From Mesorhizobium sp. WSM3862 (GTDB lineage: Bacteria > Pseudomonadota > Alphaproteobacteria > Rhizobiales > Rhizobiaceae): 64,000 nt of DNA. Under the pieces are notes generated by a model. The model was not told where the DNA came from, did not search any database, and saw only the letters and a list, made by a program, of their open reading frames with translations. The stretch lies in contig NZ_NSGE01000006.1 of assembly GCF_002294985.1 (NCBI RefSeq), forward strand, positions 62,001 through 126,000. Direction: 5' to 3'. Both the position numbers and the translations under genes were made by a program. Within the stretch, counting starts at the first letter, position 1. Each line of letters begins with the position of its first letter. Shown here in pieces: positions 1-64,000 of this stretch.

Positions 1-322
1 CGCTGCCCTCGTCGGTCGCCTGGTCCATCAGCGTGTCGTAGAGCAGGCCGCCGCCGAACCCGGCGAGCCCCGCGGCCGGCGACCCCGGCACGATATAGGG
101 GTTGAAGCTGTCGAAAGTGCCGACAACGACGGAGTCGTGGGCGCCACCCTTGGGAGCGTCCGGATTGACATAGTCGTAGCGTTGGAAATTTTCGCCGTAT
201 TTGGACGGGCCGGTCAGCGAGGACGTGGTGTGCCACTCATCAGCGAGGCTGGCCTGCAGGCTGGCGGCGAAGGCGATCGCCAGCATCGATGCGAAAAACG
301 TCCGGAAGCGGCCGACCGTCAT
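1..322 (-). CDS. Extracellular solute-binding protein, family 5 (N-terminal part only)
   Basis: This is the first 107 codons of a periplasmic peptide-binding protein; the rest lies outside the window. The start ATG is at 322 and is followed by a signal peptide (basic MTVGRFR, a hydrophobic stretch, cleavage probably after SLADE). The mature start matches the YejA-like branch of family 5 binding proteins: a KYGENFQRYDYVNPDAPKGG stretch, then FDSFNPYIVPGSPAAGL and LLYDTLM. Such proteins deliver peptides to an ABC importer in the inner membrane. The permease genes would be expected beyond the window. The substrate cannot be told from this fragment. Confidence 0.85.
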   Translation of the reverse strand, partial: MTVGRFRTFFASMLAIAFAASLQASLADEWHTTSSLTGPSKYGENFQRYDYVNPDAPKGGAHDSVVVGTFDSFNPYIVPGSPAAGLAGFGGGLLYDTLMDQATDEGS

Positions 323-426
323 GCGTTCTCCTCGTCGCAACAGTACCCACCGGCAATCTAGATCATTTGACGCCGGTGAAAACCGCAAGCGCCGGCTTTT
401 GTCTCAGCATATGCGGCTTTCCTAAC

Positions 427-453
427 AAAAAAGCCGGGATGAACCCGGCTTTT
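427..453 (-). terminator. Intrinsic terminator after the cytochrome c gene
   Basis: A perfect inverted repeat, AAAAGCCGGG and CCCGGCTTTT around a 5-nt loop, lies 26 nt past the cytochrome c stop codon. Read on the minus strand it is a GC stem with flanking A and T runs, the form of a Rho-independent terminator. It would separate the cytochrome gene from the binding-protein gene downstream. Confidence 0.75.
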
Positions 454-478
454 CCAAGGTGTCTTTATGACGAAATGT

Positions 479-1180
479 TTATTGCGCCGGCGCAACCGGC
501 TTGGCCGGGGCGGCACCTTCGGCCGGCTTTGCCGGAGCCGCACCTTCGGCCGGCTTGGCGGGTGCGGCACCTGTGGCCGGCTTCGCCGCGGCGGCGCCTT
601 CGGCGGGCTTGGCTTCCGCCGAAGCGCCCGGCTGCGGCAGCGGCTTCGGATTGTCCGACAGCGTGCGCAGATAGGCGATCACGTTGGCGCGGTCCTCGTC
701 CTTCGGCAGGCCGGCAAAGCCCATCGCCGTGCCCTTCACGAACTTCTTCGGCGCGTTGATGAAGTGGTTGAGGTTGTCGTAGGTCCACTTCTCGGCGCCG
801 CCCTTGGAAAAATCCTTCATGCCGGCCGAATAGGCGAAGCCCTCATGCTCGGCGACGGGGCGATCGATGATGTCCCAGAGGTCCGGACCGACCTTGTTGG
901 GGCCGCCCTTTTCGCCGGAATGGCAGGCCTGGCACTTCTTGAAAATGGCGGCGCCCGTCTCGGCATTGGCGGTGGCGAGCAGGTCGGCGATCGGCTTGGC
1001 TTCGGCCGCGGGCGCGGCAGCGCCGCCGCCTTCGGCCGGCTCGGCCGCCTCGATGGCGAAGCCCGGCTTCTCGGGAGCGGGGGAGGCAAACAGCCCGTCG
1101 GAAACGATGCCCACGGAAAAGACGACGAAACAGGTTCCGAGGAATCCGGCGAGCAGCTTGTTGACTTCGTTGGAATCCAT
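479..1180 (-). CDS. cycM: Membrane-anchored cytochrome c (CycM-like)
   Basis: This is a 233-residue class I c-type cytochrome. An uncleaved N-terminal membrane helix (about residues 8-30, after MDSNEVNK) anchors it to the periplasmic face. One haem site, CQACH, is present, and a Met in KGTAMGF is the likely sixth ligand. Members of this family carry electrons from the bc1 complex to cytochrome oxidase. The ATG at 1180 is chosen over an upstream in-frame start because it has a GGGG ribosome site and puts the hydrophobic segment at the N terminus. The last 45 residues are a low-complexity Ala-Pro tail made of 9-residue repeats. The gene is divergent from kdsB. Confidence 0.85.
506..613 (-). repeat. 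Four tandem 27-bp units encoding AKPAEGAAP
   Basis: The end of the cytochrome c gene contains four in-frame copies of a 27-bp unit coding for AKPAEGAAP (variants end in AAA or have T for E), followed by AKPVAPAQ. The copies are nearly identical at DNA level, as expected for slippage or unequal exchange. Unit number may vary between strains. Confidence 0.8.
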
Positions 1181-1372
1181 ACGCCCCTTGCTCCCTTTTC
1201 CGGCGGACCGTCCCGTCCACTCCGTCCGTCGGTATAGCGAAGGCCCCAACGGGCCCGTTAAATCGCGCGGAAACTAGGTCTTTTGCTTCGTCGTTGCAAC
1301 ACCTATAAGGGCGCTTCCAGTGAGACGTTTTGCCACTTTTCCATCCGCTTCCCCGGCTGTCCCAGAAGTCCC

Positions 1373-2101
1373 ATGTCGACATTGATCCTGATCCCCGCCC
1401 GCATGGCCTCGACGCGCCTGCCGGGCAAGCCGCTGGCCGACATCGCCGGCGCGCCGATGATCGTCCATGTCGCCCGCCGCGGCGCCGAGGCTGGGCTCGG
1501 CCGTGTGGTGGTGGCGACCGACACCGAAGCGGTCGCCTCGGCGGTAAGGGATCACGGTTTCGAGGCGGTGATGACGCGCGCGGACCACGAATCGGGATCC
1601 GACCGCATCTTCGAGGCGCTCACCGTGCTGGACCCGGAGAAAAAGGTCGAAACCATCGTCAACGTCCAGGGCGATCTGCCGACCATCGATCCTGAGATCA
1701 TCGGCGCATCGCTGCGGCCCTTCGCCGACCCGTCGGTCGACATAGCCACGCTCGGCGTCGAGATTGTGCGCGACGAGGAAAGGACCAATCCGAACGTGGT
1801 CAAGATCGTCGGCTCGCCGCTCTCGGCGACAAGGCTGAAGGCGCTCTATTTCACGCGCGCCACGGCGCCGTGGGGGGAGGGCCCGCTCTATCACCACATC
1901 GGCCTCTATGCCTACCGCCGGACAGCGCTGGAACGTTTCGTGGCGCTGAAGCCGTCGCCGCTCGAACGCCGTGAGCGGCTGGAGCAGCTGCGGGCGCTGG
2001 AAGCCGGCATGCGCATCGATGCCGAGATCGTCCGGTCGCTGCCGCTCGGCGTCGACACGCCCGACGATCTCGAGCGCGCCAGGCAAATTCTTTCAAACTG
2101 A
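1373..2101 (+). CDS. kdsB: 3-deoxy-manno-octulosonate cytidylyltransferase
   Basis: This is CMP-KDO synthetase, which activates KDO with CTP for lipopolysaccharide inner-core synthesis in the cytoplasm. The 242-residue protein starts with the family signature [15 protein letters not shown], and contains the [12 protein letters not shown] and NVQGDLP motifs that bind nucleotide and metal. The ATG at 1373 gives the usual length (about 245); an in-frame upstream start would add 30 residues unlike the family. The prephenate dehydratase gene follows after 26 nt, so the two are probably co-transcribed, as in other rhizobia. Confidence 0.95.
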
Positions 2102-2127
2102 GACATCCGTAAGCGAGACCTTGGCGC

Positions 2128-2991
2128 ATGCCTGAAAAGACCAACAGAATATCCTTCCAGGGCGAGCCGGGCGCTAATTCCGATACCGCTTGCCGCAACA
2201 TGTTCCCCTCGATGGAGCCGTTGCCCTGTCCCACCTTCGAAGACGCCTTCAACGCGGTCGAGACCGGCAAGGCCGAGCTCGCCATGATCCCGATCGAGAA
2301 CACGATTGCCGGGCGCGTCGCCGACATCCATCATCTTTTGCCGGAATCGCGCCTGCACATCGTCGGCGAGTATTTCCTGCCCATCCATTTCCAGCTGATG
2401 GTGCTGCCGGGCGTGAAACGCGAAGAGATCAGAAGCGTGCACAGCCATATCCATGCCCTTGGCCAATGCCGCAAATACATCCGCAAGAATGGCTGGAAGC
2501 CGGTTGTCGCCGGCGACACGGCGGGATCGGCCAAGATGGTCTCCGAGGTCAAGGACCGCACGATGGCGGCACTTGCGCCTGCGCTTGCCGCCGAGCTCTA
2601 CGGCCTCGACATCATCGAGAAGAATGTCGAGGACACCGACTCGAACGTCACCCGCTTCGTCGTGCTGACCAAGAACAAGCAATGGGCCGAGCGCCCCTCG
2701 CTGGAAGCCAAGATGATGACCACCTTCATCTTCCGCGTCCGCAACGTGCCGGCCGCGCTCTACAAGGCCATGGGCGGCTTCGCCACCAACGGCATCAACA
2801 TGACCAAGCTCGAGAGCTACCAGCTCGGCGCTTTCACAGCGACGCTGTTTTATGCCGACATCGAGGGCCACCCCGATGATCCGCTGGTCAAGCTGGCGCT
2901 CGACGAATTGCGCTTCTTCTCGCGCGAGATGCGCATTCTCGGCGTTTATCCGGCAAGCGCGTCGCGCGAGCAGTGGAAGGTCGCCGATTAG
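2128..2991 (+). CDS. pheA: Prephenate dehydratase (monofunctional, with ACT domain)
   Basis: This enzyme converts prephenate to phenylpyruvate in phenylalanine synthesis. The 287-residue protein has a prephenate dehydratase domain (about residues 6-185) with the catalytic DSNVTRF motif, and a C-terminal ACT domain (about 198-275) for feedback by phenylalanine. There is no chorismate mutase domain, unlike the E. coli P-protein. In the ACT domain the classical ESRP motif reads ESYQ, a variation I recall from alphaproteobacterial relatives; its effect on feedback cannot be judged here. The gene lies 26 nt after kdsB. Confidence 0.95.
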   Translation: MPEKTNRISFQGEPGANSDTACRNMFPSMEPLPCPTFEDAFNAVETGKAELAMIPIENTIAGRVADIHHLLPESRLHIVGEYFLPIHFQLMVLPGVKREEIRSVHSHIHALGQCRKYIRKNGWKPVVAGDTAGSAKMVSEVKDRTMAALAPALAAELYGLDIIEKNVEDTDSNVTRFVVLTKNKQWAERPSLEAKMMTTFIFRVRNVPAALYKAMGGFATNGINMTKLESYQLGAFTATLFYADIEGHPDDPLVKLALDELRFFSREMRILGVYPASASREQWKVAD

Positions 2992-3003
2992 GCCCGGGTC
3001 GCG

Positions 3004-3303
3004 CTAAAAGCCCAGCGGCACGTAGTCGATCTCCATGAACGCCTCGACCTCAGGCAGCCAGCGGTAGCGCACGAAGGCGACGTGGTCGGGATGCTCGTTG
3101 TATCTGGTGTAGGCAGCCTGGTCGGCGAACTCCATCGAGAAGCCGAACTGATAGTCGTTCTTGGGGCTCACTTGGCGCAGCTGCTCGAAATGCGTCACAC
3201 CCTTGATCCCCGTCAGGATCTTCTTGGCATCGTGGAGGAACCGCTTCGCCTCCAGCGAATGCGGCGGATGCTTCAGCGTGAACACGACGGTATGACGGAT
3301 CAT
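3004..3303 (-). CDS. Dabb (stress-responsive alpha/beta barrel) protein
   Basis: This 99-residue protein starts MIRHTVVFTLKHP, the typical opening of the Dabb family (dimeric ferredoxin-like barrels), and keeps the F-x-MEF and Y-x-x-HPDHVAFV patterns. Family members have varied or unknown roles, including stress proteins and some cyclases. No catalytic residue can be assigned. It ends convergent with pheA and lies 10 nt downstream of nudC on the same strand, so it is probably the last gene of the HIT-nudC-Dabb group. Confidence 0.8.
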   Translation of the reverse strand: MIRHTVVFTLKHPPHSLEAKRFLHDAKKILTGIKGVTHFEQLRQVSPKNDYQFGFSMEFADQAAYTRYNEHPDHVAFVRYRWLPEVEAFMEIDYVPLGF

Positions 3304-3313
3304 TTCTCGGCTC

Positions 3314-4255
3314 CTATTCGCTGTTGACCCAGGCGCGGATGAGGTGGTGGGCGATCGCTCCTTTCGGCGGCGTGATCAGGCCGCCGGGGTGCGTTCTCTC
3401 CAGCATCGAGCGCACCTCATCGCGCGAAAACCAGCGGCAGTCTTCGAGCTCGTTCAGGTCGGCCTGGATGTCCTCGTTGAGCGGCTCGCCGAAGCAGCCG
3501 ATCATCAGCGAATAGGGGAACGGCCAGGGCTGGCTGGCGTGGTAGACGACGCGGCCGAGCCGGATTCCGGCCTCCTCCAGCGTCTCGCGGCGCACCGCCG
3601 CCTCGATCGTCTCGCCGGGCTCGATGAAGCCGGCAAGGGCCGAATACATGCCGGGCCCGAAATGCCGGCCGCGCCCGAGCAGGCATTTCTCGCGCGTCGC
3701 CGTCAGCATGATCGCCACCGGATCGGTGCGCGGGAAGTGGTCGGTGCCGCAGGCCGGGCAATGCCGCCTGTAGCCGCCGGCGCGCATCTCCGAGCGATTG
3801 CCGCATTTGCTGCAGAAAGCGTGGCTGGCATGCCAGGCCAGCAGCGCAGCGCCTTGCGCCAGCGCACCGGCCGCCGCTTCGTCGATCAGCCCTTGCATAT
3901 AGACGGAGCGGTAGTCGATCGCCTTCACCGTTTCCGGCAGATTTTCCGGTTCGATCCCGGCGGGCACCGCCAGCACCGGGCCGCTCTCCGAGAGGCCGAG
4001 CAGCACGCCGCCGTCGAGCGAAACCTCGAAGGCCTCGCTTTCCGCCGCCTCGAACCATGGGTCGAATTTGCCGTCGTCGAGCTTCAGATAAAGCCTGCCG
4101 CCATGCATCAGCATCAGCCGCGCCGATCGCTCGCCAAGCGCCTTCTCGACCGCGTCGTCTTCGCGGTTTTCCGATTGCCGATCGATCCGGTTGCCGGCGA
4201 AACCGACGAATTGGCTCGGCTCGCGCAAAGGCGCGTCAAACAGACGAAAGTTCAT
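3314..4255 (-). CDS. nudC: NAD(+)/NADH pyrophosphatase (Nudix)
   Basis: This hydrolyses NADH or NAD to NMN(H) and AMP and, in the studied E. coli enzyme, removes NAD caps from RNA. The 313-residue protein has an N-terminal domain, a four-cysteine zinc ribbon (CSKCGN and CPACGT, about residues 148-172), then a complete Nudix box (GFIEPGETIEAAVRRETLEE, then AGI). The SQPWPFPYSLM stretch after the box is the NudC-specific signature (SQPWPFPxS). It is longer than the E. coli protein (257), mostly at the N terminus. It ends 10 nt before the Dabb gene, downstream of the HIT gene. Confidence 0.92.
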   Translation of the reverse strand: MNFRLFDAPLREPSQFVGFAGNRIDRQSENREDDAVEKALGERSARLMLMHGGRLYLKLDDGKFDPWFEAAESEAFEVSLDGGVLLGLSESGPVLAVPAGIEPENLPETVKAIDYRSVYMQGLIDEAAAGALAQGAALLAWHASHAFCSKCGNRSEMRAGGYRRHCPACGTDHFPRTDPVAIMLTATREKCLLGRGRHFGPGMYSALAGFIEPGETIEAAVRRETLEEAGIRLGRVVYHASQPWPFPYSLMIGCFGEPLNEDIQADLNELEDCRWFSRDEVRSMLERTHPGGLITPPKGAIAHHLIRAWVNSE

Positions 4256-4294
4256 AGGAGACTCGAGGAAAGCGCGGGGTGGACACTGATGGGC

Positions 4295-4714
4295 TTATAG
4301 CGCTGCCTTGATCTTTTCGGCAAACCGGCGGATGTCGGAGCGCTCATACGGCTCGCGCATGCCATGCCCCCAGACCGGCCCTGGCCAGCCGGGGTCGCTC
4401 TCGCTGCGGGCGATGACATGGACGTGCAGCTGGCGCACGATGTTGCCGAGCGCCCCGGTGTTGATCTTGGTGCAGCCGGTCACCCGCTTCAGCGCGTGCG
4501 CCACCATATTGGTCTCGAAGGTCAGCATCGTCTGGTCGAGCGGCGTCAGGTCGTGGATTTCCTCCACGCCCGGCCGCTGCGGCACCAGGACCAGCCACGG
4601 CCAGCGGCGATCGTTCATCAGCCGGAGCTCGCACAGGCCGAGCCACATGAGCTGCTCACTGTCCGCCTCCAATCGGGCGTCCAGTGTGAAACCGGCCTTT
4701 AGGCCAGGCAGCAT
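4295..4714 (-). CDS. HIT family protein with a QxHxH active-site motif
   Basis: This is a 139-residue histidine-triad protein, probably a nucleotide hydrolase or transferase acting on dinucleoside polyphosphates or nucleoside phosphoramidates. The conserved core is NTGALGNIVRQLHVHVIAR, where the first His of HxHxHxx is Gln. The ATG at 4714 is preferred because a GAGGGAAA ribosome site precedes it and the upstream in-frame extension is not protein-like. It is first in a group with nudC and the Dabb gene. The substrate is unknown. Confidence 0.8.
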   Translation of the reverse strand: MLPGLKAGFTLDARLEADSEQLMWLGLCELRLMNDRRWPWLVLVPQRPGVEEIHDLTPLDQTMLTFETNMVAHALKRVTGCTKINTGALGNIVRQLHVHVIARSESDPGWPGPVWGHGMREPYERSDIRRFAEKIKAAL

Positions 4715-4858
4715 GGGCGTTTCCCTCACTTTTCGAGAATGCTTCAAACCCTGAACGCTAGAGCGACGGCAAGGTGGCTGCAAGCGAATCATTGACCGCT
4801 CCTGCGGATTTGAAGGTCGTCTGCACCGCATGGCCTGGCCGGTGATCCACTACGACCC

Positions 4859-4887
4859 TTGCATTTCGCCGCTGAATTGCCGATATG
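4859..4887 (+). promoter_or_regulatory. Sigma-70-type promoter of the SRP RNA
   Basis: A TTGCAT -35 element (4859-4864) and a GATATG -10 element (4882-4887) are separated by 17 nt. Transcription would start near 4894, exactly where the pairing stem of the SRP RNA begins. Confidence 0.65.
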
Positions 4888-4891
4888 GAGC

Positions 4892-4991
4892 TTGGGAGGT
4901 TGGTGGTGGACGATCCACTCGCCAACCGGGTCAGGTCCGGAAGGAAGCAGCCCTAACGAGCCCGGAACGGGTCATTGTTCCAGCCTCCCGC
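4892..4991 (+). ncRNA. ffs: Signal recognition particle RNA (4.5S)
   Basis: The RNA pairs with Ffh to target nascent membrane proteins. The conserved tip is unmistakable: GGTCAGGTCCGGAAGGAAGC followed by AGCCCT (about 4929-4954), with the GGAA tetraloop and the Ffh-binding internal loop. The ends pair perfectly: GGGAGGTTGG at 4894-4903 with CCAGCCTCCC at 4980-4989, allowing one G-U pair. The length of about 100 nt is the small bacterial form. It lies just upstream of dnaX, a common alphaproteobacterial placement. Confidence 0.95.
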
Positions 4992-5097
4992 CTCTTCGCC
5001 TTTCTCCCGCGACATTGACGGCGCCGAGCCGTGCGGGCGAGACTATGCGCAGGAATCGGCCGCCTTCCGTCGCGGTCCTTGGAGCTTTTGACGGCGA

Positions 5098-6915
5098 ATG
5101 AGCGAAGCCGGAAATTCGGGGCCAGAAAGCCTGGAGACAGGAAAGGCCGGCGCCTATCGCGTGCTGGCGCGCAAATACCGCCCCTCCAATTTCTCCGAAC
5201 TGATCGGCCAGGAGCCGATGGTCCGCACGCTCACCAATGCCTTCGCCACTGGCCGCATCGCCCAGGCCTGGATGCTGACCGGCGTGCGCGGTGTCGGCAA
5301 GACGACAACGGCGCGCATTCTCGCACGCGCCCTGAACTATAAAACCGCCACCGTCGACCAGCCCTCCGTCGACCTTTCGACCCCCGGCGAGCATTGCCAG
5401 GCGATCATGGAAGGCCGCCATGTCGACGTCATCGAGATGGACGCGGCTTCCCATACCGGCATCGACGACATCAGGGACATCATCGACCGCGTCCGCTACG
5501 CGCCGGTCTCGGCCCGCTACAAGGTCTACATCATCGACGAAGTGCACATGCTCTCCACCCAGGCCTTCAACGGCCTGTTGAAGACGCTGGAAGAGCCGCC
5601 GCCGCATGTCAAATTCATCTTCGCCACCACCGAGATCCGCAAGGTGCCGATCACGGTTCTGTCGCGCTGTCAGCGCTTCGACCTGAGGCGCATCGATGCC
5701 GGCGCGCTCGTCGCGCATCTTTCCTCGATTGCCGCCAAGGAAGGCATTTCCGTCGATGATGAGGCTTTGGCGATGATTGCGCGGGCCGCCGAGGGCTCGG
5801 CACGCGATTCGCTCTCCATCCTCGATCAGGCGATCGCCCATGGCAGCGGCACCGTCAGCGCTGACGCCGTTCGCGCCATGCTGGGCTTGGCCGACCGCGC
5901 CCGCATCATCGACCTGTTCGAGCACGTCATGAAGGGCGATGTTGCAGCGGCCTTGTCCGAATTCCGCGCGCAATACGATACCGGCGCCGATCCGGCCGCG
6001 GTGCTCACCGACCTGGCGGAATTCAGCCACCTCGTTACGCGTCTGCGGTTCGTGCCGGCCGCGGCCAATGATGCCTCGCTCTCCGAGGACGAGCGGCGGC
6101 GCGGCGCCGAATTTGCGAGCACGCTGTCCGTGCGCGTGCTCTCGCGAACCTGGCAGATGCTCCTGAAAGGTATTCCCGAGGTGCAGTCCTCCAACCGTCC
6201 GGTCAGCGCCGGCGAGATGGTGCTGATCCGGCTGGCGCACGCCGCCGACCTGCCGACGCTGGACGAAGCGCTGAAATCGCTGGAGGGGGCGGCCCCTGTG
6301 CCGAACGGCGCTCCTCGCGCCAATGGAGCGCCGGCAAGTCCAGGCAGTGCGGGCGGCACAAATGCCGTGGCGCCGGCGCGGATGCCGGCCTCTAACGGCG
6401 GAGGGCAGACCATGCGGCTGGTCGAGGTGCAGCCCGCGCCTGCCGCTTTCGTCCCGGCGCCCGAACCGGTCATCGAAACCCCCGCCGTTCCGGTGAAGTC
6501 GCTGGCCGACATCGCGGCCCTTGCCGATGCCAACCGCGACATCGCCTTCAAGGTGTTGGTCAAGCGCTGCGTGCGGCTGGTGCGCATCGAGCCTGGCCGC
6601 ATCGACGTCAGCCTGACCGCCGATGCGCCCAAGATGCTGCTCAACGACCTGACCTCCAAGCTGCGTGCCTGGACCGGCCGCAACTGGCTGGTCTCGCTGT
6701 CGAAGGAAGAGGGTAGCCAGACGCTGGCCGAGATGGAGACGACCAAGCGCGAGAACGCCTTCTCCGATGCCAGGAGCGATCCGACCGTCGCCGCCATCCT
6801 CGCTCGCTTTCCCGGCGCCAAGATCATCGATGTGCGCATTCCGGATGTGCCGGAAGCGGAAGGCGCTGACGCCGACCTGCCGGTTGAGCCGGCTGCCGAC
6901 GACGAAGAGATTTAG
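5098..6915 (+). CDS. dnaX: DNA polymerase III subunit gamma/tau
   Basis: This is the clamp-loader ATPase of the replicative polymerase. The 605-residue protein has an AAA+ module with Walker A GVRGVGKTT (residues 62-70), Walker B IIDEVH (145-150) and the SRC sensor motif (LSRCQRF), followed by an oligomerisation domain, a Pro/Ala-rich linker (about 400-470) and a C-terminal tau-type domain. The zinc-binding four-cysteine cluster of most DnaX proteins is reduced to one residue, Cys100 in PGEHCQAIME. The gene follows the SRP RNA and precedes ybaB and, further on, recR, a conserved neighbourhood. Confidence 0.95.
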   Translation: MSEAGNSGPESLETGKAGAYRVLARKYRPSNFSELIGQEPMVRTLTNAFATGRIAQAWMLTGVRGVGKTTTARILARALNYKTATVDQPSVDLSTPGEHCQAIMEGRHVDVIEMDAASHTGIDDIRDIIDRVRYAPVSARYKVYIIDEVHMLSTQAFNGLLKTLEEPPPHVKFIFATTEIRKVPITVLSRCQRFDLRRIDAGALVAHLSSIAAKEGISVDDEALAMIARAAEGSARDSLSILDQAIAHGSGTVSADAVRAMLGLADRARIIDLFEHVMKGDVAAALSEFRAQYDTGADPAAVLTDLAEFSHLVTRLRFVPAAANDASLSEDERRRGAEFASTLSVRVLSRTWQMLLKGIPEVQSSNRPVSAGEMVLIRLAHAADLPTLDEALKSLEGAAPVPNGAPRANGAPASPGSAGGTNAVAPARMPASNGGGQTMRLVEVQPAPAAFVPAPEPVIETPAVPVKSLADIAALADANRDIAFKVLVKRCVRLVRIEPGRIDVSLTADAPKMLLNDLTSKLRAWTGRNWLVSLSKEEGSQTLAEMETTKRENAFSDARSDPTVAAILARFPGAKIIDVRIPDVPEAEGADADLPVEPAADDEEI

Positions 6916-6932
6916 AGCTGACGAACGCGTCA

Positions 6933-6970
6933 GGGAAAGTACGGACCGGTTTCGGTCAAGATCATGCTCG
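6933..6970 (+). repeat. GATCATGC-family palindromic repeat, right part
   Basis: The stretch shares AAAGT, ACCGGTTT and CAAGATCATGCTC in the same order and spacing as the complete copy at 26147-26195, but the left arm (GAGCATGATC) is not recognisable. It sits 17 nt after the dnaX stop codon. Confidence 0.55.
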
Positions 6971-7005
6971 CGTTAACGTAGATTCCAACAAGAGGAAGTT
7001 TTACG

Positions 7006-7329
7006 ATGAAGGATCTTCTCGGCCTGATGGGCAAGGCAAAGGAAATGCAGGCCAAGTTCCAGGCCATGCAGGACGAGATCGCCACCCTCGAAGCCACTGG
7101 GCAGGCGGGTGGCGGGCTGGTTAGCGTGACCCTGACCGGCAAGTTCGAAATGAAGGCGCTGAAGATCGATCCGTCCTTGCTGAAGGACGACGAGGTGGAG
7201 ATCCTCGAAGACTTGCTGTTGGCCGCTCACAATGATGCCAAAAATAAGGTCGAGCTGGTCATGCAGGAAAAGACCAAGGCATTGACTGCGGGCTTGCCTA
7301 TACCGCCCGGAATGAAATTGCCGTTCTAA
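7006..7329 (+). CDS. YbaB/EbfC nucleoid-associated protein
   Basis: This is a 107-residue DNA-binding protein of the YbaB/EbfC family, whose dimers bind DNA like tweezers and help organise the nucleoid. The N-terminal [19 protein letters not shown] helix and the central [16 protein letters not shown] strand region are typical. It lies 90 nt after dnaX; recR follows after an inserted SleB-like gene. In many bacteria dnaX-ybaB-recR form one operon, so the lipoprotein gene between ybaB and recR is an interruption of that order. Confidence 0.92.
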
Positions 7330-7344
7330 GGCATCTGCCACCAG

Positions 7345-7465
7345 TTAATTGATTGTGAACGAGAATTGAGCCTGGGCCGCAATATTAACCATTTTGCCGG
7401 CATGCTCACGGGCTCATTTCGCGACATTCATAAAGTTTTACCCAAGTCCAGAGGTTGCTAACCAT
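7345..7465 (+). promoter_or_regulatory. Possible CtrA-like sites upstream of the SleB-like gene
   Basis: The spacer between ybaB and the cell-wall hydrolase gene contains TTAA-N7-TGAAC (7345-7360, one mismatch to TTAA-N7-TTAAC), TTAACCAT (7385-7392) and CTAACCAT (7458-7465). TTAACCAT-type half-sites are typical of the alphaproteobacterial cell-cycle regulator CtrA. This is pattern similarity only. Confidence 0.3.
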
Positions 7466-7542
7466 CTAGCCATCTTTTTGCCTGAAAGAGTCTCATTCTT
7501 GCCACATCTCGGGGCGGGCTGGCATCTGGAAATGAGGCTTTT

Positions 7543-8526
7543 TTGTTGATCGCGACGCGATGGAAGACGCCGCTGCTGCTTATCGGCATCGCCGCTTCCC
7601 CCTTGTTCCTGGCCGGCTGCAGCCAGACCGCTTCACATGGCATGTCGGTGGCGAGCCTGACCGACGCCGTCACCCCGAGCTTTCTCAGCTCGCGTTCCTA
7701 CAAATACTCGATGAAGGACAAGGAGTGCCTGCAAAGGGCGATGTTCTTCGAGTCCAACCGGTCGAGCCGTGACGGCATGATCGCCGTCGGTACGGTCGTG
7801 ATGAACCGGCTGCGCTCGGGCCAGCATGGCAGCACGATCTGCGAGGTCGTCGGCGAAAAGGGCCAGTTCGCCCCAGGCGTGCTGACGCGCCCGATGAATT
7901 CGCGGGCATTGCCAGATGTCGAGGAAGCCGCCGAGGCAGTGCTGAAAGGCGAGCGCAAGGCCAAGCTCAAGAACACGATGTTCTTCCACACCGCCGGCCT
8001 GCGTTTCCCCTACAAGAACATGCACTACACGATGGTGGCCGGCGGCAATGCCTTCTATGAGAAGCGCGGCCGCAACTGGCAGCCGTTGCCGGATGAGCCC
8101 ATGGTCGCCATGGCCTCCGGCAAGTCGCAGAAGATCGATCCCACCGCTCCGGTCCTCGTCGCTTCCGCCGAGCCGGTGGTCAAGACGATCGTGCATGCTG
8201 ATCCGGCCGCCACGACCGCGGCTGCCGCGCCGGCGCTTCCGGCCAAGACCACAACCGTTGCTGCCCAGCAGACCTATGTGACGGCCTCCGCCGCGCCAGG
8301 GCAGAAGGCCGGCCGCGTCACCGCGAAGCCGATCATGGTGGCGATGCAGGAGCCGATGGAGGAGCCCGACGCCTCCCGCTTCGGCGGCACGTTGAAAGGC
8401 CGCTACATCACCTCCGTTCCGAGCGCCCCGCAGGAAGCGGCGATGGGATTCCAGTCGACGCCCGAGAACACCGACGCCATCGGCGCGCTGATCGTCAGCC
8501 AGTCCCGGCCGCTCGAAGCCTACTGA
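7543..8526 (+). CDS. SleB-like cell wall hydrolase, lipoprotein
   Basis: This 327-residue protein is likely a peptidoglycan hydrolase. It has a lipoprotein signal with lipobox LAGC (Cys26), so it should be lipid-anchored. The catalytic domain (about residues 57-170) is of the SleB/hydrolase_2 type: AMFFESNRSSRDGMIAVGTV, VMNRL, GQFAPG and GGNAFYEKRG are present, with the Glu in FFES as the probable catalytic acid. The C-terminal half is Ala/Pro-rich with no fold visible. The start is TTG at 7543 (a TGAGG site lies just upstream; the ATG at 7533 hits a stop at once). It lies between ybaB and recR. Confidence 0.85.
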   Translation: MLIATRWKTPLLLIGIAASPLFLAGCSQTASHGMSVASLTDAVTPSFLSSRSYKYSMKDKECLQRAMFFESNRSSRDGMIAVGTVVMNRLRSGQHGSTICEVVGEKGQFAPGVLTRPMNSRALPDVEEAAEAVLKGERKAKLKNTMFFHTAGLRFPYKNMHYTMVAGGNAFYEKRGRNWQPLPDEPMVAMASGKSQKIDPTAPVLVASAEPVVKTIVHADPAATTAAAAPALPAKTTTVAAQQTYVTASAAPGQKAGRVTAKPIMVAMQEPMEEPDASRFGGTLKGRYITSVPSAPQEAAMGFQSTPENTDAIGALIVSQSRPLEAY

Positions 8527-8593
8527 GCCAACCCGCCATCAAATGATCCGCCTTGACGGCATGGCGGATCATTTCCTGTTGCGGATGTCACCA

Positions 8594-8636
8594 AAGCGCT
8601 CTGAAAACCGTTTCGCACTTTTCCCGGAATTGCTCT
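8594..8636 (-). repeat. GGAATTGC-family palindromic repeat
   Basis: On the minus strand this reads AGAGCAATTCCGGGAAAAGT followed by GCGAAACGGTTTTC, matching the elements at 50725 and 56050. It lies between the SleB-like gene and recR, ending 11 nt before the recR start. Confidence 0.65.
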
Positions 8637-8647
8637 AGATCAGAGCG

Positions 8648-9253
8648 ATGTCGAAAAGAATCGCCGGTCCAGAGATAGAACGCCTGATCCAGCTCCTGGC
8701 CAAGGTGCCGGGGCTCGGGCCGCGTTCGGCAAGGCGCGCGGCTCTCCATCTCATCAAGAAGAAGGAGCAGCTGCTCGAGCCTTTAGCCGCAGCCATGGGC
8801 GAGGCGGCCGATAAAGTGCGCATCTGCTCGACCTGCGGCAATGTCGACACCTCCGACCCGTGCATGATCTGCACCGATCCACGCCGCGATGCCGGCACGC
8901 TTATCGTCGTCGAGGACGTCTCCGATCTCTGGGCGCTGGAACGCGCCGCCGCCATGAACGCGCGCTATCACGTGCTCGGCGGCACGCTGTCGCCGCTCGA
9001 CGGCATCGGCCCGGACCAGCTCAACATCCGCTCGCTGGTAGACCGTGTCGCCGGCGGCGAGGTGAAGGAGGTGATCCTTGCCGTCAACGCCACCGTCGAG
9101 GGCCAGACCACGGCGCACTACCTGACCGATCAGCTCTCGGGTTTCGAGGTCAAGGTGACTAGGCTCGCGCATGGCGTTCCGGTCGGCGGCGAACTCGACT
9201 ATCTCGACGAAGGCACGCTTGCCGCGGCGCTGCGCTCGAGGACGGCGTTTTGA
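8648..9253 (+). CDS. recR: Recombination mediator RecR
   Basis: RecR acts with RecF and RecO to load RecA on gapped DNA. The 201-residue protein has the N-terminal helix-hairpin-helix region ([14 protein letters not shown]), a four-cysteine zinc motif (Cys60, Cys63, Cys72, Cys75) and a Toprim domain ([15 protein letters not shown]; the [10 protein letters not shown] loop). Length and motifs are standard. The start at 8648 follows a repeat element, with no strong ribosome site visible. Confidence 0.95.
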
Positions 9254-9284
9254 AGGGAGGGGATTGGTGACTGGCGTTTTTCCC

Positions 9285-9482
9285 GGAAAGGCCGCACTCC
9301 GTCCCACCCCCCTCTGTCTTGCCGGACATCTCCCCCGCAAGGGGGGAGATCAGACGTCACGCCGGCTTTCGCCAATATCCAAGGTCGCAGGAAGAGGCGG
9401 GGCACCGAAACAGCCAATCTCCCCCCAAGTGGGGGAGATGTCCGGCAAGACAGAGGGGGGCGCGACAGAACGCGGCTTTTCC
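9285..9482. repeat. Long imperfect inverted repeat (two 67-bp arms)
   Basis: The arms 9285-9351 and 9416-9482 are near-identical inverted copies (roughly 8-9 differences in 67 bp) separated by a 64-bp centre. Each arm has a smaller palindrome at its inner end (CTCCCCC with GGGGGGAG). The core CCCCCCTCTGTCTTGCCGGA is typical of an interspersed intergenic palindrome of Mesorhizobium genomes. The right arm carries the probable ribosome site and ATG of the next gene. Confidence 0.85.
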
Positions 9483-10712
9483 AAATTCGGCTTCGCATTT
9501 TTCCTTGCGGCGCTTGCCGTCCTCCTCACCCTCCCCGCTCGCGCCACGCCCATCGACAACCAATTCCAGGCCTGGCTGCAAAACGACCTCTGGCTCGAGG
9601 CCAAGGCCAAAGGCATTTCCAAAAAGACCTTCGACGCCGCCTTCATCGGCGTGAAGCCGAACCTGAAACTGCCGGATCTCGTCATGCCCGGCGAGAAGCC
9701 GGCGACGCCGCAAAAACAGCACCAGGCGGAGTTCGGTCCGCCCGCCAATTATTTCGCCGAGAAGATCATTCGGGCCGTCACCGGCGGAGGACGGTCGCGC
9801 GAAAGCGCCAACGCCCGCGTGCTTGGGCTCATCGAGAAGCGGTACGGCGTGCCTGGCGAGATCGTGCTGGCGATCTGGGGTCGCGAGACCGGCTTCGGCG
9901 CCGCCAAGATGCCTTACGACGCCTTCGAGGTGCTGGGCACCAAGGCGTTCATGTCGACGAAGAAGGATTTCTTCCGCACGGAGGTGCTGGCCGCACTCGA
10001 GATCGTCGAGCGCGGGCTCGCTCCGGTCAATGCGATGAAGTCCTCCTGGGCCGGCGCGCTCGGCCAGCCGCAATTCATGCCGACGTCCTTCCTCAAGCAT
10101 GCCGTCGACTTTGACGGCGACGGCCGGCCCGACATCTGGAATTCGACGCCGGACTTGCTCGCCTCCATCGCCAACTATCTTGTCCACTATGGCTGGGTGA
10201 GGGGGCGCGGCTGGGGGACCGAGGTGATTGCGCCGGCAAACGTCTCCTGCGCGCTCGAAGGACCCGACCAGGGCAAGAAGATTTCTGACTGGGTGGCGAT
10301 GGGCATCAGGCGCGTCGACGGAAAGGCGTTTCCGGCCAGTGAACTCAAGGCCGAGGGTTTCCTGCTGATGCCGGCCGGACGCAGCGGCCCCGCTTTCATC
10401 GTCACGCCGAATTTCTATGTGCTGAAGCAATACAACACCAGCGATCTATATGCGCTGTTCATCGGCCACGCCGCCGATCGCATCGCCAAAGGCGACACCA
10501 CCTTTGCCGGCACCTGGGGGCGGGTGGGCGATCTCCACCGGTCCGATATCGCTGCCCTCCAGCAAGCGCTGGAGGCCAAGGGCTACGATGTCGGCAGTGC
10601 CGACGGCCTGCCCGGCTTCAAGACACGCCGCTCGATCGGCGTCTGGCAAGCGAAGAACGGCAAGGCCGCCACCTGCTTTCCGGACGCGAACCTGGTTGCG
10701 CAGCTAAAATGA
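9438..10712 (+). CDS. Lytic murein transglycosylase (MltB family)
   Basis: This cleaves peptidoglycan glycan strands to form 1,6-anhydromuramic ends in the periplasm. The 424-residue protein has a signal peptide (FGFAFFLAALAVLLTLPARA), an MltB-type catalytic domain with the Glu in IWGRETGFG, the ALGQPQFMPTSF motif, and a C-terminal peptidoglycan-binding domain (about residues 360-420, DIAALQQALEAKGYDVG). The reading frame is open back into recR, but the ATG at 9438 gives a normal N terminus. That ATG and its GGGGGAG ribosome site lie inside the right arm of an inverted repeat; GTG at 9429 is an alternative. Confidence 0.9.
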   Translation: MSGKTEGGATERGFSKFGFAFFLAALAVLLTLPARATPIDNQFQAWLQNDLWLEAKAKGISKKTFDAAFIGVKPNLKLPDLVMPGEKPATPQKQHQAEFGPPANYFAEKIIRAVTGGGRSRESANARVLGLIEKRYGVPGEIVLAIWGRETGFGAAKMPYDAFEVLGTKAFMSTKKDFFRTEVLAALEIVERGLAPVNAMKSSWAGALGQPQFMPTSFLKHAVDFDGDGRPDIWNSTPDLLASIANYLVHYGWVRGRGWGTEVIAPANVSCALEGPDQGKKISDWVAMGIRRVDGKAFPASELKAEGFLLMPAGRSGPAFIVTPNFYVLKQYNTSDLYALFIGHAADRIAKGDTTFAGTWGRVGDLHRSDIAALQQALEAKGYDVGSADGLPGFKTRRSIGVWQAKNGKAATCFPDANLVAQLK

Positions 10713-10986
10713 CGGGCGACTTCCAAGCGGCCAGGAGTTGGCAGATTTTTCCCAATCGGCGGCTTCGACTAGCCGGCGCCTGGGTCGACTCGCAACGGCC
10801 CATTCTGGCCCAATAAGCGTCTCGCAAAATGCGCGTTGCGGGCTCGAACGCAGCTGAATAGGGTGTTGACCAACTGGACAAAAACCACGACGGTAAGGTC
10901 GGTGGGCCGTCGATCGGTCCCAAGGAATTCTGCAACCCTGAGCCGGGAACTCAGGTCAACAATCAACAAAACAGGGAACGACTACC

Positions 10987-12624
10987 ATGATGCTGGAAAG
11001 GTTTGCTCTTCGCTCTCGTGGCTTGCTCGCGGGTGTGGCGATGTCGGCGCTGCTCGCGGTGCCGGCCTTTGCGGTCACGCCTGCCGACACGTTGGTCGAA
11101 GGCTTCGCCTTCGACGATATCATCTCGATGGATCCGGGCGAAGCGTTCGAGCTGTCAACCGCTGAGGTTACCGGCAACACCTACGATCTCCTGGTTCGCC
11201 TCGACCTCAGCGACACCTCCAAAGTCAAGGGCGATCTCGCCGAGAGCTGGACTATTTCCGACGACGGCCTGACCTACACCTTCAAGCTTAAGCCCGGAAT
11301 GAAGTTCGCCTCCGGCAATCCGATCACCGCCGCCGACGTCGCCTATTCCTTCGAGCGCGCGATCAAGCTGGACAAGAGCCCCGCCTTCATCATCAACCAG
11401 TTCGGCATCAGCGGCGACAACGTCACCGAAAAGGCTAAGGCGGTCGACGACACCACCTTCCAGTTCGTTGTCGACAAGGCTTATGCGCCGAGCTTCGTGC
11501 TCAACTGCTTGTCGGCTACCGTCGCCTCGGTCGTCGACAGCAAGCTGGTCAAGGAACATGTCGCCGCCGTCACGCCGAGCGCCGACTACAAATGGGACAA
11601 CGACTTCGGCAATGCCTGGCTGAAGACCGGCTATGCCGGCTCCGGCCCTTACAAGCTGCGCGAATGGCGCGCCAATGAAGTCGTCGTTCTGGAACGCAAC
11701 GACAACTACAACGGCGAGAAGGCCAAGCTCGCCCGCGTTATCTACCGCTTCATGAAGGAAAGCTCGGCGCAGCGTCTGGCGCTCGAGGCCGGCGATATCG
11801 ACGTCGCCCGCAACCTCGAGCCGAACGATCTCGACGCCATCGCCAAGAATGGCGATCTCACCACCACCAGCGCGCCGAAGGGCACGGTCTATTACATCAG
11901 CCTCAACCAGAAGAACGCCAACCTCGCCAAGCCGGAGGTTCGGCAGGCCTTCAAGTACCTGGTCGACTATGATGCGCTGGGCTCGACCATCCTCAAGGGC
12001 ATCGGCGAGATCCACCAGTCCTTCCTGCCCAAGGGCGACCTCGGCGCCATCGACGACAACCCGTTCAAGCTCGATGTCGCCAAGGCGAAGGAACTGCTGG
12101 CCAAGGCCGGCCTGCCTAACGGCTTCAGCGTGACCATGGACGTACGCAGTAAACAGCCGGAGACAGGCATGGCGGAATCGATCCAGCAGACGCTGGGTCA
12201 GGCCGGCATCAAGCTGGAGATCATTCCCGGTGACGGCAAGCAGACGCTGACCAAATACCGCGCCCGCAACCACGACATCTATATTGGCCAGTGGGGCCAG
12301 GACTATTTCGACCCGAATTCCAATGCCCAGACCTTCGCCTCGAACCCGGACAATTCCGACGCCGCCAAGATCAAGACCCTGGCCTGGCGCAATGCCTGGG
12401 ACATTCCGGACCTGACCAAGCAGACCGAGGCGGCGCTGCTGGAGAAGGATTCGGCTAAGCGCGCCGACATGTACAAGGATCTGCAGAAGAAGATCCTCGA
12501 CACCAGCCCCTTCGTCGTCATCCACCAGCAGCTCGAAGTGGCGGGCCTGCGCAAGAACCTCAAGGGCTTCGCGCTCGGACCGAGCTTCGACACCAACTTC
12601 GTCGGTGCGGTCTCGAAGGAATAG
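10987..12624 (+). CDS. ABC transporter substrate-binding protein, family 5
   Basis: This is the periplasmic receptor of a peptide- or opine-type importer. The 545-residue protein has a signal peptide (cleaved near VPAFA) and the SBP_bac_5 signatures: ESWTISDDGLTYTFKLKPGM, the ADVAYSFERAI stretch and VYYISLNQKNANLAKPEVRQ. It heads a five-gene set with two permeases and two ATPases; an AGGGAACG ribosome site precedes two adjacent ATG codons. The 274-nt spacer upstream contains no recognisable gene, only a small hairpin (CTGAG and CTCAG at about 10938-10954). The exact substrate is not evident. Confidence 0.9.
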   Translation: MMLERFALRSRGLLAGVAMSALLAVPAFAVTPADTLVEGFAFDDIISMDPGEAFELSTAEVTGNTYDLLVRLDLSDTSKVKGDLAESWTISDDGLTYTFKLKPGMKFASGNPITAADVAYSFERAIKLDKSPAFIINQFGISGDNVTEKAKAVDDTTFQFVVDKAYAPSFVLNCLSATVASVVDSKLVKEHVAAVTPSADYKWDNDFGNAWLKTGYAGSGPYKLREWRANEVVVLERNDNYNGEKAKLARVIYRFMKESSAQRLALEAGDIDVARNLEPNDLDAIAKNGDLTTTSAPKGTVYYISLNQKNANLAKPEVRQAFKYLVDYDALGSTILKGIGEIHQSFLPKGDLGAIDDNPFKLDVAKAKELLAKAGLPNGFSVTMDVRSKQPETGMAESIQQTLGQAGIKLEIIPGDGKQTLTKYRARNHDIYIGQWGQDYFDPNSNAQTFASNPDNSDAAKIKTLAWRNAWDIPDLTKQTEAALLEKDSAKRADMYKDLQKKILDTSPFVVIHQQLEVAGLRKNLKGFALGPSFDTNFVGAVSKE

Positions 12625-12642
12625 CGTTCTCGGACGCGCCGC

Positions 12643-13710
12643 GTGAGCATAGTTGAAAACCAGGCGGTGGCCGGGCGCGGCAGCGCCCGTGCCGTCGCCA
12701 TTCTATCCGCGCTCGGCAGTTTCCTGGTCATCGCGGTGACGACCTATCTCGGTCTTCTCGCTGTGACCTTCTTCATCGGCCGCGTGATTCCCATCGATCC
12801 GGTGCTGGCCGTGCTCGGCGACCGGGCCCCTACTGCCGTCGTCGAGCGCACGCGCCGCGAGATGGGCCTCGATCTGCCGCTGATCGAACAGTTCTATATC
12901 TATGTGAAAAGTGCGCTCCGCGGCGATTTCGGCACTTCGGTGCTGACCACCAATCCGGTGATGTCCGACATCCGCCGCGTCTTCCCGGCGACCATCGAAC
13001 TGGCGACGCTCGGCACGATCATCGGCGCCGTCATCGGCGTGCCACTCGGCGTGCTCGCTGCTGTCAGGCGCGGCAGTCTCGTCGACCAGATCGTGCGCAT
13101 CATCGGCCTTATCGGCTATTCCGTGCCGATCTTCTGGCTGGGGCTGCTTGGCCTCGTCCTGTTCTACGCCAAGCTGCAATGGGTCGCCTTTCCGGCGCGG
13201 CTCGACGTCGTCTACGAATACACTTTCACGCCGATCACCGGCTTCTACCTGCTCGATGCGGCCATGCAGGGACAGTGGGATGTCTTCTACGACGCCTACC
13301 GCCACATCATCCTGCCGGCCTCCCTGCTCGGCTATTTCGCGCTCGCCTATATCAGCCGCATGACGCGCTCCTTCATGCTGAACGAGATGGCGCAGGAATA
13401 TATCGTCGCCGCCCGCGCCAAGGGCCTGTCGGAGACGCGCATCATCTGGGGCCATGCGCTGCGCAACGCCGCTGTGCCGATGGTGACGGTGATCGCGCTT
13501 TCCTATGCCAGCCTGCTCGAAGGCTCGGTGCTGACCGAGACCGTCTTCTCCTGGCCGGGCATCGGCCTCTACATCACCAATTCATTGCAGAACGCCGACA
13601 TGAACGCGGTGCTCGGCGGCACCATCATCATCGGCTCGGTCTTCATCGCCATCAACCTTCTGTCGGACCTGCTCTATCGGCTCCTCGATCCACGGACGAA
13701 AGTCGAATGA
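12643..13710 (+). CDS. ABC transporter permease (DppB/OppB type)
   Basis: This is the first inner-membrane channel subunit of the importer, 355 residues. It starts at GTG 12643, 18 nt after the binding protein. The N-terminal helix, the extracytoplasmic loop with GLDLPLIEQFYIYVKSALRG, and the EAA loop near RAKGLSETRIIWGHALRNA are family features. The loop between the middle helices is longer than in DppB. It overlaps the second permease by 4 nt (ATGA). Confidence 0.92.
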   Translation: MSIVENQAVAGRGSARAVAILSALGSFLVIAVTTYLGLLAVTFFIGRVIPIDPVLAVLGDRAPTAVVERTRREMGLDLPLIEQFYIYVKSALRGDFGTSVLTTNPVMSDIRRVFPATIELATLGTIIGAVIGVPLGVLAAVRRGSLVDQIVRIIGLIGYSVPIFWLGLLGLVLFYAKLQWVAFPARLDVVYEYTFTPITGFYLLDAAMQGQWDVFYDAYRHIILPASLLGYFALAYISRMTRSFMLNEMAQEYIVAARAKGLSETRIIWGHALRNAAVPMVTVIALSYASLLEGSVLTETVFSWPGIGLYITNSLQNADMNAVLGGTIIIGSVFIAINLLSDLLYRLLDPRTKVE

Positions 13711-14627
13711 GCGCCGAGACGATACAAACCCGTCGCGAATGGCTGCTCAGCGAGAGGCCGGCCTCGCGCATGCAGGCAAGGCTCGGCCGCGCCTATGTGG
13801 CCTGGCGGCGCTTCACAGCCAACCGGCTCGCGCTCGTCGGTTTGCTCATCATTCTCGCATTGGTGGTGGTAGCCGCGCTTGCCGGCGTGCTGGCACCCTA
13901 TTCGCCAACCGTGGGTGACCTGAAGAATGCCCGTCTGCTGGCGCCGAGCGCCGCGCATTGGTTCGGCACCGACGACCTCGGCCGCGATATCTACTCGCGC
14001 ATCCTCTACGGCTCGCGCTGGACGCTCTATGTCGTCATCCTCGTCGCCATCATCGCCGCGCCCATCGGCCTGCTGGTCGGCACCGTCGCAGGCTATGCCG
14101 GCGGCTGGACCGATGCCATTTTGATGCGCATCACCGACATCTTCCTGGCCTTCCCGAAGCTGGTGCTGGCGCTGGCCTTCGTTGCGGCGCTCGGCCCCGG
14201 CATCGAGAACGCGGTGCTGGCGATCGCCATCACCTCCTGGCCGCCTTACGCGCGCATCGCGCGCGCCGAGACGCTGACGGTGCGCAATTCCGACTACATC
14301 AAGGCGGTGCAATTGATGGGTGCCTCACCCTTCCGCATCGTGCTGCGCCACATCATGCCGCTCTGCATCTCCTCGCTGATCATCCGGGTGACGCTCGACA
14401 TGGCAGGCATCATCCTCACCGCCGCCGGCCTCGGCTTCCTCGGCCTCGGCGCGCAGCCGCCGCTGCCCGAATGGGGCGCGATGATTGCGTCCGGCCGCCG
14501 CTTCATCCTCGACCAGTGGTGGGTGGCTGCCGCGCCAGGCGCTGCCATCCTTATCGTCAGCCTCGGCTTCAACCTGCTCGGTGACGGCCTACGCGACGCG
14601 CTCGATCCCCGGAGCGGCGACCAATGA
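13707..14627 (+). CDS. ABC transporter permease (DppC/OppC type)
   Basis: This is the second channel subunit, 306 residues. It begins with a cytoplasmic N-terminal segment, one helix (LVGLLIILALVVVAALAGVL), the HWFGTDDLGRDIYSRILYG signature of DppC proteins and the EAA loop (AETLTVRNSDYIKAVQLMGA). The ATG at 13707 overlaps the stop of the preceding gene by 4 nt. The stop at 14625-14627 sits inside a 14-bp tandem duplication that separates it from the next gene. Confidence 0.93.
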   Translation: MSAETIQTRREWLLSERPASRMQARLGRAYVAWRRFTANRLALVGLLIILALVVVAALAGVLAPYSPTVGDLKNARLLAPSAAHWFGTDDLGRDIYSRILYGSRWTLYVVILVAIIAAPIGLLVGTVAGYAGGWTDAILMRITDIFLAFPKLVLALAFVAALGPGIENAVLAIAITSWPPYARIARAETLTVRNSDYIKAVQLMGASPFRIVLRHIMPLCISSLIIRVTLDMAGIILTAAGLGFLGLGAQPPLPEWGAMIASGRRFILDQWWVAAAPGAAILIVSLGFNLLGDGLRDALDPRSGDQ

Positions 14628-14639
14628 GTGGCGACCAAT
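14612..14639 (+). repeat. 14-bp tandem duplication at a gene junction
   Basis: Two copies of GAGYGGCGACCAAT (one C/T difference) lie at 14612-14625 and 14626-14639, across the permease stop and the ATPase start. Each copy ends by supplying an ATG: the first (14624) opens a 5-codon frame that ends at once, the second (14638) is the ATPase start. Confidence 0.85.
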
Positions 14640-15498
14640 GAGCGGCAATTCCGATAGGCAAACGAAAGGTACGCTGCTCGAAGTCGACGATCTGCGCGTC
14701 ACTTTCCCGACACGCACCGGGATCGTGCAGGCGGTGCGCGGCGTGTCCTTCTCGCTCGGCCGCGAGCGGCTGGGCATCGTCGGCGAGAGCGGCTCCGGCA
14801 AGTCGCAGACCGGCCGCGCCATCATGGGCCTGACACCGCCGCAGGCCGAGGTGTCGGCGAAAAAGCTGCGCTTCGACGGCATCGACCTGCTGTCGATGTC
14901 ATCCAGCCGGCGCCGTGCGCTGCGGGGAAACCGCATCGCCATGATCCTGCAGGACCCGAAATACTCGCTCGATCCGGTGATGACCATCGGCCGCCAGATC
15001 GTCGAGACGCTGCGCACGCATGAGAAAGTTGGAAAGGCCGAAGCGCGCGAGCGCGCGCTGGAGATGCTTCGGGCGGTCCAGATTCGCGATCCGGCCCGTG
15101 TCTTCGACCTTCACCCGCATGAGGTCTCGGGCGGCATGGGCCAGCGCGCGATGATCGCCATGATGCTGATCGCCGGGCCGGAACTGATGATCGCCGACGA
15201 GCCGACCTCGGCGCTCGACGTCACCGTGCAGCTCGATGTGCTGAACATTCTCGACAGGCTGGTCGCCGAGCGCGGGATGGGGCTGATCTTCATCTCGCAT
15301 GATCTGCGCCTGGTGTCCTCCTTCTGCGACCGCGTGGTCGTCATGTATGCCGGCAAGGTGGTCGAGCAGCTCAAGGCGTCCGAGCTGCGCGAGGCCCAGC
15401 ATCCCTATACGCGCGGCCTGCTCAACTGCATGCCGAGGATCGGCTTCGAGCGACACCCGCTGCCAGTGCTCGACCGCAAGCCGGAGTGGGCGGCATGA
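14638..15498 (+). CDS. ABC transporter ATP-binding protein (DppD type)
   Basis: This is one of two ATPases driving the importer, 286 residues. Walker A is GESGSGKS (about residue 45), the signature is VSGGMGQR, and Walker B is LMIADEP followed by TSALD. The C-terminal region after the H-loop (HDLRL) has the QHPYTRGLLNCMP stretch typical of OppD/DppD proteins; the oligopeptide C-terminal extension is short. The start at 14638 follows the duplicated junction sequence. Confidence 0.93.
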   Translation: MSGNSDRQTKGTLLEVDDLRVTFPTRTGIVQAVRGVSFSLGRERLGIVGESGSGKSQTGRAIMGLTPPQAEVSAKKLRFDGIDLLSMSSSRRRALRGNRIAMILQDPKYSLDPVMTIGRQIVETLRTHEKVGKAEARERALEMLRAVQIRDPARVFDLHPHEVSGGMGQRAMIAMMLIAGPELMIADEPTSALDVTVQLDVLNILDRLVAERGMGLIFISHDLRLVSSFCDRVVVMYAGKVVEQLKASELREAQHPYTRGLLNCMPRIGFERHPLPVLDRKPEWAA

Positions 15499-16241
15499 CG
15501 GCCGCCATCACCATCGAAGGGCTGGAGGTGATTTTCGACCGCTTCCGCGCGCTGAAGGGCGTTAAACTCGAAGTCAGGGAAGGCGAGTCCTACGGCCTGG
15601 TTGGCGAAAGCGGCTCCGGCAAGTCGACCCTGCTCAAGGCAATCACCGGCCTTGCGCCTGTCGCTGCCGGCACCATCGCTGTCAACGGCAAGACGCTTGG
15701 CAAGACCCGCGACAAGGCCTTTTACCGCGACGTGCAGATGGTCTTCCAAGATCCGTATGGGTCGCTGCATCCGCGCCAGACCGTCGACCGGCTGCTGCAG
15801 GAACCGCTCGCCATTCACGCAATCCAGGATGGCGAGAAGCGCATCGAGCGCGCGCTGGACGAAGTCGGCCTCGGCAAGGGTTTCCGGTTCCGCTATGCGC
15901 ACCAGCTCTCCGGCGGCCAGCGCCAGCGCGTGGCGATCGCGCGCGCGCTGATCCTCGAACCTTCGATCCTTTTGCTCGACGAGCCGACCTCGGCGCTCGA
16001 TGCTTCTGTCCAGGCCGAGGTGCTGAACCTGCTCGAAGAGGTGCGGCGGCGGCGCAAGCTCACCTTTCTGATGGTCAGTCACGACCTCGCCATCATCACC
16101 CATATGTGCGAACGGCTGATGGTGATGCAGAACGGCGAAGCGGTGGAGACGCTGACCGCAAGCCAGCTGATCGGCCACCGCGTGAGCGAGGATTATACGC
16201 GCAACCTGCTTCGGGCGAGCGAGGGGTTTGTGAGGGTGTAG
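15495..16241 (+). CDS. ABC transporter ATP-binding protein (DppF type)
   Basis: This is the second ATPase, 248 residues. Walker A is GESGSGKST, the Q-loop region is MVFQDPYGSLHPRQ, the signature is LSGGQRQR and Walker B is ILLLDEPTSALD. The ATG at 15495 overlaps the stop of the previous gene (ATGA); a GTG nine bases earlier is also in frame. It is shorter than typical DppF (about 330) because the C-terminal extension is absent. It closes the importer operon and converges on the RND pump genes. Confidence 0.93.
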   Translation: MTAAITIEGLEVIFDRFRALKGVKLEVREGESYGLVGESGSGKSTLLKAITGLAPVAAGTIAVNGKTLGKTRDKAFYRDVQMVFQDPYGSLHPRQTVDRLLQEPLAIHAIQDGEKRIERALDEVGLGKGFRFRYAHQLSGGQRQRVAIARALILEPSILLLDEPTSALDASVQAEVLNLLEEVRRRRKLTFLMVSHDLAIITHMCERLMVMQNGEAVETLTASQLIGHRVSEDYTRNLLRASEGFVRV

Positions 16242-16280
16242 TTTTCTCTCGCAGGTTCGCGACGGGGTGCGACCTGGCTT

Positions 16281-19200
16281 TTAACTCTCCGCAGCAACGA
16301 TCACGTCTGCTTTGGCGCCATCCCGCACCCGCTTCGGCGGCTCCTTGATCCGGAACCACGTCACATAAAGCGCCGGCAGGAAGAGCAGCGTGATCGCCGT
16401 GCCGGCGATGATGCCACCCATCATCGCGTAGGCCATCGGTCCCCAGAACACCTCGCGCGCGATCGGGATGAGGGCCAGGCTGGCCGCCGCCGCCGTCAGC
16501 GCGATCGGCCGCATCCGGTGCTCGGTCGCCTCGATCACGGCTGTCCAGCGGTCCTTGCCCTCGGCGACGAGATCCTCGATCTGCACGATTAGGATGACCG
16601 AGTTGCGGATCAGGATGCCGATCAGCGCCAGCACGCCGAGAATGGCGACGAAGCCGAGCGGCGCGCCGCTGGGCACCAGGGCGGCCACCACGCCGATCAG
16701 CCCGAGCGGCGCCACCGCCACCACCAGGAACAGGCGTTGGAAGCTTTGCAACTGCACCATCAGGATGGTCGCCATGATGAACAGCATCAAGGGCACCACG
16801 GCCGCGATCGGTCCTTGGCTCTTGGCACTTTCTTCGACAGAGCCCGCTATTTCGACCGAATAGCCGGGCGGCAGCTTGGCGATGAAGGCCTCGACCGAAG
16901 GCTTAAGCTCGTTGACCACGGTCGCAGGCAGCACGTCGCCCACCAGGCCGGCGCGCACGGTGATTGTCGGCGTGCGGTTGCGCCGCCACACTGTCGGCTG
17001 CTCGAGGTCGTAGCGGAAATTGGCGATGGCAGCCAAGGGGATCGACTCGCCCGTGCCGGTCGGCAATTGCATGTTCTGCAGCGTCGAGATCGAGCTGCGG
17101 TCCGCCTCGCGCGAGCGCGCAACGACATTGATCAAGTAGGTGGCGTCGCGCACTTGGGTGATCGTCGAGCCGCCCACCGTGCTGTTCAGCGCGCTGGCGA
17201 TATCGGACGAGGTGATGCCGAGCTGGCGCGCCTTGTCCTGCAGCACGTCGACCCTCATCACGCGCTGCGGTTCGTTCCAGTCGAAGGTCGGCGCGGCGAG
17301 CCTCGGATTGGCGGAGATCACGCCGGCAAACTGTTGCGCCATTTCGCGCACCGTCTGGATGTCGGGACCGCCGACGCGGTACTGCACAGGCCTGCCGACC
17401 GGCGGCCCGAGCTCGAGCGGCTTGACGAACGCGTCGGTGCCGACGAACTCCTGGCGCAGCAGCTTTTCCAGCGCCGGTTTCACCCGGTTGCGCGCTTCGA
17501 TGCTCTTGGTGACGATGACGGTCTGACCGAAATAGGGATTGGCCGACTGAACGTCATAGGCAAGCACGAAGCGCACCGCGCCCTGGCCAATGTACGAACT
17601 GAAATGGTCGATGTCGGGGTTGCCGACCAGCGCCCGCTGCTCGAAGCGCTCCATCTGGTCGCGCGTCTCGGTAATCGAGGAGTTCTGCGGCAGGTTCCAG
17701 TCGACGATCAGCTCCGGCCGGTCCGATGGCGGGAAGAACTGCTGCTGGACGAGGCCGAAGCCGGCGACCGAGGCCGCGAACACAAGCATCGTCACGATGA
17801 TCGTCAGCCAATGGCGGCGAACCGAGAAGACAAGCACGCGCCGGAACAGTGACGTGAACCGGCCGGGCTGGTCGTGATGTTTTTCCTTCATCGTCGCCGG
17901 CAGGATGGTGACCCCGAGCAGCGGCGCGAACAGCACCGCCACGATCCATGACACCAGCAGCGACACCGCGATGACGACGAACAGCGTGAAGGTGTACTCG
18001 CCTGCGGCGCTCGAGTTGAGCCCGATCGGGATGAAGCCGGCGACTGTCACCAGCGTGCCGGTCAGCATCGGGAAGGCGGTCGAGGTGTAGACATAGGTCG
18101 CCGCCTTGCGCAGGTTGTCGCCGACCTCCAGCCGCGCCACCATCATCTCGACGGCGATCATGGCATCGTCGACCAAAAGGCCGAGCGCGATGATCAGCGC
18201 ACCGAGCGAGATGCGCTGCAGCGATATCCCGAGATACGCCATGACCGTGAAGGTGATGGCCAGCACCAGCGGAATTGATAGTGCGACGACGAAGCCGGCG
18301 CGCAGTCCGAGGCTGATGAAGGAGACGGCGAGCACGATGGCGACGGCCTCGAACAGCGCCCGCGTGAAGCCCGAGACCGCCTCCTCGACGATCACCGGCT
18401 GGTCGGCGACCAGATGCACCCCGACGCCGACCGGCAGGTCGGCCAGCACCTTCTGCATCTCCTCGTGCAGCGCTTCGCCGAATTTGAGCAGATTGGCGTT
18501 CGGCTTCATGCCGATGGCAAGCCCGATCGCATCCTGGCCGTTGAAGCGGAACAAGGCCGTCGGCGGGTCGACATAGCCGCGCCTGATCGTCGCCACGTCG
18601 CTCAGTCGGAAGAAGCGGTCGTTGACGCGCAGGTTGATGGCCCGCAGGCTCTCCTCGGAGGTGAACTGGCCTCCGACGCGCACGCTGACGCGCTCCGGAC
18701 CGGACTGCACGACGCCGGACGGCGTGATGGCGTTCTGCGCCTGCAGGCTGGCGACAATCTGCTGCTGGTTGAGGCCAAGCGCGGCGATCTGGCGGCTGGA
18801 GAATTCCAGGTAGATCGCCTCGTCCTGCGCGCCGACCAGGTCAACCTTGCCGGCATTCGGCACGGTCAGGATCTTTGTCCTCACATCCTCGACATAGTCG
18901 CGCAATTGGCGCGGCGTAAGTCCGTCGGCGGTGAAGGCGTAGATGTTGCCGTAGACATCGCCGAAGCGGTCGTTGAAGAACGGTCCCTGCACGCCTTGCG
19001 GCAACTGCGCCTTGATGTCGTTGACCATGTTGCGCACCTGAAGCCAGTTCGGCACGACATCGCGCGCCTTGGTGGTGTCCTTCAGGTTGACGAAGATGAC
19101 GGTCTGGCCGGCCGTGGTGACGGATCTGGTGAAGTCGAGGCTGTCGAGCTCCTCGAGCTTCTTCTCGATGCGGTCGGTCACCTGCTGCACCGTCTCCTTG

Positions 19201-19376
19201 ACCGAGGCGCCCGGCCAATTGGCCTGGATGATCATGGTCTTGATGGTGAAGGCGGGATCTTCCTCGCGGCCGAGATTGAGATAGGAGAAAATCCCGGCCA
19301 CGACGAAGACCAGCATGAAATACCACACCATGGAGCGGTGGCTGAGCGCCCAATCGGAAAGATTGAAGCCCTGCAT
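16281..19376 (-). CDS. RND efflux pump, inner-membrane transporter
   Basis: This is a proton-driven RND transporter of 1031 residues, probably exporting hydrophobic drugs or toxic compounds. It has the 12-helix, two-loop RND layout: an N-terminal cytoplasmic start and first helix (MVWYFMLVFVVAGIFSYL), the porter domain (LGREEDPAFTIKTMIIQANW), and helix 4 with the proton-relay pair in GLLVDDAMIAVEMM. The ATG at 19376 shares one base with the stop of the second adaptor (TGATG). Two adaptor genes precede it, an arrangement like Pseudomonas TriABC. No outer-membrane channel gene is adjacent. Confidence 0.92.
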   Translation of the reverse strand: MQGFNLSDWALSHRSMVWYFMLVFVVAGIFSYLNLGREEDPAFTIKTMIIQANWPGASVKETVQQVTDRIEKKLEELDSLDFTRSVTTAGQTVIFVNLKDTTKARDVVPNWLQVRNMVNDIKAQLPQGVQGPFFNDRFGDVYGNIYAFTADGLTPRQLRDYVEDVRTKILTVPNAGKVDLVGAQDEAIYLEFSSRQIAALGLNQQQIVASLQAQNAITPSGVVQSGPERVSVRVGGQFTSEESLRAINLRVNDRFFRLSDVATIRRGYVDPPTALFRFNGQDAIGLAIGMKPNANLLKFGEALHEEMQKVLADLPVGVGVHLVADQPVIVEEAVSGFTRALFEAVAIVLAVSFISLGLRAGFVVALSIPLVLAITFTVMAYLGISLQRISLGALIIALGLLVDDAMIAVEMMVARLEVGDNLRKAATYVYTSTAFPMLTGTLVTVAGFIPIGLNSSAAGEYTFTLFVVIAVSLLVSWIVAVLFAPLLGVTILPATMKEKHHDQPGRFTSLFRRVLVFSVRRHWLTIIVTMLVFAASVAGFGLVQQQFFPPSDRPELIVDWNLPQNSSITETRDQMERFEQRALVGNPDIDHFSSYIGQGAVRFVLAYDVQSANPYFGQTVIVTKSIEARNRVKPALEKLLRQEFVGTDAFVKPLELGPPVGRPVQYRVGGPDIQTVREMAQQFAGVISANPRLAAPTFDWNEPQRVMRVDVLQDKARQLGITSSDIASALNSTVGGSTITQVRDATYLINVVARSREADRSSISTLQNMQLPTGTGESIPLAAIANFRYDLEQPTVWRRNRTPTITVRAGLVGDVLPATVVNELKPSVEAFIAKLPPGYSVEIAGSVEESAKSQGPIAAVVPLMLFIMATILMVQLQSFQRLFLVVAVAPLGLIGVVAALVPSGAPLGFVAILGVLALIGILIRNSVILIVQIEDLVAEGKDRWTAVIEATEHRMRPIALTAAAASLALIPIAREVFWGPMAYAMMGGIIAGTAITLLFLPALYVTWFRIKEPPKRVRDGAKADVIVAAES

Positions 19377-20449
19377 CAGACCCCGCCCTCCGGCACCTTG
19401 ACTTTCTGGCCTTCGCTCAAGCTGTGGACGCCCGCGGTGACGACGCGCATGCCTGCCTCGAGGCCTTCGGCCACCGTGAAGCTGCCGCCCTTTTTCGACG
19501 CGATCTTGATCTCGCGCGCGCTCACGCTTGAGGACTGCGGATCGACGACCCACACCATTTCCGAGCCATTCTTTTCCAGCAGCGCCGATATCGGCAGTTC
19601 GATTGTCGGCGCCAGCTTGGTCATGCGCGTCGCCGTGATCGTCGAGCCCAGCCGGAACGCTGACGGCGGATTGACCAGGGTCAGCCGCACGCGGCGGGTG
19701 CGGGTCGAGCCCTCCGATTGCGGCGCGACCTCGCGCAGCTTGGCGTCGGTTTTGATGGTCGGCAGCGATTGCAGAATGATCTCGAACGGCGCGCCGACGG
19801 TGAGATCGCCGGTCAATTGGTCGGGAATGTCGACCACTGCCTCGCGCGGATCGGTGCGGGCTACGGTGACGACGGTCTGTCCCGGCGAAACCGTCTGGCC
19901 GACTTCGGCGCCGATCGCTGTGACGACGCCGTCGAAATCGGAGAACAGCCGGGCATAACCGAGCTGCTCCTGCGACTTGGCCAGAGCGGCATTGGCGCGC
20001 TCGACGCCGGCTTCCGCCGCCTGGCGCGCTTGCTTGGCGGCATCGAACGTAGCCTGCGAAGTATTGGCGGAGGCAAGCAGTTGGCGCTGCCGCTCCTCGC
20101 TGGCCGCGGCATTGGCGAATTGCGCCTGCGCGTTCGACAGATCGGCTTTCGATGCCTGGACGGCGAACTCCAGCGCCGTCGGATCGAGCGCCGCGATCGT
20201 CGTGCCCTTGCTGACGATGTCGCCGACCTTGACGTCGCGCGAGACGACGCGGCCGAGCAGGCGGAAGGCGAGGTCGGCGCTGTATTGCGGCTCGATCGAG
20301 CCGGCAAAGCCGAAGGTCTCGACGGTCTTCGGTTCGACCACCATCGACAGGACCGGCCGGATGACCTCAGGCGCCTTCTCGTCCGAACGCGAGCAGGCGG
20401 CAAGCGCAGCAAGAAGAACCAGCGAAGCTATGTGCGGCAACCGGTTCAT
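19376..20449 (-). CDS. RND efflux periplasmic adaptor, second (lipoprotein)
   Basis: This is a membrane fusion protein of 357 residues linking the RND transporter to an outer-membrane channel. It has a lipoprotein signal with lipobox LAAC (about Cys18), a barrel/lipoyl segment (FRLLGRVVSRDVKVGDIVSK), an alpha-hairpin rich in Ala and Gln (about residues 90-160) and a second lipoyl half (VGQTVSPGQTVVTV). The start at 20449 overlaps the first adaptor stop (ATGA). Confidence 0.9.
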   Translation of the reverse strand: MNRLPHIASLVLLAALAACSRSDEKAPEVIRPVLSMVVEPKTVETFGFAGSIEPQYSADLAFRLLGRVVSRDVKVGDIVSKGTTIAALDPTALEFAVQASKADLSNAQAQFANAAASEERQRQLLASANTSQATFDAAKQARQAAEAGVERANAALAKSQEQLGYARLFSDFDGVVTAIGAEVGQTVSPGQTVVTVARTDPREAVVDIPDQLTGDLTVGAPFEIILQSLPTIKTDAKLREVAPQSEGSTRTRRVRLTLVNPPSAFRLGSTITATRMTKLAPTIELPISALLEKNGSEMVWVVDPQSSSVSAREIKIASKKGGSFTVAEGLEAGMRVVTAGVHSLSEGQKVKVPEGGV

Positions 20450-21579
20450 TGGCTGGACCCCGCCACCTCGATCGTCTGCCCGGGACTGAGCAACTGTCCG
20501 GCGGCCGTCACGACGCTCTGGCCTTCCTGCAGACCCCTGTCGACGACGACCACGCCGGAATCGAAGGCGAGCACCTCGACCGGCGCCGCGGTCACCTCCT
20601 TGCTCGACGGGTCGACGATCCAAACCGCGGGCTTGCCGGCGGTGGAGGTCAGCGCCTGCCAGGGCAGCAAGACGGCTTTGACGGACTTGGCGCTGACCGT
20701 GCCGATCACGGCCGCGCCCAGCGGCATGCCGGCAGGCGTATCGGGAATGCCGACCTTGACCCGGATCGATCCCGACTGGGTATCGACCGCCGGTGAGATC
20801 TCGCGCACTTTGCCGACAGCCCTGACCTGAGGGTCGGAAAGCAGCGTGATCGTCACCGCCGGGGAGGGCGGCGTCTGGGCAACCAGCGTTTCATGCACGT
20901 TGAAGACCGCGTCGCGGTCGCCGTCCTCGGCGACGGTGAACACGGTCTGCGCCGCCTGCACCACCTGCCCGGCTTCGACCTGGCGCGCCGTGATGACGCC
21001 GCCGGCTCCTGCCTTGAGCTCGGTGAAGGAAAGATTTTCCTTGGCGTTGGCCAAGGCGCTTTGCGCCGCATCGACGCTGCCTTGCGCCACTTTCAGCGTC
21101 TGGTTGGCGGTGTCGAAATCGCGTCTGGTGGTAAAACCCTGGGAGAGCAGCGTCTTTTGCCGCTGGTAAGTGGCCGCCGCCTGGGTGAGCTGCGCCTGCG
21201 CGGCGTCGAGGTCGGCCTGAGCCGAGCGCAGGTCCGATTCCTGTTCCTGCGGATCGATGCGGGCAAGCACCGCCCCTTTATCGACATGCTGGCCGACATC
21301 GACCAGCCGCTCGGCGACGCGCCCGCCGACGCGGAACGACAGATTGTTGAGCGTGCGGGCCGCAATCACCCCGGTCAGCGAGGTCCGCGGCGCGTAGTCG
21401 GCAAGCGCGACCGTCTGTGTGGTCACCATCACGGGCAGCTTTTTGTCGGCTGCCTGCTGCTTCTGGCAACCTGAAACCAACAGCGCCGCGACACAGGTCA
21501 GCAGCAGCAAGGTGTTTGGACAACATGCAGGGCGGAGCGGCAAGGACGGCAAGGCGGACGATGTCGCGTTCCTGCTCAT
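20446..21579 (-). CDS. RND efflux periplasmic adaptor, first (lipoprotein)
   Basis: This is another membrane fusion protein, 377 residues, different in sequence from its neighbour. The signal ends in lipobox VSGC (about Cys38); the lipoyl half FRVGGRVAERLVDVGQHVDK, a long alpha-hairpin (about 100-180) and the barrel domain follow. A GAGGG ribosome site precedes the ATG at 21579. It is the first gene of the three-gene pump operon. The 247-nt spacer to the divergent gabT holds the promoters of both; no regulator gene is adjacent. Confidence 0.9.
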   Translation of the reverse strand: MSRNATSSALPSLPLRPACCPNTLLLLTCVAALLVSGCQKQQAADKKLPVMVTTQTVALADYAPRTSLTGVIAARTLNNLSFRVGGRVAERLVDVGQHVDKGAVLARIDPQEQESDLRSAQADLDAAQAQLTQAAATYQRQKTLLSQGFTTRRDFDTANQTLKVAQGSVDAAQSALANAKENLSFTELKAGAGGVITARQVEAGQVVQAAQTVFTVAEDGDRDAVFNVHETLVAQTPPSPAVTITLLSDPQVRAVGKVREISPAVDTQSGSIRVKVGIPDTPAGMPLGAAVIGTVSAKSVKAVLLPWQALTSTAGKPAVWIVDPSSKEVTAAPVEVLAFDSGVVVVDRGLQEGQSVVTAAGQLLSPGQTIEVAGSSQ

Positions 21580-21826
21580 GGTTCCCTCGGCCCGCGGGAG
21601 CCGCTCCCGGCAGCGGCACGTCGCGGCTGAAGCGAGGATAATCGATCGGCCGGAAAAGGAAACTGTTTCTGCCCGACGATCGACCGGCTGGTCGAGATCG
21701 ATTTCGGCCTTGCGGCAGGCCCAATCGACTGAGCCAATGTGCCGACTTGAGGAAAACCTGAAATAAGGTCAGAAGAGGCTTTGACGGCATCAAAACAGAG
21801 CGGGCGCCTGCCCGATGAGGTGTGAG

Positions 21827-23104
21827 ATGAAGAATTCAGCCATTTCCGAACGCAAGAACCAGTCGATCTCGCGGGGCGTCGGCATGACCACGCAGATCTA
21901 CGCCGATCGTGCCGAGAATTCGGAAATCTGGGACGTCGAGGGTCGCCGCTACATCGACTTCTCGTCGGGCATTGCGGTGGTCAACACGGGTCACCGCCAT
22001 CCGAAAGTGATCGAGGCGGTCAAGTCGCAGCTCGACCGCTTCACCCACACCTGTCATCAGGTCGTTCCTTACGAGAGCTATGTGCGCCTCGCCGAGCGGC
22101 TGAACGGCATGCTGCCCGGCAAGTTCGACAAGAAGACCGTCTTCGTCACCACCGGCGCAGAGGCGGTCGAGAACGCCGTCAAGATCGCGCGCAACGCCAC
22201 CGGTCGCCAGGCGGTTATCGCCTTTTCCGGCGGCTTCCACGGCCGCACCTTCATGGGCATGGCGCTGACCGGCAAGGTCGTGCCTTACAAGGTTGGCTTC
22301 GGCGCCATGCCGGCCGATGTCTTCCATGCGCCGTTCCCGGTCGCGCTGCACGGCGTGTCGGTCGCGGATTCGCTTGCAGCGCTCGACAAGTTGTTCAAGG
22401 CCGATGTCGATCCGGCCAGGGTCGCGGCCATCATTGTCGAGCCGGTGCAGGGCGAGGGCGGCTTCTACGAGGCGCCGCGCGATTTCATGACGGCACTGCG
22501 CAAGACCTGCGACCAGCACGGCATCCTTCTTGTCGCCGACGAGGTGCAGACCGGCTTTGCCCGCACCGGCAAGATGTTCGCGATGGAGCACCATGACGTG
22601 GCGCCGGATCTCACCACCATGGCCAAGAGCCTCGCCGGCGGGTTCCCGCTGTCGGCCGTCACCGGCCGCGCCGAGATCATGGACGCGCCTGGACCGGGCG
22701 GGCTCGGCGGCACCTATGGCGGCAGCCCGATCGGCGTCGCCGCGGCGCATGCCGTGCTCGACGTCATCGAGGAAGAAAAGCTGTGCGAGCGTGCCAACGC
22801 GCTCGGCGCCAGGCTGAAGCAGCGGCTGGCGTCGATCCGCGAGGACGTGCCGGAGATCGTCGACATCCGCGGCCCGGGCTTCATGAACGCCGTCGAGTTC
22901 AATGATGTGAACAAGGGCCTGCCCTCGGCGGAATTAGCCAATGCGGTGCGGCTGAAGGCGCTCGACAGGGGCCTCATCCTGCTCACCTGCGGCGTCTATA
23001 GCAACGTCATCCGCTTCCTGTCGCCAATCACCATCCAGGACGGCGTCATGACCGAGGCGCTGGATATCCTCGAGACCTCGATCCGCGAGGCGCGGGCGGC
23101 TTGA
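21827..23104 (+). CDS. gabT: 4-aminobutyrate aminotransferase
   Basis: This is a class III PLP-dependent aminotransferase, 425 residues, converting 4-aminobutyrate and 2-oxoglutarate to succinate semialdehyde and glutamate. Family motifs are TTGAEAVENAVKIAR (phosphate binding), GGFHGRT, EPVQGEGG, VADEVQTGFARTG and the PLP lysine in MAKSLAGGFPLSAVTG. ATG 21827 is chosen over ATG 21815 because the GAGGTG ribosome site sits between them. No succinate semialdehyde dehydrogenase gene is adjacent. A close paralogue acting on another omega-amino acid cannot be excluded. Confidence 0.88.
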   Translation: MKNSAISERKNQSISRGVGMTTQIYADRAENSEIWDVEGRRYIDFSSGIAVVNTGHRHPKVIEAVKSQLDRFTHTCHQVVPYESYVRLAERLNGMLPGKFDKKTVFVTTGAEAVENAVKIARNATGRQAVIAFSGGFHGRTFMGMALTGKVVPYKVGFGAMPADVFHAPFPVALHGVSVADSLAALDKLFKADVDPARVAAIIVEPVQGEGGFYEAPRDFMTALRKTCDQHGILLVADEVQTGFARTGKMFAMEHHDVAPDLTTMAKSLAGGFPLSAVTGRAEIMDAPGPGGLGGTYGGSPIGVAAAHAVLDVIEEEKLCERANALGARLKQRLASIREDVPEIVDIRGPGFMNAVEFNDVNKGLPSAELANAVRLKALDRGLILLTCGVYSNVIRFLSPITIQDGVMTEALDILETSIREARAA

Positions 23105-23112
23105 GCCAACCC

Positions 23113-23136
23113 TACCTCCCCACAAGGGGGAGGGTA
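23113..23136. terminator. Palindrome between convergent genes
   Basis: CCTCCCC and GGGGAGG pair around ACAAG, extended by TA pairs outside. It lies between gabT and the convergent flavoprotein gene, where a bidirectional terminator would be expected, though no T run follows. The form TACCTCCCCACAAGGGGGAG is also a common Mesorhizobium intergenic repeat. Confidence 0.5.
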
Positions 23137-23142
23137 AGCGCG

Positions 23143-24396
23143 TCAGCCTGCGGCCCTTGCCGGCTCGTCCTGGCTGAAGGCCGCAAGCGCCGCCTTCAGC
23201 GCATCCGGCCCGGCTGCCACGGTGTGAGGCGCGGGCGAGAAGCCGGCGCCGAGCATCTTGCGGCCGAGCATGTGGTCGGCCGGGCGGTTGACGGATTCGA
23301 TGCCGAGCAGTCTGTTGCCGGCATAATGGTAGATCGAGAACTTGTTCTCGGCCGGCTCGCCCAGCACGACATGGCTGTCGCCGCCTTGCGTCAGGCCGAC
23401 CATCTGCAGCTTCATGTCGCCGATATCCGACCAGAACCAAGGCACGGCCGCGAAGGGTTCGGCGTGGCCGACGATGGTGCGCGCGGCAAGCCGCGCCTGG
23501 TCGGTGGCGTTCTGCACCGATTCCAGCCGCACGTCGCCGCCGGTGAACCAGTGCCGGTAGGAGGCGGCATCGCCGACGGCGAGGATTTCCGGGATCGAGC
23601 TCTGCATATGCTGGTCGACGCGGATGCCGTTGGCGATCGCGATGCCGGCGGCTTCGGCCAGCTCGACATTGGGCACCACGCCGATGCCGATGATCACCAG
23701 TTGCGCCGGCAGGCGCTCGCCGCTTAACGTGATCGCGGCCGAAACGCGGCCGCCTTCGCCTTCCAGACGGGCAACCGTGGTGCCGGTGAGCACGCGCACG
23801 CCCATCGCCTCCAGGCGCTGGCGCACATGCGCCGCGATCGCCGGCGCCACGGCGCGGCCGAGAAGCCTGTCGAGCGCCTCGACGACGGTGACCTTGCGGC
23901 CGGCGGCCCTCAGCGTCGCTGCGATTTCGAGGCCGATGAAGCCGCCGCCGAGGATGACGACCTCTTCGCTCTGCGCGCTCAACTCGCGGATCAGCCGCGC
24001 ATCGGCCAGCGAGCGCAGCGACAGCACGCCGGCGAGCTCCGCGCCATCGAGCTTGAGGAGGCGCGGCCGCGAGCCGGTGGCCAGCACCAGTAGGTCGAAG
24101 GGAATTGTGCCGCCGCCTGAAACGTCCAGCCTGCGCTCGCCACCATCGATCCTGTCGATCCAAACGCCCGGCCGGTAGTCGATGGCATTGCCGGAATAGA
24201 AGGCCTCGCCGCGCAAAGGCTGCGGCTTGGCTTCGGCCTCCTTGATGAAGGTCTTGGACAGCGGCGGCTTGTGATAGGGCAGCTCGTTCTCGTCGCCGAT
24301 CAGGATGACAGGCCCGTCATAGCCTTCCTCACGCAGGCTAGCGGCCGCCTGCACGCCGGCATGACCCGCACCGACAATGACCACCCCGTTCTTCAT
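23143..24396 (-). CDS. FAD/NAD(P)-dependent ferredoxin-reductase-like oxidoreductase
   Basis: This is a 417-residue flavoprotein of the putidaredoxin/rhodocoxin reductase type, which moves electrons from NAD(P)H to a 2Fe-2S ferredoxin. The FAD-binding motif is VIVGAGHAGVQAA at the N terminus, the second dinucleotide fold has VVILGGGFIGLEIAATL, and the second FAD contact is ILAVGDAA. The C-terminal domain (VPWFWSDIGDMKLQMVG) is typical of the group. An AAGGG ribosome site lies 7 nt before ATG 24396. No ferredoxin or oxygenase gene is adjacent, so its partner is unknown. It is divergent from the iron operon. Confidence 0.88.
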   Translation of the reverse strand: MKNGVVIVGAGHAGVQAAASLREEGYDGPVILIGDENELPYHKPPLSKTFIKEAEAKPQPLRGEAFYSGNAIDYRPGVWIDRIDGGERRLDVSGGGTIPFDLLVLATGSRPRLLKLDGAELAGVLSLRSLADARLIRELSAQSEEVVILGGGFIGLEIAATLRAAGRKVTVVEALDRLLGRAVAPAIAAHVRQRLEAMGVRVLTGTTVARLEGEGGRVSAAITLSGERLPAQLVIIGIGVVPNVELAEAAGIAIANGIRVDQHMQSSIPEILAVGDAASYRHWFTGGDVRLESVQNATDQARLAARTIVGHAEPFAAVPWFWSDIGDMKLQMVGLTQGGDSHVVLGEPAENKFSIYHYAGNRLLGIESVNRPADHMLGRKMLGAGFSPAPHTVAAGPDALKAALAAFSQDEPARAAG

Positions 24397-24545
24397 CGCA
24401 ACCCTTTTTGCCTTCAAATCTAGGATCTTCCGCCAAGTGGCGATTGTCTGCCGCCGCCGCAAGAGCCTTGGTCCGGGTCGCACCCAGGATGGCCGCCTGT
24501 CAATCCGGATATCCGCCGCATTCTCCGGCTTAAAGTTGATAATTC

Positions 24546-24568
24546 CAGTTTAGAATAATTCTAAACTG
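24546..24568. promoter_or_regulatory. Irr box (iron control element), perfect palindrome
   Basis: An 11-bp perfect inverted repeat around one A reads CAGTTTAGAAT-A-ATTCTAAACTG. Its core, TTTAGAA-TAA-TTCTAAA (24549-24565), equals the published consensus of the iron control element bound by Irr in Rhizobiales. A TTGATA hexamer (24536-24541) lies just upstream, so the box would cover a promoter spacer and -10 region, the position of a repressor site. It precedes the imelysin operon by about 250 nt; the flavoprotein start is 150 nt away in the other direction. The rest of 24397-24697 shows no other gene. Confidence 0.85.
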
Positions 24569-24697
24569 TTGTTTCAATTGAATTTTCTCTGTACCGCCAG
24601 TTGACTTCCAGCCGCTCCGCCGCTTTATGGAGGGCTGCGCTCCTGGCGCATTCCTTTGATGTCTGGGCCTTTAACCCTTTCGATTGGAGGCATTTCG

Positions 24698-24811
24698 GTG
24701 TCTTTTGCTGATTGGCCGCGCCATTGCGCGGCAACTTTGCCTTTACGGTCATTCGTGCTTGCGCTGGCGCCGCGCGCCGGCGGCCGCATGCCTATGTCAT
24801 TGAATTTCTGA
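24698..24811 (+). CDS. Possible 37-residue leader ORF before the imelysin gene
   Basis: A GTG-started frame of 38 codons (MSFADWPRHC ... MPMSLNF) has a full GGAGG ribosome site with 7-nt spacing (24686-24690). Its TGA stop touches the AGGAG ribosome site of the imelysin gene, a layout seen in translational coupling. The product resembles nothing I know: a Cys, an Arg/Ala/Leu-rich centre and no clear membrane helix. It could be a chance frame in GC-rich DNA. The evidence is ribosome site and position only. Confidence 0.35.
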   Translation: MSFADWPRHCAATLPLRSFVLALAPRAGGRMPMSLNF

Positions 24812-24824
24812 GGAGATGGGATTG

Positions 24825-26141
24825 ATGAAAGCGACAATCACGCCGCGAACTATTGCGCTGCGTTGGGGCACCAGGCTTGCCGCGATCGGCGCCACCGCGG
24901 CGCTGACGGCGGCCGTGTTCTTGCTGCCGGCGAAGGCCGAAACCGATGCTAAGGCGGTGATCAAGACCTATGCCGACATCGCGCTCGCCAAATACGAGGA
25001 TTCGCTGACCACGGCTGAGGCGCTCGACAAGGCCGTCGACGCGCTTCTCGCCAAGCCCTCGGCAGAGACGCTCAACGCTACCCGCGATGCCTGGAAGGCG
25101 GCGCGCGTGCCTTACCAGCAGACCGAGGTCTACCGCTTCGGCAACAAGATCGTGGACGACTGGGAAGGCAAGGTGAATTCCTGGCCGCTGGACGAAGGCC
25201 TGATCGACTATGTCGCCAAGAGCTACGGCACCGAGTCGGACGAGAACTCGCTCTATACGGCGAACGTCATTGCGAACAAGGAGATCGAGATCAACGGCAA
25301 GAAGGTCGACGCCTCGAAGCTGACGCCGGAATTCCTCTCGGGCACGCTGCAGGAAGCCGGCGGCGTCGAGGCCAATGTCGCGACCGGCTATCACGCCATC
25401 GAATTCCTGCTTTGGGGCCAGGACCTGCACGGGACCGGTCCAGGCGCCGGCGAGCGCCCGTACACCGACTACGATCTCAAGAACTGCACTGGCGGCAATT
25501 GCGACCGCCGCGCGGAATATCTGAAGTCGGCAAGCGACCTTCTGGTCTCCGACCTGCAGGAGATGGTCAACAACTGGAAGGAAGACGGCGCCGCCCGCAA
25601 GACCCTCGTCGATGGCGAGCCGAATGCCGGCATCTCCACCATCCTCACCGGCATGGGCTCGCTATCCTATGGCGAGCTGGCCGGCGAGCGCATGAAGCTC
25701 GGCCTTTTGCTGCACGACCCGGAGGAGGAGCAGGACTGCTTCTCCGACAACACCTACAACTCGCATCTCTATGATGCGATCGGCATCCGCGCCGCCTATC
25801 ACGCCAACTATACGCGCCTCGACGGCACCGTGGTTTCCGGCCCGTCGGTGTCGGACATGGTGAAGGTGGCCGATTCTGCGATCGACAAGGAACTGTCGGA
25901 CAAGCTCGATACTTCGGTCGCCAAGATGGAAGCGATCAAGGCGCGGGCGCTGGCCGGCGAGGCCTATGACCAGCAGATCGCCGAAGGCAATGCGGAAGGC
26001 AACGCCACTGTGCAGGCGGCGATCGACGCGCTGATCGACCAGACCAAGTCGATCGAACGCGCGGTCGGCTCGCTCAAGCTCAATGCCATCGCCTTCGAGG
26101 GCTCCGACAGCCTTGATGCTCCGGACAAGGTATTCAAGTAG
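24825..26141 (+). CDS. Imelysin family protein (IrpA-like), periplasmic
   Basis: This is an iron-regulated M75/imelysin-fold protein, 438 residues. It has a signal peptide (hydrophobic AAIGATAALTAAVFLLPAKA) and the imelysin signature G188-Y-H-A-I-E193 (GxHxxE) with LLWGQDLHGTGPGAGERPYT after it. Family members are helical two-repeat proteins linked to iron uptake; peptidase activity is doubtful. ATG 24825 is used because AGGAG lies 9 nt upstream. It heads the operon behind the Irr box. A palindromic repeat follows its stop directly, which could uncouple its mRNA level from the genes downstream. Confidence 0.88.
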   Translation: MKATITPRTIALRWGTRLAAIGATAALTAAVFLLPAKAETDAKAVIKTYADIALAKYEDSLTTAEALDKAVDALLAKPSAETLNATRDAWKAARVPYQQTEVYRFGNKIVDDWEGKVNSWPLDEGLIDYVAKSYGTESDENSLYTANVIANKEIEINGKKVDASKLTPEFLSGTLQEAGGVEANVATGYHAIEFLLWGQDLHGTGPGAGERPYTDYDLKNCTGGNCDRRAEYLKSASDLLVSDLQEMVNNWKEDGAARKTLVDGEPNAGISTILTGMGSLSYGELAGERMKLGLLLHDPEEEQDCFSDNTYNSHLYDAIGIRAAYHANYTRLDGTVVSGPSVSDMVKVADSAIDKELSDKLDTSVAKMEAIKARALAGEAYDQQIAEGNAEGNATVQAAIDALIDQTKSIERAVGSLKLNAIAFEGSDSLDAPDKVFK

Positions 26142-26146
26142 CACCC

Positions 26147-26195
26147 GAGCATGATCCCAAAAAGTGGAAGCCGGTTTTTGGACAAGATCATGCTC
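26147..26195. repeat. GATCATGC-family palindromic repeat, complete copy
   Basis: Nested inverted repeats: outer GAGCATGATC and GATCATGCTC (10 bp, perfect), inner CCAAAAA and TTTTTGG (7 bp). It starts 6 nt after the imelysin stop and ends 56 nt before the bfd start. Confidence 0.85.
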
Positions 26196-26250
26196 AATTG
26201 AGAAACAAGCCAAACGGCGCCGGAACAGCGCCGCCAGCCAGAGCAAGTGA

Positions 26251-26562
26251 ATGCTGATCTGCCATTGCAACATCATCACCGAGAAGGAGATCGAGCAGAC
26301 GATCATCGGTCTGCTGGATGAAGATCCCTGGCAGCTTATCGTGCCGGCCAAGGTCTATCATGCCATGCGCAAGCGCGGCCGCTGTTGCGGCTGCTTTCCA
26401 AATGTGGTGGAAACGATCATTCGGGTCACCGAGAACTACCACGCCCGTTCAGAGGGGAGCGGCGCGGATATCGTTTCACACCTGGACCGCGTCAGAGGAC
26501 TGCGCGGCCAATTCGGGAGCAGAACCCATGAAAGGCGAACCGCAGGTCATCGAGCGGCTTAA
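26251..26562 (+). CDS. bfd: Bacterioferritin-associated ferredoxin
   Basis: This 2Fe-2S protein reduces ferric iron in bacterioferritin so that it can be released. The 103-residue protein has the BFD fold cysteines: Cys4 and Cys6 (CHC), then Cys45 and Cys48 in RCCGCF (CxxC). E. coli Bfd is about 64 residues; here about 30 basic residues continue after the fold and the frame overlaps the bfr start by 35 nt. Whether this tail is functional is unclear. Pairing with bfr directly downstream supports the assignment. Confidence 0.88.
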
Positions 26563-27013
26563 CGAAGCCCTATTTCTGGAGCTTGGTGCCGTCAATCAGT
26601 ACTGGGTTCATTATCGTCTGCTCGAAGACTGGGGCTACACCAAGCTGGCGAAGAAGGAGCGGGCGGAATCGATCGAAGAAATGCATCACGCCGACCGGCT
26701 GGTTGCCCGCATCATCTTCCTCGAAGGCCATCCGAACCTGCAGTCAGTCGCGCCGTTGCGTATCGGCCAGAATGTGAAGGAAGTGCTCGAATCCGATCTC
26801 GCCGGCGAATATGACGCGCGCACCTCCTACAAGCGCTCGCGCGAGATTTGCCAGGATGCGGGCGACTATGTGTCGATGAAACTGTTCGAGGATCTGCTGA
26901 CGGACGAGGAAGGCCACATCGACTTCCTGGAGAGTCAGCTCGACCTGCTCGCCTCGATCGGCGAGGAAAAGTACGGCCAGCTCAACGCCGACTCGGCCAA
27001 CGAGGCGGAGTAA
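26528..27013 (+). CDS. bfr: Bacterioferritin
   Basis: This is a haem-containing 24-subunit iron storage protein of the cytoplasm. All ferroxidase ligands sit at canonical positions: Glu18, Glu51, His54, Glu94, Glu127 and His130; Met52 is the inter-subunit haem ligand. Length (161) is standard. The ATG at 26528 lies within the end of bfd, so translation is probably coupled. It is unusual to find bfd-bfr between an imelysin and a di-haem protein gene; all may respond to Irr. Confidence 0.96.
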
Positions 27014-27025
27014 GGACATGCGGGA

Positions 27026-28627
27026 ATGCGGCGCCCGATAGATTTTTCGCGCCGCTCGCGGCGGGCCGAGATAGCCGGCCTGCTGCTCCCGAGGAACCCG
27101 CGATACCGGATCTGGCGCGGTGCCACGCTCCTGCTGGCAATCACGCTTTCTGCTCCCGCCATGGCGGGCGAGCCGGCGGGTCTGCCGACGAGCCGCACAG
27201 ATCTGACGCCGGGGGATCAGGCGCGGGTGCTGGCGGTCACCAAGCCTACGACCGACTTTACAAAGCCCGAACCGTTCGAGCTGATGCAGGGCGGCGCCGG
27301 CACGTCGAGGAAGGGCGTCAACCGCGACGCCTTCTCGCAGCCTTCCGCCAACATCACCTTCGAGGAGGAAGCGACCTTCAAGCTCGGCAATGCGCTTTTT
27401 CGCAAGAACTGGGTGTCGTCGCCGTCATCGACCCAAGCGTCCGACGGGCTCGGGCCGCTGTTCAACGAACGCGCCTGCCAGAACTGCCATCTGAAGGATG
27501 GTCGCGGCCGACCGCCGGAAAGCGGCACAGGCTCGACCTCGATGTTCTTGCGGCTGGCGCGCGATGCAAGCAATGCCGAGGAGAGAGCCGAACTTGCCGA
27601 CTACAAGCTGCTGAATTTCCCCGATCCTGTCTATGGCTCGCAATTGCAGGATCTGGCGGTTCCCGGCCTCAAGGGTGAAGGCCGCATGCGCATCGACTAT
27701 TCGGAAGCGAAGGTCACGCTGGGCGACGGTGCCGTCGTTTTGCTGCGCAAGCCCCGCTATTCGGTCGAGAATCTGGGCTATGGCCAACTCGATCCGCGCA
27801 CGACGTTGTCGCCGCGCCTGACGCCGCCAATGATCGGGCTCGGACTGATCGAGGAGATCGCCCCGGCCGACATCCTCGCCCTTGCCGATCCGCGTGACCG
27901 CGACAGCGACGGCATCTCCGGCCGGCCGAACCTAGTTCGCGAGGAGTTGAGCGGCGCGATAACTTTGGGCCGCTTCGGCTGGAAAGCGCAGGCCGCATCG
28001 ATCCGGCAGCAGGCCGCCGATGCCTTTGCCGGCGATATCGGCATCTCGACGCCTGAAGTGCCGAAGCATTGGGGCGATTGCACCGAGGCTGAGAAGGCGT
28101 GCCTTACCCTGCCGAATGGCGTCCAAGAGCGCCTGGGCGCGGCGGAAGCGCCGCCCCCGGTCATGGACCTCGTGACCTTCTATTCGCAGAACCTCGCTGT
28201 GCCGGCGCGGCGCGACCTCGACAAGCCGGAGGTTCTTTCCGGCAAGAAGCAGTTCTACGAGATGGGCTGCATTTCCTGCCACACGCCGAAATTCGTCACC
28301 ATGCGCGGCACGCCCAACAAGGCGCAAGCCTTCCAATTGATCTGGCCATATTCCGATTTCCTGCTGCACGACATGGGCGAGGGCCTCGCCGACGGGCAGC
28401 GCGTAGGGGAGGCGAGCGGCAGCGAATGGCGCACGCCCCCGCTCTGGGGCATCGGCCTGACCGCCACGGTCAACGGCAACAGCTTCTATCTGCATGACGG
28501 CCGCGCGCGGACGCTCGAAGAGGCGATCTTGTGGCACGGCGGCGAGGGCCAGAAGGCGCGCGACCGCTTCGCCGGCGCGGCTGGCGCCGACCGCGATGCG
28601 CTGATCAAATTCCTGGAGTCGCTCTGA
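27026..28627 (+). CDS. Di-haem oxidoreductase (DHOR family, COG3488), periplasmic
   Basis: This 533-residue protein has an N-terminal signal (hydrophobic ATLLLAITLSAPAMA, preceded by a long basic segment) and two c-type haem sites, CQNCH (residues 151-155) and CISCH (415-419). The family, often annotated as thiol oxidoreductase, is related to di-haem peroxidases. Conserved stretches include the GLGPLFNERAC motif before the first haem and the GLG-LIEEI and FYLHDGRA stretches. Genes of this family often lie beside imelysin genes. A role in oxidising or reducing iron at the periplasmic imelysins is inferred from context. ATG 27026 has AAGGA 9 nt upstream; it starts 12 nt after bfr. Confidence 0.85.
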   Translation: MRRPIDFSRRSRRAEIAGLLLPRNPRYRIWRGATLLLAITLSAPAMAGEPAGLPTSRTDLTPGDQARVLAVTKPTTDFTKPEPFELMQGGAGTSRKGVNRDAFSQPSANITFEEEATFKLGNALFRKNWVSSPSSTQASDGLGPLFNERACQNCHLKDGRGRPPESGTGSTSMFLRLARDASNAEERAELADYKLLNFPDPVYGSQLQDLAVPGLKGEGRMRIDYSEAKVTLGDGAVVLLRKPRYSVENLGYGQLDPRTTLSPRLTPPMIGLGLIEEIAPADILALADPRDRDSDGISGRPNLVREELSGAITLGRFGWKAQAASIRQQAADAFAGDIGISTPEVPKHWGDCTEAEKACLTLPNGVQERLGAAEAPPPVMDLVTFYSQNLAVPARRDLDKPEVLSGKKQFYEMGCISCHTPKFVTMRGTPNKAQAFQLIWPYSDFLLHDMGEGLADGQRVGEASGSEWRTPPLWGIGLTATVNGNSFYLHDGRARTLEEAILWHGGEGQKARDRFAGAAGADRDALIKFLESL

Positions 28628-29706
28628 TGTTCAACCGACGTGCCGCCGCGCTTGCCCTTCCTTTCTTGCTGGCCATGGCCTTGCCGACCCAGCCCGCGGT
28701 CAAAGCCTCCGATGTCATCGGACGCGCGATCGACGGCTTCGTCCGCCCGGCCTACGCCAGCCTCGACGACCATGCCGGGACCCTGACCCAGGCGATGCGC
28801 CAGCTCTGCAGTGCGCCGTCCCAGCAGAATCTCGATGCGGTGCGTACCGAGTTTTCCGCCACAGTCGAAGCCTGGTCGGTGGCCGAGATCATCGCCTTCG
28901 GGCCCATCAAGGAAAACAACCGGCTGGAGCGCATGCTTTACTGGCCGGACCGCAAGAGCATCGGATTGAGGCAGGTGCAGTCGACCCTCGTTGCCAAGGA
29001 TCCATCCGCCACCGATCCGGCGCAACTCGCGGGAAAGAGCGTTGCCATGCAGGGCCTCGGTGCGTTGGAATATGTGCTATTCGGCGATGGCGCCGAAACG
29101 CTTGCCAGTAAGGACGATCCCTATCGATGCGCCTACGGGGCGGCGGTGGCCAGCAACATCCAAGCGATCGCCGGCGAGGTCCGCGAAGCGTGGCGCAAGC
29201 CCGATGGTTTTGCCTCGCTCTGGGCCAATCCGGGGCCGAAGAACCCGCTCTATCGTGATGGTACCGAGGCGGTTACGGAACTGGTCGGCGTTTTCATCAA
29301 TGAGCTGGAAATGATCCGCGACGTGCGGCTCAAGGGTTTTCTTGGCGCGAAGCCCGATGCTGACAAGCCGAAGCAGGCGATCTACTGGCGCTCGCAGAAC
29401 ACGCTGAAATCGCTGGCCGGAAATCTGTCGGGCATCGACAAGCTGTTCCAGGCCTCCAAGCTTGGCGATGCGCTGCCCGCCGATGCGCGGTGGATGGCCG
29501 AATCCATCCACATCCAGCTGACCAACGGCGTGGCGACGGCGAAGTCTGTTAGCGGCCCGATCGACAAGGCGCTCGCCGATCCGGCGCTACGCGACAAGCT
29601 CGAGCATCTCGCGCTGATCACCTCCAGCCTCTCGACCCTGATCGGCACCAGGATGACCGCCGAGTTTGGCCTGACCGCCGGCTTTTCGTCGCTGGACGGT
29701 GATTGA
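28627..29706 (+). CDS. Second imelysin family protein, lacking the motif histidine
   Basis: A 359-residue exported protein (signal MFNRRAAALALPFLLAMALP) of the imelysin/M75 family, clearly different from the first. At the place of GxHxxE it reads G143-L-G-A-L-E148, so the His is Gly while Gly and Glu remain. Other helices (FINELEMIRDVRLKGFLG) match the family. It shares a base with the DHOR stop (TGATG), indicating tight co-expression. It may bind iron differently or act as a partner of the first imelysin. Confidence 0.85.
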   Translation: MFNRRAAALALPFLLAMALPTQPAVKASDVIGRAIDGFVRPAYASLDDHAGTLTQAMRQLCSAPSQQNLDAVRTEFSATVEAWSVAEIIAFGPIKENNRLERMLYWPDRKSIGLRQVQSTLVAKDPSATDPAQLAGKSVAMQGLGALEYVLFGDGAETLASKDDPYRCAYGAAVASNIQAIAGEVREAWRKPDGFASLWANPGPKNPLYRDGTEAVTELVGVFINELEMIRDVRLKGFLGAKPDADKPKQAIYWRSQNTLKSLAGNLSGIDKLFQASKLGDALPADARWMAESIHIQLTNGVATAKSVSGPIDKALADPALRDKLEHLALITSSLSTLIGTRMTAEFGLTAGFSSLDGD

Positions 29707-30817
29707 CGTCGTGACGACGCCGCTCATCGATCGCCGCGACTTTCTGCGTGCCGCCGGCGCCGGCTTCGCCACGGCGATGGTGCCGCGCGCCTGGGCGGAG
29801 ACGCTTGCAACGGACGCCGTCTTCGCCACGGCCTTCGTCAGGCGCGACGGCAGCTTCGGCGCCGCCGTGCTCTCCGAGGCCGGCAAGATCCTTCACACGC
29901 TCGATCTGCCCGACCGTGGCCACGACGTCGCGTTCGATCCGGTGTCGAAACGCTCGATCGTCTTCGCCCGCCAGCCCGGCACCTTCGCGATGGTCTTCGA
30001 CCACACCGGCCGCGAGGAGCCTTTGACCATCGCCAGCATCGCCGGCCGGCACTTCTTCGGTCACGGCGTGTTCTCGCCCGACGGCGCGCTGCTCTATGCA
30101 ACGGAAAATGATTTCGACAACGCCGCCGGCGTCGTCGGCGTCTATGACGCGCGGGCGAAGTTCAGCCGCGTCGGCGAGTTCCCGACCTACGGCACGGGTC
30201 CGCACGAACTGCTGCTGCTCGGCGACGGCAGGACGCTCGCCGTCGCGAATGGCGGCATCGAAACGCATCCGGATTTCGGCCGCGCCGAGCTCAACATCGC
30301 AACGATGAAGCCTTCCTACACGCTGGTCGACCGCATCACTGGCGACCTGATCGAAAAGCACGAATTGCCGCCGGCGCTGCATCAGCTGTCGATCCGTCAC
30401 ATGGACCGCGACCAGGCGGGCACCGTCTGGTTCGGCTGCCAGTATCGCGGGCCGGCGACTGACCGGCCGGCGCTGGTCGGCCGCGCCGCGCGCGGCAAGG
30501 AGCTCGAGCTTTTGGAGATGCCGCAGGACGTGCTGTCGGGCTTCCGCAACTATATCGGCTCGGTTGCCGCCAATCCCGATGCCGGCACCGTCGCCGTGAC
30601 CTCGCCGGAGGGTAATTCGCTGGCCGCCATCGATGCCGCCAGCGGACGCGTTGTCGCAACGAAGTCGCTGGTCGAAGTTTGCGGTCTCGCGCCGGACGGC
30701 GCCGACTTCATGGCAACGACCGGTGCTGGCGAGATCGTCGGCGGTGCGGGCGGGTCGCGCGCCGAACCTGACTATGTCTGGGACAACCACGTGCTGCGCA
30801 TCGCGGCTGCGGGCTGA
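29699..30817 (+). CDS. DUF1513 protein with Tat signal, probable beta-propeller
   Basis: This is a 372-residue protein with a twin-arginine-type signal (IDRRDFLRAAGAGFATAMVP) followed by a repeated beta-rich body with HDVAFDP, GHGVFSPDGALLYATEND and NYIGSVAANPDAGTVAVTSP, as in beta-propellers. The family has no established function but is regularly linked to imelysin and DHOR genes. Tat export suggests a pre-folded or cofactor-bound protein. The start is GTG 29699 (overlapping the preceding stop) or GTG 29711. It is the last gene of the operon. Confidence 0.82.
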   Translation: MIDVVTTPLIDRRDFLRAAGAGFATAMVPRAWAETLATDAVFATAFVRRDGSFGAAVLSEAGKILHTLDLPDRGHDVAFDPVSKRSIVFARQPGTFAMVFDHTGREEPLTIASIAGRHFFGHGVFSPDGALLYATENDFDNAAGVVGVYDARAKFSRVGEFPTYGTGPHELLLLGDGRTLAVANGGIETHPDFGRAELNIATMKPSYTLVDRITGDLIEKHELPPALHQLSIRHMDRDQAGTVWFGCQYRGPATDRPALVGRAARGKELELLEMPQDVLSGFRNYIGSVAANPDAGTVAVTSPEGNSLAAIDAASGRVVATKSLVEVCGLAPDGADFMATTGAGEIVGGAGGSRAEPDYVWDNHVLRIAAAG

Positions 30818-30858
30818 TCGCTGTCAAGGCCAGCTTCCTGATGTCGCGCTAAAGCCAA

Positions 30859-30879
30859 GCCGCATAACATTTATGCGGC
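30859..30879 (+). terminator. Hairpin at the end of the iron operon
   Basis: A perfect 9-bp inverted repeat, GCCGCATAA and TTATGCGGC, closes a 3-nt CAT loop 41 nt after the DUF1513 stop. It has no T run, so it may work as a Rho-dependent end or an mRNA stabiliser. Confidence 0.5.
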
Positions 30880-30949
30880 GTGGCCCTTGCGGCGGCGGGC
30901 CATGCCGGGCACAGGGAATGTGTTTTGATCCAGTTGGTTAACCGGCCCT

Positions 30950-31678
30950 ATGAAGCTGCTCGCCATCGACTGCGCCGCCAATCTCTGCGCCGCCTGCGTA
31001 CACGACGCTGACGCTGGCATCGAGCTTGGCCGCCAGGTGCTCGACCTCGGCAAAGGGCATGCCGAGCATCTGATGGCCGTCATCGAGGCGGCACTGAAGG
31101 CCAGCGGGATCGGCTACCAAGGCTTGGACGCTGTAGCCGTCTCGATCGGCCCCGGTTCTTTCACTGGCCTGCGCGTCGGCGTCTCGACCGCGCGCGGCTT
31201 GGCCCTGGCGCTGACGATCCCGGCCATCGGCGTGACGACGCTGGAAGCGTTGGCGGCGGAGGCCGCGAATGCCTTTCCCGGCCGCGCCGTGCTGGCGGCG
31301 CTCGACGCCGGCCGCGAGGAACTCCATGCGGCACTTTTCGATGAAGCGTTAGTTCTGACTTACGGACCAATGGTGGCCACGCTTTCCCAAGCGACCGGAA
31401 TGGCAGTCGATGCGAAAGCGGTCCTCACCGGCACCGCCGCGCCGCTGATCGCGGCGAGCGGACATGGTTTCGACACCGGGCCGGCCGTTGCCACAGCCGA
31501 CATAGCGACCTATGCCCGACTGGCCGCCGCGAAAGGGCCAGGCGCAAAGCCGAAGCCGCTCTATCTGCGCGGCGCCGACGCCAAGCCGCAGGCCGGTTTC
31601 ATTCTGCCAAGGCGGAGCCATGAATCCGGGAAGCCGGGTTCTGGAGAAGATCATGCACCAAAGGGAAAAAAATCCTGA
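30950..31678 (+). CDS. tsaB: tRNA threonylcarbamoyladenosine biosynthesis protein TsaB
   Basis: TsaB is the scaffold partner of TsaD in making t6A37 on ANN-decoding tRNAs. The 242-residue protein has the ASKHA-like N-terminal domain: MKLLAIDCAANLCAACVHD, then GHAEHLMAVIE and GPGSFTGLRVGVSTARGLAL. The last 21 or so residues are encoded by a palindromic repeat (31618-31656) that entered the 3' end of the gene. The stop shares a base with the rimI start (TGATG); tsaB-rimI is a common pair. Confidence 0.93.
   Translation: MKLLAIDCAANLCAACVHDADAGIELGRQVLDLGKGHAEHLMAVIEAALKASGIGYQGLDAVAVSIGPGSFTGLRVGVSTARGLALALTIPAIGVTTLEALAAEAANAFPGRAVLAALDAGREELHAALFDEALVLTYGPMVATLSQATGMAVDAKAVLTGTAAPLIAASGHGFDTGPAVATADIATYARLAAAKGPGAKPKPLYLRGADAKPQAGFILPRRSHESGKPGSGEDHAPKGKKS
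31618..31656. repeat. GATCATGC-family repeat inside the tsaB 3' end
   Basis: CCATGAATCC ... GAAGCCGGGTTCTGGAGAAG ATCATGC follows the same order as the complete copy at 26147-26195, with a few bases missing in the centre. It is translated as part of the TsaB tail. Confidence 0.65.
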
Positions 31679-32172
31679 TGCGCATACCTTTCTTTCAGCC
31701 GCGCCGCAGGGATTATGCGCTGGAGCCGCTGACGGTGGCCGACAGCGCCGCCGTTGCGGTGCTGCATCGCGAGGATTTCGTTCGCCCCTGGACCGATGGC
31801 GAGTTCGCGGCACTGCTCGAACAGGACACCGTGTTCGGTTACGCCGCGCGCGAGACCGGGCAGGGTGCGAAGCCGCCGGTCGGTTTCGTGCTGGCGCGGC
31901 TCGCGGCAGGCGAGGGCGAGATCCTTACGGTCGCGGTGGCTCGCGCCCATCGGCGCCAGGGGCTTGGCTGGCAATTGATCGATGCGGTGCTGCGCGAATT
32001 GCATGCGCAGCGCGCCGAGGCGCTGTTCCTCGAGGTCGACGAGACCAATACGCCGGCCATCGCGCTCTATCGCCGGCTCGGCTTCCGTCAGGTCGGCCAG
32101 CGTCTGAACTACTACCGGTCGACCGAGCACGGCCCGACCGGCGCGCTTGTCATGCGCCGCGATCTTCGCTAG
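31678..32172 (+). CDS. rimI: Ribosomal protein S18-alanine N-acetyltransferase
   Basis: This is a GNAT acetyltransferase of 164 residues that modifies the N-terminal alanine of S18. The acetyl-CoA loop is VARAHRRQGLGWQLIDAVL (Q/RxxGxG/A), and the family's EVDETNTPAIALYRRLGF motif follows. It starts at the ATG overlapping the tsaB stop. Other GNAT substrates are possible, but the tsaB-rimI pairing supports the name. Confidence 0.88.
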   Translation: MRIPFFQPRRRDYALEPLTVADSAAVAVLHREDFVRPWTDGEFAALLEQDTVFGYAARETGQGAKPPVGFVLARLAAGEGEILTVAVARAHRRQGLGWQLIDAVLRELHAQRAEALFLEVDETNTPAIALYRRLGFRQVGQRLNYYRSTEHGPTGALVMRRDLR

Positions 32173-32199
32173 CCAGACCGTGGGATAGGGCCGGAGCGA

Positions 32200-33012
32200 A
32201 TGATCAAGAAATTGCGGATTTTCCTGGCGTTCGGCCTCGTCGCCGCCGGCACGCTGGTGCTGGCGCCGCTGCAGCTCCTGTCGATGAAGACGAGGCTTTG
32301 GCCGGAGACGGTCGTCCTCAAAATCTGGCACAGCATGATCCTCAAGGCGCTCGGCATGCGCGTGCACGTGAAAGGCGCGCTCTCGAAAGAGCGCCCCTTG
32401 CTCATCGCGGCCAACCACATCTCCTGGACCGACATCATGGTGCTCGGCTCCTTTGTCGATGTGAAGTTCATCGCCAGGGCCGACATGGAAGGCTGGCCGA
32501 TGATCGGCATGCTGTCCAAGCTGCAGCGCACCGTCTTCATCGAGCGCGAGCGCAGGCGCACCTCCGGCGACCAGGCGAGCGAGATCGCCAGACGCATGGC
32601 CAAGGGCGATGCCATGGTGCTGTTCGCCGAGGGGTCGACCGGCGACGGCAATCTGGTGCTGCCGTTCAAGAGCACCTTGTTCGGCGCTGCCTCGATGGCG
32701 ATTTCGGAAGGGGCGGCGGACCAGGTCTTCATCCAGCCGGTGGCGATCGCTTATACGCGCCTGCATGGCGTGCCGATGGGCCGCCGTCACCGGCCGATCG
32801 CCGCCTGGATCGGCAACCAGGACCTGATACCGCATTTGAAGGGTTTGTTTGCCGAGGGCTCGCTCGATGCCGAAGTGCATTTCGGTGATCCGGTGCCCTT
32901 CTCCAAGGGTTCTAACCGCAAGGAAACGGCAAGATTGATGGAAGCGAGAGTGCGCGAGATGATGCAGGCTGCGCTCGCCGAGCCGCGTCCCAGTCGTCAG
33001 CGCATAGCTTGA
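32200..33012 (+). CDS. plsC: 1-acyl-sn-glycerol-3-phosphate acyltransferase
   Basis: This 270-residue PlsC-type enzyme makes phosphatidic acid from lysophosphatidic acid at the inner membrane. It has an N-terminal membrane helix (FLAFGLVAAGTLVLAPLQLL), the catalytic NHISWTD (NHx4D), the FIER substrate motif and FAEGSTGDG. The gene lies 27 nt after rimI. The specific acyl donor and acceptor cannot be told; lyso-ornithine lipid acylation (OlsA-like) is an alternative in rhizobia. Confidence 0.85.
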   Translation: MIKKLRIFLAFGLVAAGTLVLAPLQLLSMKTRLWPETVVLKIWHSMILKALGMRVHVKGALSKERPLLIAANHISWTDIMVLGSFVDVKFIARADMEGWPMIGMLSKLQRTVFIERERRRTSGDQASEIARRMAKGDAMVLFAEGSTGDGNLVLPFKSTLFGAASMAISEGAADQVFIQPVAIAYTRLHGVPMGRRHRPIAAWIGNQDLIPHLKGLFAEGSLDAEVHFGDPVPFSKGSNRKETARLMEARVREMMQAALAEPRPSRQRIA

Positions 33013-33086
33013 AAAATCGACGCGCGGCGCCGTAGCCTGCCGGAATCGGCTGTTTTTTGTCGCGGAAAGGCGTTAGAAGCCGCCCG

Positions 33087-34496
33087 ATGGAATTGAACAC
33101 GATTGAAAGCCACGACATCGGCACCGCGCCTGAGCGCGAGCCGGTGCATGCCGGGGCGGCGAAAAAGGTCTTCGTCAAGACTTATGGCTGCCAGATGAAT
33201 GTCTACGATTCCCAGCGTATGACCGATGCGCTGGCGGCCGACGGCTATGTCGCCACCGACGCCGTCGAAGACGCCGATCTGGTGCTGCTCAACACCTGCC
33301 ACATCCGCGAGAAGGCGGCCGAAAAGGTCTATTCGGAGCTTGGCCGCATCCGCGACATGAAGGCCGAGCGCGCCGAGACCGGCCGTGAGCTGCTGATCGG
33401 CGTCGCCGGCTGCGTGGCGCAGGCCGAAGGGGCGGAAATCATACGCCGTGCGCCGGCCGTCGATCTCGTCATCGGCCCGCAGACCTATCACCGGCTGCCC
33501 GACGTGCTGGCGAGGGTGCGCGGCGGCGAGAAGATCGTCGAGACCGACTACGCCATTGAGGACAAATTCGAGCATCTGCCGCAGCCGAAGCGCGCCGAGC
33601 TGGCAAAGCGCGGCGTCACCGCTTTCCTTACCGTTCAGGAGGGCTGCGACAAGTTCTGCACCTTCTGCGTCGTGCCCTATACGCGCGGCTCCGAAGTCTC
33701 GCGGCCGGTGGCCCAGATCGTCGCCGAGGCCGAGCGCCTCGCCGAGGCTGGCGTGCGCGAGGTGACGCTGCTCGGTCAGAACGTCAACGCCTGGCACGGC
33801 GAGGGCGAAAACGGCGAGGAATGGGGCCTCGGCCGCCTGCTCTTCCGCCTGGCGAAAATTCCCGGCCTGGCGCGGCTGCGCTACACCACCAGCCATCCGC
33901 GCGACATGGATGATGAATTGATCGCCGCGCACCGTGACCTGCCGGCCTTGATGCCCTATCTGCATTTACCAGTGCAGTCTGGCTCCGACCGGATACTGAA
34001 GGCGATGAACCGCAGGCATACGGCACGCGATTATCTGGCGCTCATCGATCGCATCCGCGCCGCCCGCGGCGATATCGCCATGTCCGGCGACTTCATCGTC
34101 GGTTTCCCCGGCGAGACGGAAGCGGATTTCGAGGCAACGCTCGAACTGGTGCGCGAGGTGAATTACGCTTCGGCCTTCACGTTCAAATATTCGCCGCGTC
34201 CCGGCACGCCGGGCGCCGAGATGGACGGCCATGTGTCGGAAGCCGTGAAGGACGAGCGGCTGCAGCGCCTGCAGGCGCTAGTCAACGAGCAGCAGAAGGC
34301 ATTCATCGCCAGCCTGGTCGGCAGCACCGTCAGCACGCTGATCGAGAAGCCCGGCCGCCATGCCGGTCAGATCGTCGGCCGCTCGCCCTGGCTGCAGCCT
34401 GTTATTGTTGACGACAAGGCCGGCGGAATCGGTGACATTATCGACGTACGAATCACGAAGACAGGTCCCAACAGCCTGTTCGCCGAGTTGGCCTGA
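33087..34496 (+). CDS. miaB: tRNA-2-methylthio-N6-dimethylallyladenosine synthase MiaB
   Basis: This radical-SAM methylthiotransferase adds the 2-methylthio group to i6A37 of tRNA. The 469-residue protein has the N-terminal cluster domain (Cys in TYGCQMN, NTCHIRE and VAGCVAQ), the radical-SAM motif CDKFCTFC and a C-terminal TRAM domain (about residues 395-465). ATG 33087 is the likely start; an upstream TTG would add ten residues. It is the first gene of the miaB-phoH-ybeY-tlyC-lnt row that is conserved in alphaproteobacteria. Confidence 0.96.
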
Positions 34497-34544
34497 TGCA
34501 TGTCGCCCAAAAAGTGCTCGCGGTTTCGGGACAACGACATGCAT
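34496..34544. repeat. GATCATGC-family repeat after miaB (GACATGC variant)
   Basis: Outer arms ATGCATGTCG and CGACATGCAT are a perfect 10-bp inverted repeat; the interior (CCCAAAAAGTG, CGGTTTCGGGACAA) matches the copy at 26147. The left arm begins at the last base of the miaB stop codon. Confidence 0.8.
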
Positions 34545-34576
34545 AGCCACAAGCCTCGGCAGATGAGGAGAGACGG

Positions 34577-35626
34577 TTGAGCGCTGCTGAACTGAAGAAT
34601 CCGCCCCAGAACCAGGCATCCGGGGCCTCCGACATGGCGCACATCGTACTGACCTTCGACAACAACAAGCTTGCCAGCGCCCTATACGGCCAGTTCGACG
34701 AGAATCTGGCCCGTCTCGAGCAGAAGCTCGGCGTCGATATCCGTTCGCGCGGTAACCAGCTTGCGATCAAGGGCACGGCTTCGGCCGCCGAGCAGGCGCG
34801 CCGCGCGCTCGACACGCTCTACGGCATTCTGCAGAAGGGTGTCGATATCGGCCAGTCCGACGTCGACGGCGCCGTGCGCATGGCGATCGCCGCCGACGAC
34901 CAGCTGACGCTGCCCACCATGGAGCGCAAGGGCAAGGTTTCGGCCGCCCAGATCGCCACGCGCAAGCGCACGATCTATGCCCGCTCGCTCAACCAGGACG
35001 CCTATATGCGCGCGCTGGAGCGCTCCGAAATGGTCTTCGGCATCGGCCCGGCCGGCACAGGCAAGACATATCTGGCGGTGGCCCATGCGGCGATGCTGCT
35101 CGAGCGCGGCATGGTCGAGCGCATCGTGCTGTCGCGCCCGGCGGTCGAGGCCGGCGAGCGGCTCGGCTTCCTGCCCGGCGACATGAAGGAGAAGGTCGAC
35201 CCCTATCTGCGGCCCCTCTACGACGCGCTATACGACATGATGCCGGCCGACAAGGTCGAGCGGGCGATCGCCGCCGAGGTCATCGAGATCGCGCCTTTAG
35301 CGTTCATGCGCGGCCGCACACTGGCGCATGCCGCGGTGATCCTCGACGAGGCGCAGAACACCACGCCAATGCAGATGAAGATGTTCCTCACCCGTCTCGG
35401 CGAGAACTCGCGCATGATCGTCACCGGCGATCCGACCCAGATCGACCTGCCGCCCAACACCAAGTCGGGCCTGGTCGAGGCGCTGCGCATCCTCGACGGC
35501 GTGCCGGGCATCGTCACCGTCCGCTTCAACGAGGGTGATGTCGTGCGCCATCCGCTGGTTGCCGAGATCGTCAAGGCCTATGACCGGGACGGCAAGTTCG
35601 CCAGGGGCCTCGGCGCCGAAAGCTGA
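34577..35626 (+). CDS. phoH: PhoH-like ATPase
   Basis: This is a cytoplasmic P-loop ATPase of the PhoH family, often encoded next to ybeY and thought to act in RNA metabolism. The 349-residue protein has an N-terminal extension (about residues 20-85) with a KH-like pattern ([16 protein letters not shown]), then Walker [20 protein letters not shown] (Walker B) and the [10 protein letters not shown] sensor. The start is TTG 34577 with GAGGAG 7 nt upstream; an ATG at 34634 is an alternative. Confidence 0.92.
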
Positions 35627-35636
35627 CCCAGGCCCC

Positions 35637-36134
35637 ATGGCTGAAAATCCGGGATCCAGCGGCAAGACGCCGGTCGACATCGATATTTTCGTCGAGGCCG
35701 GCGACTGGCCCCCTGAGGCCGAGCTGGCGCGCCTGGTCGATCAGGCCGTCGCTGCCGCCTTTGCCGAAACCGGCGCGAGCGGCGCTTCGGAGCTCAGCGT
35801 CGTTTTTTCCGACGACGCCCATATCCGCACTCTCAACGCCGAATGGCGCGGCAAGGACAAGCCGACCAACGTACTGTCTTTCCCGGCTTTTTCCGTTCCG
35901 AAAGGCGCCGAGTTGCCGCCGATGCTGGGCGACATCGTGCTTGCTTCCGAGACCGTTGCACGTGAGGCCGCACTGGAAGACAAGCCGCTGGCGAACCATA
36001 TCACCCATCTCGTCATCCATGGCCTGCTGCATCTTCTGGGCCATGATCACGAGACCGACGCCGAGGCCGAGGAGATGGAAGTGATCGAGCGCGCGGCGCT
36101 TGCGAGGCTTGCCATTCCCGATCCCTACGCGTAA
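35637..36134 (+). CDS. ybeY: Endoribonuclease YbeY
   Basis: This zinc-dependent single-strand endoribonuclease acts in 16S rRNA maturation and 70S quality control. The 165-residue protein has the metal motif [11 protein letters not shown] (Hx3Hx5H), and the preceding [10 protein letters not shown] and NVLSFP stretches are typical. It starts 10 nt after phoH. Confidence 0.95.
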
Positions 36135-36155
36135 CAAAAAAGACCAATTGACCTG

Positions 36156-37238
36156 ATGGCGATGAACGATAAACCAGAAACTGCCGCCCGTCCGGACGCC
36201 GGCAGTGCGGCCAAGCCTTCCGAAAAATCGGAAGAGGGCTCCAGTCCGAGTATTCCGACCGGCAGCGTGGCCGCCGAGCCTTCGCATGCCGGTCCTTCTC
36301 TCTTCGATCGCGTGCTAGGCCTGTTCAGGCACCGCAACGGCACCAACCTGCGCGAGGAGATCGCCGACGCGCTGGCCGAGACGGCCACCGATGCCGAATC
36401 CTTCTCGCCCGGCGAACGTGCGATGCTCAACAACATCCTGCGGCTGCGCGAAGTGCGCGTCGAGGACGTCATGGTGCCGCGTGCCGATATCGAGGCGGTC
36501 GAGATCACCACCTCGCTTGGCGATCTGCTTGGCCTCTTCGAACAGTCCGGTCATTCCCGCATGCCGGTCTATTCCGAAACGCTCGACGATCCGCGCGGCA
36601 TGGTCCACATACGCGACGTTCTTGCCCACATCACCAAGGTCGCCCGCGTCAAGAAGGGCCGGGCGAACAGGAACGCCCAGGCGCCGACCATCCTCGATCT
36701 GGCCCAGGTCGATCTCGCCCGCACCATCGGCGATCTCGACCTGATCCGGCCGGTGCTGTTCGTGCCGCCATCGATGCTTGCTTCCGACCTGATGGGGCGC
36801 ATGCAGACGACGCGCACCCAGATGGCGCTGGTCATCGACGAATATGGCGGCACCGACGGCCTCGCCTCGCTCGAGGACATCGTCGAGATGGTGGTCGGCG
36901 ACATCGAGGACGAGCACGACGACGACGAGCCGATGATCACCCGGATCGGGGAGGGCGTGTTCGTGGTCGACGGCAAGGCCGAGATCGACGAGGTCGCCAA
37001 GATGATCGGCGAGGATTTCGCCGCGGGCGAGCACGGTGAATATGTCGACACCATCGGCGGCATGATCTTCAACACGCTCGGCCGGGTTCCGGCCCGTGGC
37101 GAAGTGGTGCAGGCCATACCGGGCTTCGAATTCCACGTGCTCGACGCCGATCCGCGCCGCGTCAAGCGGGTGCGCATCGTGCAGAGCCCGAAGGGCGAAC
37201 GGCAGCGCCGCCGCGCGGCGCGCACCGAGCAGGCCTGA
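36156..37238 (+). CDS. tlyC: CBS-domain protein of the CorC/TlyC (hemolysin C) family
   Basis: This 360-residue soluble protein has two CBS domains (about residues 100-230; VMVPRADIEAVEI is the usual start), then a CorC/HlyC transporter-associated domain at the C terminus (VDGKAEIDEVAKMIGED, then GRVPARGEVV). There is no DUF21 membrane domain. Family members are linked to magnesium and cobalt efflux; the hemolysin label is historical. It belongs to the ybeY-tlyC-lnt row. Confidence 0.88.
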   Translation: MAMNDKPETAARPDAGSAAKPSEKSEEGSSPSIPTGSVAAEPSHAGPSLFDRVLGLFRHRNGTNLREEIADALAETATDAESFSPGERAMLNNILRLREVRVEDVMVPRADIEAVEITTSLGDLLGLFEQSGHSRMPVYSETLDDPRGMVHIRDVLAHITKVARVKKGRANRNAQAPTILDLAQVDLARTIGDLDLIRPVLFVPPSMLASDLMGRMQTTRTQMALVIDEYGGTDGLASLEDIVEMVVGDIEDEHDDDEPMITRIGEGVFVVDGKAEIDEVAKMIGEDFAAGEHGEYVDTIGGMIFNTLGRVPARGEVVQAIPGFEFHVLDADPRRVKRVRIVQSPKGERQRRRAARTEQA

Positions 37239-37247
37239 TATTCGCTA

Positions 37248-37718
37248 ATGCCGATCGACGACCCGTTCAAGCACGCTGTCCTCGGCTCCGGCGTCTTCTA
37301 TCAAGATCCCCGCGCGGCTTTGGCCTAGCTTCAGGCGGCGTTCGGCTTCGAGCCGAGCATGCTGGCGAGCGACAGCGACGGGCGACTTGTTCATGCCGCA
37401 ATGCGGTTCGGCGACGGCTATATCATCGTCGATGGCGAATGGGCCGCGCATATTGCCAGCCCCGCCTCTGTCGGCGGCAAGAACACGCGGTCGGTTTATA
37501 TCCGATTGAGGGAAGACCTCGGCGCCCATTGCGAGAAAGCGCGCGCCGCGGGGGCAGAAATCGTTGAGGAGCCCATCGATCGTTTCTACGGCGAACGGCA
37601 ATATCGAGCCCGCGATCCAGAAGGCCATGTCTGGACCTTCACACAGACCGTGCGCATTGTGCCCAAAGAGGAGGCCGAGCGACTGAGCGGCCTCAGCATT
37701 GAAGGGTGGCACCGTTAG
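37248..37718 (+). pseudogene. VOC (glyoxalase-fold) protein gene with in-frame amber stop
   Basis: Reading from ATG 37248 gives MPIDDPFKHAVLGSGVFYQD then PRAALA, a TAG at 37326-37328, and in the same frame LQAAFGFEPSM, YIIVDGEWAAHI, YIRLREDLGAHCEKARAAGA and DPEGHVWTFTQ up to 37718. The two parts make one complete VOC-family protein of about 156 residues. The usual residue at the stop is Trp (AALAWLxxAFGFE), so a single TGG to TAG change explains it. Restart at ATG 37359 would give 119 residues lacking the first strand. It sits between tlyC and lnt, where relatives normally have nothing. Confidence 0.8.
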
Positions 37719-37815
37719 CGCGACCGTGAATTTGGTTGCGCTCACTCATGTTTGGAGCATCCGGCTCGGCCTGTTAAATCTCTGGCTGCCTGATTCGCGC
37801 GACTTGGAAAGTTGA

Positions 37816-39405
37816 ATGCAGCGCTTTGCCGGCCGGATAATTCTGCTGTGGGGGTGGCGGCGGTCGCTGGTAGCGTTTGTCGCGGGAGCGCTCGCGGTTC
37901 TCGCCCAGGCGCCTTACGATTTCTTCGCCGTCTGTTTCGTCTCGTTTCCGGTGCTTGTCTGGCTGCTCGACGGCGCCACCGGTGAAGCCTCCGACGGCTG
38001 GCTGCGTCGCCTTCGCCCGGCTTTCGCCATCGGCTGGTGGTTCGGCTTCGGCTATTTCCTCGCCGGCCTCTGGTGGATCGGCCAGGCCCTTCTTGTCGAG
38101 GCCGACAGCTTCGCTTGGGCGCTGCCCTTCGCCGTCGTCGGCATCCCCTTTGGGCTCGCCTTCTTCTATGGTTTTGCGACGCTCGTGGCGCGGCTTTGCT
38201 GGAGCAGTGATATCGGCCGCATCGCCGCACTTGCCTTCGGCTTCGGCCTTGCGGAATGGCTGCGCGATTTCCTGTTCACCGGCTTTCCCTGGAATGCCGT
38301 CGGCTATGCCGCAATGCCGGTGCCCCTCCTGATGCAAAGCGTGTCGGTGACGGGCATGATCGGCATGAACGCGCTCGCCGTTTTTGTCTTTTCCCTGCCG
38401 GCGCTTGTCGCGGCGCGCCGGCATCTCAGGCTGGGCTTGGCCTTGTTCGTCGCTCTCGTTGCCGCTCACGTCGGCTTCGGCTATTTCAGGCTTGCCGTCC
38501 CAGCCCCGCCGGCCACCCGCTCGATCGACGTGCGCATCGTTCAGCCCGCCGTCGACCTCACCGAGAAATGGGATGCCTCGGTGCGCGACCGCATCTTCGC
38601 CACGCTGATGGGGATTTCGGCGAAGGCACCGGAGCAAGGCCATGCCAAGCCGCAACTGATCCTGTGGCCGGAAACGTCCGTGCCGTTCCTGTTCACGGAG
38701 CGTCCGGACGCGCTGACGGCCTTGGGCGATATGCTGGGCGACGGCCAGATGCTGATCGCCGGCGTCGTGCGCGAGGAGGGTGGCGCAGGCAATGCCGGCA
38801 GCCGTTATTACAACTCCGTGGTGGCGATCAACGACAAGGGCGAGATCGTCGATGCTGTCGACAAGGTGCATCTGGTGCCGTTCGGCGAATATCTGCCTTT
38901 TGCCGGCCTGTTCGAGCGTTTCGGCATAGGCCAGCTCGTTGCCGGACCGATGAATTTCGCCGCCGGCAACGAACGCCATCCGATCGCGGTGCCGAACGGC
39001 CTGCGCGCCGTTCCGTTCATCTGTTACGAGGTCATCTTTCCTGACCTCGTTGCAATCGACGCAGCGTCATCCGAGCTTATTGTGAACGTCACCAACGACG
39101 CCTGGTTTGGCGACACGCCAGGCCCCTACCAGCACTTCAGGCAGGCGCAGATTCGTGCGGTGGAGAATGGAGTGCCTTTGTTGCGTGCGGCCAACAACGG
39201 CATCTCCGCCGTTGTCGATTCGCGTGGGCGCATCGTCGATGCCCTGGCAGTCGATGCGCGCGGCGCCATCGACGCCCATGTGCCGGTTTCCGGGCGCGCC
39301 CTGCTAACCGCCGATCAGCGGCGAATTAACGGATTGCTGATCATGTTGCTGTTTGCCCTCGCGGCCCTCACATTGAATGTAAGGCAGCGGCTACGGGTGA
39401 ATTGA
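37816..39405 (+). CDS. lnt: Apolipoprotein N-acyltransferase
   Basis: Lnt adds the third acyl chain to lipoproteins at the periplasmic side of the inner membrane. The 529-residue protein has about six N-terminal membrane segments and a nitrilase-like domain (about residues 235-490) with the catalytic Glu in WPETSVPF, the Lys in [14 protein letters not shown] and the Cys in [11 protein letters not shown]. The rhizobial homologue has been called actA because mutants are acid-sensitive; phrR lies next to it there too. Confidence 0.95.
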
Positions 39406-39544
39406 CAGTCGGCACATTAGAAACTCATACTGTAACGCCTAAAATTTTCTCGAAGTCGGTTGGAGGGGTCTGTTGGGGCAGGTGGCTCCGGTTTCGTTTG
39501 GGCGGCAAAAATAGAAAAAGCCGGAAAAATTCGGCGAGGAAAAA

Positions 39545-39967
39545 ATGACAGAAGAGAACAAGAAGAAGCCGAATCCGATCGACATTCATGTCGGCAGTCG
39601 TATTCGGCTGCGTCGCAATATGCTTGGAATGAGCCAGGAAAAGCTGGGTGAAAATCTCGGCATCACGTTTCAGCAGATACAGAAGTACGAAAAGGGGACC
39701 AACAGGGTCGGCGCCAGCCGCCTGCAGGCAATCGCCTCCATCCTGAGCGTCCCTGTCGCCTTCTTCTTCGAGGACGCCCCGGGTCAGGAGGCCGTCGCCG
39801 GCAATCGGGGATTTGCCGAGGATGCCTCGATGACTTTCGCGATCGAATTCTGCGGCAGCCCGGAAGGGCTTCAGCTCAATCGTGCCTTCGTCAAAATTCC
39901 CGACGTCAAGGTGCGGCGCCGGATTATCGATCTTGTGAAGTCCCTTTCGCCGGACGACGCCGAGTGA
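39545..39967 (+). CDS. phrR: XRE-family transcriptional regulator, PhrR-like
   Basis: This 140-residue DNA-binding protein has an N-terminal helix-turn-helix (VGSRIRLRRNMLGMSQEKLG, then ITFQQIQKYEKGTNRVGASR) and a short C-terminal region. The sequence start and its place after lnt match the PhrR protein of Sinorhizobium, which is induced by low pH. Its targets are not known. The long gap to metK holds a structured leader. Confidence 0.8.
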   Translation: MTEENKKKPNPIDIHVGSRIRLRRNMLGMSQEKLGENLGITFQQIQKYEKGTNRVGASRLQAIASILSVPVAFFFEDAPGQEAVAGNRGFAEDASMTFAIEFCGSPEGLQLNRAFVKIPDVKVRRRIIDLVKSLSPDDAE

Positions 39968-39980
39968 ATCCAGGCTCATG

Positions 39981-40118
39981 TCGCCGGCGGTGCCCTGCCG
40001 CCGGTGGCACAAGTTGATTGTGCCGATAGTCATGCCAGATCTGTCGCGCCGCTTGACGAGCGGCGCCCGGCACCGCTAACACGTGGCGCGCCAAAATCGG
40101 CAGCCTTGCCGATCCTTT
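39981..40118 (+). promoter_or_regulatory. Structured leader upstream of metK (four hairpins)
   Basis: Hairpins: 39981-40007 (10 bp with two G-U pairs), 40006-40024 (GGCACAA and TTGTGCC, perfect, sharing two bases with the first), 40046-40066 (GCGCCGC and GCGGCGC), and 40096-40113 (ATCGGCA and TGCCGAT) followed by CCTTTTC and then the metK ribosome site. The first may simply end phrR. The last looks like an attenuator stem. No known SAM riboswitch class was recognised. Confidence 0.5.
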
Positions 40119-40134
40119 TCAAGAGGGGACACCC

Positions 40135-41412
<1,278 letters not shown>

Positions 41413-41432
41413 CGGCGTCGCCAGACCTGTTC

Positions 41433-42134
41433 ATGGAGCCAACCAAGAGGCCAAGCCGCGCGACCGAAGGATTTTTCGGCCGCCGGCACGGCAAGACCAT
41501 TCGTCCGCAGCAGGCCGAGGCGCTTGAACGTGGCTTGCGCGCCTATCGCCTCGACCTGACGGCGGAGGCACCCGCGGACCTTGGAACGCTGTTCAAGGCG
41601 GACGTTTCAGCCTGTTGGCTCGAGATCGGCTTCGGCGGCGGCGAACATCTTCTGCATCGCGCGACGGAGGCTCCGGCGACCGGTTTCATCGGCGTCGAGC
41701 CCTTCGTCAACGGCATGGCCAAGATGATGACGGCGCTCGACAAGCGCCCGCTCGCCAATCTGAGAGTCTATGACGACGACGCCACGCGTCTGCTCGATTG
41801 GCTGCCGCCAGCCTCGCTCGACGGCATCGACCTGCTTTATCCCGATCCCTGGCCGAAAAAGAAGCACTGGAAGCGGCGCTTTGTCAGCCCCGCCAATCTC
41901 GACCGGTTCGCCCGGGTGCTCAAGCCGGGCGGGAGATTCCGCTTCGCCTCCGATATCGACAGCTATGTGAACTGGACGCTGCTCGCCTGCAGCGCCAATG
42001 GCAGTTTCGCCTGGCAGGCAAACGAGGCTGCCGACTGGCACACGCCCTATGAGGGCTGGCCCGGCACCCGCTACGAGGCAAAGGCCCTTCGCGAGGGAAG
42101 GCGGCCCGCCTATCTGACCTTTATTCGGAAGTAG
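41433..42134 (+). CDS. trmB: tRNA (guanine-N7-)-methyltransferase
   Basis: This SAM-dependent enzyme forms m7G46 in the tRNA variable loop. The 233-residue protein has the SAM site [12 protein letters not shown], the GVEPFVNG acidic loop, the family signature [15 protein letters not shown] and the C-terminal [18 protein letters not shown]. It follows metK by 20 nt, the usual alphaproteobacterial order. Confidence 0.95.
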
Positions 42135-42195
42135 GCCGGACGCTATCGAGCACTAACTTCCCAGGGACCGGTAACCAGCCGCTCAGCAGCGGGGG

Positions 42196-42215
42196 GACCG
42201 CTTGCCAAAGCGGTC
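42196..42215 (+). terminator. Hairpin downstream of trmB
   Basis: GACCGCTT and AAGCGGTC form a perfect 8-bp stem around GCCA, 61 nt after the trmB stop; TTCC follows. It probably ends the metK-trmB transcript before the toxin-antitoxin genes. Confidence 0.55.
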
Positions 42216-42312
42216 TTCCGGTCGCAGAGAACTCGGCTTGCGGCCGGCTTGGACGGTTGATGTATTGCAGTTCGCGCTACATGCTGCCATGTTAACGGCA
42301 GGGAGATTAACT

Positions 42313-42612
42313 ATGGCCGCCACAGTGGAACGTAAGGAATACCCTATCTCGATGCGCCTGCCGGAGGCGGACGTGGCGATCATTGATCGTGCCGCCGCTC
42401 TCCGCGGCCGGTCCCGCACGGATTTCGTGCGCGATGCTGCCGTGCGCGCGGCCGAAGATGTGTTGATGGACAGCCGCCTTATCCGCATGAGCCCGGAAGG
42501 CTTCGCGGAGTTTATGGAGGTTCTGTCAGCCCCGGTCGCTCCGGTTCCCGACATGGTGGAATTGGCAAAGCGGCCCGCGCCCTGGGAAGCCGGTCACGCA
42601 GCAAAGCGCTAG
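42313..42612 (+). CDS. DUF1778 antitoxin (TacA type)
   Basis: This 99-residue ribbon-helix-helix protein is the antitoxin of a GNAT toxin pair. The N-terminal RHH part is YPISMRLPEADVAIIDRAAA then RGRSRTDFVRDAAVRAAEDV; the C-terminal part normally wraps the toxin. A GGGAG ribosome site precedes ATG 42313. The toxin gene directly downstream is frameshifted, so this gene is probably an orphan. Such antitoxins bind and repress their own promoter. Confidence 0.87.
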   Translation: MAATVERKEYPISMRLPEADVAIIDRAAALRGRSRTDFVRDAAVRAAEDVLMDSRLIRMSPEGFAEFMEVLSAPVAPVPDMVELAKRPAPWEAGHAAKR

Positions 42613-42615
42613 GCC

Positions 42616-43124
42616 GTGTCCTTATCGGCTCCCGAACCGCTTGGCGCAGCTCACGACGTTTCCGGGTTTTCCTGCGGGAAAACTACACTTGATCACTGGC
42701 TGAAAACGCGCGCGCTCTCCAATCAGGAGAAAGGCTTCATGGCCGTTCTCGTTGTCCACGAGGCCGGCCGAGTGGTCGGATATTATGGCTTGGCGCCGAC
42801 GGCTGTGGTGCCGTCGATCTTGCCCCGGTCGATCCGCACAGGGCAACGCCCGATCCGGTGCCCTGTCTCCTCCTTGGCCAGCTTGCGACCGATACAGAAT
42901 GGGCTGGGCGCGGTGTCGGCACTGGCTTGCTGAAGCACGCGCTTCAGCGCTGCGTTCAGGCTGCAGATCTGATTGGAGGACGTGCGCTCATGGTCAATGC
43001 AATCGACGGGGAGGCGGCGCAATTCTGGCAAAGGCGGGGATTTCTTCCGACGAAGGACGATCCGCTTGTCTTGTTCCGTTCGATTGCTGCAATCGCTGCG
43101 TCGCTCGTAGAAGCCCAGAAGTAG
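42616..43124 (+). pseudogene. GNAT toxin gene (TacT type) with a frameshift
   Basis: The first frame (GTG 42616) encodes a normal toxin N terminus: SGFSCGKTTLDHWLKTRALS, YYGLAPTAVVPS, LPRSIRTGQ. Near 42844 the frame must change; the other frame then gives DPVPCLLLGQLATDTEWAGR with the acetyl-CoA loop GRGVGTGLLKHAL, and ALMVNAIDGEAAQFWQRRGF up to 43124. One missing base, most simply a C after GGGCAAC, restores a full protein of about 169 residues. Unmodified, the toxin would stop at 42933 without its acetyl-CoA site. Intact members acetylate aminoacyl-tRNA. Confidence 0.85.
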
Positions 43125-43225
43125 GGGCGAGGGCTGCCTCTCGAAGAAGCCGCGACCGTCAACGAATTCTGCGCCTCGAGGCTTAAGCTCGAACTCAGCT
43201 ATTGTCCGTTTCTTCCGTGGGCGGC

Positions 43226-43387
43226 CTAAAAGCGGCCGAGCTTGTCGAAAGCGGCCGGGTCGATGCCGAGTTTCTTCAGGTCGCTGCGCCGCGGCTTGCG
43301 GTTCGCCTCGACGGCCCGCGATGCGGCAGCCGCGCTGCCGAACGTGCCAAGAAAATCGCCAATCACAAAAAACAATCCACGGTCCAT
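43226..43387 (-). CDS. Small protein of 53 residues, function unknown
   Basis: On the minus strand a strong GGAGG ribosome site lies 8 nt before ATG 43387. The product begins MDRGLFFVIGDFLGTFGSAA and ends in a basic, charged half (KPRRSDLKKLGIDPAAFDKL then GRF). The N-terminal half is hydrophobic and Gly/Ala-rich, perhaps membrane-associated. I recognise no family. Ribosome site, compact end and hydrophobic/basic layout argue that it is real. It ends convergent with the broken toxin gene. Confidence 0.65.
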   Translation of the reverse strand: MDRGLFFVIGDFLGTFGSAAAASRAVEANRKPRRSDLKKLGIDPAAFDKLGRF

Positions 43388-43544
43388 GACAACTACCTCC
43401 GCGCCAGTGCGCGCGACCTTTCTTTCTGCACTGCAACATAGATGGGTGCCGGCAGGCGAAGATTACAGAGGCGCCGGCGCATAGCCGCCATGCTCGCCAC
43501 GCAACGCTGCTACCCCCCGGGGCTTGTCCGATGCATGGTCAGGC

Positions 43545-43573
43545 TTGAAACGCCGGGCGGGATCGTTTATATC
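43545..43573 (+). promoter_or_regulatory. Promoter of the rimP-nusA-infB operon
   Basis: TTGAAA (43545-43550) and TATATC (43568-43573) are spaced by 17 nt. The predicted start near 43580 would put a terminator-like hairpin in the first 50 nt of the transcript, ahead of rimP. Confidence 0.6.
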
Positions 43574-43602
43574 AGCCTCAAATTCTTGGTCGGTATGACG
43601 AA

Positions 43603-43632
43603 GAGTGGGTCCACCCGGTCCCGCTCTTTTTT
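43603..43632 (+). terminator. Attenuator-like terminator in the rimP leader
   Basis: GAGTGGG pairs with CCCGCTC (one G-U), an inner CC/GG pair closes an ACCC loop, and TTTTTT follows at once: a complete intrinsic terminator 40 nt before the rimP start codon, downstream of the predicted promoter. It could end an upstream transcript or attenuate the operon. Confidence 0.7.
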
Positions 43633-43671
43633 GTTACCTGCCGGCCGGAGCGACAAGGCGACAGGAAACTT

Positions 43672-44307
43672 ATGACCGCAGCGGCAAGCGAGGCCGACGA
43701 CCGTATCATCCGCGAAAGCGGTATCGATGCGCGCATTGCGCTGATCATACAGCCGGTGCTGAAGGCCATCGGCTTCCGCCTCGTGCGGGTGCAACTCACC
43801 GGCCAGAACGGGCTGACGCTGCAAATCATGGCCGAGCGCGACGACGGCACCATGACCGTCGAGGATTGCGAAGAGGTCAGCCGCGCGGTTTCGCCCGCGC
43901 TCGATGTCGAAGATCCGATCGAAAAGGCGTATCATCTCGAAGTCTCGTCGCCGGGCATCGACCGGCCGCTGGTGCGCAAATCGGATTTCACCACCTGGAC
44001 CGGCCATCTGGTCAAGATGGAGACGTCGGTCCTCATCGGCGACCGCAAGCGCTTCAAAGGCAAGATCGCCGAGGCGGACTCCGACGGCATTTTGCTGGAG
44101 CGCGACAAGGCGGCCTATGGCGAAGAGCCGACGGTACGCGTGCCCTATGACGCGATTGCCGAGGCGCGCCTGGTGCTGACCGACGATCTTATCCGCGAGG
44201 CCCTGTCAAAGGACAACAGGGCCCGCAAGGAAGCAAAAAAACGCCGAGGCGAAGCGGAAGAAGATGCAGTCGCCGGCGAAGAAAACGAAACCGAACAGGA
44301 AAGTTGA
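43672..44307 (+). CDS. rimP: Ribosome maturation factor RimP
   Basis: RimP assists assembly of the 30S subunit. The 211-residue protein has the [20 protein letters not shown] start and the [16 protein letters not shown] motif linking the two domains. The Lys/Arg/Glu-rich tail (about residues 180-211) is longer than in E. coli. It is the first gene of the nusA-infB operon. Confidence 0.95.
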
Positions 44308-44352
44308 TCGAGCTTCAGGGCCGATGCCCGGAGCGAAGTCGGGAGAAAGACA

Positions 44353-45945
44353 ATGGTTGTAAGCGCCAACAGGCTCGAACTGCTGCAGATCGCCGATGCG
44401 GTCGCGCGTGAAAAGTCGATCGATAAGCAGATCGTCATCGCCGCGATGGCCGATGCGATCCAGAAGGCGGCGCGTTCGCGTTATGGGCAGGAAACCAATA
44501 TCCGTGCCGACATCAATCCCAATACGGGCGAGATGAAGCTGCAGCGGCTGATGGAAGTGGTCGAGAAGGTCGAGGATTACGCGACGCAGATCGCCCTTTC
44601 CACGGCGCGCGAGCGCAATCCCGACGCCCAGCTCGGCGACTTCATCGCCGAACAGCTGCCGCCGATGGATTTCGGCCGCATCGCCGCGCAGTCGGCCAAG
44701 CAGGTCATCGTCCAGAAGGTGCGCGAGGCCGAACGCGATCGTCAGTATGACGAGTACAAGGACCGCATCGGCGAGATCGTCAACGGCACCGTCAAACGCG
44801 TCGAATATGGCAACGTCATCGTCGACCTCGGCCGCGGCGAGGCGATCATCCGCCGCGACGAGCTGATCCCGCGCGAGAACTACAAATATGGCGACCGCGT
44901 CCGCGCCTATGTCTACGACGTGCGCCGCGAGCAGCGCGGCCCGCAGATCTTCCTGTCGCGCACGCATCCGCAGTTCATGGCCAAGCTCTTCACCATGGAA
45001 GTGCCGGAAATCTACGACGGCATCATCGAGATCAAGTCGGTCGCCCGCGATCCGGGCTCGCGCGCCAAGATCGCCGTCATCTCGCGGGATTCCTCCATCG
45101 ATCCGGTCGGCGCCTGCGTCGGCATGCGCGGCAGCCGCGTCCAGGCGGTGGTCGGCGAATTGCAGGGCGAGAAGATCGATATCATTCCGTGGTCGCCTTC
45201 GGCCGCTTCCTTCATCGTCAATGCGCTGCAGCCGGCGGAAGTCGCCAAGGTGGTGCTCGACGAGGATGCCGAGCGCATCGAGGTGGTCGTGCCGGACGAC
45301 CAGCTGTCGCTGGCCATCGGCCGCCGCGGCCAGAACGTGCGTCTTGCCTCGCAGCTCACCGGCTGGGACATCGACATCCTGACCGAGCAGGAAGAGAGCG
45401 AGCGCCGCCAGAAGGAATTCGTCGAGCGTTCGGCCCTCTTCATGGAAGCCCTCGATGTCGACGAGATGGTCGGCCAGGTGCTTGCCTCGGAAGGCTTCAC
45501 CAGCGTCGAGGAAGTCGCCTATGTCGATTCTGGCGAAATCTCCTCGATCGACGGCTTCGACGAGGACACCGCTTCGGAAATCCAGTCGCGCGCCCGCGAA
45601 TATCTGGAGAAGATCGAGGCCGAGCACGACGAGAAGCGCAAGGCGCTCGGCGTCGAGGACGAGCTGCGCGAGATCCCCGGCATCACCACGGCCATGATGG
45701 TGACCCTCGGCGAGGACGGCGTGAAGACGATCGAGGACTTCGCCGGCTATGCCGCCGACGACCTGATCGGCTGGAAGGAACGCAAGGACGGCGAGACCAA
45801 GGTCTATCCCGGTGTGCTCGCCGATCACGGCGTCTCGCGCGCCGATGCCGAGCAGATGGTGCTGACCGCTCGCAAGAAGGCCGGCTGGATTTCCGAGGAA
45901 GAACTGGCCGCTGAGGAAGCGGCCGGTGAAACCGTCGGTGCGTGA
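44353..45945 (+). CDS. nusA: Transcription termination/antitermination protein NusA
   Basis: NusA binds RNA polymerase and RNA to modulate pausing, termination and antitermination. The 530-residue protein has the N-terminal polymerase-binding domain (1-125), the S1 domain (about 135-200), KH1 and KH2 (about 200-345; [20 protein letters not shown] and [13 protein letters not shown]) and C-terminal helix-hairpin-helix-type repeats (about 365-510). Standard for alphaproteobacteria. Confidence 0.97.
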
Positions 45946-45968
45946 GGTGACCACCAATCGCAAAACCC

Positions 45969-46628
45969 GTGGACGACATGAACGATCGCACTTGCATCGT
46001 CACGCGCAGGCAGGCCGAAGCGGATGAACTGATCCGCTTCGTCGTCGGCCCGGATTCGGCCGTCGTTCCGGACATCAAGCGAAATCTGCCCGGCCGCGGT
46101 TGCTGGGTCACCGCCGATCGCCTACATATCGACAAGGCAGCGGCGAAGAACCTGTTTGCCCGCGCTTTCAAGGCGCAGGTCACCGTTCCAGCCGAACTCG
46201 GCGACATGGTCGACGGGCTGCTTTCCAGATCCGCCCTGGGCATGTTGGGTCTTGCTCGCAAGGCCGGAGCGGTCGTACTGGGCGCCGCCAAGGTAGAGGC
46301 TGCCGTGCGCGACGGGCAGGCGCTCTTCGTGCTGCACGCGAAGGAAGCCTCGGACGACGGCGTGCGCAAGATCAGTCAGGCGCGGCGGGCAACCGTTCAT
46401 CTCGGCGGCCCCGCTACACCGGCCTACAAACTTTTCCCCGAAGCCGAGTTGAGCTTGGCATTGGGGGGTACAAATGTGATACATGCTGCCGTCCTCGCGC
46501 AGGATGCGGGTAAGGCGGTTGAGAAGCGCATGGTTGCGCTCGACCGTTATCGGGGCGGAACCCCGGACGATTTGGCAATGCTTGCGGCCGTTGCTGACGA
46601 TGATGATGCCGCAGAGGATATGGAATGA
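45969..46628 (+). CDS. RNA-binding protein, YlxR (DUF448) plus L7Ae-like domain
   Basis: This is a 219-residue fusion of two small RNA-binding modules: a YlxR/DUF448 domain ([20 protein letters not shown] and NLPGRGCWV, about residues 6-80) and an L7Ae/YlxQ-like domain (about 90-190; [20 protein letters not shown]). In many bacteria these are separate genes at the same place between nusA and infB. The start is GTG 45969 or ATG 45978; neither has a clear ribosome site. It overlaps infB by 4 nt. Confidence 0.9.
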
Positions 46629-49192
46629 GCGATACGAAATCGGGCGACGACAAGACGTTGAGCGTTACGCCGAAGAAGACCTTGACGCTGAAGCGCCCTG
46701 GCCTCGAGCAGGGCACCGTGCGCCAGAATTTCTCGCACGGACGCACCAAGTCGGTCGTGGTCGAGACCAAGAAGCGCAAGTTCTCGCTGCCCGGCGACAA
46801 GCCGGAGCCGGTGGCGCCGTCCGTCTTCACCCCGAAGCCCGCAGCCGTGGCACCCGCGCCTGCCGTGCCGGAAGCGCCGAAGGCGCCGCCGCAGCCGGAA
46901 CGCTCCGGCATGGTGCTGAACGAATTGTCGCGCGGTGAGATGGAAGCGCGCCGCAGGGCGCTCGAAGGCTCGAAGGCGCGTGAGATCGAGGATCGTCAGC
47001 GCGCCCAGGAAGAGGCCAAGCGCCGCGCCGAGGAGGAAGAGCGCCGCAAGCGCGAGCGTGAGGAGTCCGCCCGCCGTCAGGCCGAAGAAGAGGCACGTCT
47101 GCAAACCGAGGCCGAGTCCCGCCGCCGCGCCGAGGAAGAAGCGCGCCGCCGCGCCCCGCAAGCCGCCGAGCTGGCCACGGCCGACGAGGAAGAGGAGGTC
47201 AAGCCGCGGCGCCCTGGTGGTGCCGGCGCCGGAGCGCCTGTGCGCCGTCTGGTCACGCCGGAAGTCGCGCGGCCGGCCAAGCCGACCAAGGGCGAGGAAG
47301 ACCGTCGCCGCGGCAAGCTGACGCTGAACACCGCGCTGTCGGATGAAGATGCGCGCGGCCGCTCGCTGTCGTCGATGCGCCGCCGCCAGGAAAAATTCAA
47401 GCGCGCGATGCACAACGAGCCGCGCGAGAAAGTCATGCGCGAAGTGATCCTGCCCGAAACCATCACCATCCAGGAACTGGCGCAGCGCATGTCCGAGCGC
47501 GCCGTGGACGTGGTCAAGTTCTTCATGAAGCAGGGCCAGATCTTGAAGCCGGGCGACGTCATCGACGCCGATACGGCCGAGCTGGTCGCTTCCGAATTCG
47601 GCCATACGGTCCGCCGCGTCGCCGAGTCCGACATCGAGGAAGGCCTGTTCAACATCGCCGACCGCCCGGAAGACCTGGTGTCGCGTCCGCCCGTGGTGAC
47701 CATCATGGGCCACGTCGACCACGGCAAGACCTCGCTGCTCGACGCCATCCGCAACGCCAATGTCGTCTCAGGCGAGGCCGGCGGCATCACCCAGCATATC
47801 GGCGCCTACCAGATCGAGAAGAACGGTCAGAAGATCACCTTCATCGACACGCCCGGCCACGCCGCCTTCACGGCGATGCGCGCTCGCGGCGCCCAGGTGA
47901 CCGACATCGCCGTGCTGGTGGTGGCGGCCGACGACAGCGTCATGCCGCAGACGATCGAATCGATCAATCACGCCAAGGCGGCCGGCGTGCCGATCATCGT
48001 GGCGATCACCAAGATCGACAAGCGTGACGCCGACCCGCAGAAGGTGCGCACTGAACTGCTGCGCCACGAAGTGTTCGTGGAATCGATGGGCGGTGAGGTG
48101 CTGGACGTCGAGGTTTCGGCGACCAAGGGCACCAATCTCGACAAGCTGCTGGAAGCGATTCTGCTGCAAGCCGAAGTCCTCGACCTCAAGGCCAATCCCG
48201 ACCGCACCGCCGAAGGCGCGGTCATCGAGGCGCAGCTGGACAAGGGCCGCGGTCCGGTCGCCACCGTGCTGGTGCAGACCGGCACGCTGATGCCCGGCGA
48301 CATCATCGTCGCCGGCAACGAATGGGGCCGTGTCCGCGCGCTGGTCAACGATCGCGGCGAGCATGTGCCGGAAGCGCCGCCGGCAATGCCGGTCGAGGTG
48401 CTCGGCCTCCAGGGCACGCCGCAGGCAGGCGACCGCTTCGCGGTCGTCAACAACGAGGCGCGTGCGCGTGAGATCACCGAGTATCGCCAGCGCCTGGCGC
48501 GCGAGAAGGCGGTGGCCAAGCATGCCGGCCAGCGCGGCTCGCTCGAGCAGATGATGTCGCAGTTGCAAGCGAGCGGGCTGAAGGAGTTTCCGCTGGTCAT
48601 CAAGGGCGACGTGCAGGGCTCGATCGAAGCGATCAACGCTGCGCTCGAAAAGCTCGGCAACGACGAGGTCAGGGTACGGATCGTCCATTCGGGTGCCGGC
48701 GGCATCACAGAAACCGACGTCTCGCTTGCCGAGACCTCGGGCGCTGCGATCATCGGCTTCAACGTCCGCGCCAATGCGCAGGCGCGCACGGCTGCTGCCG
48801 CTGCCGGCATCGAGATCCGCTACTATTCGATCATCTACAACCTCGTCGATGACGTGAAGGCAGCTCTTTCCGGCATGCTCTCGCCCGAGCGGCGCGAGAC
48901 CTTCATCGGCAATGCCGAGATCCTCGAGATCTTCGACATCTCGAAGGTCGGCAAGATCGCCGGCTGCCGCGTCACCGAAGGCAAGGTCGAGCGTGGCGCG
49001 GGCGTGCGCCTGATCCGCGACAACGTCGTCGTCCACGAAGGCACGCTGAAAACGCTGAAGCGCTTCAAGGACGAGGTTTCGGAAGTGCCGGGCGGTCAGG
49101 AATGCGGCATGGCCTTCCAGAACTACGAGGACATGCGCGTCGGCGATGTCATCGAGTGCTTCCGCGTCGAGATGGTGAGCCGGACGCTCTAA
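46625..49192 (+). CDS. infB: Translation initiation factor IF-2
   Basis: This GTPase brings initiator tRNA to the 30S subunit. The 855-residue protein has a long charged N-terminal region (repeats rich in RRAEEE and Ala/Pro, about residues 1-230), the IF2_N module (about 285-335), a G domain with [12 protein letters not shown] (near 361), DTPGHAAF and TKID, and the C-terminal domains II-IV. ATGA overlap with the upstream gene indicates coupling. Only the long form is evident; internal starts cannot be judged. Confidence 0.97.
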
Positions 49193-49319
49193 TTTCGGAT
49201 ATACTTGCCGGAGTTCACCGGGCGGCGGCCGCAAGGCTGCCGCCCGAGATCCTTGTTTCGTAGTTGAGACATGTGGCGCGGTCCCATCCCGCGCTTCACG
49301 ATTTCAGGACTGAAGAAAA

Positions 49320-49739
49320 ATGTCCCGTTCGACAACATCAGGCCCCTCCCAGCGCATGCTGCGCGTCGGCGAGCAGGTGCGTCACGCCCTATCCGAGACC
49401 CTGCAGCGCGGCGAAATCATCGACCCGTTGATCGAGAACAGCGTCGTCTCGGTCTCGGAAGTACGCATGTCGCCCGACCTCAAGATCGCCACCGCCTTCG
49501 TTTCACCGCTTGGTGTCGGCGACACCGATGCCGTGGTCGGGGCGCTCAACAGGCATGCGAAATTCATTCGCGGCCGCGTCTCGGGCGCGCTCAGGCAGAT
49601 GAAGTACATGCCCGAGTTTCGCTTCCGGCTCGATACGTCTTTCGACAATTTCGCCAGGATCAACGAATTGCTGAAATCGCCCGAGGTCGCGCGCGATCTC
49701 GACCACCAGAATAAAAACAACGACAAGGACGAGGAATAG
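49320..49739 (+). CDS. rbfA: Ribosome-binding factor A
   Basis: RbfA is a KH-type 30S assembly factor needed for 16S 5'-end processing and cold adaptation. The 139-residue protein starts with [20 protein letters not shown] and has [18 protein letters not shown] and the [17 protein letters not shown] helix region. It lies 127 nt after infB and directly abuts truB. Confidence 0.95.
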
Positions 49740-50702
49740 GTGGCGCGCCGCGGCAAGAAAAAGGGCCGGCCGGTCTCCGGCTGGGTGGTGCTGGACAAGC
49801 CGGTCGGCATGGGCTCGACCGAAGCCGTCTCCAAGATCAAATGGCTGTTCCAAGCGGAGAAGGCCGGCCATGCCGGCACGCTCGACCCGTTGGCTTCCGG
49901 CATGCTGCCGATCGCGCTCGGCGAGGCGACCAAGACCGTGCCTTACGTGCAGGATGGCGCCAAGGTCTACCGCTTCACCGTCGCCTGGGGCGAGGAGCGG
50001 TCGACCGACGACCTCGAAGGGCCGGTGACGAACAGCTCGGACCGCCGCCCGGCCGAGGCCGAGGTGCGGGCGCTGCTGCCGAAATACACCGGCGTCATCA
50101 TGCAGACGCCGCCGCAATTTTCTGCCGTCAAGATTGCCGGCGAGCGCGCCTACGATCTTGCCCGCGACGGCGAGACGGTCGACATTCCCGCCCGCGAGAT
50201 CGAAATCGGCCGTTTGGACATCGTCGAGCATGGTGTCGATAGAACCGTCTTCGAGGTCGAGTGCGGCAAGGGCACCTATGTGCGCTCGCTGGCGCGCGAC
50301 ATGGGTCGCGATCTGGGCTGCTTCGGCCACATCTCCGAGTTGCGCCGCGTCGAGGTCGAGCCGTTCACGGCGGACGATTTCGTCACCGTCGCCGAGCTCG
50401 AAGCGGCGCGCTTCGGCGGCAAGACGGATGAGAATTCGGACGAAGAAGCCGAGGTGTCGGTCGATTTCGGCGCCATCGATGCGCTGCTGGTCGAGACCGC
50501 CGCAGCACTTGACTGCTTGCCGCAGGTCGCCGTCAGCGACGACGCCGCGACCAAGATCCGCCTCGGCAATCCCGTCATCATTCGAGGGCGCGACGCGCCG
50601 GTCGAGGCCGAGGAGGCCTGTGCCACGGCGCGCGGCAAGCTCGTCGCCATCGGCGCCATCGAACAGGGCATGTTCAAGCCCAAGCGGGTCTTTGCCGGTT
50701 GA
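49740..50702 (+). CDS. truB: tRNA pseudouridine(55) synthase
   Basis: TruB forms pseudouridine 55 in the T loop of tRNA. The 320-residue protein has [17 protein letters not shown], the catalytic Asp in [20 protein letters not shown] and [12 protein letters not shown]. The GTG start at 49740 follows the rbfA stop with no spacer. A GGAATTGC-family repeat lies 22 nt after the stop. Confidence 0.96.
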
Positions 50703-50724
50703 CGGCACTCGGCTAGTTTCGGCT

Positions 50725-50769
50725 CGCAGTTCCAGGAAAACGTGTAACGGTTCTCGTCGGAATTGCATG
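50725..50769 (+). repeat. GGAATTGC-family repeat after truB
   Basis: CGCAGTTCCAGGAAAACGTG followed by TAACGGTTCTCGTCGGAATTG is an imperfect inverted repeat, the same as the elements at 8594 and 56050. It begins 22 nt after the truB stop. Confidence 0.7.
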
Positions 50770-50823
50770 AAAGCCGACGGTTAGAGCAGCGATCTGCTAT
50801 GACGTCGCGCCCCAGGGGAGCTC

Positions 50824-50869
50824 ATGGCCCAGAGGAATCATGGCCCAGAGGATTATGGCCCAGAGGATT
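50824..50869 (+). repeat. Three tandem copies of ATGGCCCAGAGGAWT before corA
   Basis: Copies start at 50824 (16 nt), 50840 (15 nt) and 50855. Each has an ATG and a CAGAGGA ribosome-site-like core located 3-4 nt before the next start codon. The ATGs at 50840 and 50855, the GTG at 50870 and the ATG at 50876 are all in frame with corA; the first ATG is not. Confidence 0.85.
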
Positions 50870-50875
50870 GTGGCA

Positions 50876-51964
50876 ATGGCTGAGACCGTCGGAAAGCGGG
50901 CGCCGCTGAAAATCCGCCGGCCGCCGGTCGGCGCTTCGCCCGGCACCTTGATCGCCGATCCGGCGGCGCGGCGCAGCGAGCTTCGGCTGACGTTGATCTC
51001 GCCGGAGAAATACAAAACCATCGACAATGCCAGCATCGACGAGCTCAACACCCATTGCGACCGCTGGCCGGTCGTCTGGCTTGATTGCACGGGGCTCGCG
51101 AACATCCCGCTGATCGAAGAGATCGGCCGGATTTTCGACCTTCATCCGCTGGCGCTCGAGGATGTCGTCAACACCGGCCAGCGGCCGAAGGTGGATTTCT
51201 TCGAGGACCACGCCTTCGTCGTCATGCGCATGATCGACGATGTCGCCGCGCATCGCTACGAGCAGATCGCGGTGTTCTTCGGCGAGAATTTCGTCGTCAC
51301 CTTTCAGGAGCGCGAGGGCGACCCGTTCGATCCAGTGCGCAAGCGCATCGCGGCTCCCATGCCCAACCGGCTGCGCTCGCGCGGCGCCGACTATCTCGCC
51401 TATGCGCTGATCGACGCCATCGTCGACAGCTATTTCCCGCCGATCGAGACGGTGAGCGAATTGGTCGACGGCATCGAAGACCAGATGCTCAGCACGCCCC
51501 ACAAGCAGCAGATGCGGCAGTTGCACGAATTGCGGCGCGACGCCAACGTGCTGAAGGGCGTGCTGTGGCCGATGCGCGACGCGCTGGCGACGCTGATCCG
51601 CAACGACGTGCTCTTCGTGAAGGCCGAGACCAAGATATTCTTCAACGACACGCTCGACCATGCGCTGCGGCTGATCGAGCTGGTCGAGACTCAGCGCGAC
51701 ATGCTGACCGGCTTGATCGAAATGCATCTGTCGCTGACCCAGGCACGCACCAACGACGTCATCTCCTATCTGACCATCGTCTCGGTGATCTTCATGCCGC
51801 TCACCTTCCTCGTCGGTGTCTGGGGCATGAACTTCGACCCGGATAGCTCGCCCTGGAACATGCCGGAGCTCAAGGCCTACTACGGCTACCCGGCGGCACT
51901 TTTGTTCATGCTGGTCGTTGCTGCTGGGCTCGTCGCCTTCTTCAAATGGAAGAAGTGGCTGTAG
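50876..51964 (+). CDS. corA: Magnesium/cobalt transporter CorA family
   Basis: This is a pentameric divalent cation channel of the inner membrane. The 362-residue protein has a large cytoplasmic N-terminal domain and two C-terminal helices; the pore signature is GMNF in LVGVWGMNFDPD, and the C terminus ends KWKKWL. ATG 50876 is taken as start, but three in-frame starts upstream within tandem repeats would extend it by up to 12 residues. It interrupts the truB-rpsO row. Confidence 0.9.
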   Translation: MAETVGKRAPLKIRRPPVGASPGTLIADPAARRSELRLTLISPEKYKTIDNASIDELNTHCDRWPVVWLDCTGLANIPLIEEIGRIFDLHPLALEDVVNTGQRPKVDFFEDHAFVVMRMIDDVAAHRYEQIAVFFGENFVVTFQEREGDPFDPVRKRIAAPMPNRLRSRGADYLAYALIDAIVDSYFPPIETVSELVDGIEDQMLSTPHKQQMRQLHELRRDANVLKGVLWPMRDALATLIRNDVLFVKAETKIFFNDTLDHALRLIELVETQRDMLTGLIEMHLSLTQARTNDVISYLTIVSVIFMPLTFLVGVWGMNFDPDSSPWNMPELKAYYGYPAALLFMLVVAAGLVAFFKWKKWL

Positions 51965-52153
51965 CAGCAGAACCCTCTGTTTTTGCGGCAGGACATGCGA
52001 CAAGCCGGCTTGACAATTAGGCTGGTGTTTTGCGGGAAATTGCACTATATGCGCGGCAGCTTCGCGCCCTGACGCGCTGCTTGCACCGGCCCCTGCTGGA
52101 CGACATCCCGGCTGAGGGCGTCCCGTTTCCTCGAACAGATAAGGAAAAACACG

Positions 52154-52423
52154 ATGTCGATTACTGCCGATCGCAAAAAAGAACTGATGGCCGAATTCGC
52201 GACCGCGAAGGGCGATACCGGGTCCCCGGAAGTCCAGGTTGCCATCCTTTCCGAGCGCATCAAGAACCTGACGGAGCACTTCAAGGACCACAAGAAGGAT
52301 AACCATTCCCGCCGTGGTTTGCTTGCTCTCGTTTCCCAGCGCCGCAGCCTGCTTGATTACCTCAAGCGCAAGGATGACACGCGCTATCAGACGCTGATCG
52401 ACAAGCTCGGTCTCCGTCGCTGA
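52154..52423 (+). CDS. rpsO: 30S ribosomal protein S15
   Basis: This primary 16S-binding protein of the small subunit has 89 residues, the family length, with [34 protein letters not shown] and the [20 protein letters not shown] motif. The 189-nt spacer upstream contains a TTGACA at 52010 and TATATG at 52046 but not at promoter spacing. Pairing with pnp downstream is the classic order. Confidence 0.98.
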
Positions 52424-52430
52424 CGAATTG

Positions 52431-52462
52431 ACCGGCGGGCTCTCTGCGGAGAGCCCGCCGGT
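52431..52462 (+). terminator. 14-bp perfect hairpin after rpsO
   Basis: ACCGGCGGGCTCTC and GAGAGCCCGCCGGT pair perfectly around a TGCG tetraloop, 7 nt after the rpsO stop. No T run follows. In E. coli the same place holds a terminator and an RNase III site that feed pnp control. Confidence 0.75.
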
Positions 52463-52806
52463 CGCGCATTGGCGGACCGGTCGCTCCGCTGCCCGATGCT
52501 GGAGTGGAGCGCGCCGCGCGCTCTCGAAATTCGCATCGCGCATGGCGCGTCTCGGAAACAGGGGTTTCCGGCGTCGTGCGCAAAAGGCCGGCCGACCGGT
52601 CGGCCAGACCCGGTTCCGGAAGCGCAAAGGGCCGTTCGGAACCGCCCATGGACGGTCATGGGGCAGGATTGCAGGATGCTCGCTCGGCAATCGCCACCTG
52701 TCGAGCTTCCCGTTGTCTTGCCCGTGGCTGCCCGAAGGAAGCCAGGGAAGGGATGCTCCGCGACCGTTGAGACGGCGCGGCCCTTTCCGCACATGAAGGA
52801 CAAGAT
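52463..52806 (+). other. Non-coding rpsO-pnp spacer with further hairpins
   Basis: No gene is evident. Perfect inverted repeats: GAGCGCG/CGCGCTC (52507-52523), CGGAAAC/GTTTCCG (52553-52570) and the 16-bp palindrome GGCCGACCGGTCGGCC (52590-52605). The spacer is long and structured, and probably serves as the pnp leader on which RNase III and PNPase act. Confidence 0.55.
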
Positions 52807-54957
52807 ATGTTCAATCAACACAAAGTGGAAATCGAATGGGGCGGCCGTCCGCTCATCCTGGAAACCGGGAAGATCGCTCGCCAGGCTGACGGCGCGGTGC
52901 TCGCCACCTACGGCGAGACCGTGGTTCTCGCCACCGTCGTTTCGATGAAGGAGCCGAAGCCCGGCCTCGATTTCTTCCCGCTCACCGTCAACTACCAGGA
53001 AAAGACCTATGCCGCCGGCAAGATTCCGGGCGGCTACTTCAAGCGCGAGGGCCGTCCGAGCGAGAAGGAAACGCTGGTTTCCCGCCTGATCGACCGACCG
53101 ATCCGTCCGCTGTTTGCTGACGGCTACAAGAACGACACCCAGATCGTCGTCACCGTCGTCCAGCACGATCTCGAGAACGATCCGGACATCCTGTCGATCG
53201 TCGCTACCTCGGCCGCGCTCACGCTGTCCGGCGTGCCCTTCATGGGCCCGATCGGGGGCGCCCGCGTCGGCTACATCAACGGCGAGTATGTGCTCAATCC
53301 GCATATCGACGAGATGGAGGAATCGAGGCTCGACCTCGTCGTCGCCGGCACCGCCGACGCCGTGCTGATGGTCGAATCCGAGGCCAAGGAGCTCAGCGAG
53401 GAGCTCATGCTCGGCGCCGTCGTGTTCGGTCACAAGAGCTTCCAGCCGGTGATCGACGCCATCATCAAGCTGGCCGAGGTCGCCGCCAAGGATCCGCGCG
53501 ACTTCACCGCGCCGGACCATTCGCAGCTCGAAGGCGAGATGCTGAAGGTTGTCGGCGACGAACTTCGCGACGCCTACAAGATCATCGAGAAGCAGTCCCG
53601 CTACGCGGCCGTCGACGCCGTCAAGGCGAAGGTCAAGGCCGCGTTCACGCCGGCCGAAGGCGAGGATCCGAAATACTCCTCGGAGCAGATCGCAAGCGTC
53701 TTCAAGGAGCTCCAGGCCAAGGTCGTACGCTGGAACATCCTGGACACCGGCTCGCGCATCGACGGCCGCGACCTGAAGACCGTGCGCAAGATCGTCGCCG
53801 AAGTTGGCGTCCTGCCGCGTACCCATGGTTCGGCGCTGTTCACCCGCGGCGAGACTCAGGCGCTGGTCGTTGCCACGCTCGGCACCGGCGAGGATGAGCA
53901 GTTCGTCGATTCGCTGATCGGCATGTACAAGGAGAAGTTCCTCCTCCACTACAACTTCCCGCCCTATTCGGTTGGCGAAACCGGCCGCATGGGCTCGCCG
54001 GGCCGCCGCGAGATCGGCCACGGCAAGCTTGCCTGGCGCGCGATCCACCCGATGCTGCCTTCGGCGGACCAGTTCCCGTACACGCTGCGCGTCGTCTCGG
54101 AGATCACCGAGTCGAACGGCTCGTCCTCGATGGCGACGGTCTGCGGCACCTCGCTGGCGCTGATGGATGCCGGCGTGCCGATCGCCAAGCCTGTGGCCGG
54201 CATCGCCATGGGCCTGATCAAGGAAGGCGAGCGCTTCGCGGTGCTCTCCGACATCCTTGGCGACGAGGATCATCTCGGCGACATGGACTTCAAGGTCGCC
54301 GGCACCGCCAACGGCGTCACCTCGCTGCAGATGGACATCAAGATCGATGGCATCACCGAGGAGATCATGGGCATCGCGCTCGGCCAGGCCAAGGAAGGCC
54401 GGCTGCACATCCTGGGCGAGATGGCGCATGCCATATCTTCCTCGCGCGCCGAGCTCGGCGAATTCGCGCCGCGCATCGAGGTCATGCACATCCCGACCGA
54501 CAAGATCCGCGACGTCATCGGCTCCGGCGGCAAGGTGATCCGCGAGATCGTCGAGAAGACCGGCGCCAAGATCAACATCGAGGATGACGGCACGGTCAAG
54601 ATCGCGTCGGCCAACGCCAAGGAGATCGAGGCGGCGAAGAAGTGGATCCACACCATCGTGGCCGAGCCGGAAGTCGGCGAGATCTATGAAGGTACCGTCG
54701 TCAAGACGGCCGACTTCGGCGCCTTCGTCAACTTCTTCGGCCCGCGCGACGGCCTCGTCCACATCTCGCAGCTCGCCAATGAGCGCGTCGCCAAGACCTC
54801 CGACGTCGTCAAGGAAGGCGATAAGGTTTGGGTCAAGCTGATGGGCTTCGACGAGCGCGGCAAGGTGCGCCTGTCGATGAAGGTCGTCGACCAGGCGACC
54901 GGCAAGGAAATCGTTCAGGAAAAGAAGAAGCCGGAAGGCGAGGAAGACGCCGCCTGA
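52807..54957 (+). CDS. pnp: Polyribonucleotide nucleotidyltransferase (PNPase)
   Basis: This trimeric 3'-5' phosphorolytic exoribonuclease is a core of the degradosome. The 716-residue protein has two RNase PH domains (about 10-230 and 315-545; [40 protein letters not shown]), a KH domain ([20 protein letters not shown]) and an S1 domain ([20 protein letters not shown]). Length and motifs are standard. Confidence 0.97.
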
Positions 54958-54980
54958 TCGGCCTGACCGCATGATTGAGA

Positions 54981-55016
54981 CGGGCGCGCTGCAAGGTCGC
55001 GCCCGTTTCTATTTCA
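54981..55016 (+). terminator. Intrinsic terminator after pnp
   Basis: ACGGGCGCG and CGCGCCCGT pair perfectly around 9 nt, followed by TTCTATTTC, 23 nt after the pnp stop. Confidence 0.75.
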
Positions 55017-55038
55017 AGCGCCCTTCAAGGGTAGGTGA

Positions 55039-56049
55039 ATGGCCGCTGAGCCGCTGAAGACGCTGTTCTATCCATTTGAGGCCGAAGCGCTGCCTTGGCC
55101 GCGAAGCGATGCCCGGCTCCTCTTTCTTGGCGCTGAGCCTGGTTTCCGTTTGCCCGGCGGCGTCGCTGCGGCGCTGCATCTCGTGCAAGGCTTTCGGCCG
55201 CATTTTCGTGCTCTGCAGGCAGCCGGCTATTCGGTCACGCCGAGGGCGGAACGCTCGGCCTTCGATGCTGCCCTTGTGCTGGCCGGCCGGCATCGCGGCC
55301 AGAACGAGCTGCGCATCGCCGAAGCCATCGAGCGCGTCGCGCCCGGCGGATTGATCGTCGTCGCCGGCGGCAAGGAAGACGGCATCGATAGCCTGCGCAA
55401 GCGCGTGGGCGCGCTGGCGCCGCTCGAAGCCCACCTGCCGAAGCATCACGGCGTCGCCTTCTGGTTCCGCCAGGCCGGCATGGATGCGGCCCGGGCGCTT
55501 CGCGCCGCCAACCCTAATCTGATCGTCGAAGGCCGCTTCCGCACCGCGCCCGGCATGTTCTCCTTCGATCGGGTCGACGCAGGATCGAAGCTTCTGCTGG
55601 ACAGCCTGCCGCAGGGGCTTGCGGGCAATGTCGCCGATTTCTGTGCCGGCTGGGGCTATCTGGCGGCCGAAGTGATGGAACGCTCGACAGGGCTGTCCGG
55701 TCTCGACCTCTACGAAGCGGATTTCGAGGCCCTGCAGGCGGCAAAGGCCAATATCCGCGCAACCGCAGTCGAGCCGCGCTTCTTCTGGACCGATCTGCTG
55801 ACCGAAACGGTCGAGCGAGGTTACGACGCGATCGTCATGAACCCGCCCTTCCACAGCGGCAGGGCTGCCGACCCGGGCATCGGCGCTGGCATGATCCGCG
55901 CGGCGTCGAAGGCGCTGAAACCAGGTGGACGCCTGTTCATGGTGGCGAACCGGCAGTTGCCTTACGAACAGGTGCTGGCGGGAGCCTTCTCCAGCCACGC
56001 CGAGGTTGCGCGCGATGGCATGTTCAAGGTGTTTTCGGCGCGGCGTTAA
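55039..56049 (+). CDS. Class I SAM methyltransferase, RsmC-like
   Basis: This is a 336-residue protein with the two-domain layout of the RsmC/RlmG family: a degenerate N-terminal methyltransferase domain (about 1-150) and a catalytic C-terminal domain with the SAM site NVADFCAGWGYLAAEVMER, acidic GLDLYEADFEA and the amino-methylation motif NPPF in VMNPPFHSGR. E. coli RsmC makes m2G1207 in 16S rRNA; the exact target here is inferred. A GGAATTGC-family repeat starts at its stop codon. Confidence 0.85.
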   Translation: MAAEPLKTLFYPFEAEALPWPRSDARLLFLGAEPGFRLPGGVAAALHLVQGFRPHFRALQAAGYSVTPRAERSAFDAALVLAGRHRGQNELRIAEAIERVAPGGLIVVAGGKEDGIDSLRKRVGALAPLEAHLPKHHGVAFWFRQAGMDAARALRAANPNLIVEGRFRTAPGMFSFDRVDAGSKLLLDSLPQGLAGNVADFCAGWGYLAAEVMERSTGLSGLDLYEADFEALQAAKANIRATAVEPRFFWTDLLTETVERGYDAIVMNPPFHSGRAADPGIGAGMIRAASKALKPGGRLFMVANRQLPYEQVLAGAFSSHAEVARDGMFKVFSARR

Positions 56050-56100
56050 AAGCAATTCCAGGAAAAGCGCGTGAGACGGTTTTCCGTCCCGTGATTGCTT
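56050..56100. repeat. GGAATTGC-family palindromic repeat after the rsmC-like gene
   Basis: AAGCAAT and ATTGCTT form the ends; inside, CCAGGAAAAGCGCG and GAGACGGTTTTCCGTCCCG match the copies at 8594 and 50725. It begins at the first base after the TAA stop and lies between convergent genes. Confidence 0.75.
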
Positions 56101-56120
56101 GAGGAAAAGAACGCAGCGCC

Positions 56121-57674
56121 CTACTGCAGGCTGACGAGGCGTGCCGGCTCGCGCCTGGCATGGACAGGGCGCAACGCGCCGAGCTCGATCTCGAGTGGCG
56201 CGGGGCGGCCGAACAGATAACCCTGCACCACCTCGCAACCGGCGGCTCTCAGCAGCGTCGCCTGGTTCTCGGTCTCGACGCCTTCGGCGATGATGCCGAC
56301 GCCGAGCGCCCGCGATAGCCCGACGATGGTCGAGACGACAGCGCCCGAGCTGGAATCGGTATCGATGCGGCTGACGAAGGAGCGGTCGATCTTCAGCTTG
56401 CCGAACGAGAAGTCGATCAGATAGCTCAGGTTGGAATAGCCGGTGCCGAAATCGTCGACGGCGACCGAGATGCCCATCTCGGCGAGTTGCCGCAGGATGA
56501 CGGCCGCGCGGTCGCGGTCCTGCATCATCGCCGTTTCGGTGACTTCGAGTTCCAGCCGCGACGGCTTGATGCCGGTCGATGCCATGGTCTGGCGCACGAT
56601 GCCGACGAAGTCCCTGGTCATGAACTGGACCGGCGAGATGTTGACGGCGACGAAGCAATCCTCCGGCAGGTACTGGGCGTCGCTGCAAGCCTTGCGCAGC
56701 ACCCATTCGCCGATCGGGTTGATCATGCCGGTTTCCTCGGCGATCGGAATGAATTCCATCGGCGGGATCATGCCGCGTTCCGGATGCTTCCACCGGATCA
56801 GCGCTTCATAGCCGACGACGCGGCCGCCCTGGAGGTCGAATTGCGGCTGGTAGTGGAGGCTGAAGTCGCCGCGGTCGAAGGCGGTTTTCAGCTCCGATTC
56901 AATCCATTGCCGGTGGTCCGCAACGCGGCCCATGTCGGCGTGGAAGACCGACCAGTTGCCGATGCCGCTTGCGCGCGCATTCTGCAGCGCCAGGTTTGAG
57001 CGGCGAAGGATGAGCACCGGATCGACGCCGTCCTTCGGCATCGCCACGATACCGACGGACATGCTGACCGACTGCAGATGCGTCTGGAGCTGGTAGGGCT
57101 CCATCATGCGGTTGATGAATGTTTCGAGGAACCGTTCGAGATATCCCCGGATCTCACGGTCCGGCAAGAGCACGGCGAATTCGCCGGCGCCGAGCCGCCC
57201 GATCACGGCATCCTCCGGCATGCTCTCCTTCAGCCTTTTGGTGAAGGCGCGGATCAGCTCGTCGCCATGACTGTAGCCGATGGCGTCGTTGATCTGCTTG
57301 AAGCGGTCGATGTCGATATCGATCAGATAGATCGGTTCGCCGGTCTCCAGCGTTTCCGCTGCCGCCGCTGCGACCTTTCCGACGATCGCCTGGCGCGTCA
57401 GCAGGCCGGTCATCTTGTCGAAATGGGTTTCCTTGAAGACGTATTCGGCCGATTCATCGATGCCTGCGAAGAATGACATCGCGGCGCCGCCGGCGGAAAG
57501 GGCACAGAGCGCGGCGATGATACCCGCCATCGTCCCGGCAGACATGCCGGCTAGGCCGTCGCCGAAGCCGAAGCGCAACCCCCAGAGTCCGAGGATAAAA
57601 CTGCCCATGGCCGAGCTGGCGATGGTGATCAGCCGGAACAGCGGTGTTCGCTTCGGGTTGCTGACTGCAGACAT
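56121..57674 (-). CDS. c-di-GMP phosphodiesterase with degenerate GGDEF domain
   Basis: This 517-residue inner-membrane signalling protein has two N-terminal helices (about 13-70), a GGDEF domain (about 85-245) and an EAL domain (about 260-505). The GGDEF active site reads GAGEF in IGRLGAGEFAVLL, so cyclase activity is unlikely; it may bind GTP as a regulator. The EAL site is intact: YEALIRW, VAVNISPVQF, LELEVTET, DDFGTGYSNL, KIDRSFV and AEGVET. It most likely hydrolyses c-di-GMP. The signal sensed is unknown. Confidence 0.9.
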   Translation of the reverse strand: MSAVSNPKRTPLFRLITIASSAMGSFILGLWGLRFGFGDGLAGMSAGTMAGIIAALCALSAGGAAMSFFAGIDESAEYVFKETHFDKMTGLLTRQAIVGKVAAAAAETLETGEPIYLIDIDIDRFKQINDAIGYSHGDELIRAFTKRLKESMPEDAVIGRLGAGEFAVLLPDREIRGYLERFLETFINRMMEPYQLQTHLQSVSMSVGIVAMPKDGVDPVLILRRSNLALQNARASGIGNWSVFHADMGRVADHRQWIESELKTAFDRGDFSLHYQPQFDLQGGRVVGYEALIRWKHPERGMIPPMEFIPIAEETGMINPIGEWVLRKACSDAQYLPEDCFVAVNISPVQFMTRDFVGIVRQTMASTGIKPSRLELEVTETAMMQDRDRAAVILRQLAEMGISVAVDDFGTGYSNLSYLIDFSFGKLKIDRSFVSRIDTDSSSGAVVSTIVGLSRALGVGIIAEGVETENQATLLRAAGCEVVQGYLFGRPAPLEIELGALRPVHARREPARLVSLQ

Positions 57675-57776
57675 GCAAGGTCCCTGAACTACAGGGCCGT
57701 TTAGCGGATACCTCCTTAAAATGGGTTTCCGCCAATGCCTCCAATTTTACTGGAAGGTGCTTTTTTCGTTAGCGAA

Positions 57777-58589
57777 TTATTCGCGGGGGCCGTCGTTCTG
57801 CTTCAGTTCCTCTAGCGTCGGCATGGAGACGATGTGATAGCCGGAATCGACATAGTGGATCTCGCCTGTGACCCCCGAAGACAGATCGGACAGCAGGTAG
57901 AGCGCCGAGCCGCCAACCTCGTCGATGGTGACGGTGCGCCGTAGCGGCGAATTGCGCTGCTGATAGGAGAACATGTGGCGTGCGTCGGATACGCCTGAGC
58001 CGGCGAGCGTCCGCACCGGTCCTGCCGAGATGCCGTTCACCCGAATGCCGCGCGGGCCGTAATCGTTGGCGAGATAGCGCACGCTCGCCTCCAGTCCGGC
58101 CTTGGCGACGCCCATGACATTGTAGTTCGGCATGACCCGCACCGACCCGGCATAGGTCAGCGTGATCATCGAGCCGCCATTGGTCATCAGCGCGGCGGCA
58201 TTGCGGGCGATCTCTGTAAAGGAATAGCAGGAGATCACCATGGTGCGGACGAAGTTGTCGCGGCTGGTGTCGGCGTAGAGGCCCTTGAGCTCGTTCTTGT
58301 CGGAGAAGCCGATGGCGTGAACGACGAAATCCAGGCCGCCCCAGGCTTCGCGAAGCGTCTGGAAGGTTGCGGTGACCGAGGCGCTGTCCTCGACGTCGCA
58401 AGGCACGACCAGCGAGGCCCCGAGCTTCTCGGCCAGCGGCTTGACCCGCCGCCCGAAGGCGTCACCCTGATAGGTGAAGGCAAGCTCCGCCCCGTGCTCG
58501 GACAGTTTCTTGGCGATGCCCCAGGCGATCGAATGATCGTTGGCGACCCCCATGACAAGCCCGCGCTTGCCCTTCATCAACCCTTCCAT
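57777..58589 (-). CDS. fabI: Enoyl-[acyl-carrier-protein] reductase (NADH)
   Basis: This catalyses the last reduction of fatty acid elongation. The 270-residue SDR-like enzyme has GLVMGVANDHSIAWGIA (NADH site) and the YNVMGVAKAGLEASVRYLA active-site Tyr-x6-Lys. ATG 58589 with AAGGA 9 nt upstream is preferred; an in-frame TTG lies 9 nt earlier. It is the third gene of fabA-fabB-fabI and lies 12 nt after fabB. It belongs to the class targeted by triclosan and isoniazid-like inhibitors. Confidence 0.95.
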   Translation of the reverse strand: MEGLMKGKRGLVMGVANDHSIAWGIAKKLSEHGAELAFTYQGDAFGRRVKPLAEKLGASLVVPCDVEDSASVTATFQTLREAWGGLDFVVHAIGFSDKNELKGLYADTSRDNFVRTMVISCYSFTEIARNAAALMTNGGSMITLTYAGSVRVMPNYNVMGVAKAGLEASVRYLANDYGPRGIRVNGISAGPVRTLAGSGVSDARHMFSYQQRNSPLRRTVTIDEVGGSALYLLSDLSSGVTGEIHYVDSGYHIVSMPTLEELKQNDGPRE

Positions 58590-58601
58590 AAAAGGCAATC
58601 C

Positions 58602-59822
58602 TTATGCGGAATAGCGCTGGAAAATCAGCGTTGCGTTGGTGCCACCGAAACCGAAGGAATTGGACAGGACGGTGTCGATCTTGGCATTGTCGATGCGCTT
58701 GCGCACGATCGGCATGCCCTCGAATTCGGGATCGAGCTCCTCGATATGGGCGCTCTCGCCGATGAAGCCGCCCTGCATCATCAGGATCGAGTAGATCGAT
58801 TCCTGGACGCCGGCGGCGCCGAGCGAATGGCCGGTCAGCGACTTGGTCGAGGTGATATACGGCATCTGGTCGCCGAACACCTCGCGAATGGCGCCCATTT
58901 CCTTGGAATCGCCGACCGGCGTCGATGTGCCGTGCGTGTTGATGTAGTCGACCGGCGTCGAGACGGTTGCAAGCGCCTGCCGCATGCAGCGCACGGCGCC
59001 TTCGCCGGACGGCGCCACCATGTCGTAGCCGTCGGAGGTCGCGCCGTAGCCGACGATCTCGGCGTAGATCTTGGCGCCGCGTGCCTTGGCGTGCTCCAGC
59101 TCTTCCAGCACCAGAACGCCCGCGCCGCCGGCGATGACGAAGCCGTCGCGGTTGACATCATAGGCGCGCGAAGCGGCCGATGCCTTGTCGTTGAATTTCG
59201 ACGACATGGCGCCCATGGCGTCGAACAGGTCCGACATCGTCCAGTCGAGATCCTCGTGGCCGCCGGCGAACATCATATCCTGCTTGCCCCACTGGATCAG
59301 CTCGCAGGCATTGCCGATGCAGTGCGCGGAGGTCGAGCAGGCGGACGAGATCGAGTAATTCACGCCGTGGATCTTGAACCAGGTTGCCAAGGTGGCCGAA
59401 GCGGTCGACGACATCGCCTTCGGCACCGCGAACGGACCGATCCGCTTCGGGCTGCTGTTCTTGAGCGTCGTTTCGGCGGCTTCCACGATGGTCCTGGTCG
59501 ACGGTCCGCCGGAGCCCATGACGATGCCGGTCCGCTCATTGGTGATGTCGCTCTCGCCGAGGCCGGCGTCCGCGATCGCCTGATCCATGGCGACATGGTT
59601 CCAGGCCGCGCCTTGGCTCAGGAAACGCATTGCGCGGCGGTCGATCATCGCCGACGGGTCGAGCGTCGGCGCGCCCCACACCTGGCAGCGAAAACCGTGC
59701 TCGGCGAAGGAATTGGAAAAGCTGATGCCGGACTTGGCATCGTAAAGTGAGGCCTGCACCTCATTGGCGTTGTTGCCGATCGACGACACAATGCCGAGGC
59801 CTGTCACTACGACGCGTCTCAT
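58602..59822 (-). CDS. fabB: Beta-ketoacyl-ACP synthase I
   Basis: This condensing enzyme is needed for unsaturated fatty acid elongation. The 406-residue protein has the catalytic Cys162 in [10 protein letters not shown] and the two His in [11 protein letters not shown] and [12 protein letters not shown], with the C-terminal [11 protein letters not shown]. An AAGGAG ribosome site lies 6 nt before ATG 59822. It lies between fabA and fabI. Confidence 0.95.
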
Positions 59823-59949
59823 TCGCAACTCCTTCCGGCGTAGTTTGGCGAAAAACCTAATTGGTTTCCGCCTTCGATCATACGCAAAATAAACTGCCGC
59901 GGCGTCCTTGCGCATCCGTCGGACACGCCAGGCCCCGTGGCGATGGCGA

Positions 59950-60465
59950 TCAGGCGGCGGACTGCTTGGACAGGCCCACCTTCAGATCCGTTGCCGCGTA
60001 TATGGGTTCGCCATCCGCCTTGAGCCAGCCATCGGCGATGCCGAGCACGAGGCGGCCGCGCATCACGCGCTTGAAGTCGACGCCATATTCGACCTTCTTG
60101 ACCGATGGCGTCACCATGCCCTTGAACTTCACCTCGCCGGTCGACAGCGCCATGCCCTTGCCGGGTTCACCGAGCCAGCCGAGATAGAAGCCGGTCAATT
60201 GCCACATGGCGTCGAGGCCGAGGCAACCCGGCATGATCGGATTGCCGATGAAATGGCAGGCGAAGAACCAAAGATCCGGCTTGATGTCGAACTCGGCACG
60301 GATGAAGCCCTTGTCGAAGGCGCCGCCGGTCTCGCTGATCTCGGTGATGCGGTCGAACATCAGCATCGGCGGGTAGGGCAGCTGGGCGTTTCCCGGTCCG
60401 AACAGCTCGCCGCGGGCGCAGGCAAGCAGTTCCTCGTAGTCGTAGCTGGACTTTTGACCCGCCAT
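59950..60465 (-). CDS. fabA: 3-hydroxydecanoyl-ACP dehydratase/isomerase
   Basis: This introduces the cis double bond at C10 in anaerobic-type unsaturated fatty acid synthesis. The 171-residue protein has the catalytic His71 and Asp85 in [20 protein letters not shown], matching E. coli H70 and D84. ATG 60465 gives the normal length; the frame is open for 14 more residues. It is the first gene of fabA-fabB-fabI and divergent from irr. Confidence 0.96.
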
Positions 60466-60706
60466 TAATTCCGTCCCCGTTCTCGTTCCGGGCGGCAGGG
60501 CGCCCATGTCGTTGGTTTCCTAACACACTCTGTTTGTGGCCGGAAACCGGCGTTTGCGCTTAACCCGTGCGCCTGTCTGGGTCAATGCGCGCTATTGATC
60601 GCATTTGGGCGACCGAATATATGTCGGGTGGTGTCCAGTTTTTGGCATTGACCTCTTTTTGCCATTCTGGACCGGTCTATGGGGCTTGCAAGCTTAGACG
60701 GGATAG

Positions 60707-61138
60707 ATGGATTCGGGCTGCCGGAAGGAAAATGTCGCTGTGGACAAGCGGGTTCGCGAAGCCGGCCTGAGGCCGACGCGCCAGCGCATTGCGCTGGCCG
60801 ACCTGCTTTTCGCCAAGGGCGACCGTCACCTCTCGGCCGAAGAATTGCATGAAGAGGCGATCGCCGCCGGTGTGCCGGTTTCGCTGGCCACCGTCTACAA
60901 TGCCCTTCATCAATTCACCCAGGCCGGCATGCTGCGCATCCTCGCCGTCGAAGGGTCGAAGACCTATTTCGACACCAACACTTCCGATCACCACCACTTC
61001 TATGTCGAGGGCGAGAACCGGATCTTCGATATCGCCAGCGGCCCGGTGAGCGTCTCCAACCTGCCGGAGCCTCCGGAAGGCATGGAGATCGCCAACGTCG
61101 ATATCGTGGTGAGGCTGCGCCCCAAGCGCCGCGACTGA
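60707..61138 (+). CDS. irr: Iron response regulator Irr (Fur family)
   Basis: Irr is a Fur-family regulator of Rhizobiales that acts under iron limitation and is inactivated or degraded through haem. The 143-residue protein has the winged-helix part LRPTRQRIALADLLF and SLATVYNALHQFTQAGMLR, and the characteristic triple His in TSDHHHFYVEGEN (His95-97), the second haem site of Irr. The N-terminal Gly-Cys-Pro haem motif of Bradyrhizobium Irr is absent, as in Rhizobium. ATG 60707 is used; a GTG at 60740 is possible. Position opposite fabA is conserved in rhizobia. It likely acts on the box at 24546. Confidence 0.92.
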   Translation: MDSGCRKENVAVDKRVREAGLRPTRQRIALADLLFAKGDRHLSAEELHEEAIAAGVPVSLATVYNALHQFTQAGMLRILAVEGSKTYFDTNTSDHHHFYVEGENRIFDIASGPVSVSNLPEPPEGMEIANVDIVVRLRPKRRD

Positions 61139-61181
61139 TCTGCCCGCGATGAGGCCCGTCGACCTGGCGATACGGCTCGAA

Positions 61182-61249
61182 GACCATGATCGCGAAAAGT
61201 CGGAACCGGTTTTGCTACGCTGACCTACGGTTTGGATCAGATCATGGTC
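61182..61249. repeat. GATCATGC-family palindromic repeat after irr
   Basis: Outer arms GACCATGATC and GATCATGGTC are perfect 10-bp inverted repeats; GCGAAAAGT, CGGAACCGGTTTT inside match the family, with an insertion in the centre (CTGACCTACGG). It lies between the convergent irr and SH3-protein genes. Confidence 0.75.
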
Positions 61250-61262
61250 CAGACAAAATAGA

Positions 61263-61826
61263 TCAGTTCTTGACCTTTTCTCCCGGGTAGGCGCCCCAGA
61301 CCTGCGACTGGGCGACCCAGCCGGTATGGCCGTCGAAGGTCATCTCGCACCACTGACCGTCGCACTTCTTGATCGAGCCCATCACGCCTGGCTCGAGGAT
61401 GGCGACAACGCCGGCGTCCTTGTCGGGATCGTCGAGCAGATTGATTCGGCCGCCCTTGCCGCGCTGCCAGGGGGCGACGATCGCGGTGCGGCGGCCCGAA
61501 AGCAGCGACTGGTTGATCCAGCCTTCGGAGCCGTCGGCGTCACGCACGCGGCGCCAGGTGTCGAATTCCTGGATGATTTCCATCGGCAGTCCGGCCTTCA
61601 TGTACATCCAGTCGACGGAATAGTTGGCGCCCGGACCGACGCGCGAGTTGACGCGTCCGGATTTCAGGCTGACGAAGCGCGGCAGCGGCAGGCCGCTCGG
61701 CCCCAGCGTCACGGTCTGCGCCGACGTGGCCGCGCCTTGCGCGGATGTCTGCGGCGCCCAAAGCAGAGTGCCGAGAACGGCTGCGCTGAAAGCCAGGCGG
61801 AGCGAGGCGAAACCAGACACGTTCAT
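61263..61826 (-). CDS. Exported SH3-domain protein
   Basis: This 187-residue secreted protein has a signal peptide (LRLAFSAAVLGTLLWAPQTS) and two bacterial SH3 domains (about 50-110 and 120-185; RVNSRVGPGANYSVDWMYM, then WCEMTFDGHTGWVAQSQVWG). Such domains often bind cell wall or proteins. The function is not known. ATG 61826 gives a clean signal peptide but its AGGA is too close; a GTG start at 61883 would add 19 basic residues. Confidence 0.8.
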   Translation of the reverse strand: MNVSGFASLRLAFSAAVLGTLLWAPQTSAQGAATSAQTVTLGPSGLPLPRFVSLKSGRVNSRVGPGANYSVDWMYMKAGLPMEIIQEFDTWRRVRDADGSEGWINQSLLSGRRTAIVAPWQRGKGGRINLLDDPDKDAGVVAILEPGVMGSIKKCDGQWCEMTFDGHTGWVAQSQVWGAYPGEKVKN

Positions 61827-61988
61827 TCCTTTCGGCGCCGGTCCGTGGGAGGAGCGCCCCTTTTTCTTTGTCTTCGGCGGCACCGCTTGTTACAGGAGTG
61901 GGCTGATACCGCGACTGGCTTCAAGTTTCGCTTGTCTTGGTTAAAGAGGTCTCAACGAGATCGGTTTCGAGGAAGCTTCGGGGAAACA

Positions 61989-62990
61989 ATGGCAGGCAAA
62001 AAACGGCCCCTCGTCGTCATCACGCGCAAGCTGCCCGATCCGGTGGAGACCCGCATGCGCGAACTGTTCGACGCGCGCCTCAATGTCGAGGACCGGCCGA
62101 TGACCCAGCCGGAGCTGGTTGCGGCGGTCAAGGAAGCCGACGTGCTGGTCCCGACCATCACCGACCACATCGATGCCGCGCTGATCGCCCAGGCCGGCGA
62201 GAACCTCAAGCTGATCGCCAATTTCGGCAACGGCGTCGACAAGATTGACGTCTCGGCGGCTGCCAAGAAAGGCATCACCGTCACCAACACGCCGAACGTG
62301 CTTACCGAAGACACCGCCGACATGACTATGGCGCTGATGCTCGCCGTGCCGCGCAGGCTGGCCGAAGGCGCCAACGTGCTCACCGGCGAGAAGAAATGGG
62401 CCGGCTGGTCCCCGACCTGGATGCTCGGCCGCCGCATCTGGGGCAAGCGCCTGGGCATTGTCGGCATGGGCCGTATCGGCACGGCGGTCGCCAGGCGCGC
62501 CAAGGCGTTCGGTCTGTCCATCCACTACCACAACCGCCACCGCGTGCTGCCGGCGGTCGAGGACGAATTGGAAGCGACCTATTGGGAAAGCCTCGACCAG
62601 ATGCTCGCCCGGATGGATATCATCTCGGTCAACTGCCCGTCGACGCCGGCGACCTTTCATCTGCTGTCGGCCCGGCGGCTGGCGCTGATGCAGCCGGCGG
62701 CCTACATCGTCAACACAGCGCGGGGCGACATCATCGACGAAGAGTCGATGATCAAACTCATCCAGGACGGCAAGATCGCCGGCGCCGGCCTCGACGTCTA
62801 CGAGCACGAGCCGGCGCTGAACAGCAAGCTGTTGAAGCTCGCCCACAAGGGCAAGGTCGTTCTGTTGCCGCATATGGGCTCGGCGACGCTCGAAGGCCGC
62901 ATCGACATGGGCGAGAAGGTGATCATCAACATTCGCGCCTTCTTCGACGGCCATCGCCCGCCGGACCGTGTGTTGCCGCTCAGGACCTGA
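61989..62990 (+). CDS. D-isomer 2-hydroxyacid dehydrogenase (glyoxylate/hydroxypyruvate reductase type)
   Basis: This 333-residue NAD(P)H-dependent enzyme reduces 2-keto acids such as glyoxylate or hydroxypyruvate. The nucleotide site is LGIVGMGRIGTAVARRAKAF, the catalytic residues are Arg in NTARGDIIDE, Glu in YEHEPALN and His in LLPHMGSATLEGR. ATG 61989 is chosen; the frame runs open far upstream but without protein-like sequence. The exact substrate is not evident. It converges on the aconitase X genes. Confidence 0.9.
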   Translation: MAGKKRPLVVITRKLPDPVETRMRELFDARLNVEDRPMTQPELVAAVKEADVLVPTITDHIDAALIAQAGENLKLIANFGNGVDKIDVSAAAKKGITVTNTPNVLTEDTADMTMALMLAVPRRLAEGANVLTGEKKWAGWSPTWMLGRRIWGKRLGIVGMGRIGTAVARRAKAFGLSIHYHNRHRVLPAVEDELEATYWESLDQMLARMDIISVNCPSTPATFHLLSARRLALMQPAAYIVNTARGDIIDEESMIKLIQDGKIAGAGLDVYEHEPALNSKLLKLAHKGKVVLLPHMGSATLEGRIDMGEKVIINIRAFFDGHRPPDRVLPLRT

Positions 62991-63004
62991 AAACCACGAT
63001 TTGT

Positions 63005-63418
63005 TCAGGCGGCGACGCTCACGGCGCCGTCGTCGTCGACTTTGACGGTGCTTCCGCGATAGGCGTCGAACACACCGCGTCCGAGCCGCACCGCCATAGG
63101 CGTTTCCCAGCCCATTTCGCGCGCGACGATCAGGCCGAGCAGAAGAATGGCGTCCGGCTCGTGCAGGATAAGGGCTGCCGGCCCGCGGCCGTTGTGGACC
63201 AGTTCCATCAGCACTGCCGAAGCCGACGAGGAGCCGATGGTGCCCGGCAGGAACAGCACCCGGCCGGAAATCACCTCGCCATGCTGCGGGTGGCGGACAT
63301 CGGCGATGCGCCCTGTCTTCGGGTCGACGCCGCCCCAGAAGCTGATCGGCGCCGTCAGCACCAGCGCTTCGCCTTTACCGGCCTTGCCCCGTACCAATAT
63401 CTCCGCGGCGGCGCTCAT
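63005..63418 (-). CDS. Aconitase X small (swivel) subunit, DUF126
   Basis: This 137-residue subunit belongs to the split form of aconitase X. Family residues are seen in APISFWGGVDPKTG and PGTIGSSSASAVLMEL, where the Ser pair faces the active site. In studied bacteria the two-subunit enzyme is cis-3-hydroxy-L-proline dehydratase, giving pyrroline-2-carboxylate. It overlaps the large subunit by 4 nt (ATGA), the usual layout. Confidence 0.85.
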   Translation of the reverse strand: MSAAAEILVRGKAGKGEALVLTAPISFWGGVDPKTGRIADVRHPQHGEVISGRVLFLPGTIGSSSASAVLMELVHNGRGPAALILHEPDAILLLGLIVAREMGWETPMAVRLGRGVFDAYRGSTVKVDDDGAVSVAA

Positions 63419-64000
63419 GCGGCGAGGTCCGTGAAGCGCGGCTTGCCGGCGACCGCGCTTTCGACGCAATCGGCGAGCGAGGCATAGAGCACCGCATAGC
63501 CGGTGTTGCCTGGAGCGTAATGCGCGAACTTGCCCGAATTGGTCATCAGCACGCCGCCGGAAAGTTCCGGCATGATCGGCGTCACCACCACGCATGTGTC
63601 GGCAACGATGACGACGCCGCTTCCTTCGAGCCTCTTCCGCCGGCCGTCCTGCTCCAGGAAGGCAAGCACATGACGGCCGGTGCAGGCATAGATCGGCACG
63701 GCGAGCCGTCTTCCGGCAATCAGCCGCTCCAGCATCTCGAACTCGGCAAAGGACAGATGCGGGCTGCCAATGGCGACCGCATCGATGGTTTTCGGCACCG
63801 CCGCCGTCGACAGGCCGGCGCGAGCCTTCGCCGCCATCTGCGGCGTGACGTGGATCACCGCCTCCGGTTCAGGCTCGGCCAGAATGGTTTCGACGTTCGG
63901 CGCCTCTGGCGTGACGCCAGCAATGTGGAACAGCCCGACCGCGCCGGAGGAAGCGGCAGCGGCGCCGAAGGCCTTTAGCGCGTCGTCGCCGGGATGGTTG
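63415..64000 (-). CDS. Aconitase X large (catalytic) subunit, partial
   Basis: This is the C-terminal part (about 194 codons) of the catalytic subunit; the start lies beyond the window. It has the iron-sulfur-type cysteines in YACTGRHVLAFLE and VADTCVVVTPI and the conserved NSGKFAHYAPGNTG. It is cotranscribed with the small subunit. The likely role is hydroxyproline catabolism; neighbouring genes outside the window would decide this. Confidence 0.88.
   Translation of the reverse strand, partial: NHPGDDALKAFGAAAASSGAVGLFHIAGVTPEAPNVETILAEPEPEAVIHVTPQMAAKARAGLSTAAVPKTIDAVAIGSPHLSFAEFEMLERLIAGRRLAVPIYACTGRHVLAFLEQDGRRKRLEGSGVVIVADTCVVVTPIMPELSGGVLMTNSGKFAHYAPGNTGYAVLYASLADCVESAVAGKPRFTDLAA

Follow-up and report, generated by a model that had tools for sequence, protein, structure and literature searches.

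The closest described system is the Rhodobacter sphaeroides operon hemP-irpA-bfd-bfr-RSP_1545-1543, which, according to the available sections of two reports, is probably transcribed as one unit and is induced under low iron (PMC4618611, PMC3413700). Its annotation lists an iron-regulated imelysin, bfd, bfr, a two-haem thiol oxidoreductase, the signal-peptide protein RSP_1544 and the hypothetical protein RSP_1543 (PMC4618611). In the wild type, the ratios of expression without iron to expression with iron were 4.05 for irpA, 2.71 for bfd and 1.99 for bfr; the operon responded to IscR and deletion of irr altered these three genes little (PMC3413700, available sections), and thus control by Irr is not general. 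Other iron-regulated operons, PA4370-PA4373 of Pseudomonas aeruginosa and VC1264-VC1266 of Vibrio cholerae, are described in the available part of Xu et al. 2011 as encoding GxHxxE and GxxxxE imelysins and a DUF1111 di-haem protein, which was called an EfeB homologue, the absence of EfeU also being noted (PMC3143127). As for regulation, iron control in rhizobia is attributed, in the portions of the literature covered, to the DNA-binding Irr, IscR and RirA, plus HmuP, which in Ensifer acts post-transcriptionally on a leader element (PMC9131926, PMC11442138).

The locus studied here lies in a 64-kb window, that is, the whole stretch of DNA analysed, from Mesorhizobium sp. WSM3862. Six uninterrupted open reading frames follow one another on the forward strand in the order proposed by the initial annotation, some of them overlapping, and the family profiles agree with the reading frames, with only Bfd falling below its cut-off. 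The first gene (24816..26141) encodes an imelysin of the IrpA/ICMP, GxHxxE type (PF09375, 296.2 bits; motif GYHAIE), whose closest solved relative in a sequence search of the structure database is 7xrx (ICMP). It is followed by a gene for a divergent Bfd-like [2Fe-2S] ferredoxin (26251..26562), with PF04324 at E=0.011 and 16.5 bits against a Pfam cut-off of 26, for which a PDB search returned nothing but a designed repeat protein (E 0.033); the CHC and CCGC cysteine spacing, read by eye, and the position before bfr suggest a Bfd-like role. The bacterioferritin (26528..27013; TIGR00754, 183.5 bits, cut-off 125.55) is the only one found in the genome, the remaining ferritin-domain match being Dps. 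Next comes a di-haem oxidoreductase, DHOR (27026..28627; PF06537, 338.1 bits), which carries two CxxCH motifs by eye, matches the DHOR and Cytochrom_C profiles only, and has no sequence relative in a PDB search. The second imelysin (28627..29706; PF09375, 177.8 bits) is of the GxxxxE type (GLGALE) and is closest to 3pf0 (IPPA) among solved proteins, confirming that the two imelysins differ in their motifs. The last gene, which starts at 29699 (GTG) or 29711 and ends at 30817, encodes a DUF1513 protein (PF07433, 365.8 bits) with a Tat-type signal (RRDFLR, by eye). Overlaps occur between bfd and bfr, between the DHOR and second imelysin genes and, if the GTG at 29699 is the start, between the latter and the DUF1513 gene.

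The joining of bfd-bfr to the imelysin and DHOR set, which the initial annotation had put forward, is thus real, and it is not new, since the same six-gene order, there with iron co-regulation, is in print for R. sphaeroides (PMC4618611, PMC3413700; available sections, the order being taken from the annotation in PMC4618611 and not from DNA). However, the R. sphaeroides operon begins with hemP and is described in those sections with IscR and Iron-Rhodo boxes, whereas the Mesorhizobium operon has an Irr box (ICE), a leader hairpin and no hemP. The possibility that the leader is itself hemP was discarded, since 24566-24815 encodes no HemP and the hemP of this genome lies on another contig (C1:679335). 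The P. aeruginosa and V. cholerae operons share both imelysin types and the di-haem protein, but they are under Fur and, in the available part of the source, no bfd-bfr is described for them (PMC3143127), while Irr is predicted here. With EfeUOB the locus shares an imelysin-domain protein next to a haem protein; in contrast, the genome has no EfeU/FTR1 (0 matches to the FTR1 family), the imelysins have no cupredoxin domain and, in a search limited to the proteins of the operon, no DyP-peroxidase profile was found. The idea that DHOR takes the place of EfeB was already in print (PMC3143127, available part), but DHOR, being assigned by its own profile and having no DyP match, is not EfeB by family. 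The absence of FTR1 family proteins from the genome agrees with a periplasmic iron system that lacks a permease of its own. The two imelysins, the di-haem enzyme and the DUF1513 protein would most likely provide periplasmic iron capture and redox change, the iron presumably being passed to a permease encoded elsewhere, and this capture is probably coupled to the sole bacterioferritin, which would be filled and would release its iron with the help of Bfd.

The six-gene order was kept in 78 of 80 Mesorhizobium-like loci and is beyond chance. The exceptions were one truncated contig (L063) and one locus in which bfr carries an internal deletion (L097). As 259 places were confirmed and these loci are the 80 top-ranked among them, the conservation applies within Mesorhizobium and near kin only. 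A wider set was composed of 66 loci, taken from the 156 genomes of the order with a DHOR relative, and 34 loci from the class sample. Among these 100 loci, an imelysin-1 relative was present in 90, bfd and bfr lay between imelysin 1 and DHOR in seven, and bfd alone in two, counts that may miss divergent Bfds because both proteins were scored by similarity to those of Mesorhizobium. On a Bfr tree built without Rhodobacter sequences, the operon Bfrs required two label changes, and a single origin of the inserted bfd-bfr may be possible.

Upstream of the row, the perfect palindrome TTTAGAA-N3-TTCTAAA claimed previously was recovered with 0 mismatches as the ICE TTTAGAATAATTCTAAA at 24549-24565 (no strand assigned). 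It was the sole match with at most three mismatches in the window, against 0.21 expected, and, with the spacer left free, it was perfect in 79 of 79 Mesorhizobium-like loci. In the 6.18-Mb genome only two perfect boxes occur, that of the operon and one before mbfA, whose product is a Rubrerythrin-VIT1 protein of the MbfA type; the other best boxes precede genes for Nfu and for a class-V aminotransferase, which was read as a cysteine desulfurase. The presumed regulator, irrA, is encoded within the window (60707..61138, forward strand; NF045678, 222.6 bits, cut-off 150). Therefore, as far as can be judged from the kept perfect box, irrA and the companion boxes, the prediction that Irr controls the operon, already made by the initial annotation, is well supported. 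Rodionov et al. 2006 may already list the operon as an Irr target, and related predictions may also stand in that paper or in Amarelle et al. 2019.

An alignment of 80 leaders revealed strongly conserved columns corresponding to a candidate promoter, GTTGAC-N17-CTTTAT (24600..24628, forward strand), whose -35 element lies about 35 nt downstream of the ICE. This geometry suggests that Irr, bound at 24549-24565, most likely activates transcription in low iron. It is conceivable, though rather unlikely, that Irr instead represses the operon in low iron and that the operon is a high-iron storage or detoxification unit. In fact, Irr represses bfr and mbfA in Bradyrhizobium with very high affinity (PMC4902296, available sections), mbfA carries the only other perfect box of the genome, the operon carries its only Bfr, and a second conserved TTGA immediately upstream of the ICE could belong to a promoter overlapped by the box. 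However, at mbfA, as read by eye, 17 nt separate the end of the box from the ATG and there is overlap with the likely -10 element or start, whereas the conserved promoter of the operon lies downstream of its box. Additionally, the same arrangement of box followed by promoter is common to FbpA-type uptake genes of other families, and the Rhodobacter operon goes up in low iron (PMC3413700, available sections).

Between the ICE and the first gene lies a conserved hairpin (24651..24692, forward strand; covariance models) with the loop CCUUUAA, the family loop being CCUU[G/U]AA, in which the lower helix pairs with the Shine-Dalgarno (SD) sequence GGAGG. It was present in 79 of 80 Mesorhizobium-like loci, the remaining one being the truncated contig. 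When the genome was searched for further copies of the exact leader sequence, the leader itself was the sole match. Single-sequence folding was not unusually stable (z-scores from -0.16 to -2.17 for eight instances; -0.48 for the hairpin of the window, with 60 of 200 shuffles folding equally well), and the Mesorhizobium-type inner helix has just 3 bp. The seeds came from imelysin leaders, where the loop with a stem of at least 3 was found in 6 of 57 upstream regions, where the background rate predicts about 0.3-0.4, and were later built into the covariance models R1 and R2, of which R2 omits six rows, five of them with one extra interior-loop base. In 43 rows, 89.0% of cells were paired and 35 double changes were counted versus 13.4 in shuffles; four of five covariation measures were reached in 0 of 500 shuffles and the fifth in 3 of 500, figures to be read knowing that relatedness inflates such counts and that the three innermost pairs had been part of the seed search. 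Slid controls scored far below the hairpin; an initial set of 16 rows had given weak values for two of the measures (22/500 and 66/500). Thus, the helices covary across divergent instances, as is expected of a structured cis-regulatory RNA. The lower helix is dominated by G-U and U-G pairs (the pair 8-35 is GU in 37 of 43 rows), which argues for RNA and not for a DNA palindrome.

Since the lower helix takes up the SD, as in RNA thermometers and small riboswitches, translation should stay low until the hairpin is opened, and the hairpin, at the start of the transcript, would act as a translational gate. The hairpin resembles eukaryotic IREs in combining an upper helix with a conserved loop and an interior one, but its loop is CCUU[G/U]AA and not CAGUGN. 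No Rfam family reached its gathering score at the instances scanned; one scan gave two sub-threshold matches at chance level and another, over eight loci, nothing but a tRNA. A possible leader ORF (24698..24811, forward strand; GTG start, 37 aa) has its SD within the hairpin and terminates 4 nt upstream of the ATG of the first imelysin gene. Its SD and start are kept, but its frame is not maintained in all relatives, and therefore its coding status is uncertain and a conserved small protein was dropped as a candidate. The hairpin, the most novel feature of the locus, was missing from the initial annotation, and no description of it was found in the literature (one library, few terms, main texts).

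The hairpin was detected in 59 of 199 genomes of the order with R1 (E<=0.05) and in 113 of 397 with R2 (E<=0.01), and in a class-wide sample in 1 of 289 genomes, which is WSM3862 itself. The neighbourhood was read for 100 instances, namely 40 R1 matches at new loci (E up to 4.1e-4) and 60 R2 matches from genomes G391 upward among the matches listed; weaker R1 matches, Mesorhizobium matches and 3 of 63 fresh R2 matches were excluded. In 94 instances the same strand carried an iron gene no more than 3 kb downstream (FbpA 48, imelysin 28, bfd 12, FeoB 2, cupredoxin-FTR1 2, TonB receptor 1, HmuQ 1), the other six having only P170, a protein of unclear role (5), or none (1); gene identities were verified on examples. 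Among the 60 R2 instances, two were R1 seeds (L355 and L383) and one had been seen earlier (L398), and without them the counts were 51 of 57 with an iron gene, five with P170 only and one with none. Thirty more loci (L254-L283) were inspected by eye, three of them not anchored by script. The hairpin SD stood directly before the start of the first reference match in 69 of the 100 instances (48 FbpA, 8 P170, 6 bfd, 4 imelysin, 2 cupredoxin, 1 TonB receptor), with a nearly constant spacing, the start falling at offset 45-47 in 57 of the 69. It is very unlikely that the hairpin acts as an operator in the DNA or arose as a repeat by chance, as regulator palindromes common near such genes and its unremarkable stability might suggest, since its position is locked to the start codon, its pairing covaries with G-U wobbles, and its matches are limited to one order and precede iron genes in nearly all instances read.

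Among 92 non-redundant instances, an ICE with at most two mismatches lay within 250 nt upstream of the hairpin in 46 (200 shuffled palindromes gave a mean of 0.6 and a maximum of 10), the other half having no recognised ICE, and 53 carried TTGAC at -65..-35 relative to the hairpin. ICE sites began 120-91 nt upstream of the hairpin in 33 of 52 cases, 79 of 107 TTGAC motifs sat 80-31 nt upstream, and where an ICE precedes the hairpin, TTGAC usually lies in between. The locus could also be an ordinary operon, that is, the Mesorhizobium copy of the Rhodobacter cluster under another transcription factor and with a leader of no special interest, as the published order and low-iron response would allow (PMC4618611, PMC3413700; available sections); however, the hairpin is kept and linked to iron genes across the order, which leaves this reading little probability. 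Finally, that the hairpin is the alphaproteobacterial target (HPRE) of HmuP/HemP, a small regulator whose reported site of action is the 5' leader, was dropped as extremely improbable, for although HPRE is likewise a leader element tied to iron, the Rhodobacter operon begins with hemP and WSM3862 has hemP elsewhere, HemP and the hairpin, each present in 59 of 199 genomes, share 17 versus 17.5 expected (Fisher p=1), and the Chromobacterium HPRE, CCAGCCAG-rich as quoted in the available text of PMC9131926, does not resemble the hairpin.

Taken together, the initial interpretation was partly supported, and the explanation that we consider reasonably probable from the DNA is that Mesorhizobium as a whole retains a six-gene iron operon with two layers of control, in which activation by Irr and an SD-hiding hairpin would govern periplasmic capture coupled to Bfr storage. 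The new part is the hairpin, which suggests that iron control has a second layer, apparently not described before. It is one of an order-wide family preceding FbpA-type Fe3+ transporters, bfd-bfr, FeoB, FTR1, HmuQ, a TonB receptor and imelysin operons. Whether this family is an undescribed iron-responsive RNA element seems to us evenly balanced: an iron-dependent protein or small RNA would recognise its loop, or the element would itself sense an iron-linked ligand, thereby opening or closing the ribosome-binding sites of bfd-bfr and of genes for the uptake of Fe3+, Fe2+, haem and siderophores, and, with an ICE about 100 nt upstream, it would form a fixed module combining transcriptional control by Irr with translational control by RNA. 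If this is true, the covarying hairpin, by holding the ribosome-binding sites of quite diverse iron genes throughout the order, would bring translation into iron control, supply a ready-made list of targets and offer a handle on genes of unclear role, namely those of the imelysins, DHOR, DUF1513 and the P170 protein.

The six-gene row and the perfect TTTAGAA-N3-TTCTAAA box described in the initial annotation were confirmed. The Irr box, TTTAGAATAATTCTAAA at 24549-24565, lies ahead of the six operon ORFs, which encode imelysin 1 (24816-26141), a Bfd-like protein, Bfr, a di-haem oxidoreductase (DHOR), imelysin 2 and a DUF1513 protein ending at 30817, all on the plus strand. All six genes were found in order in 78 of 80 Mesorhizobium-like loci (the best 80 of 259 confirmed places), and the box showed zero mismatches to the pattern in 79/79 of these loci reaching upstream, with variation in the three spacer bases and a distance of 199 to 279 nt to the imelysin start. 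Since a reversed control pattern was as frequent as the real one at two mismatches (8 vs 6 sites per strand), only genome sites with zero or one mismatch were used. Two perfect boxes were found, that of the operon and one before an MbfA-type protein (Rubrerythrin and VIT1 domains), as well as two one-mismatch boxes, followed by an Nfu protein and by a class-V aminotransferase reading as a cysteine desulfurase. The irrA gene itself (60707-61138, plus strand; 222.6 bits, cut-off 150) is encoded within the window as well, some 30 kb away from the operon. Judging from sequence, the position of the box 5' of the -35 element at the operon suggests activation, and at mbfA, where box and likely start region overlap, repression is suggested; Irr is capable of both, according to the title of Rudolph et al. 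2006.

Bfr was the sole bacterioferritin found in the genome, the other ferritin-domain protein being Dps, and the genome contained no FTR1 permease, in agreement with the earlier proposal of an iron system devoid of its own permease. A divergent FAD-dependent ferredoxin reductase gene (23143-24396, minus strand; Pyr_redox_2 and Reductase_C) adjoins imelysin 1 in 79/79 Mesorhizobium-like loci; its product might supply Bfd with electrons, and the gene is possibly a second target of the Irr box. In the imelysin-bfd gap, an inverted repeat noticed by eye (GAGCATGATC/GATCATGCTC, 26147-26156 and 26186-26195) resembles an interspersed repeat and might influence transcription reading through to bfd. 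The locus of Mesorhizobium sp. B2-4-15 (L097) has a different sequence there, and carries an internal deletion in bfr (L097:5580-5990) with the remaining operon intact.

The joining of bfd-bfr to the imelysin/DHOR set, also proposed initially, is present here and is not new. According to PMC4618611, R. sphaeroides RSP_1548-1543 begins with irpA, bfd and bfr, followed by genes for a thiol oxidoreductase carrying two haem sites, for a protein with a signal peptide and for a hypothetical protein, the whole being interpreted from dRNA-seq as a single transcript with hemP first and repressed by IscR via Iron-Rhodo boxes, one of them within the operon. Low iron raises irpA, bfd and bfr in that species, and irr deletion brings little change, as stated in PMC3413700 and PMC4176601. 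Therefore, the gene order, the bfd-bfr joining and the iron response were already known, with another regulator, and the Mesorhizobium operon is a further member of this published arrangement, differing in its Irr box where R. sphaeroides relies on IscR. Likewise, the idea that DHOR occupies EfeB's place is already in print for di-haem DUF1111 proteins in systems missing EfeU (PMC3143127). A DHOR relative (E<=1e-30) occurred in 156/297 order-sample genomes and an imelysin-1 relative in 90/100 neighbourhoods retrieved across the order and class samples. As for the six-gene layout, bfd and bfr lay between imelysin 1 and DHOR in 7/100 of these neighbourhoods (L162, L163, L175, L178, L248, L251, L253), and bfd without bfr in 2/100 (L156, L158). 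L358, from the same family and another genus, has the insertion too; loci L149-L151 and L153, also of this family, lack it. In a tree, the operon Bfrs group together, with two label changes. At locus L373, the hairpin described below is followed by P170 (a ~170-residue protein), bfd, bfr, imelysin 2 and DUF1513; neither imelysin 1 nor DHOR lies within 3 kb. On gene content, this is another way to join storage and imelysin genes.

In 80 aligned leaders, conserved columns were observed at the box and at GTTGAC-N17-CTTTAT (24600-24628), the most striking conserved stretch being CCTTTGATGTCTGGGCCTT(G/T)AACCCTTTCGATTGGAGG; the predicted RNA hairpin spans 24651-24692. Other families have similar stretches 5' of imelysin 1, in which the loop is identical and the stems differ. 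Sixteen instances align gap-free. All have the 7-nt loop CCUU[G/U]AA, an inner helix formed by columns 12-17 and 25-30, and an outer one, formed by columns 5-10 and 33-38, which includes the GGAG of the Shine-Dalgarno (SD) sequence; the seeds were chosen without using the outer helix. In 43 rows, 89.0% of cells were paired and double changes occurred at 8/12 pairs, four of five covariation measures beating 500/500 shuffles and every slid control (fifth, 3/500). The picture was similar with 49 rows, of which five were out of register (two measures weaker, 15/500 and 1/500), and two measures were weak in the first 16 rows (22/500, 66/500). Because single-fold energies were unexceptional (z -0.16 to -2.17 in eight instances folded), the case for the hairpin rests on conservation, covariation and position.

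The hairpin was present in 79/79 Mesorhizobium-like loci extending that far, once in the window's own genome, and covariance models R1 and R2 detected it in 59/199 (E<=0.05) and 113/397 (E<=0.01) order genomes, respectively, the larger sample including the smaller. In the class sample, it reached E<=0.001 only in the window's own genome (1/289). Judged from names of P170 relatives, its hosts include Hyphomicrobium. Two hairpins occur at L196, one 5' of imelysin 1 and one 5' of a TonB receptor, and at L198, as a divergent pair.

Among 100 instances read, all outside Mesorhizobium, 94 were followed by an iron gene (the first co-directional one within 3 kb): an FbpA-type Fe3+-binding protein in 48, imelysin in 28, bfd in 12, FeoB in 2, cupredoxin-FTR1 in 2, and a TonB receptor and HmuQ in 1 each. 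Five had only P170 downstream and one had no reference gene. FeoB, Bfr, HmuQ, TonB-siderophore receptor, cupredoxin and FTR1 families were verified on examples, and the closest solved relatives of an FbpA example (L298) are iron-binding proteins. In genomes outside the first sample, an iron gene was found in 54/60 instances, or 51/57 after removal of three previously met. Since only one of the 16 model seeds had previously been seen 5' of a TonB receptor, and none 5' of a gene for FbpA or Bfd, these links do not depend on model building. The hairpin SD directly serves the first reference gene in 69/100, with nearly constant start codon spacing. P170 (e.g., L322:1343-1873, minus strand; also L254-L257, L281, L316, L339-L346 and other loci) has conserved Cys, separates the hairpin from imelysin or FbpA from FbpB, and is absent from the window's operon. 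It had no Pfam or NCBIfam matches and 242 relatives at E<=1e-5; among the matches listed (120 of 242), those named are hypothetical and two to three carry a precomputed PF20333. Its function is perhaps tied to the hairpin.

An ICE-like box (at most two mismatches) was found within 250 nt 5' of the hairpin in 46/92 non-redundant instances, versus a mean of 0.6 and a maximum of 10 for 200 shuffled palindromes. Of the ICE-like sites, 33/52 begin 120-91 nt before the hairpin, and TTGAC lies 80-31 nt before it in 79/107, with which the window agrees (-102 and -50). By position, the module order is box, putative promoter, hairpin and start codon.

The operon, the box, irrA and the hairpin with its distribution and neighbouring genes are evident from sequence. 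In the mode of action proposed on this basis, Irr would activate the operon when iron is low, and the hairpin would restrict translation until it is opened by a factor or ligand. In Mesorhizobium, the hairpin may act on a short leader ORF (24698-24811), ending 4 nt 5' of the imelysin ATG, whose translation would be coupled to that of imelysin; this frame is not maintained across all relatives. HemP as the hairpin partner was ruled against by co-occurrence, and an IRE-like binding by aconitase is speculation. The exported proteins would capture periplasmic iron and reduce or oxidise it, passing it to a permease encoded elsewhere, and Bfd-Bfr would buffer and release cytoplasmic iron. As far as our literature searches show, neither the leader hairpin nor its order-wide association with iron genes has been described, and this apparently undescribed element raises the interest of an otherwise precedented operon.
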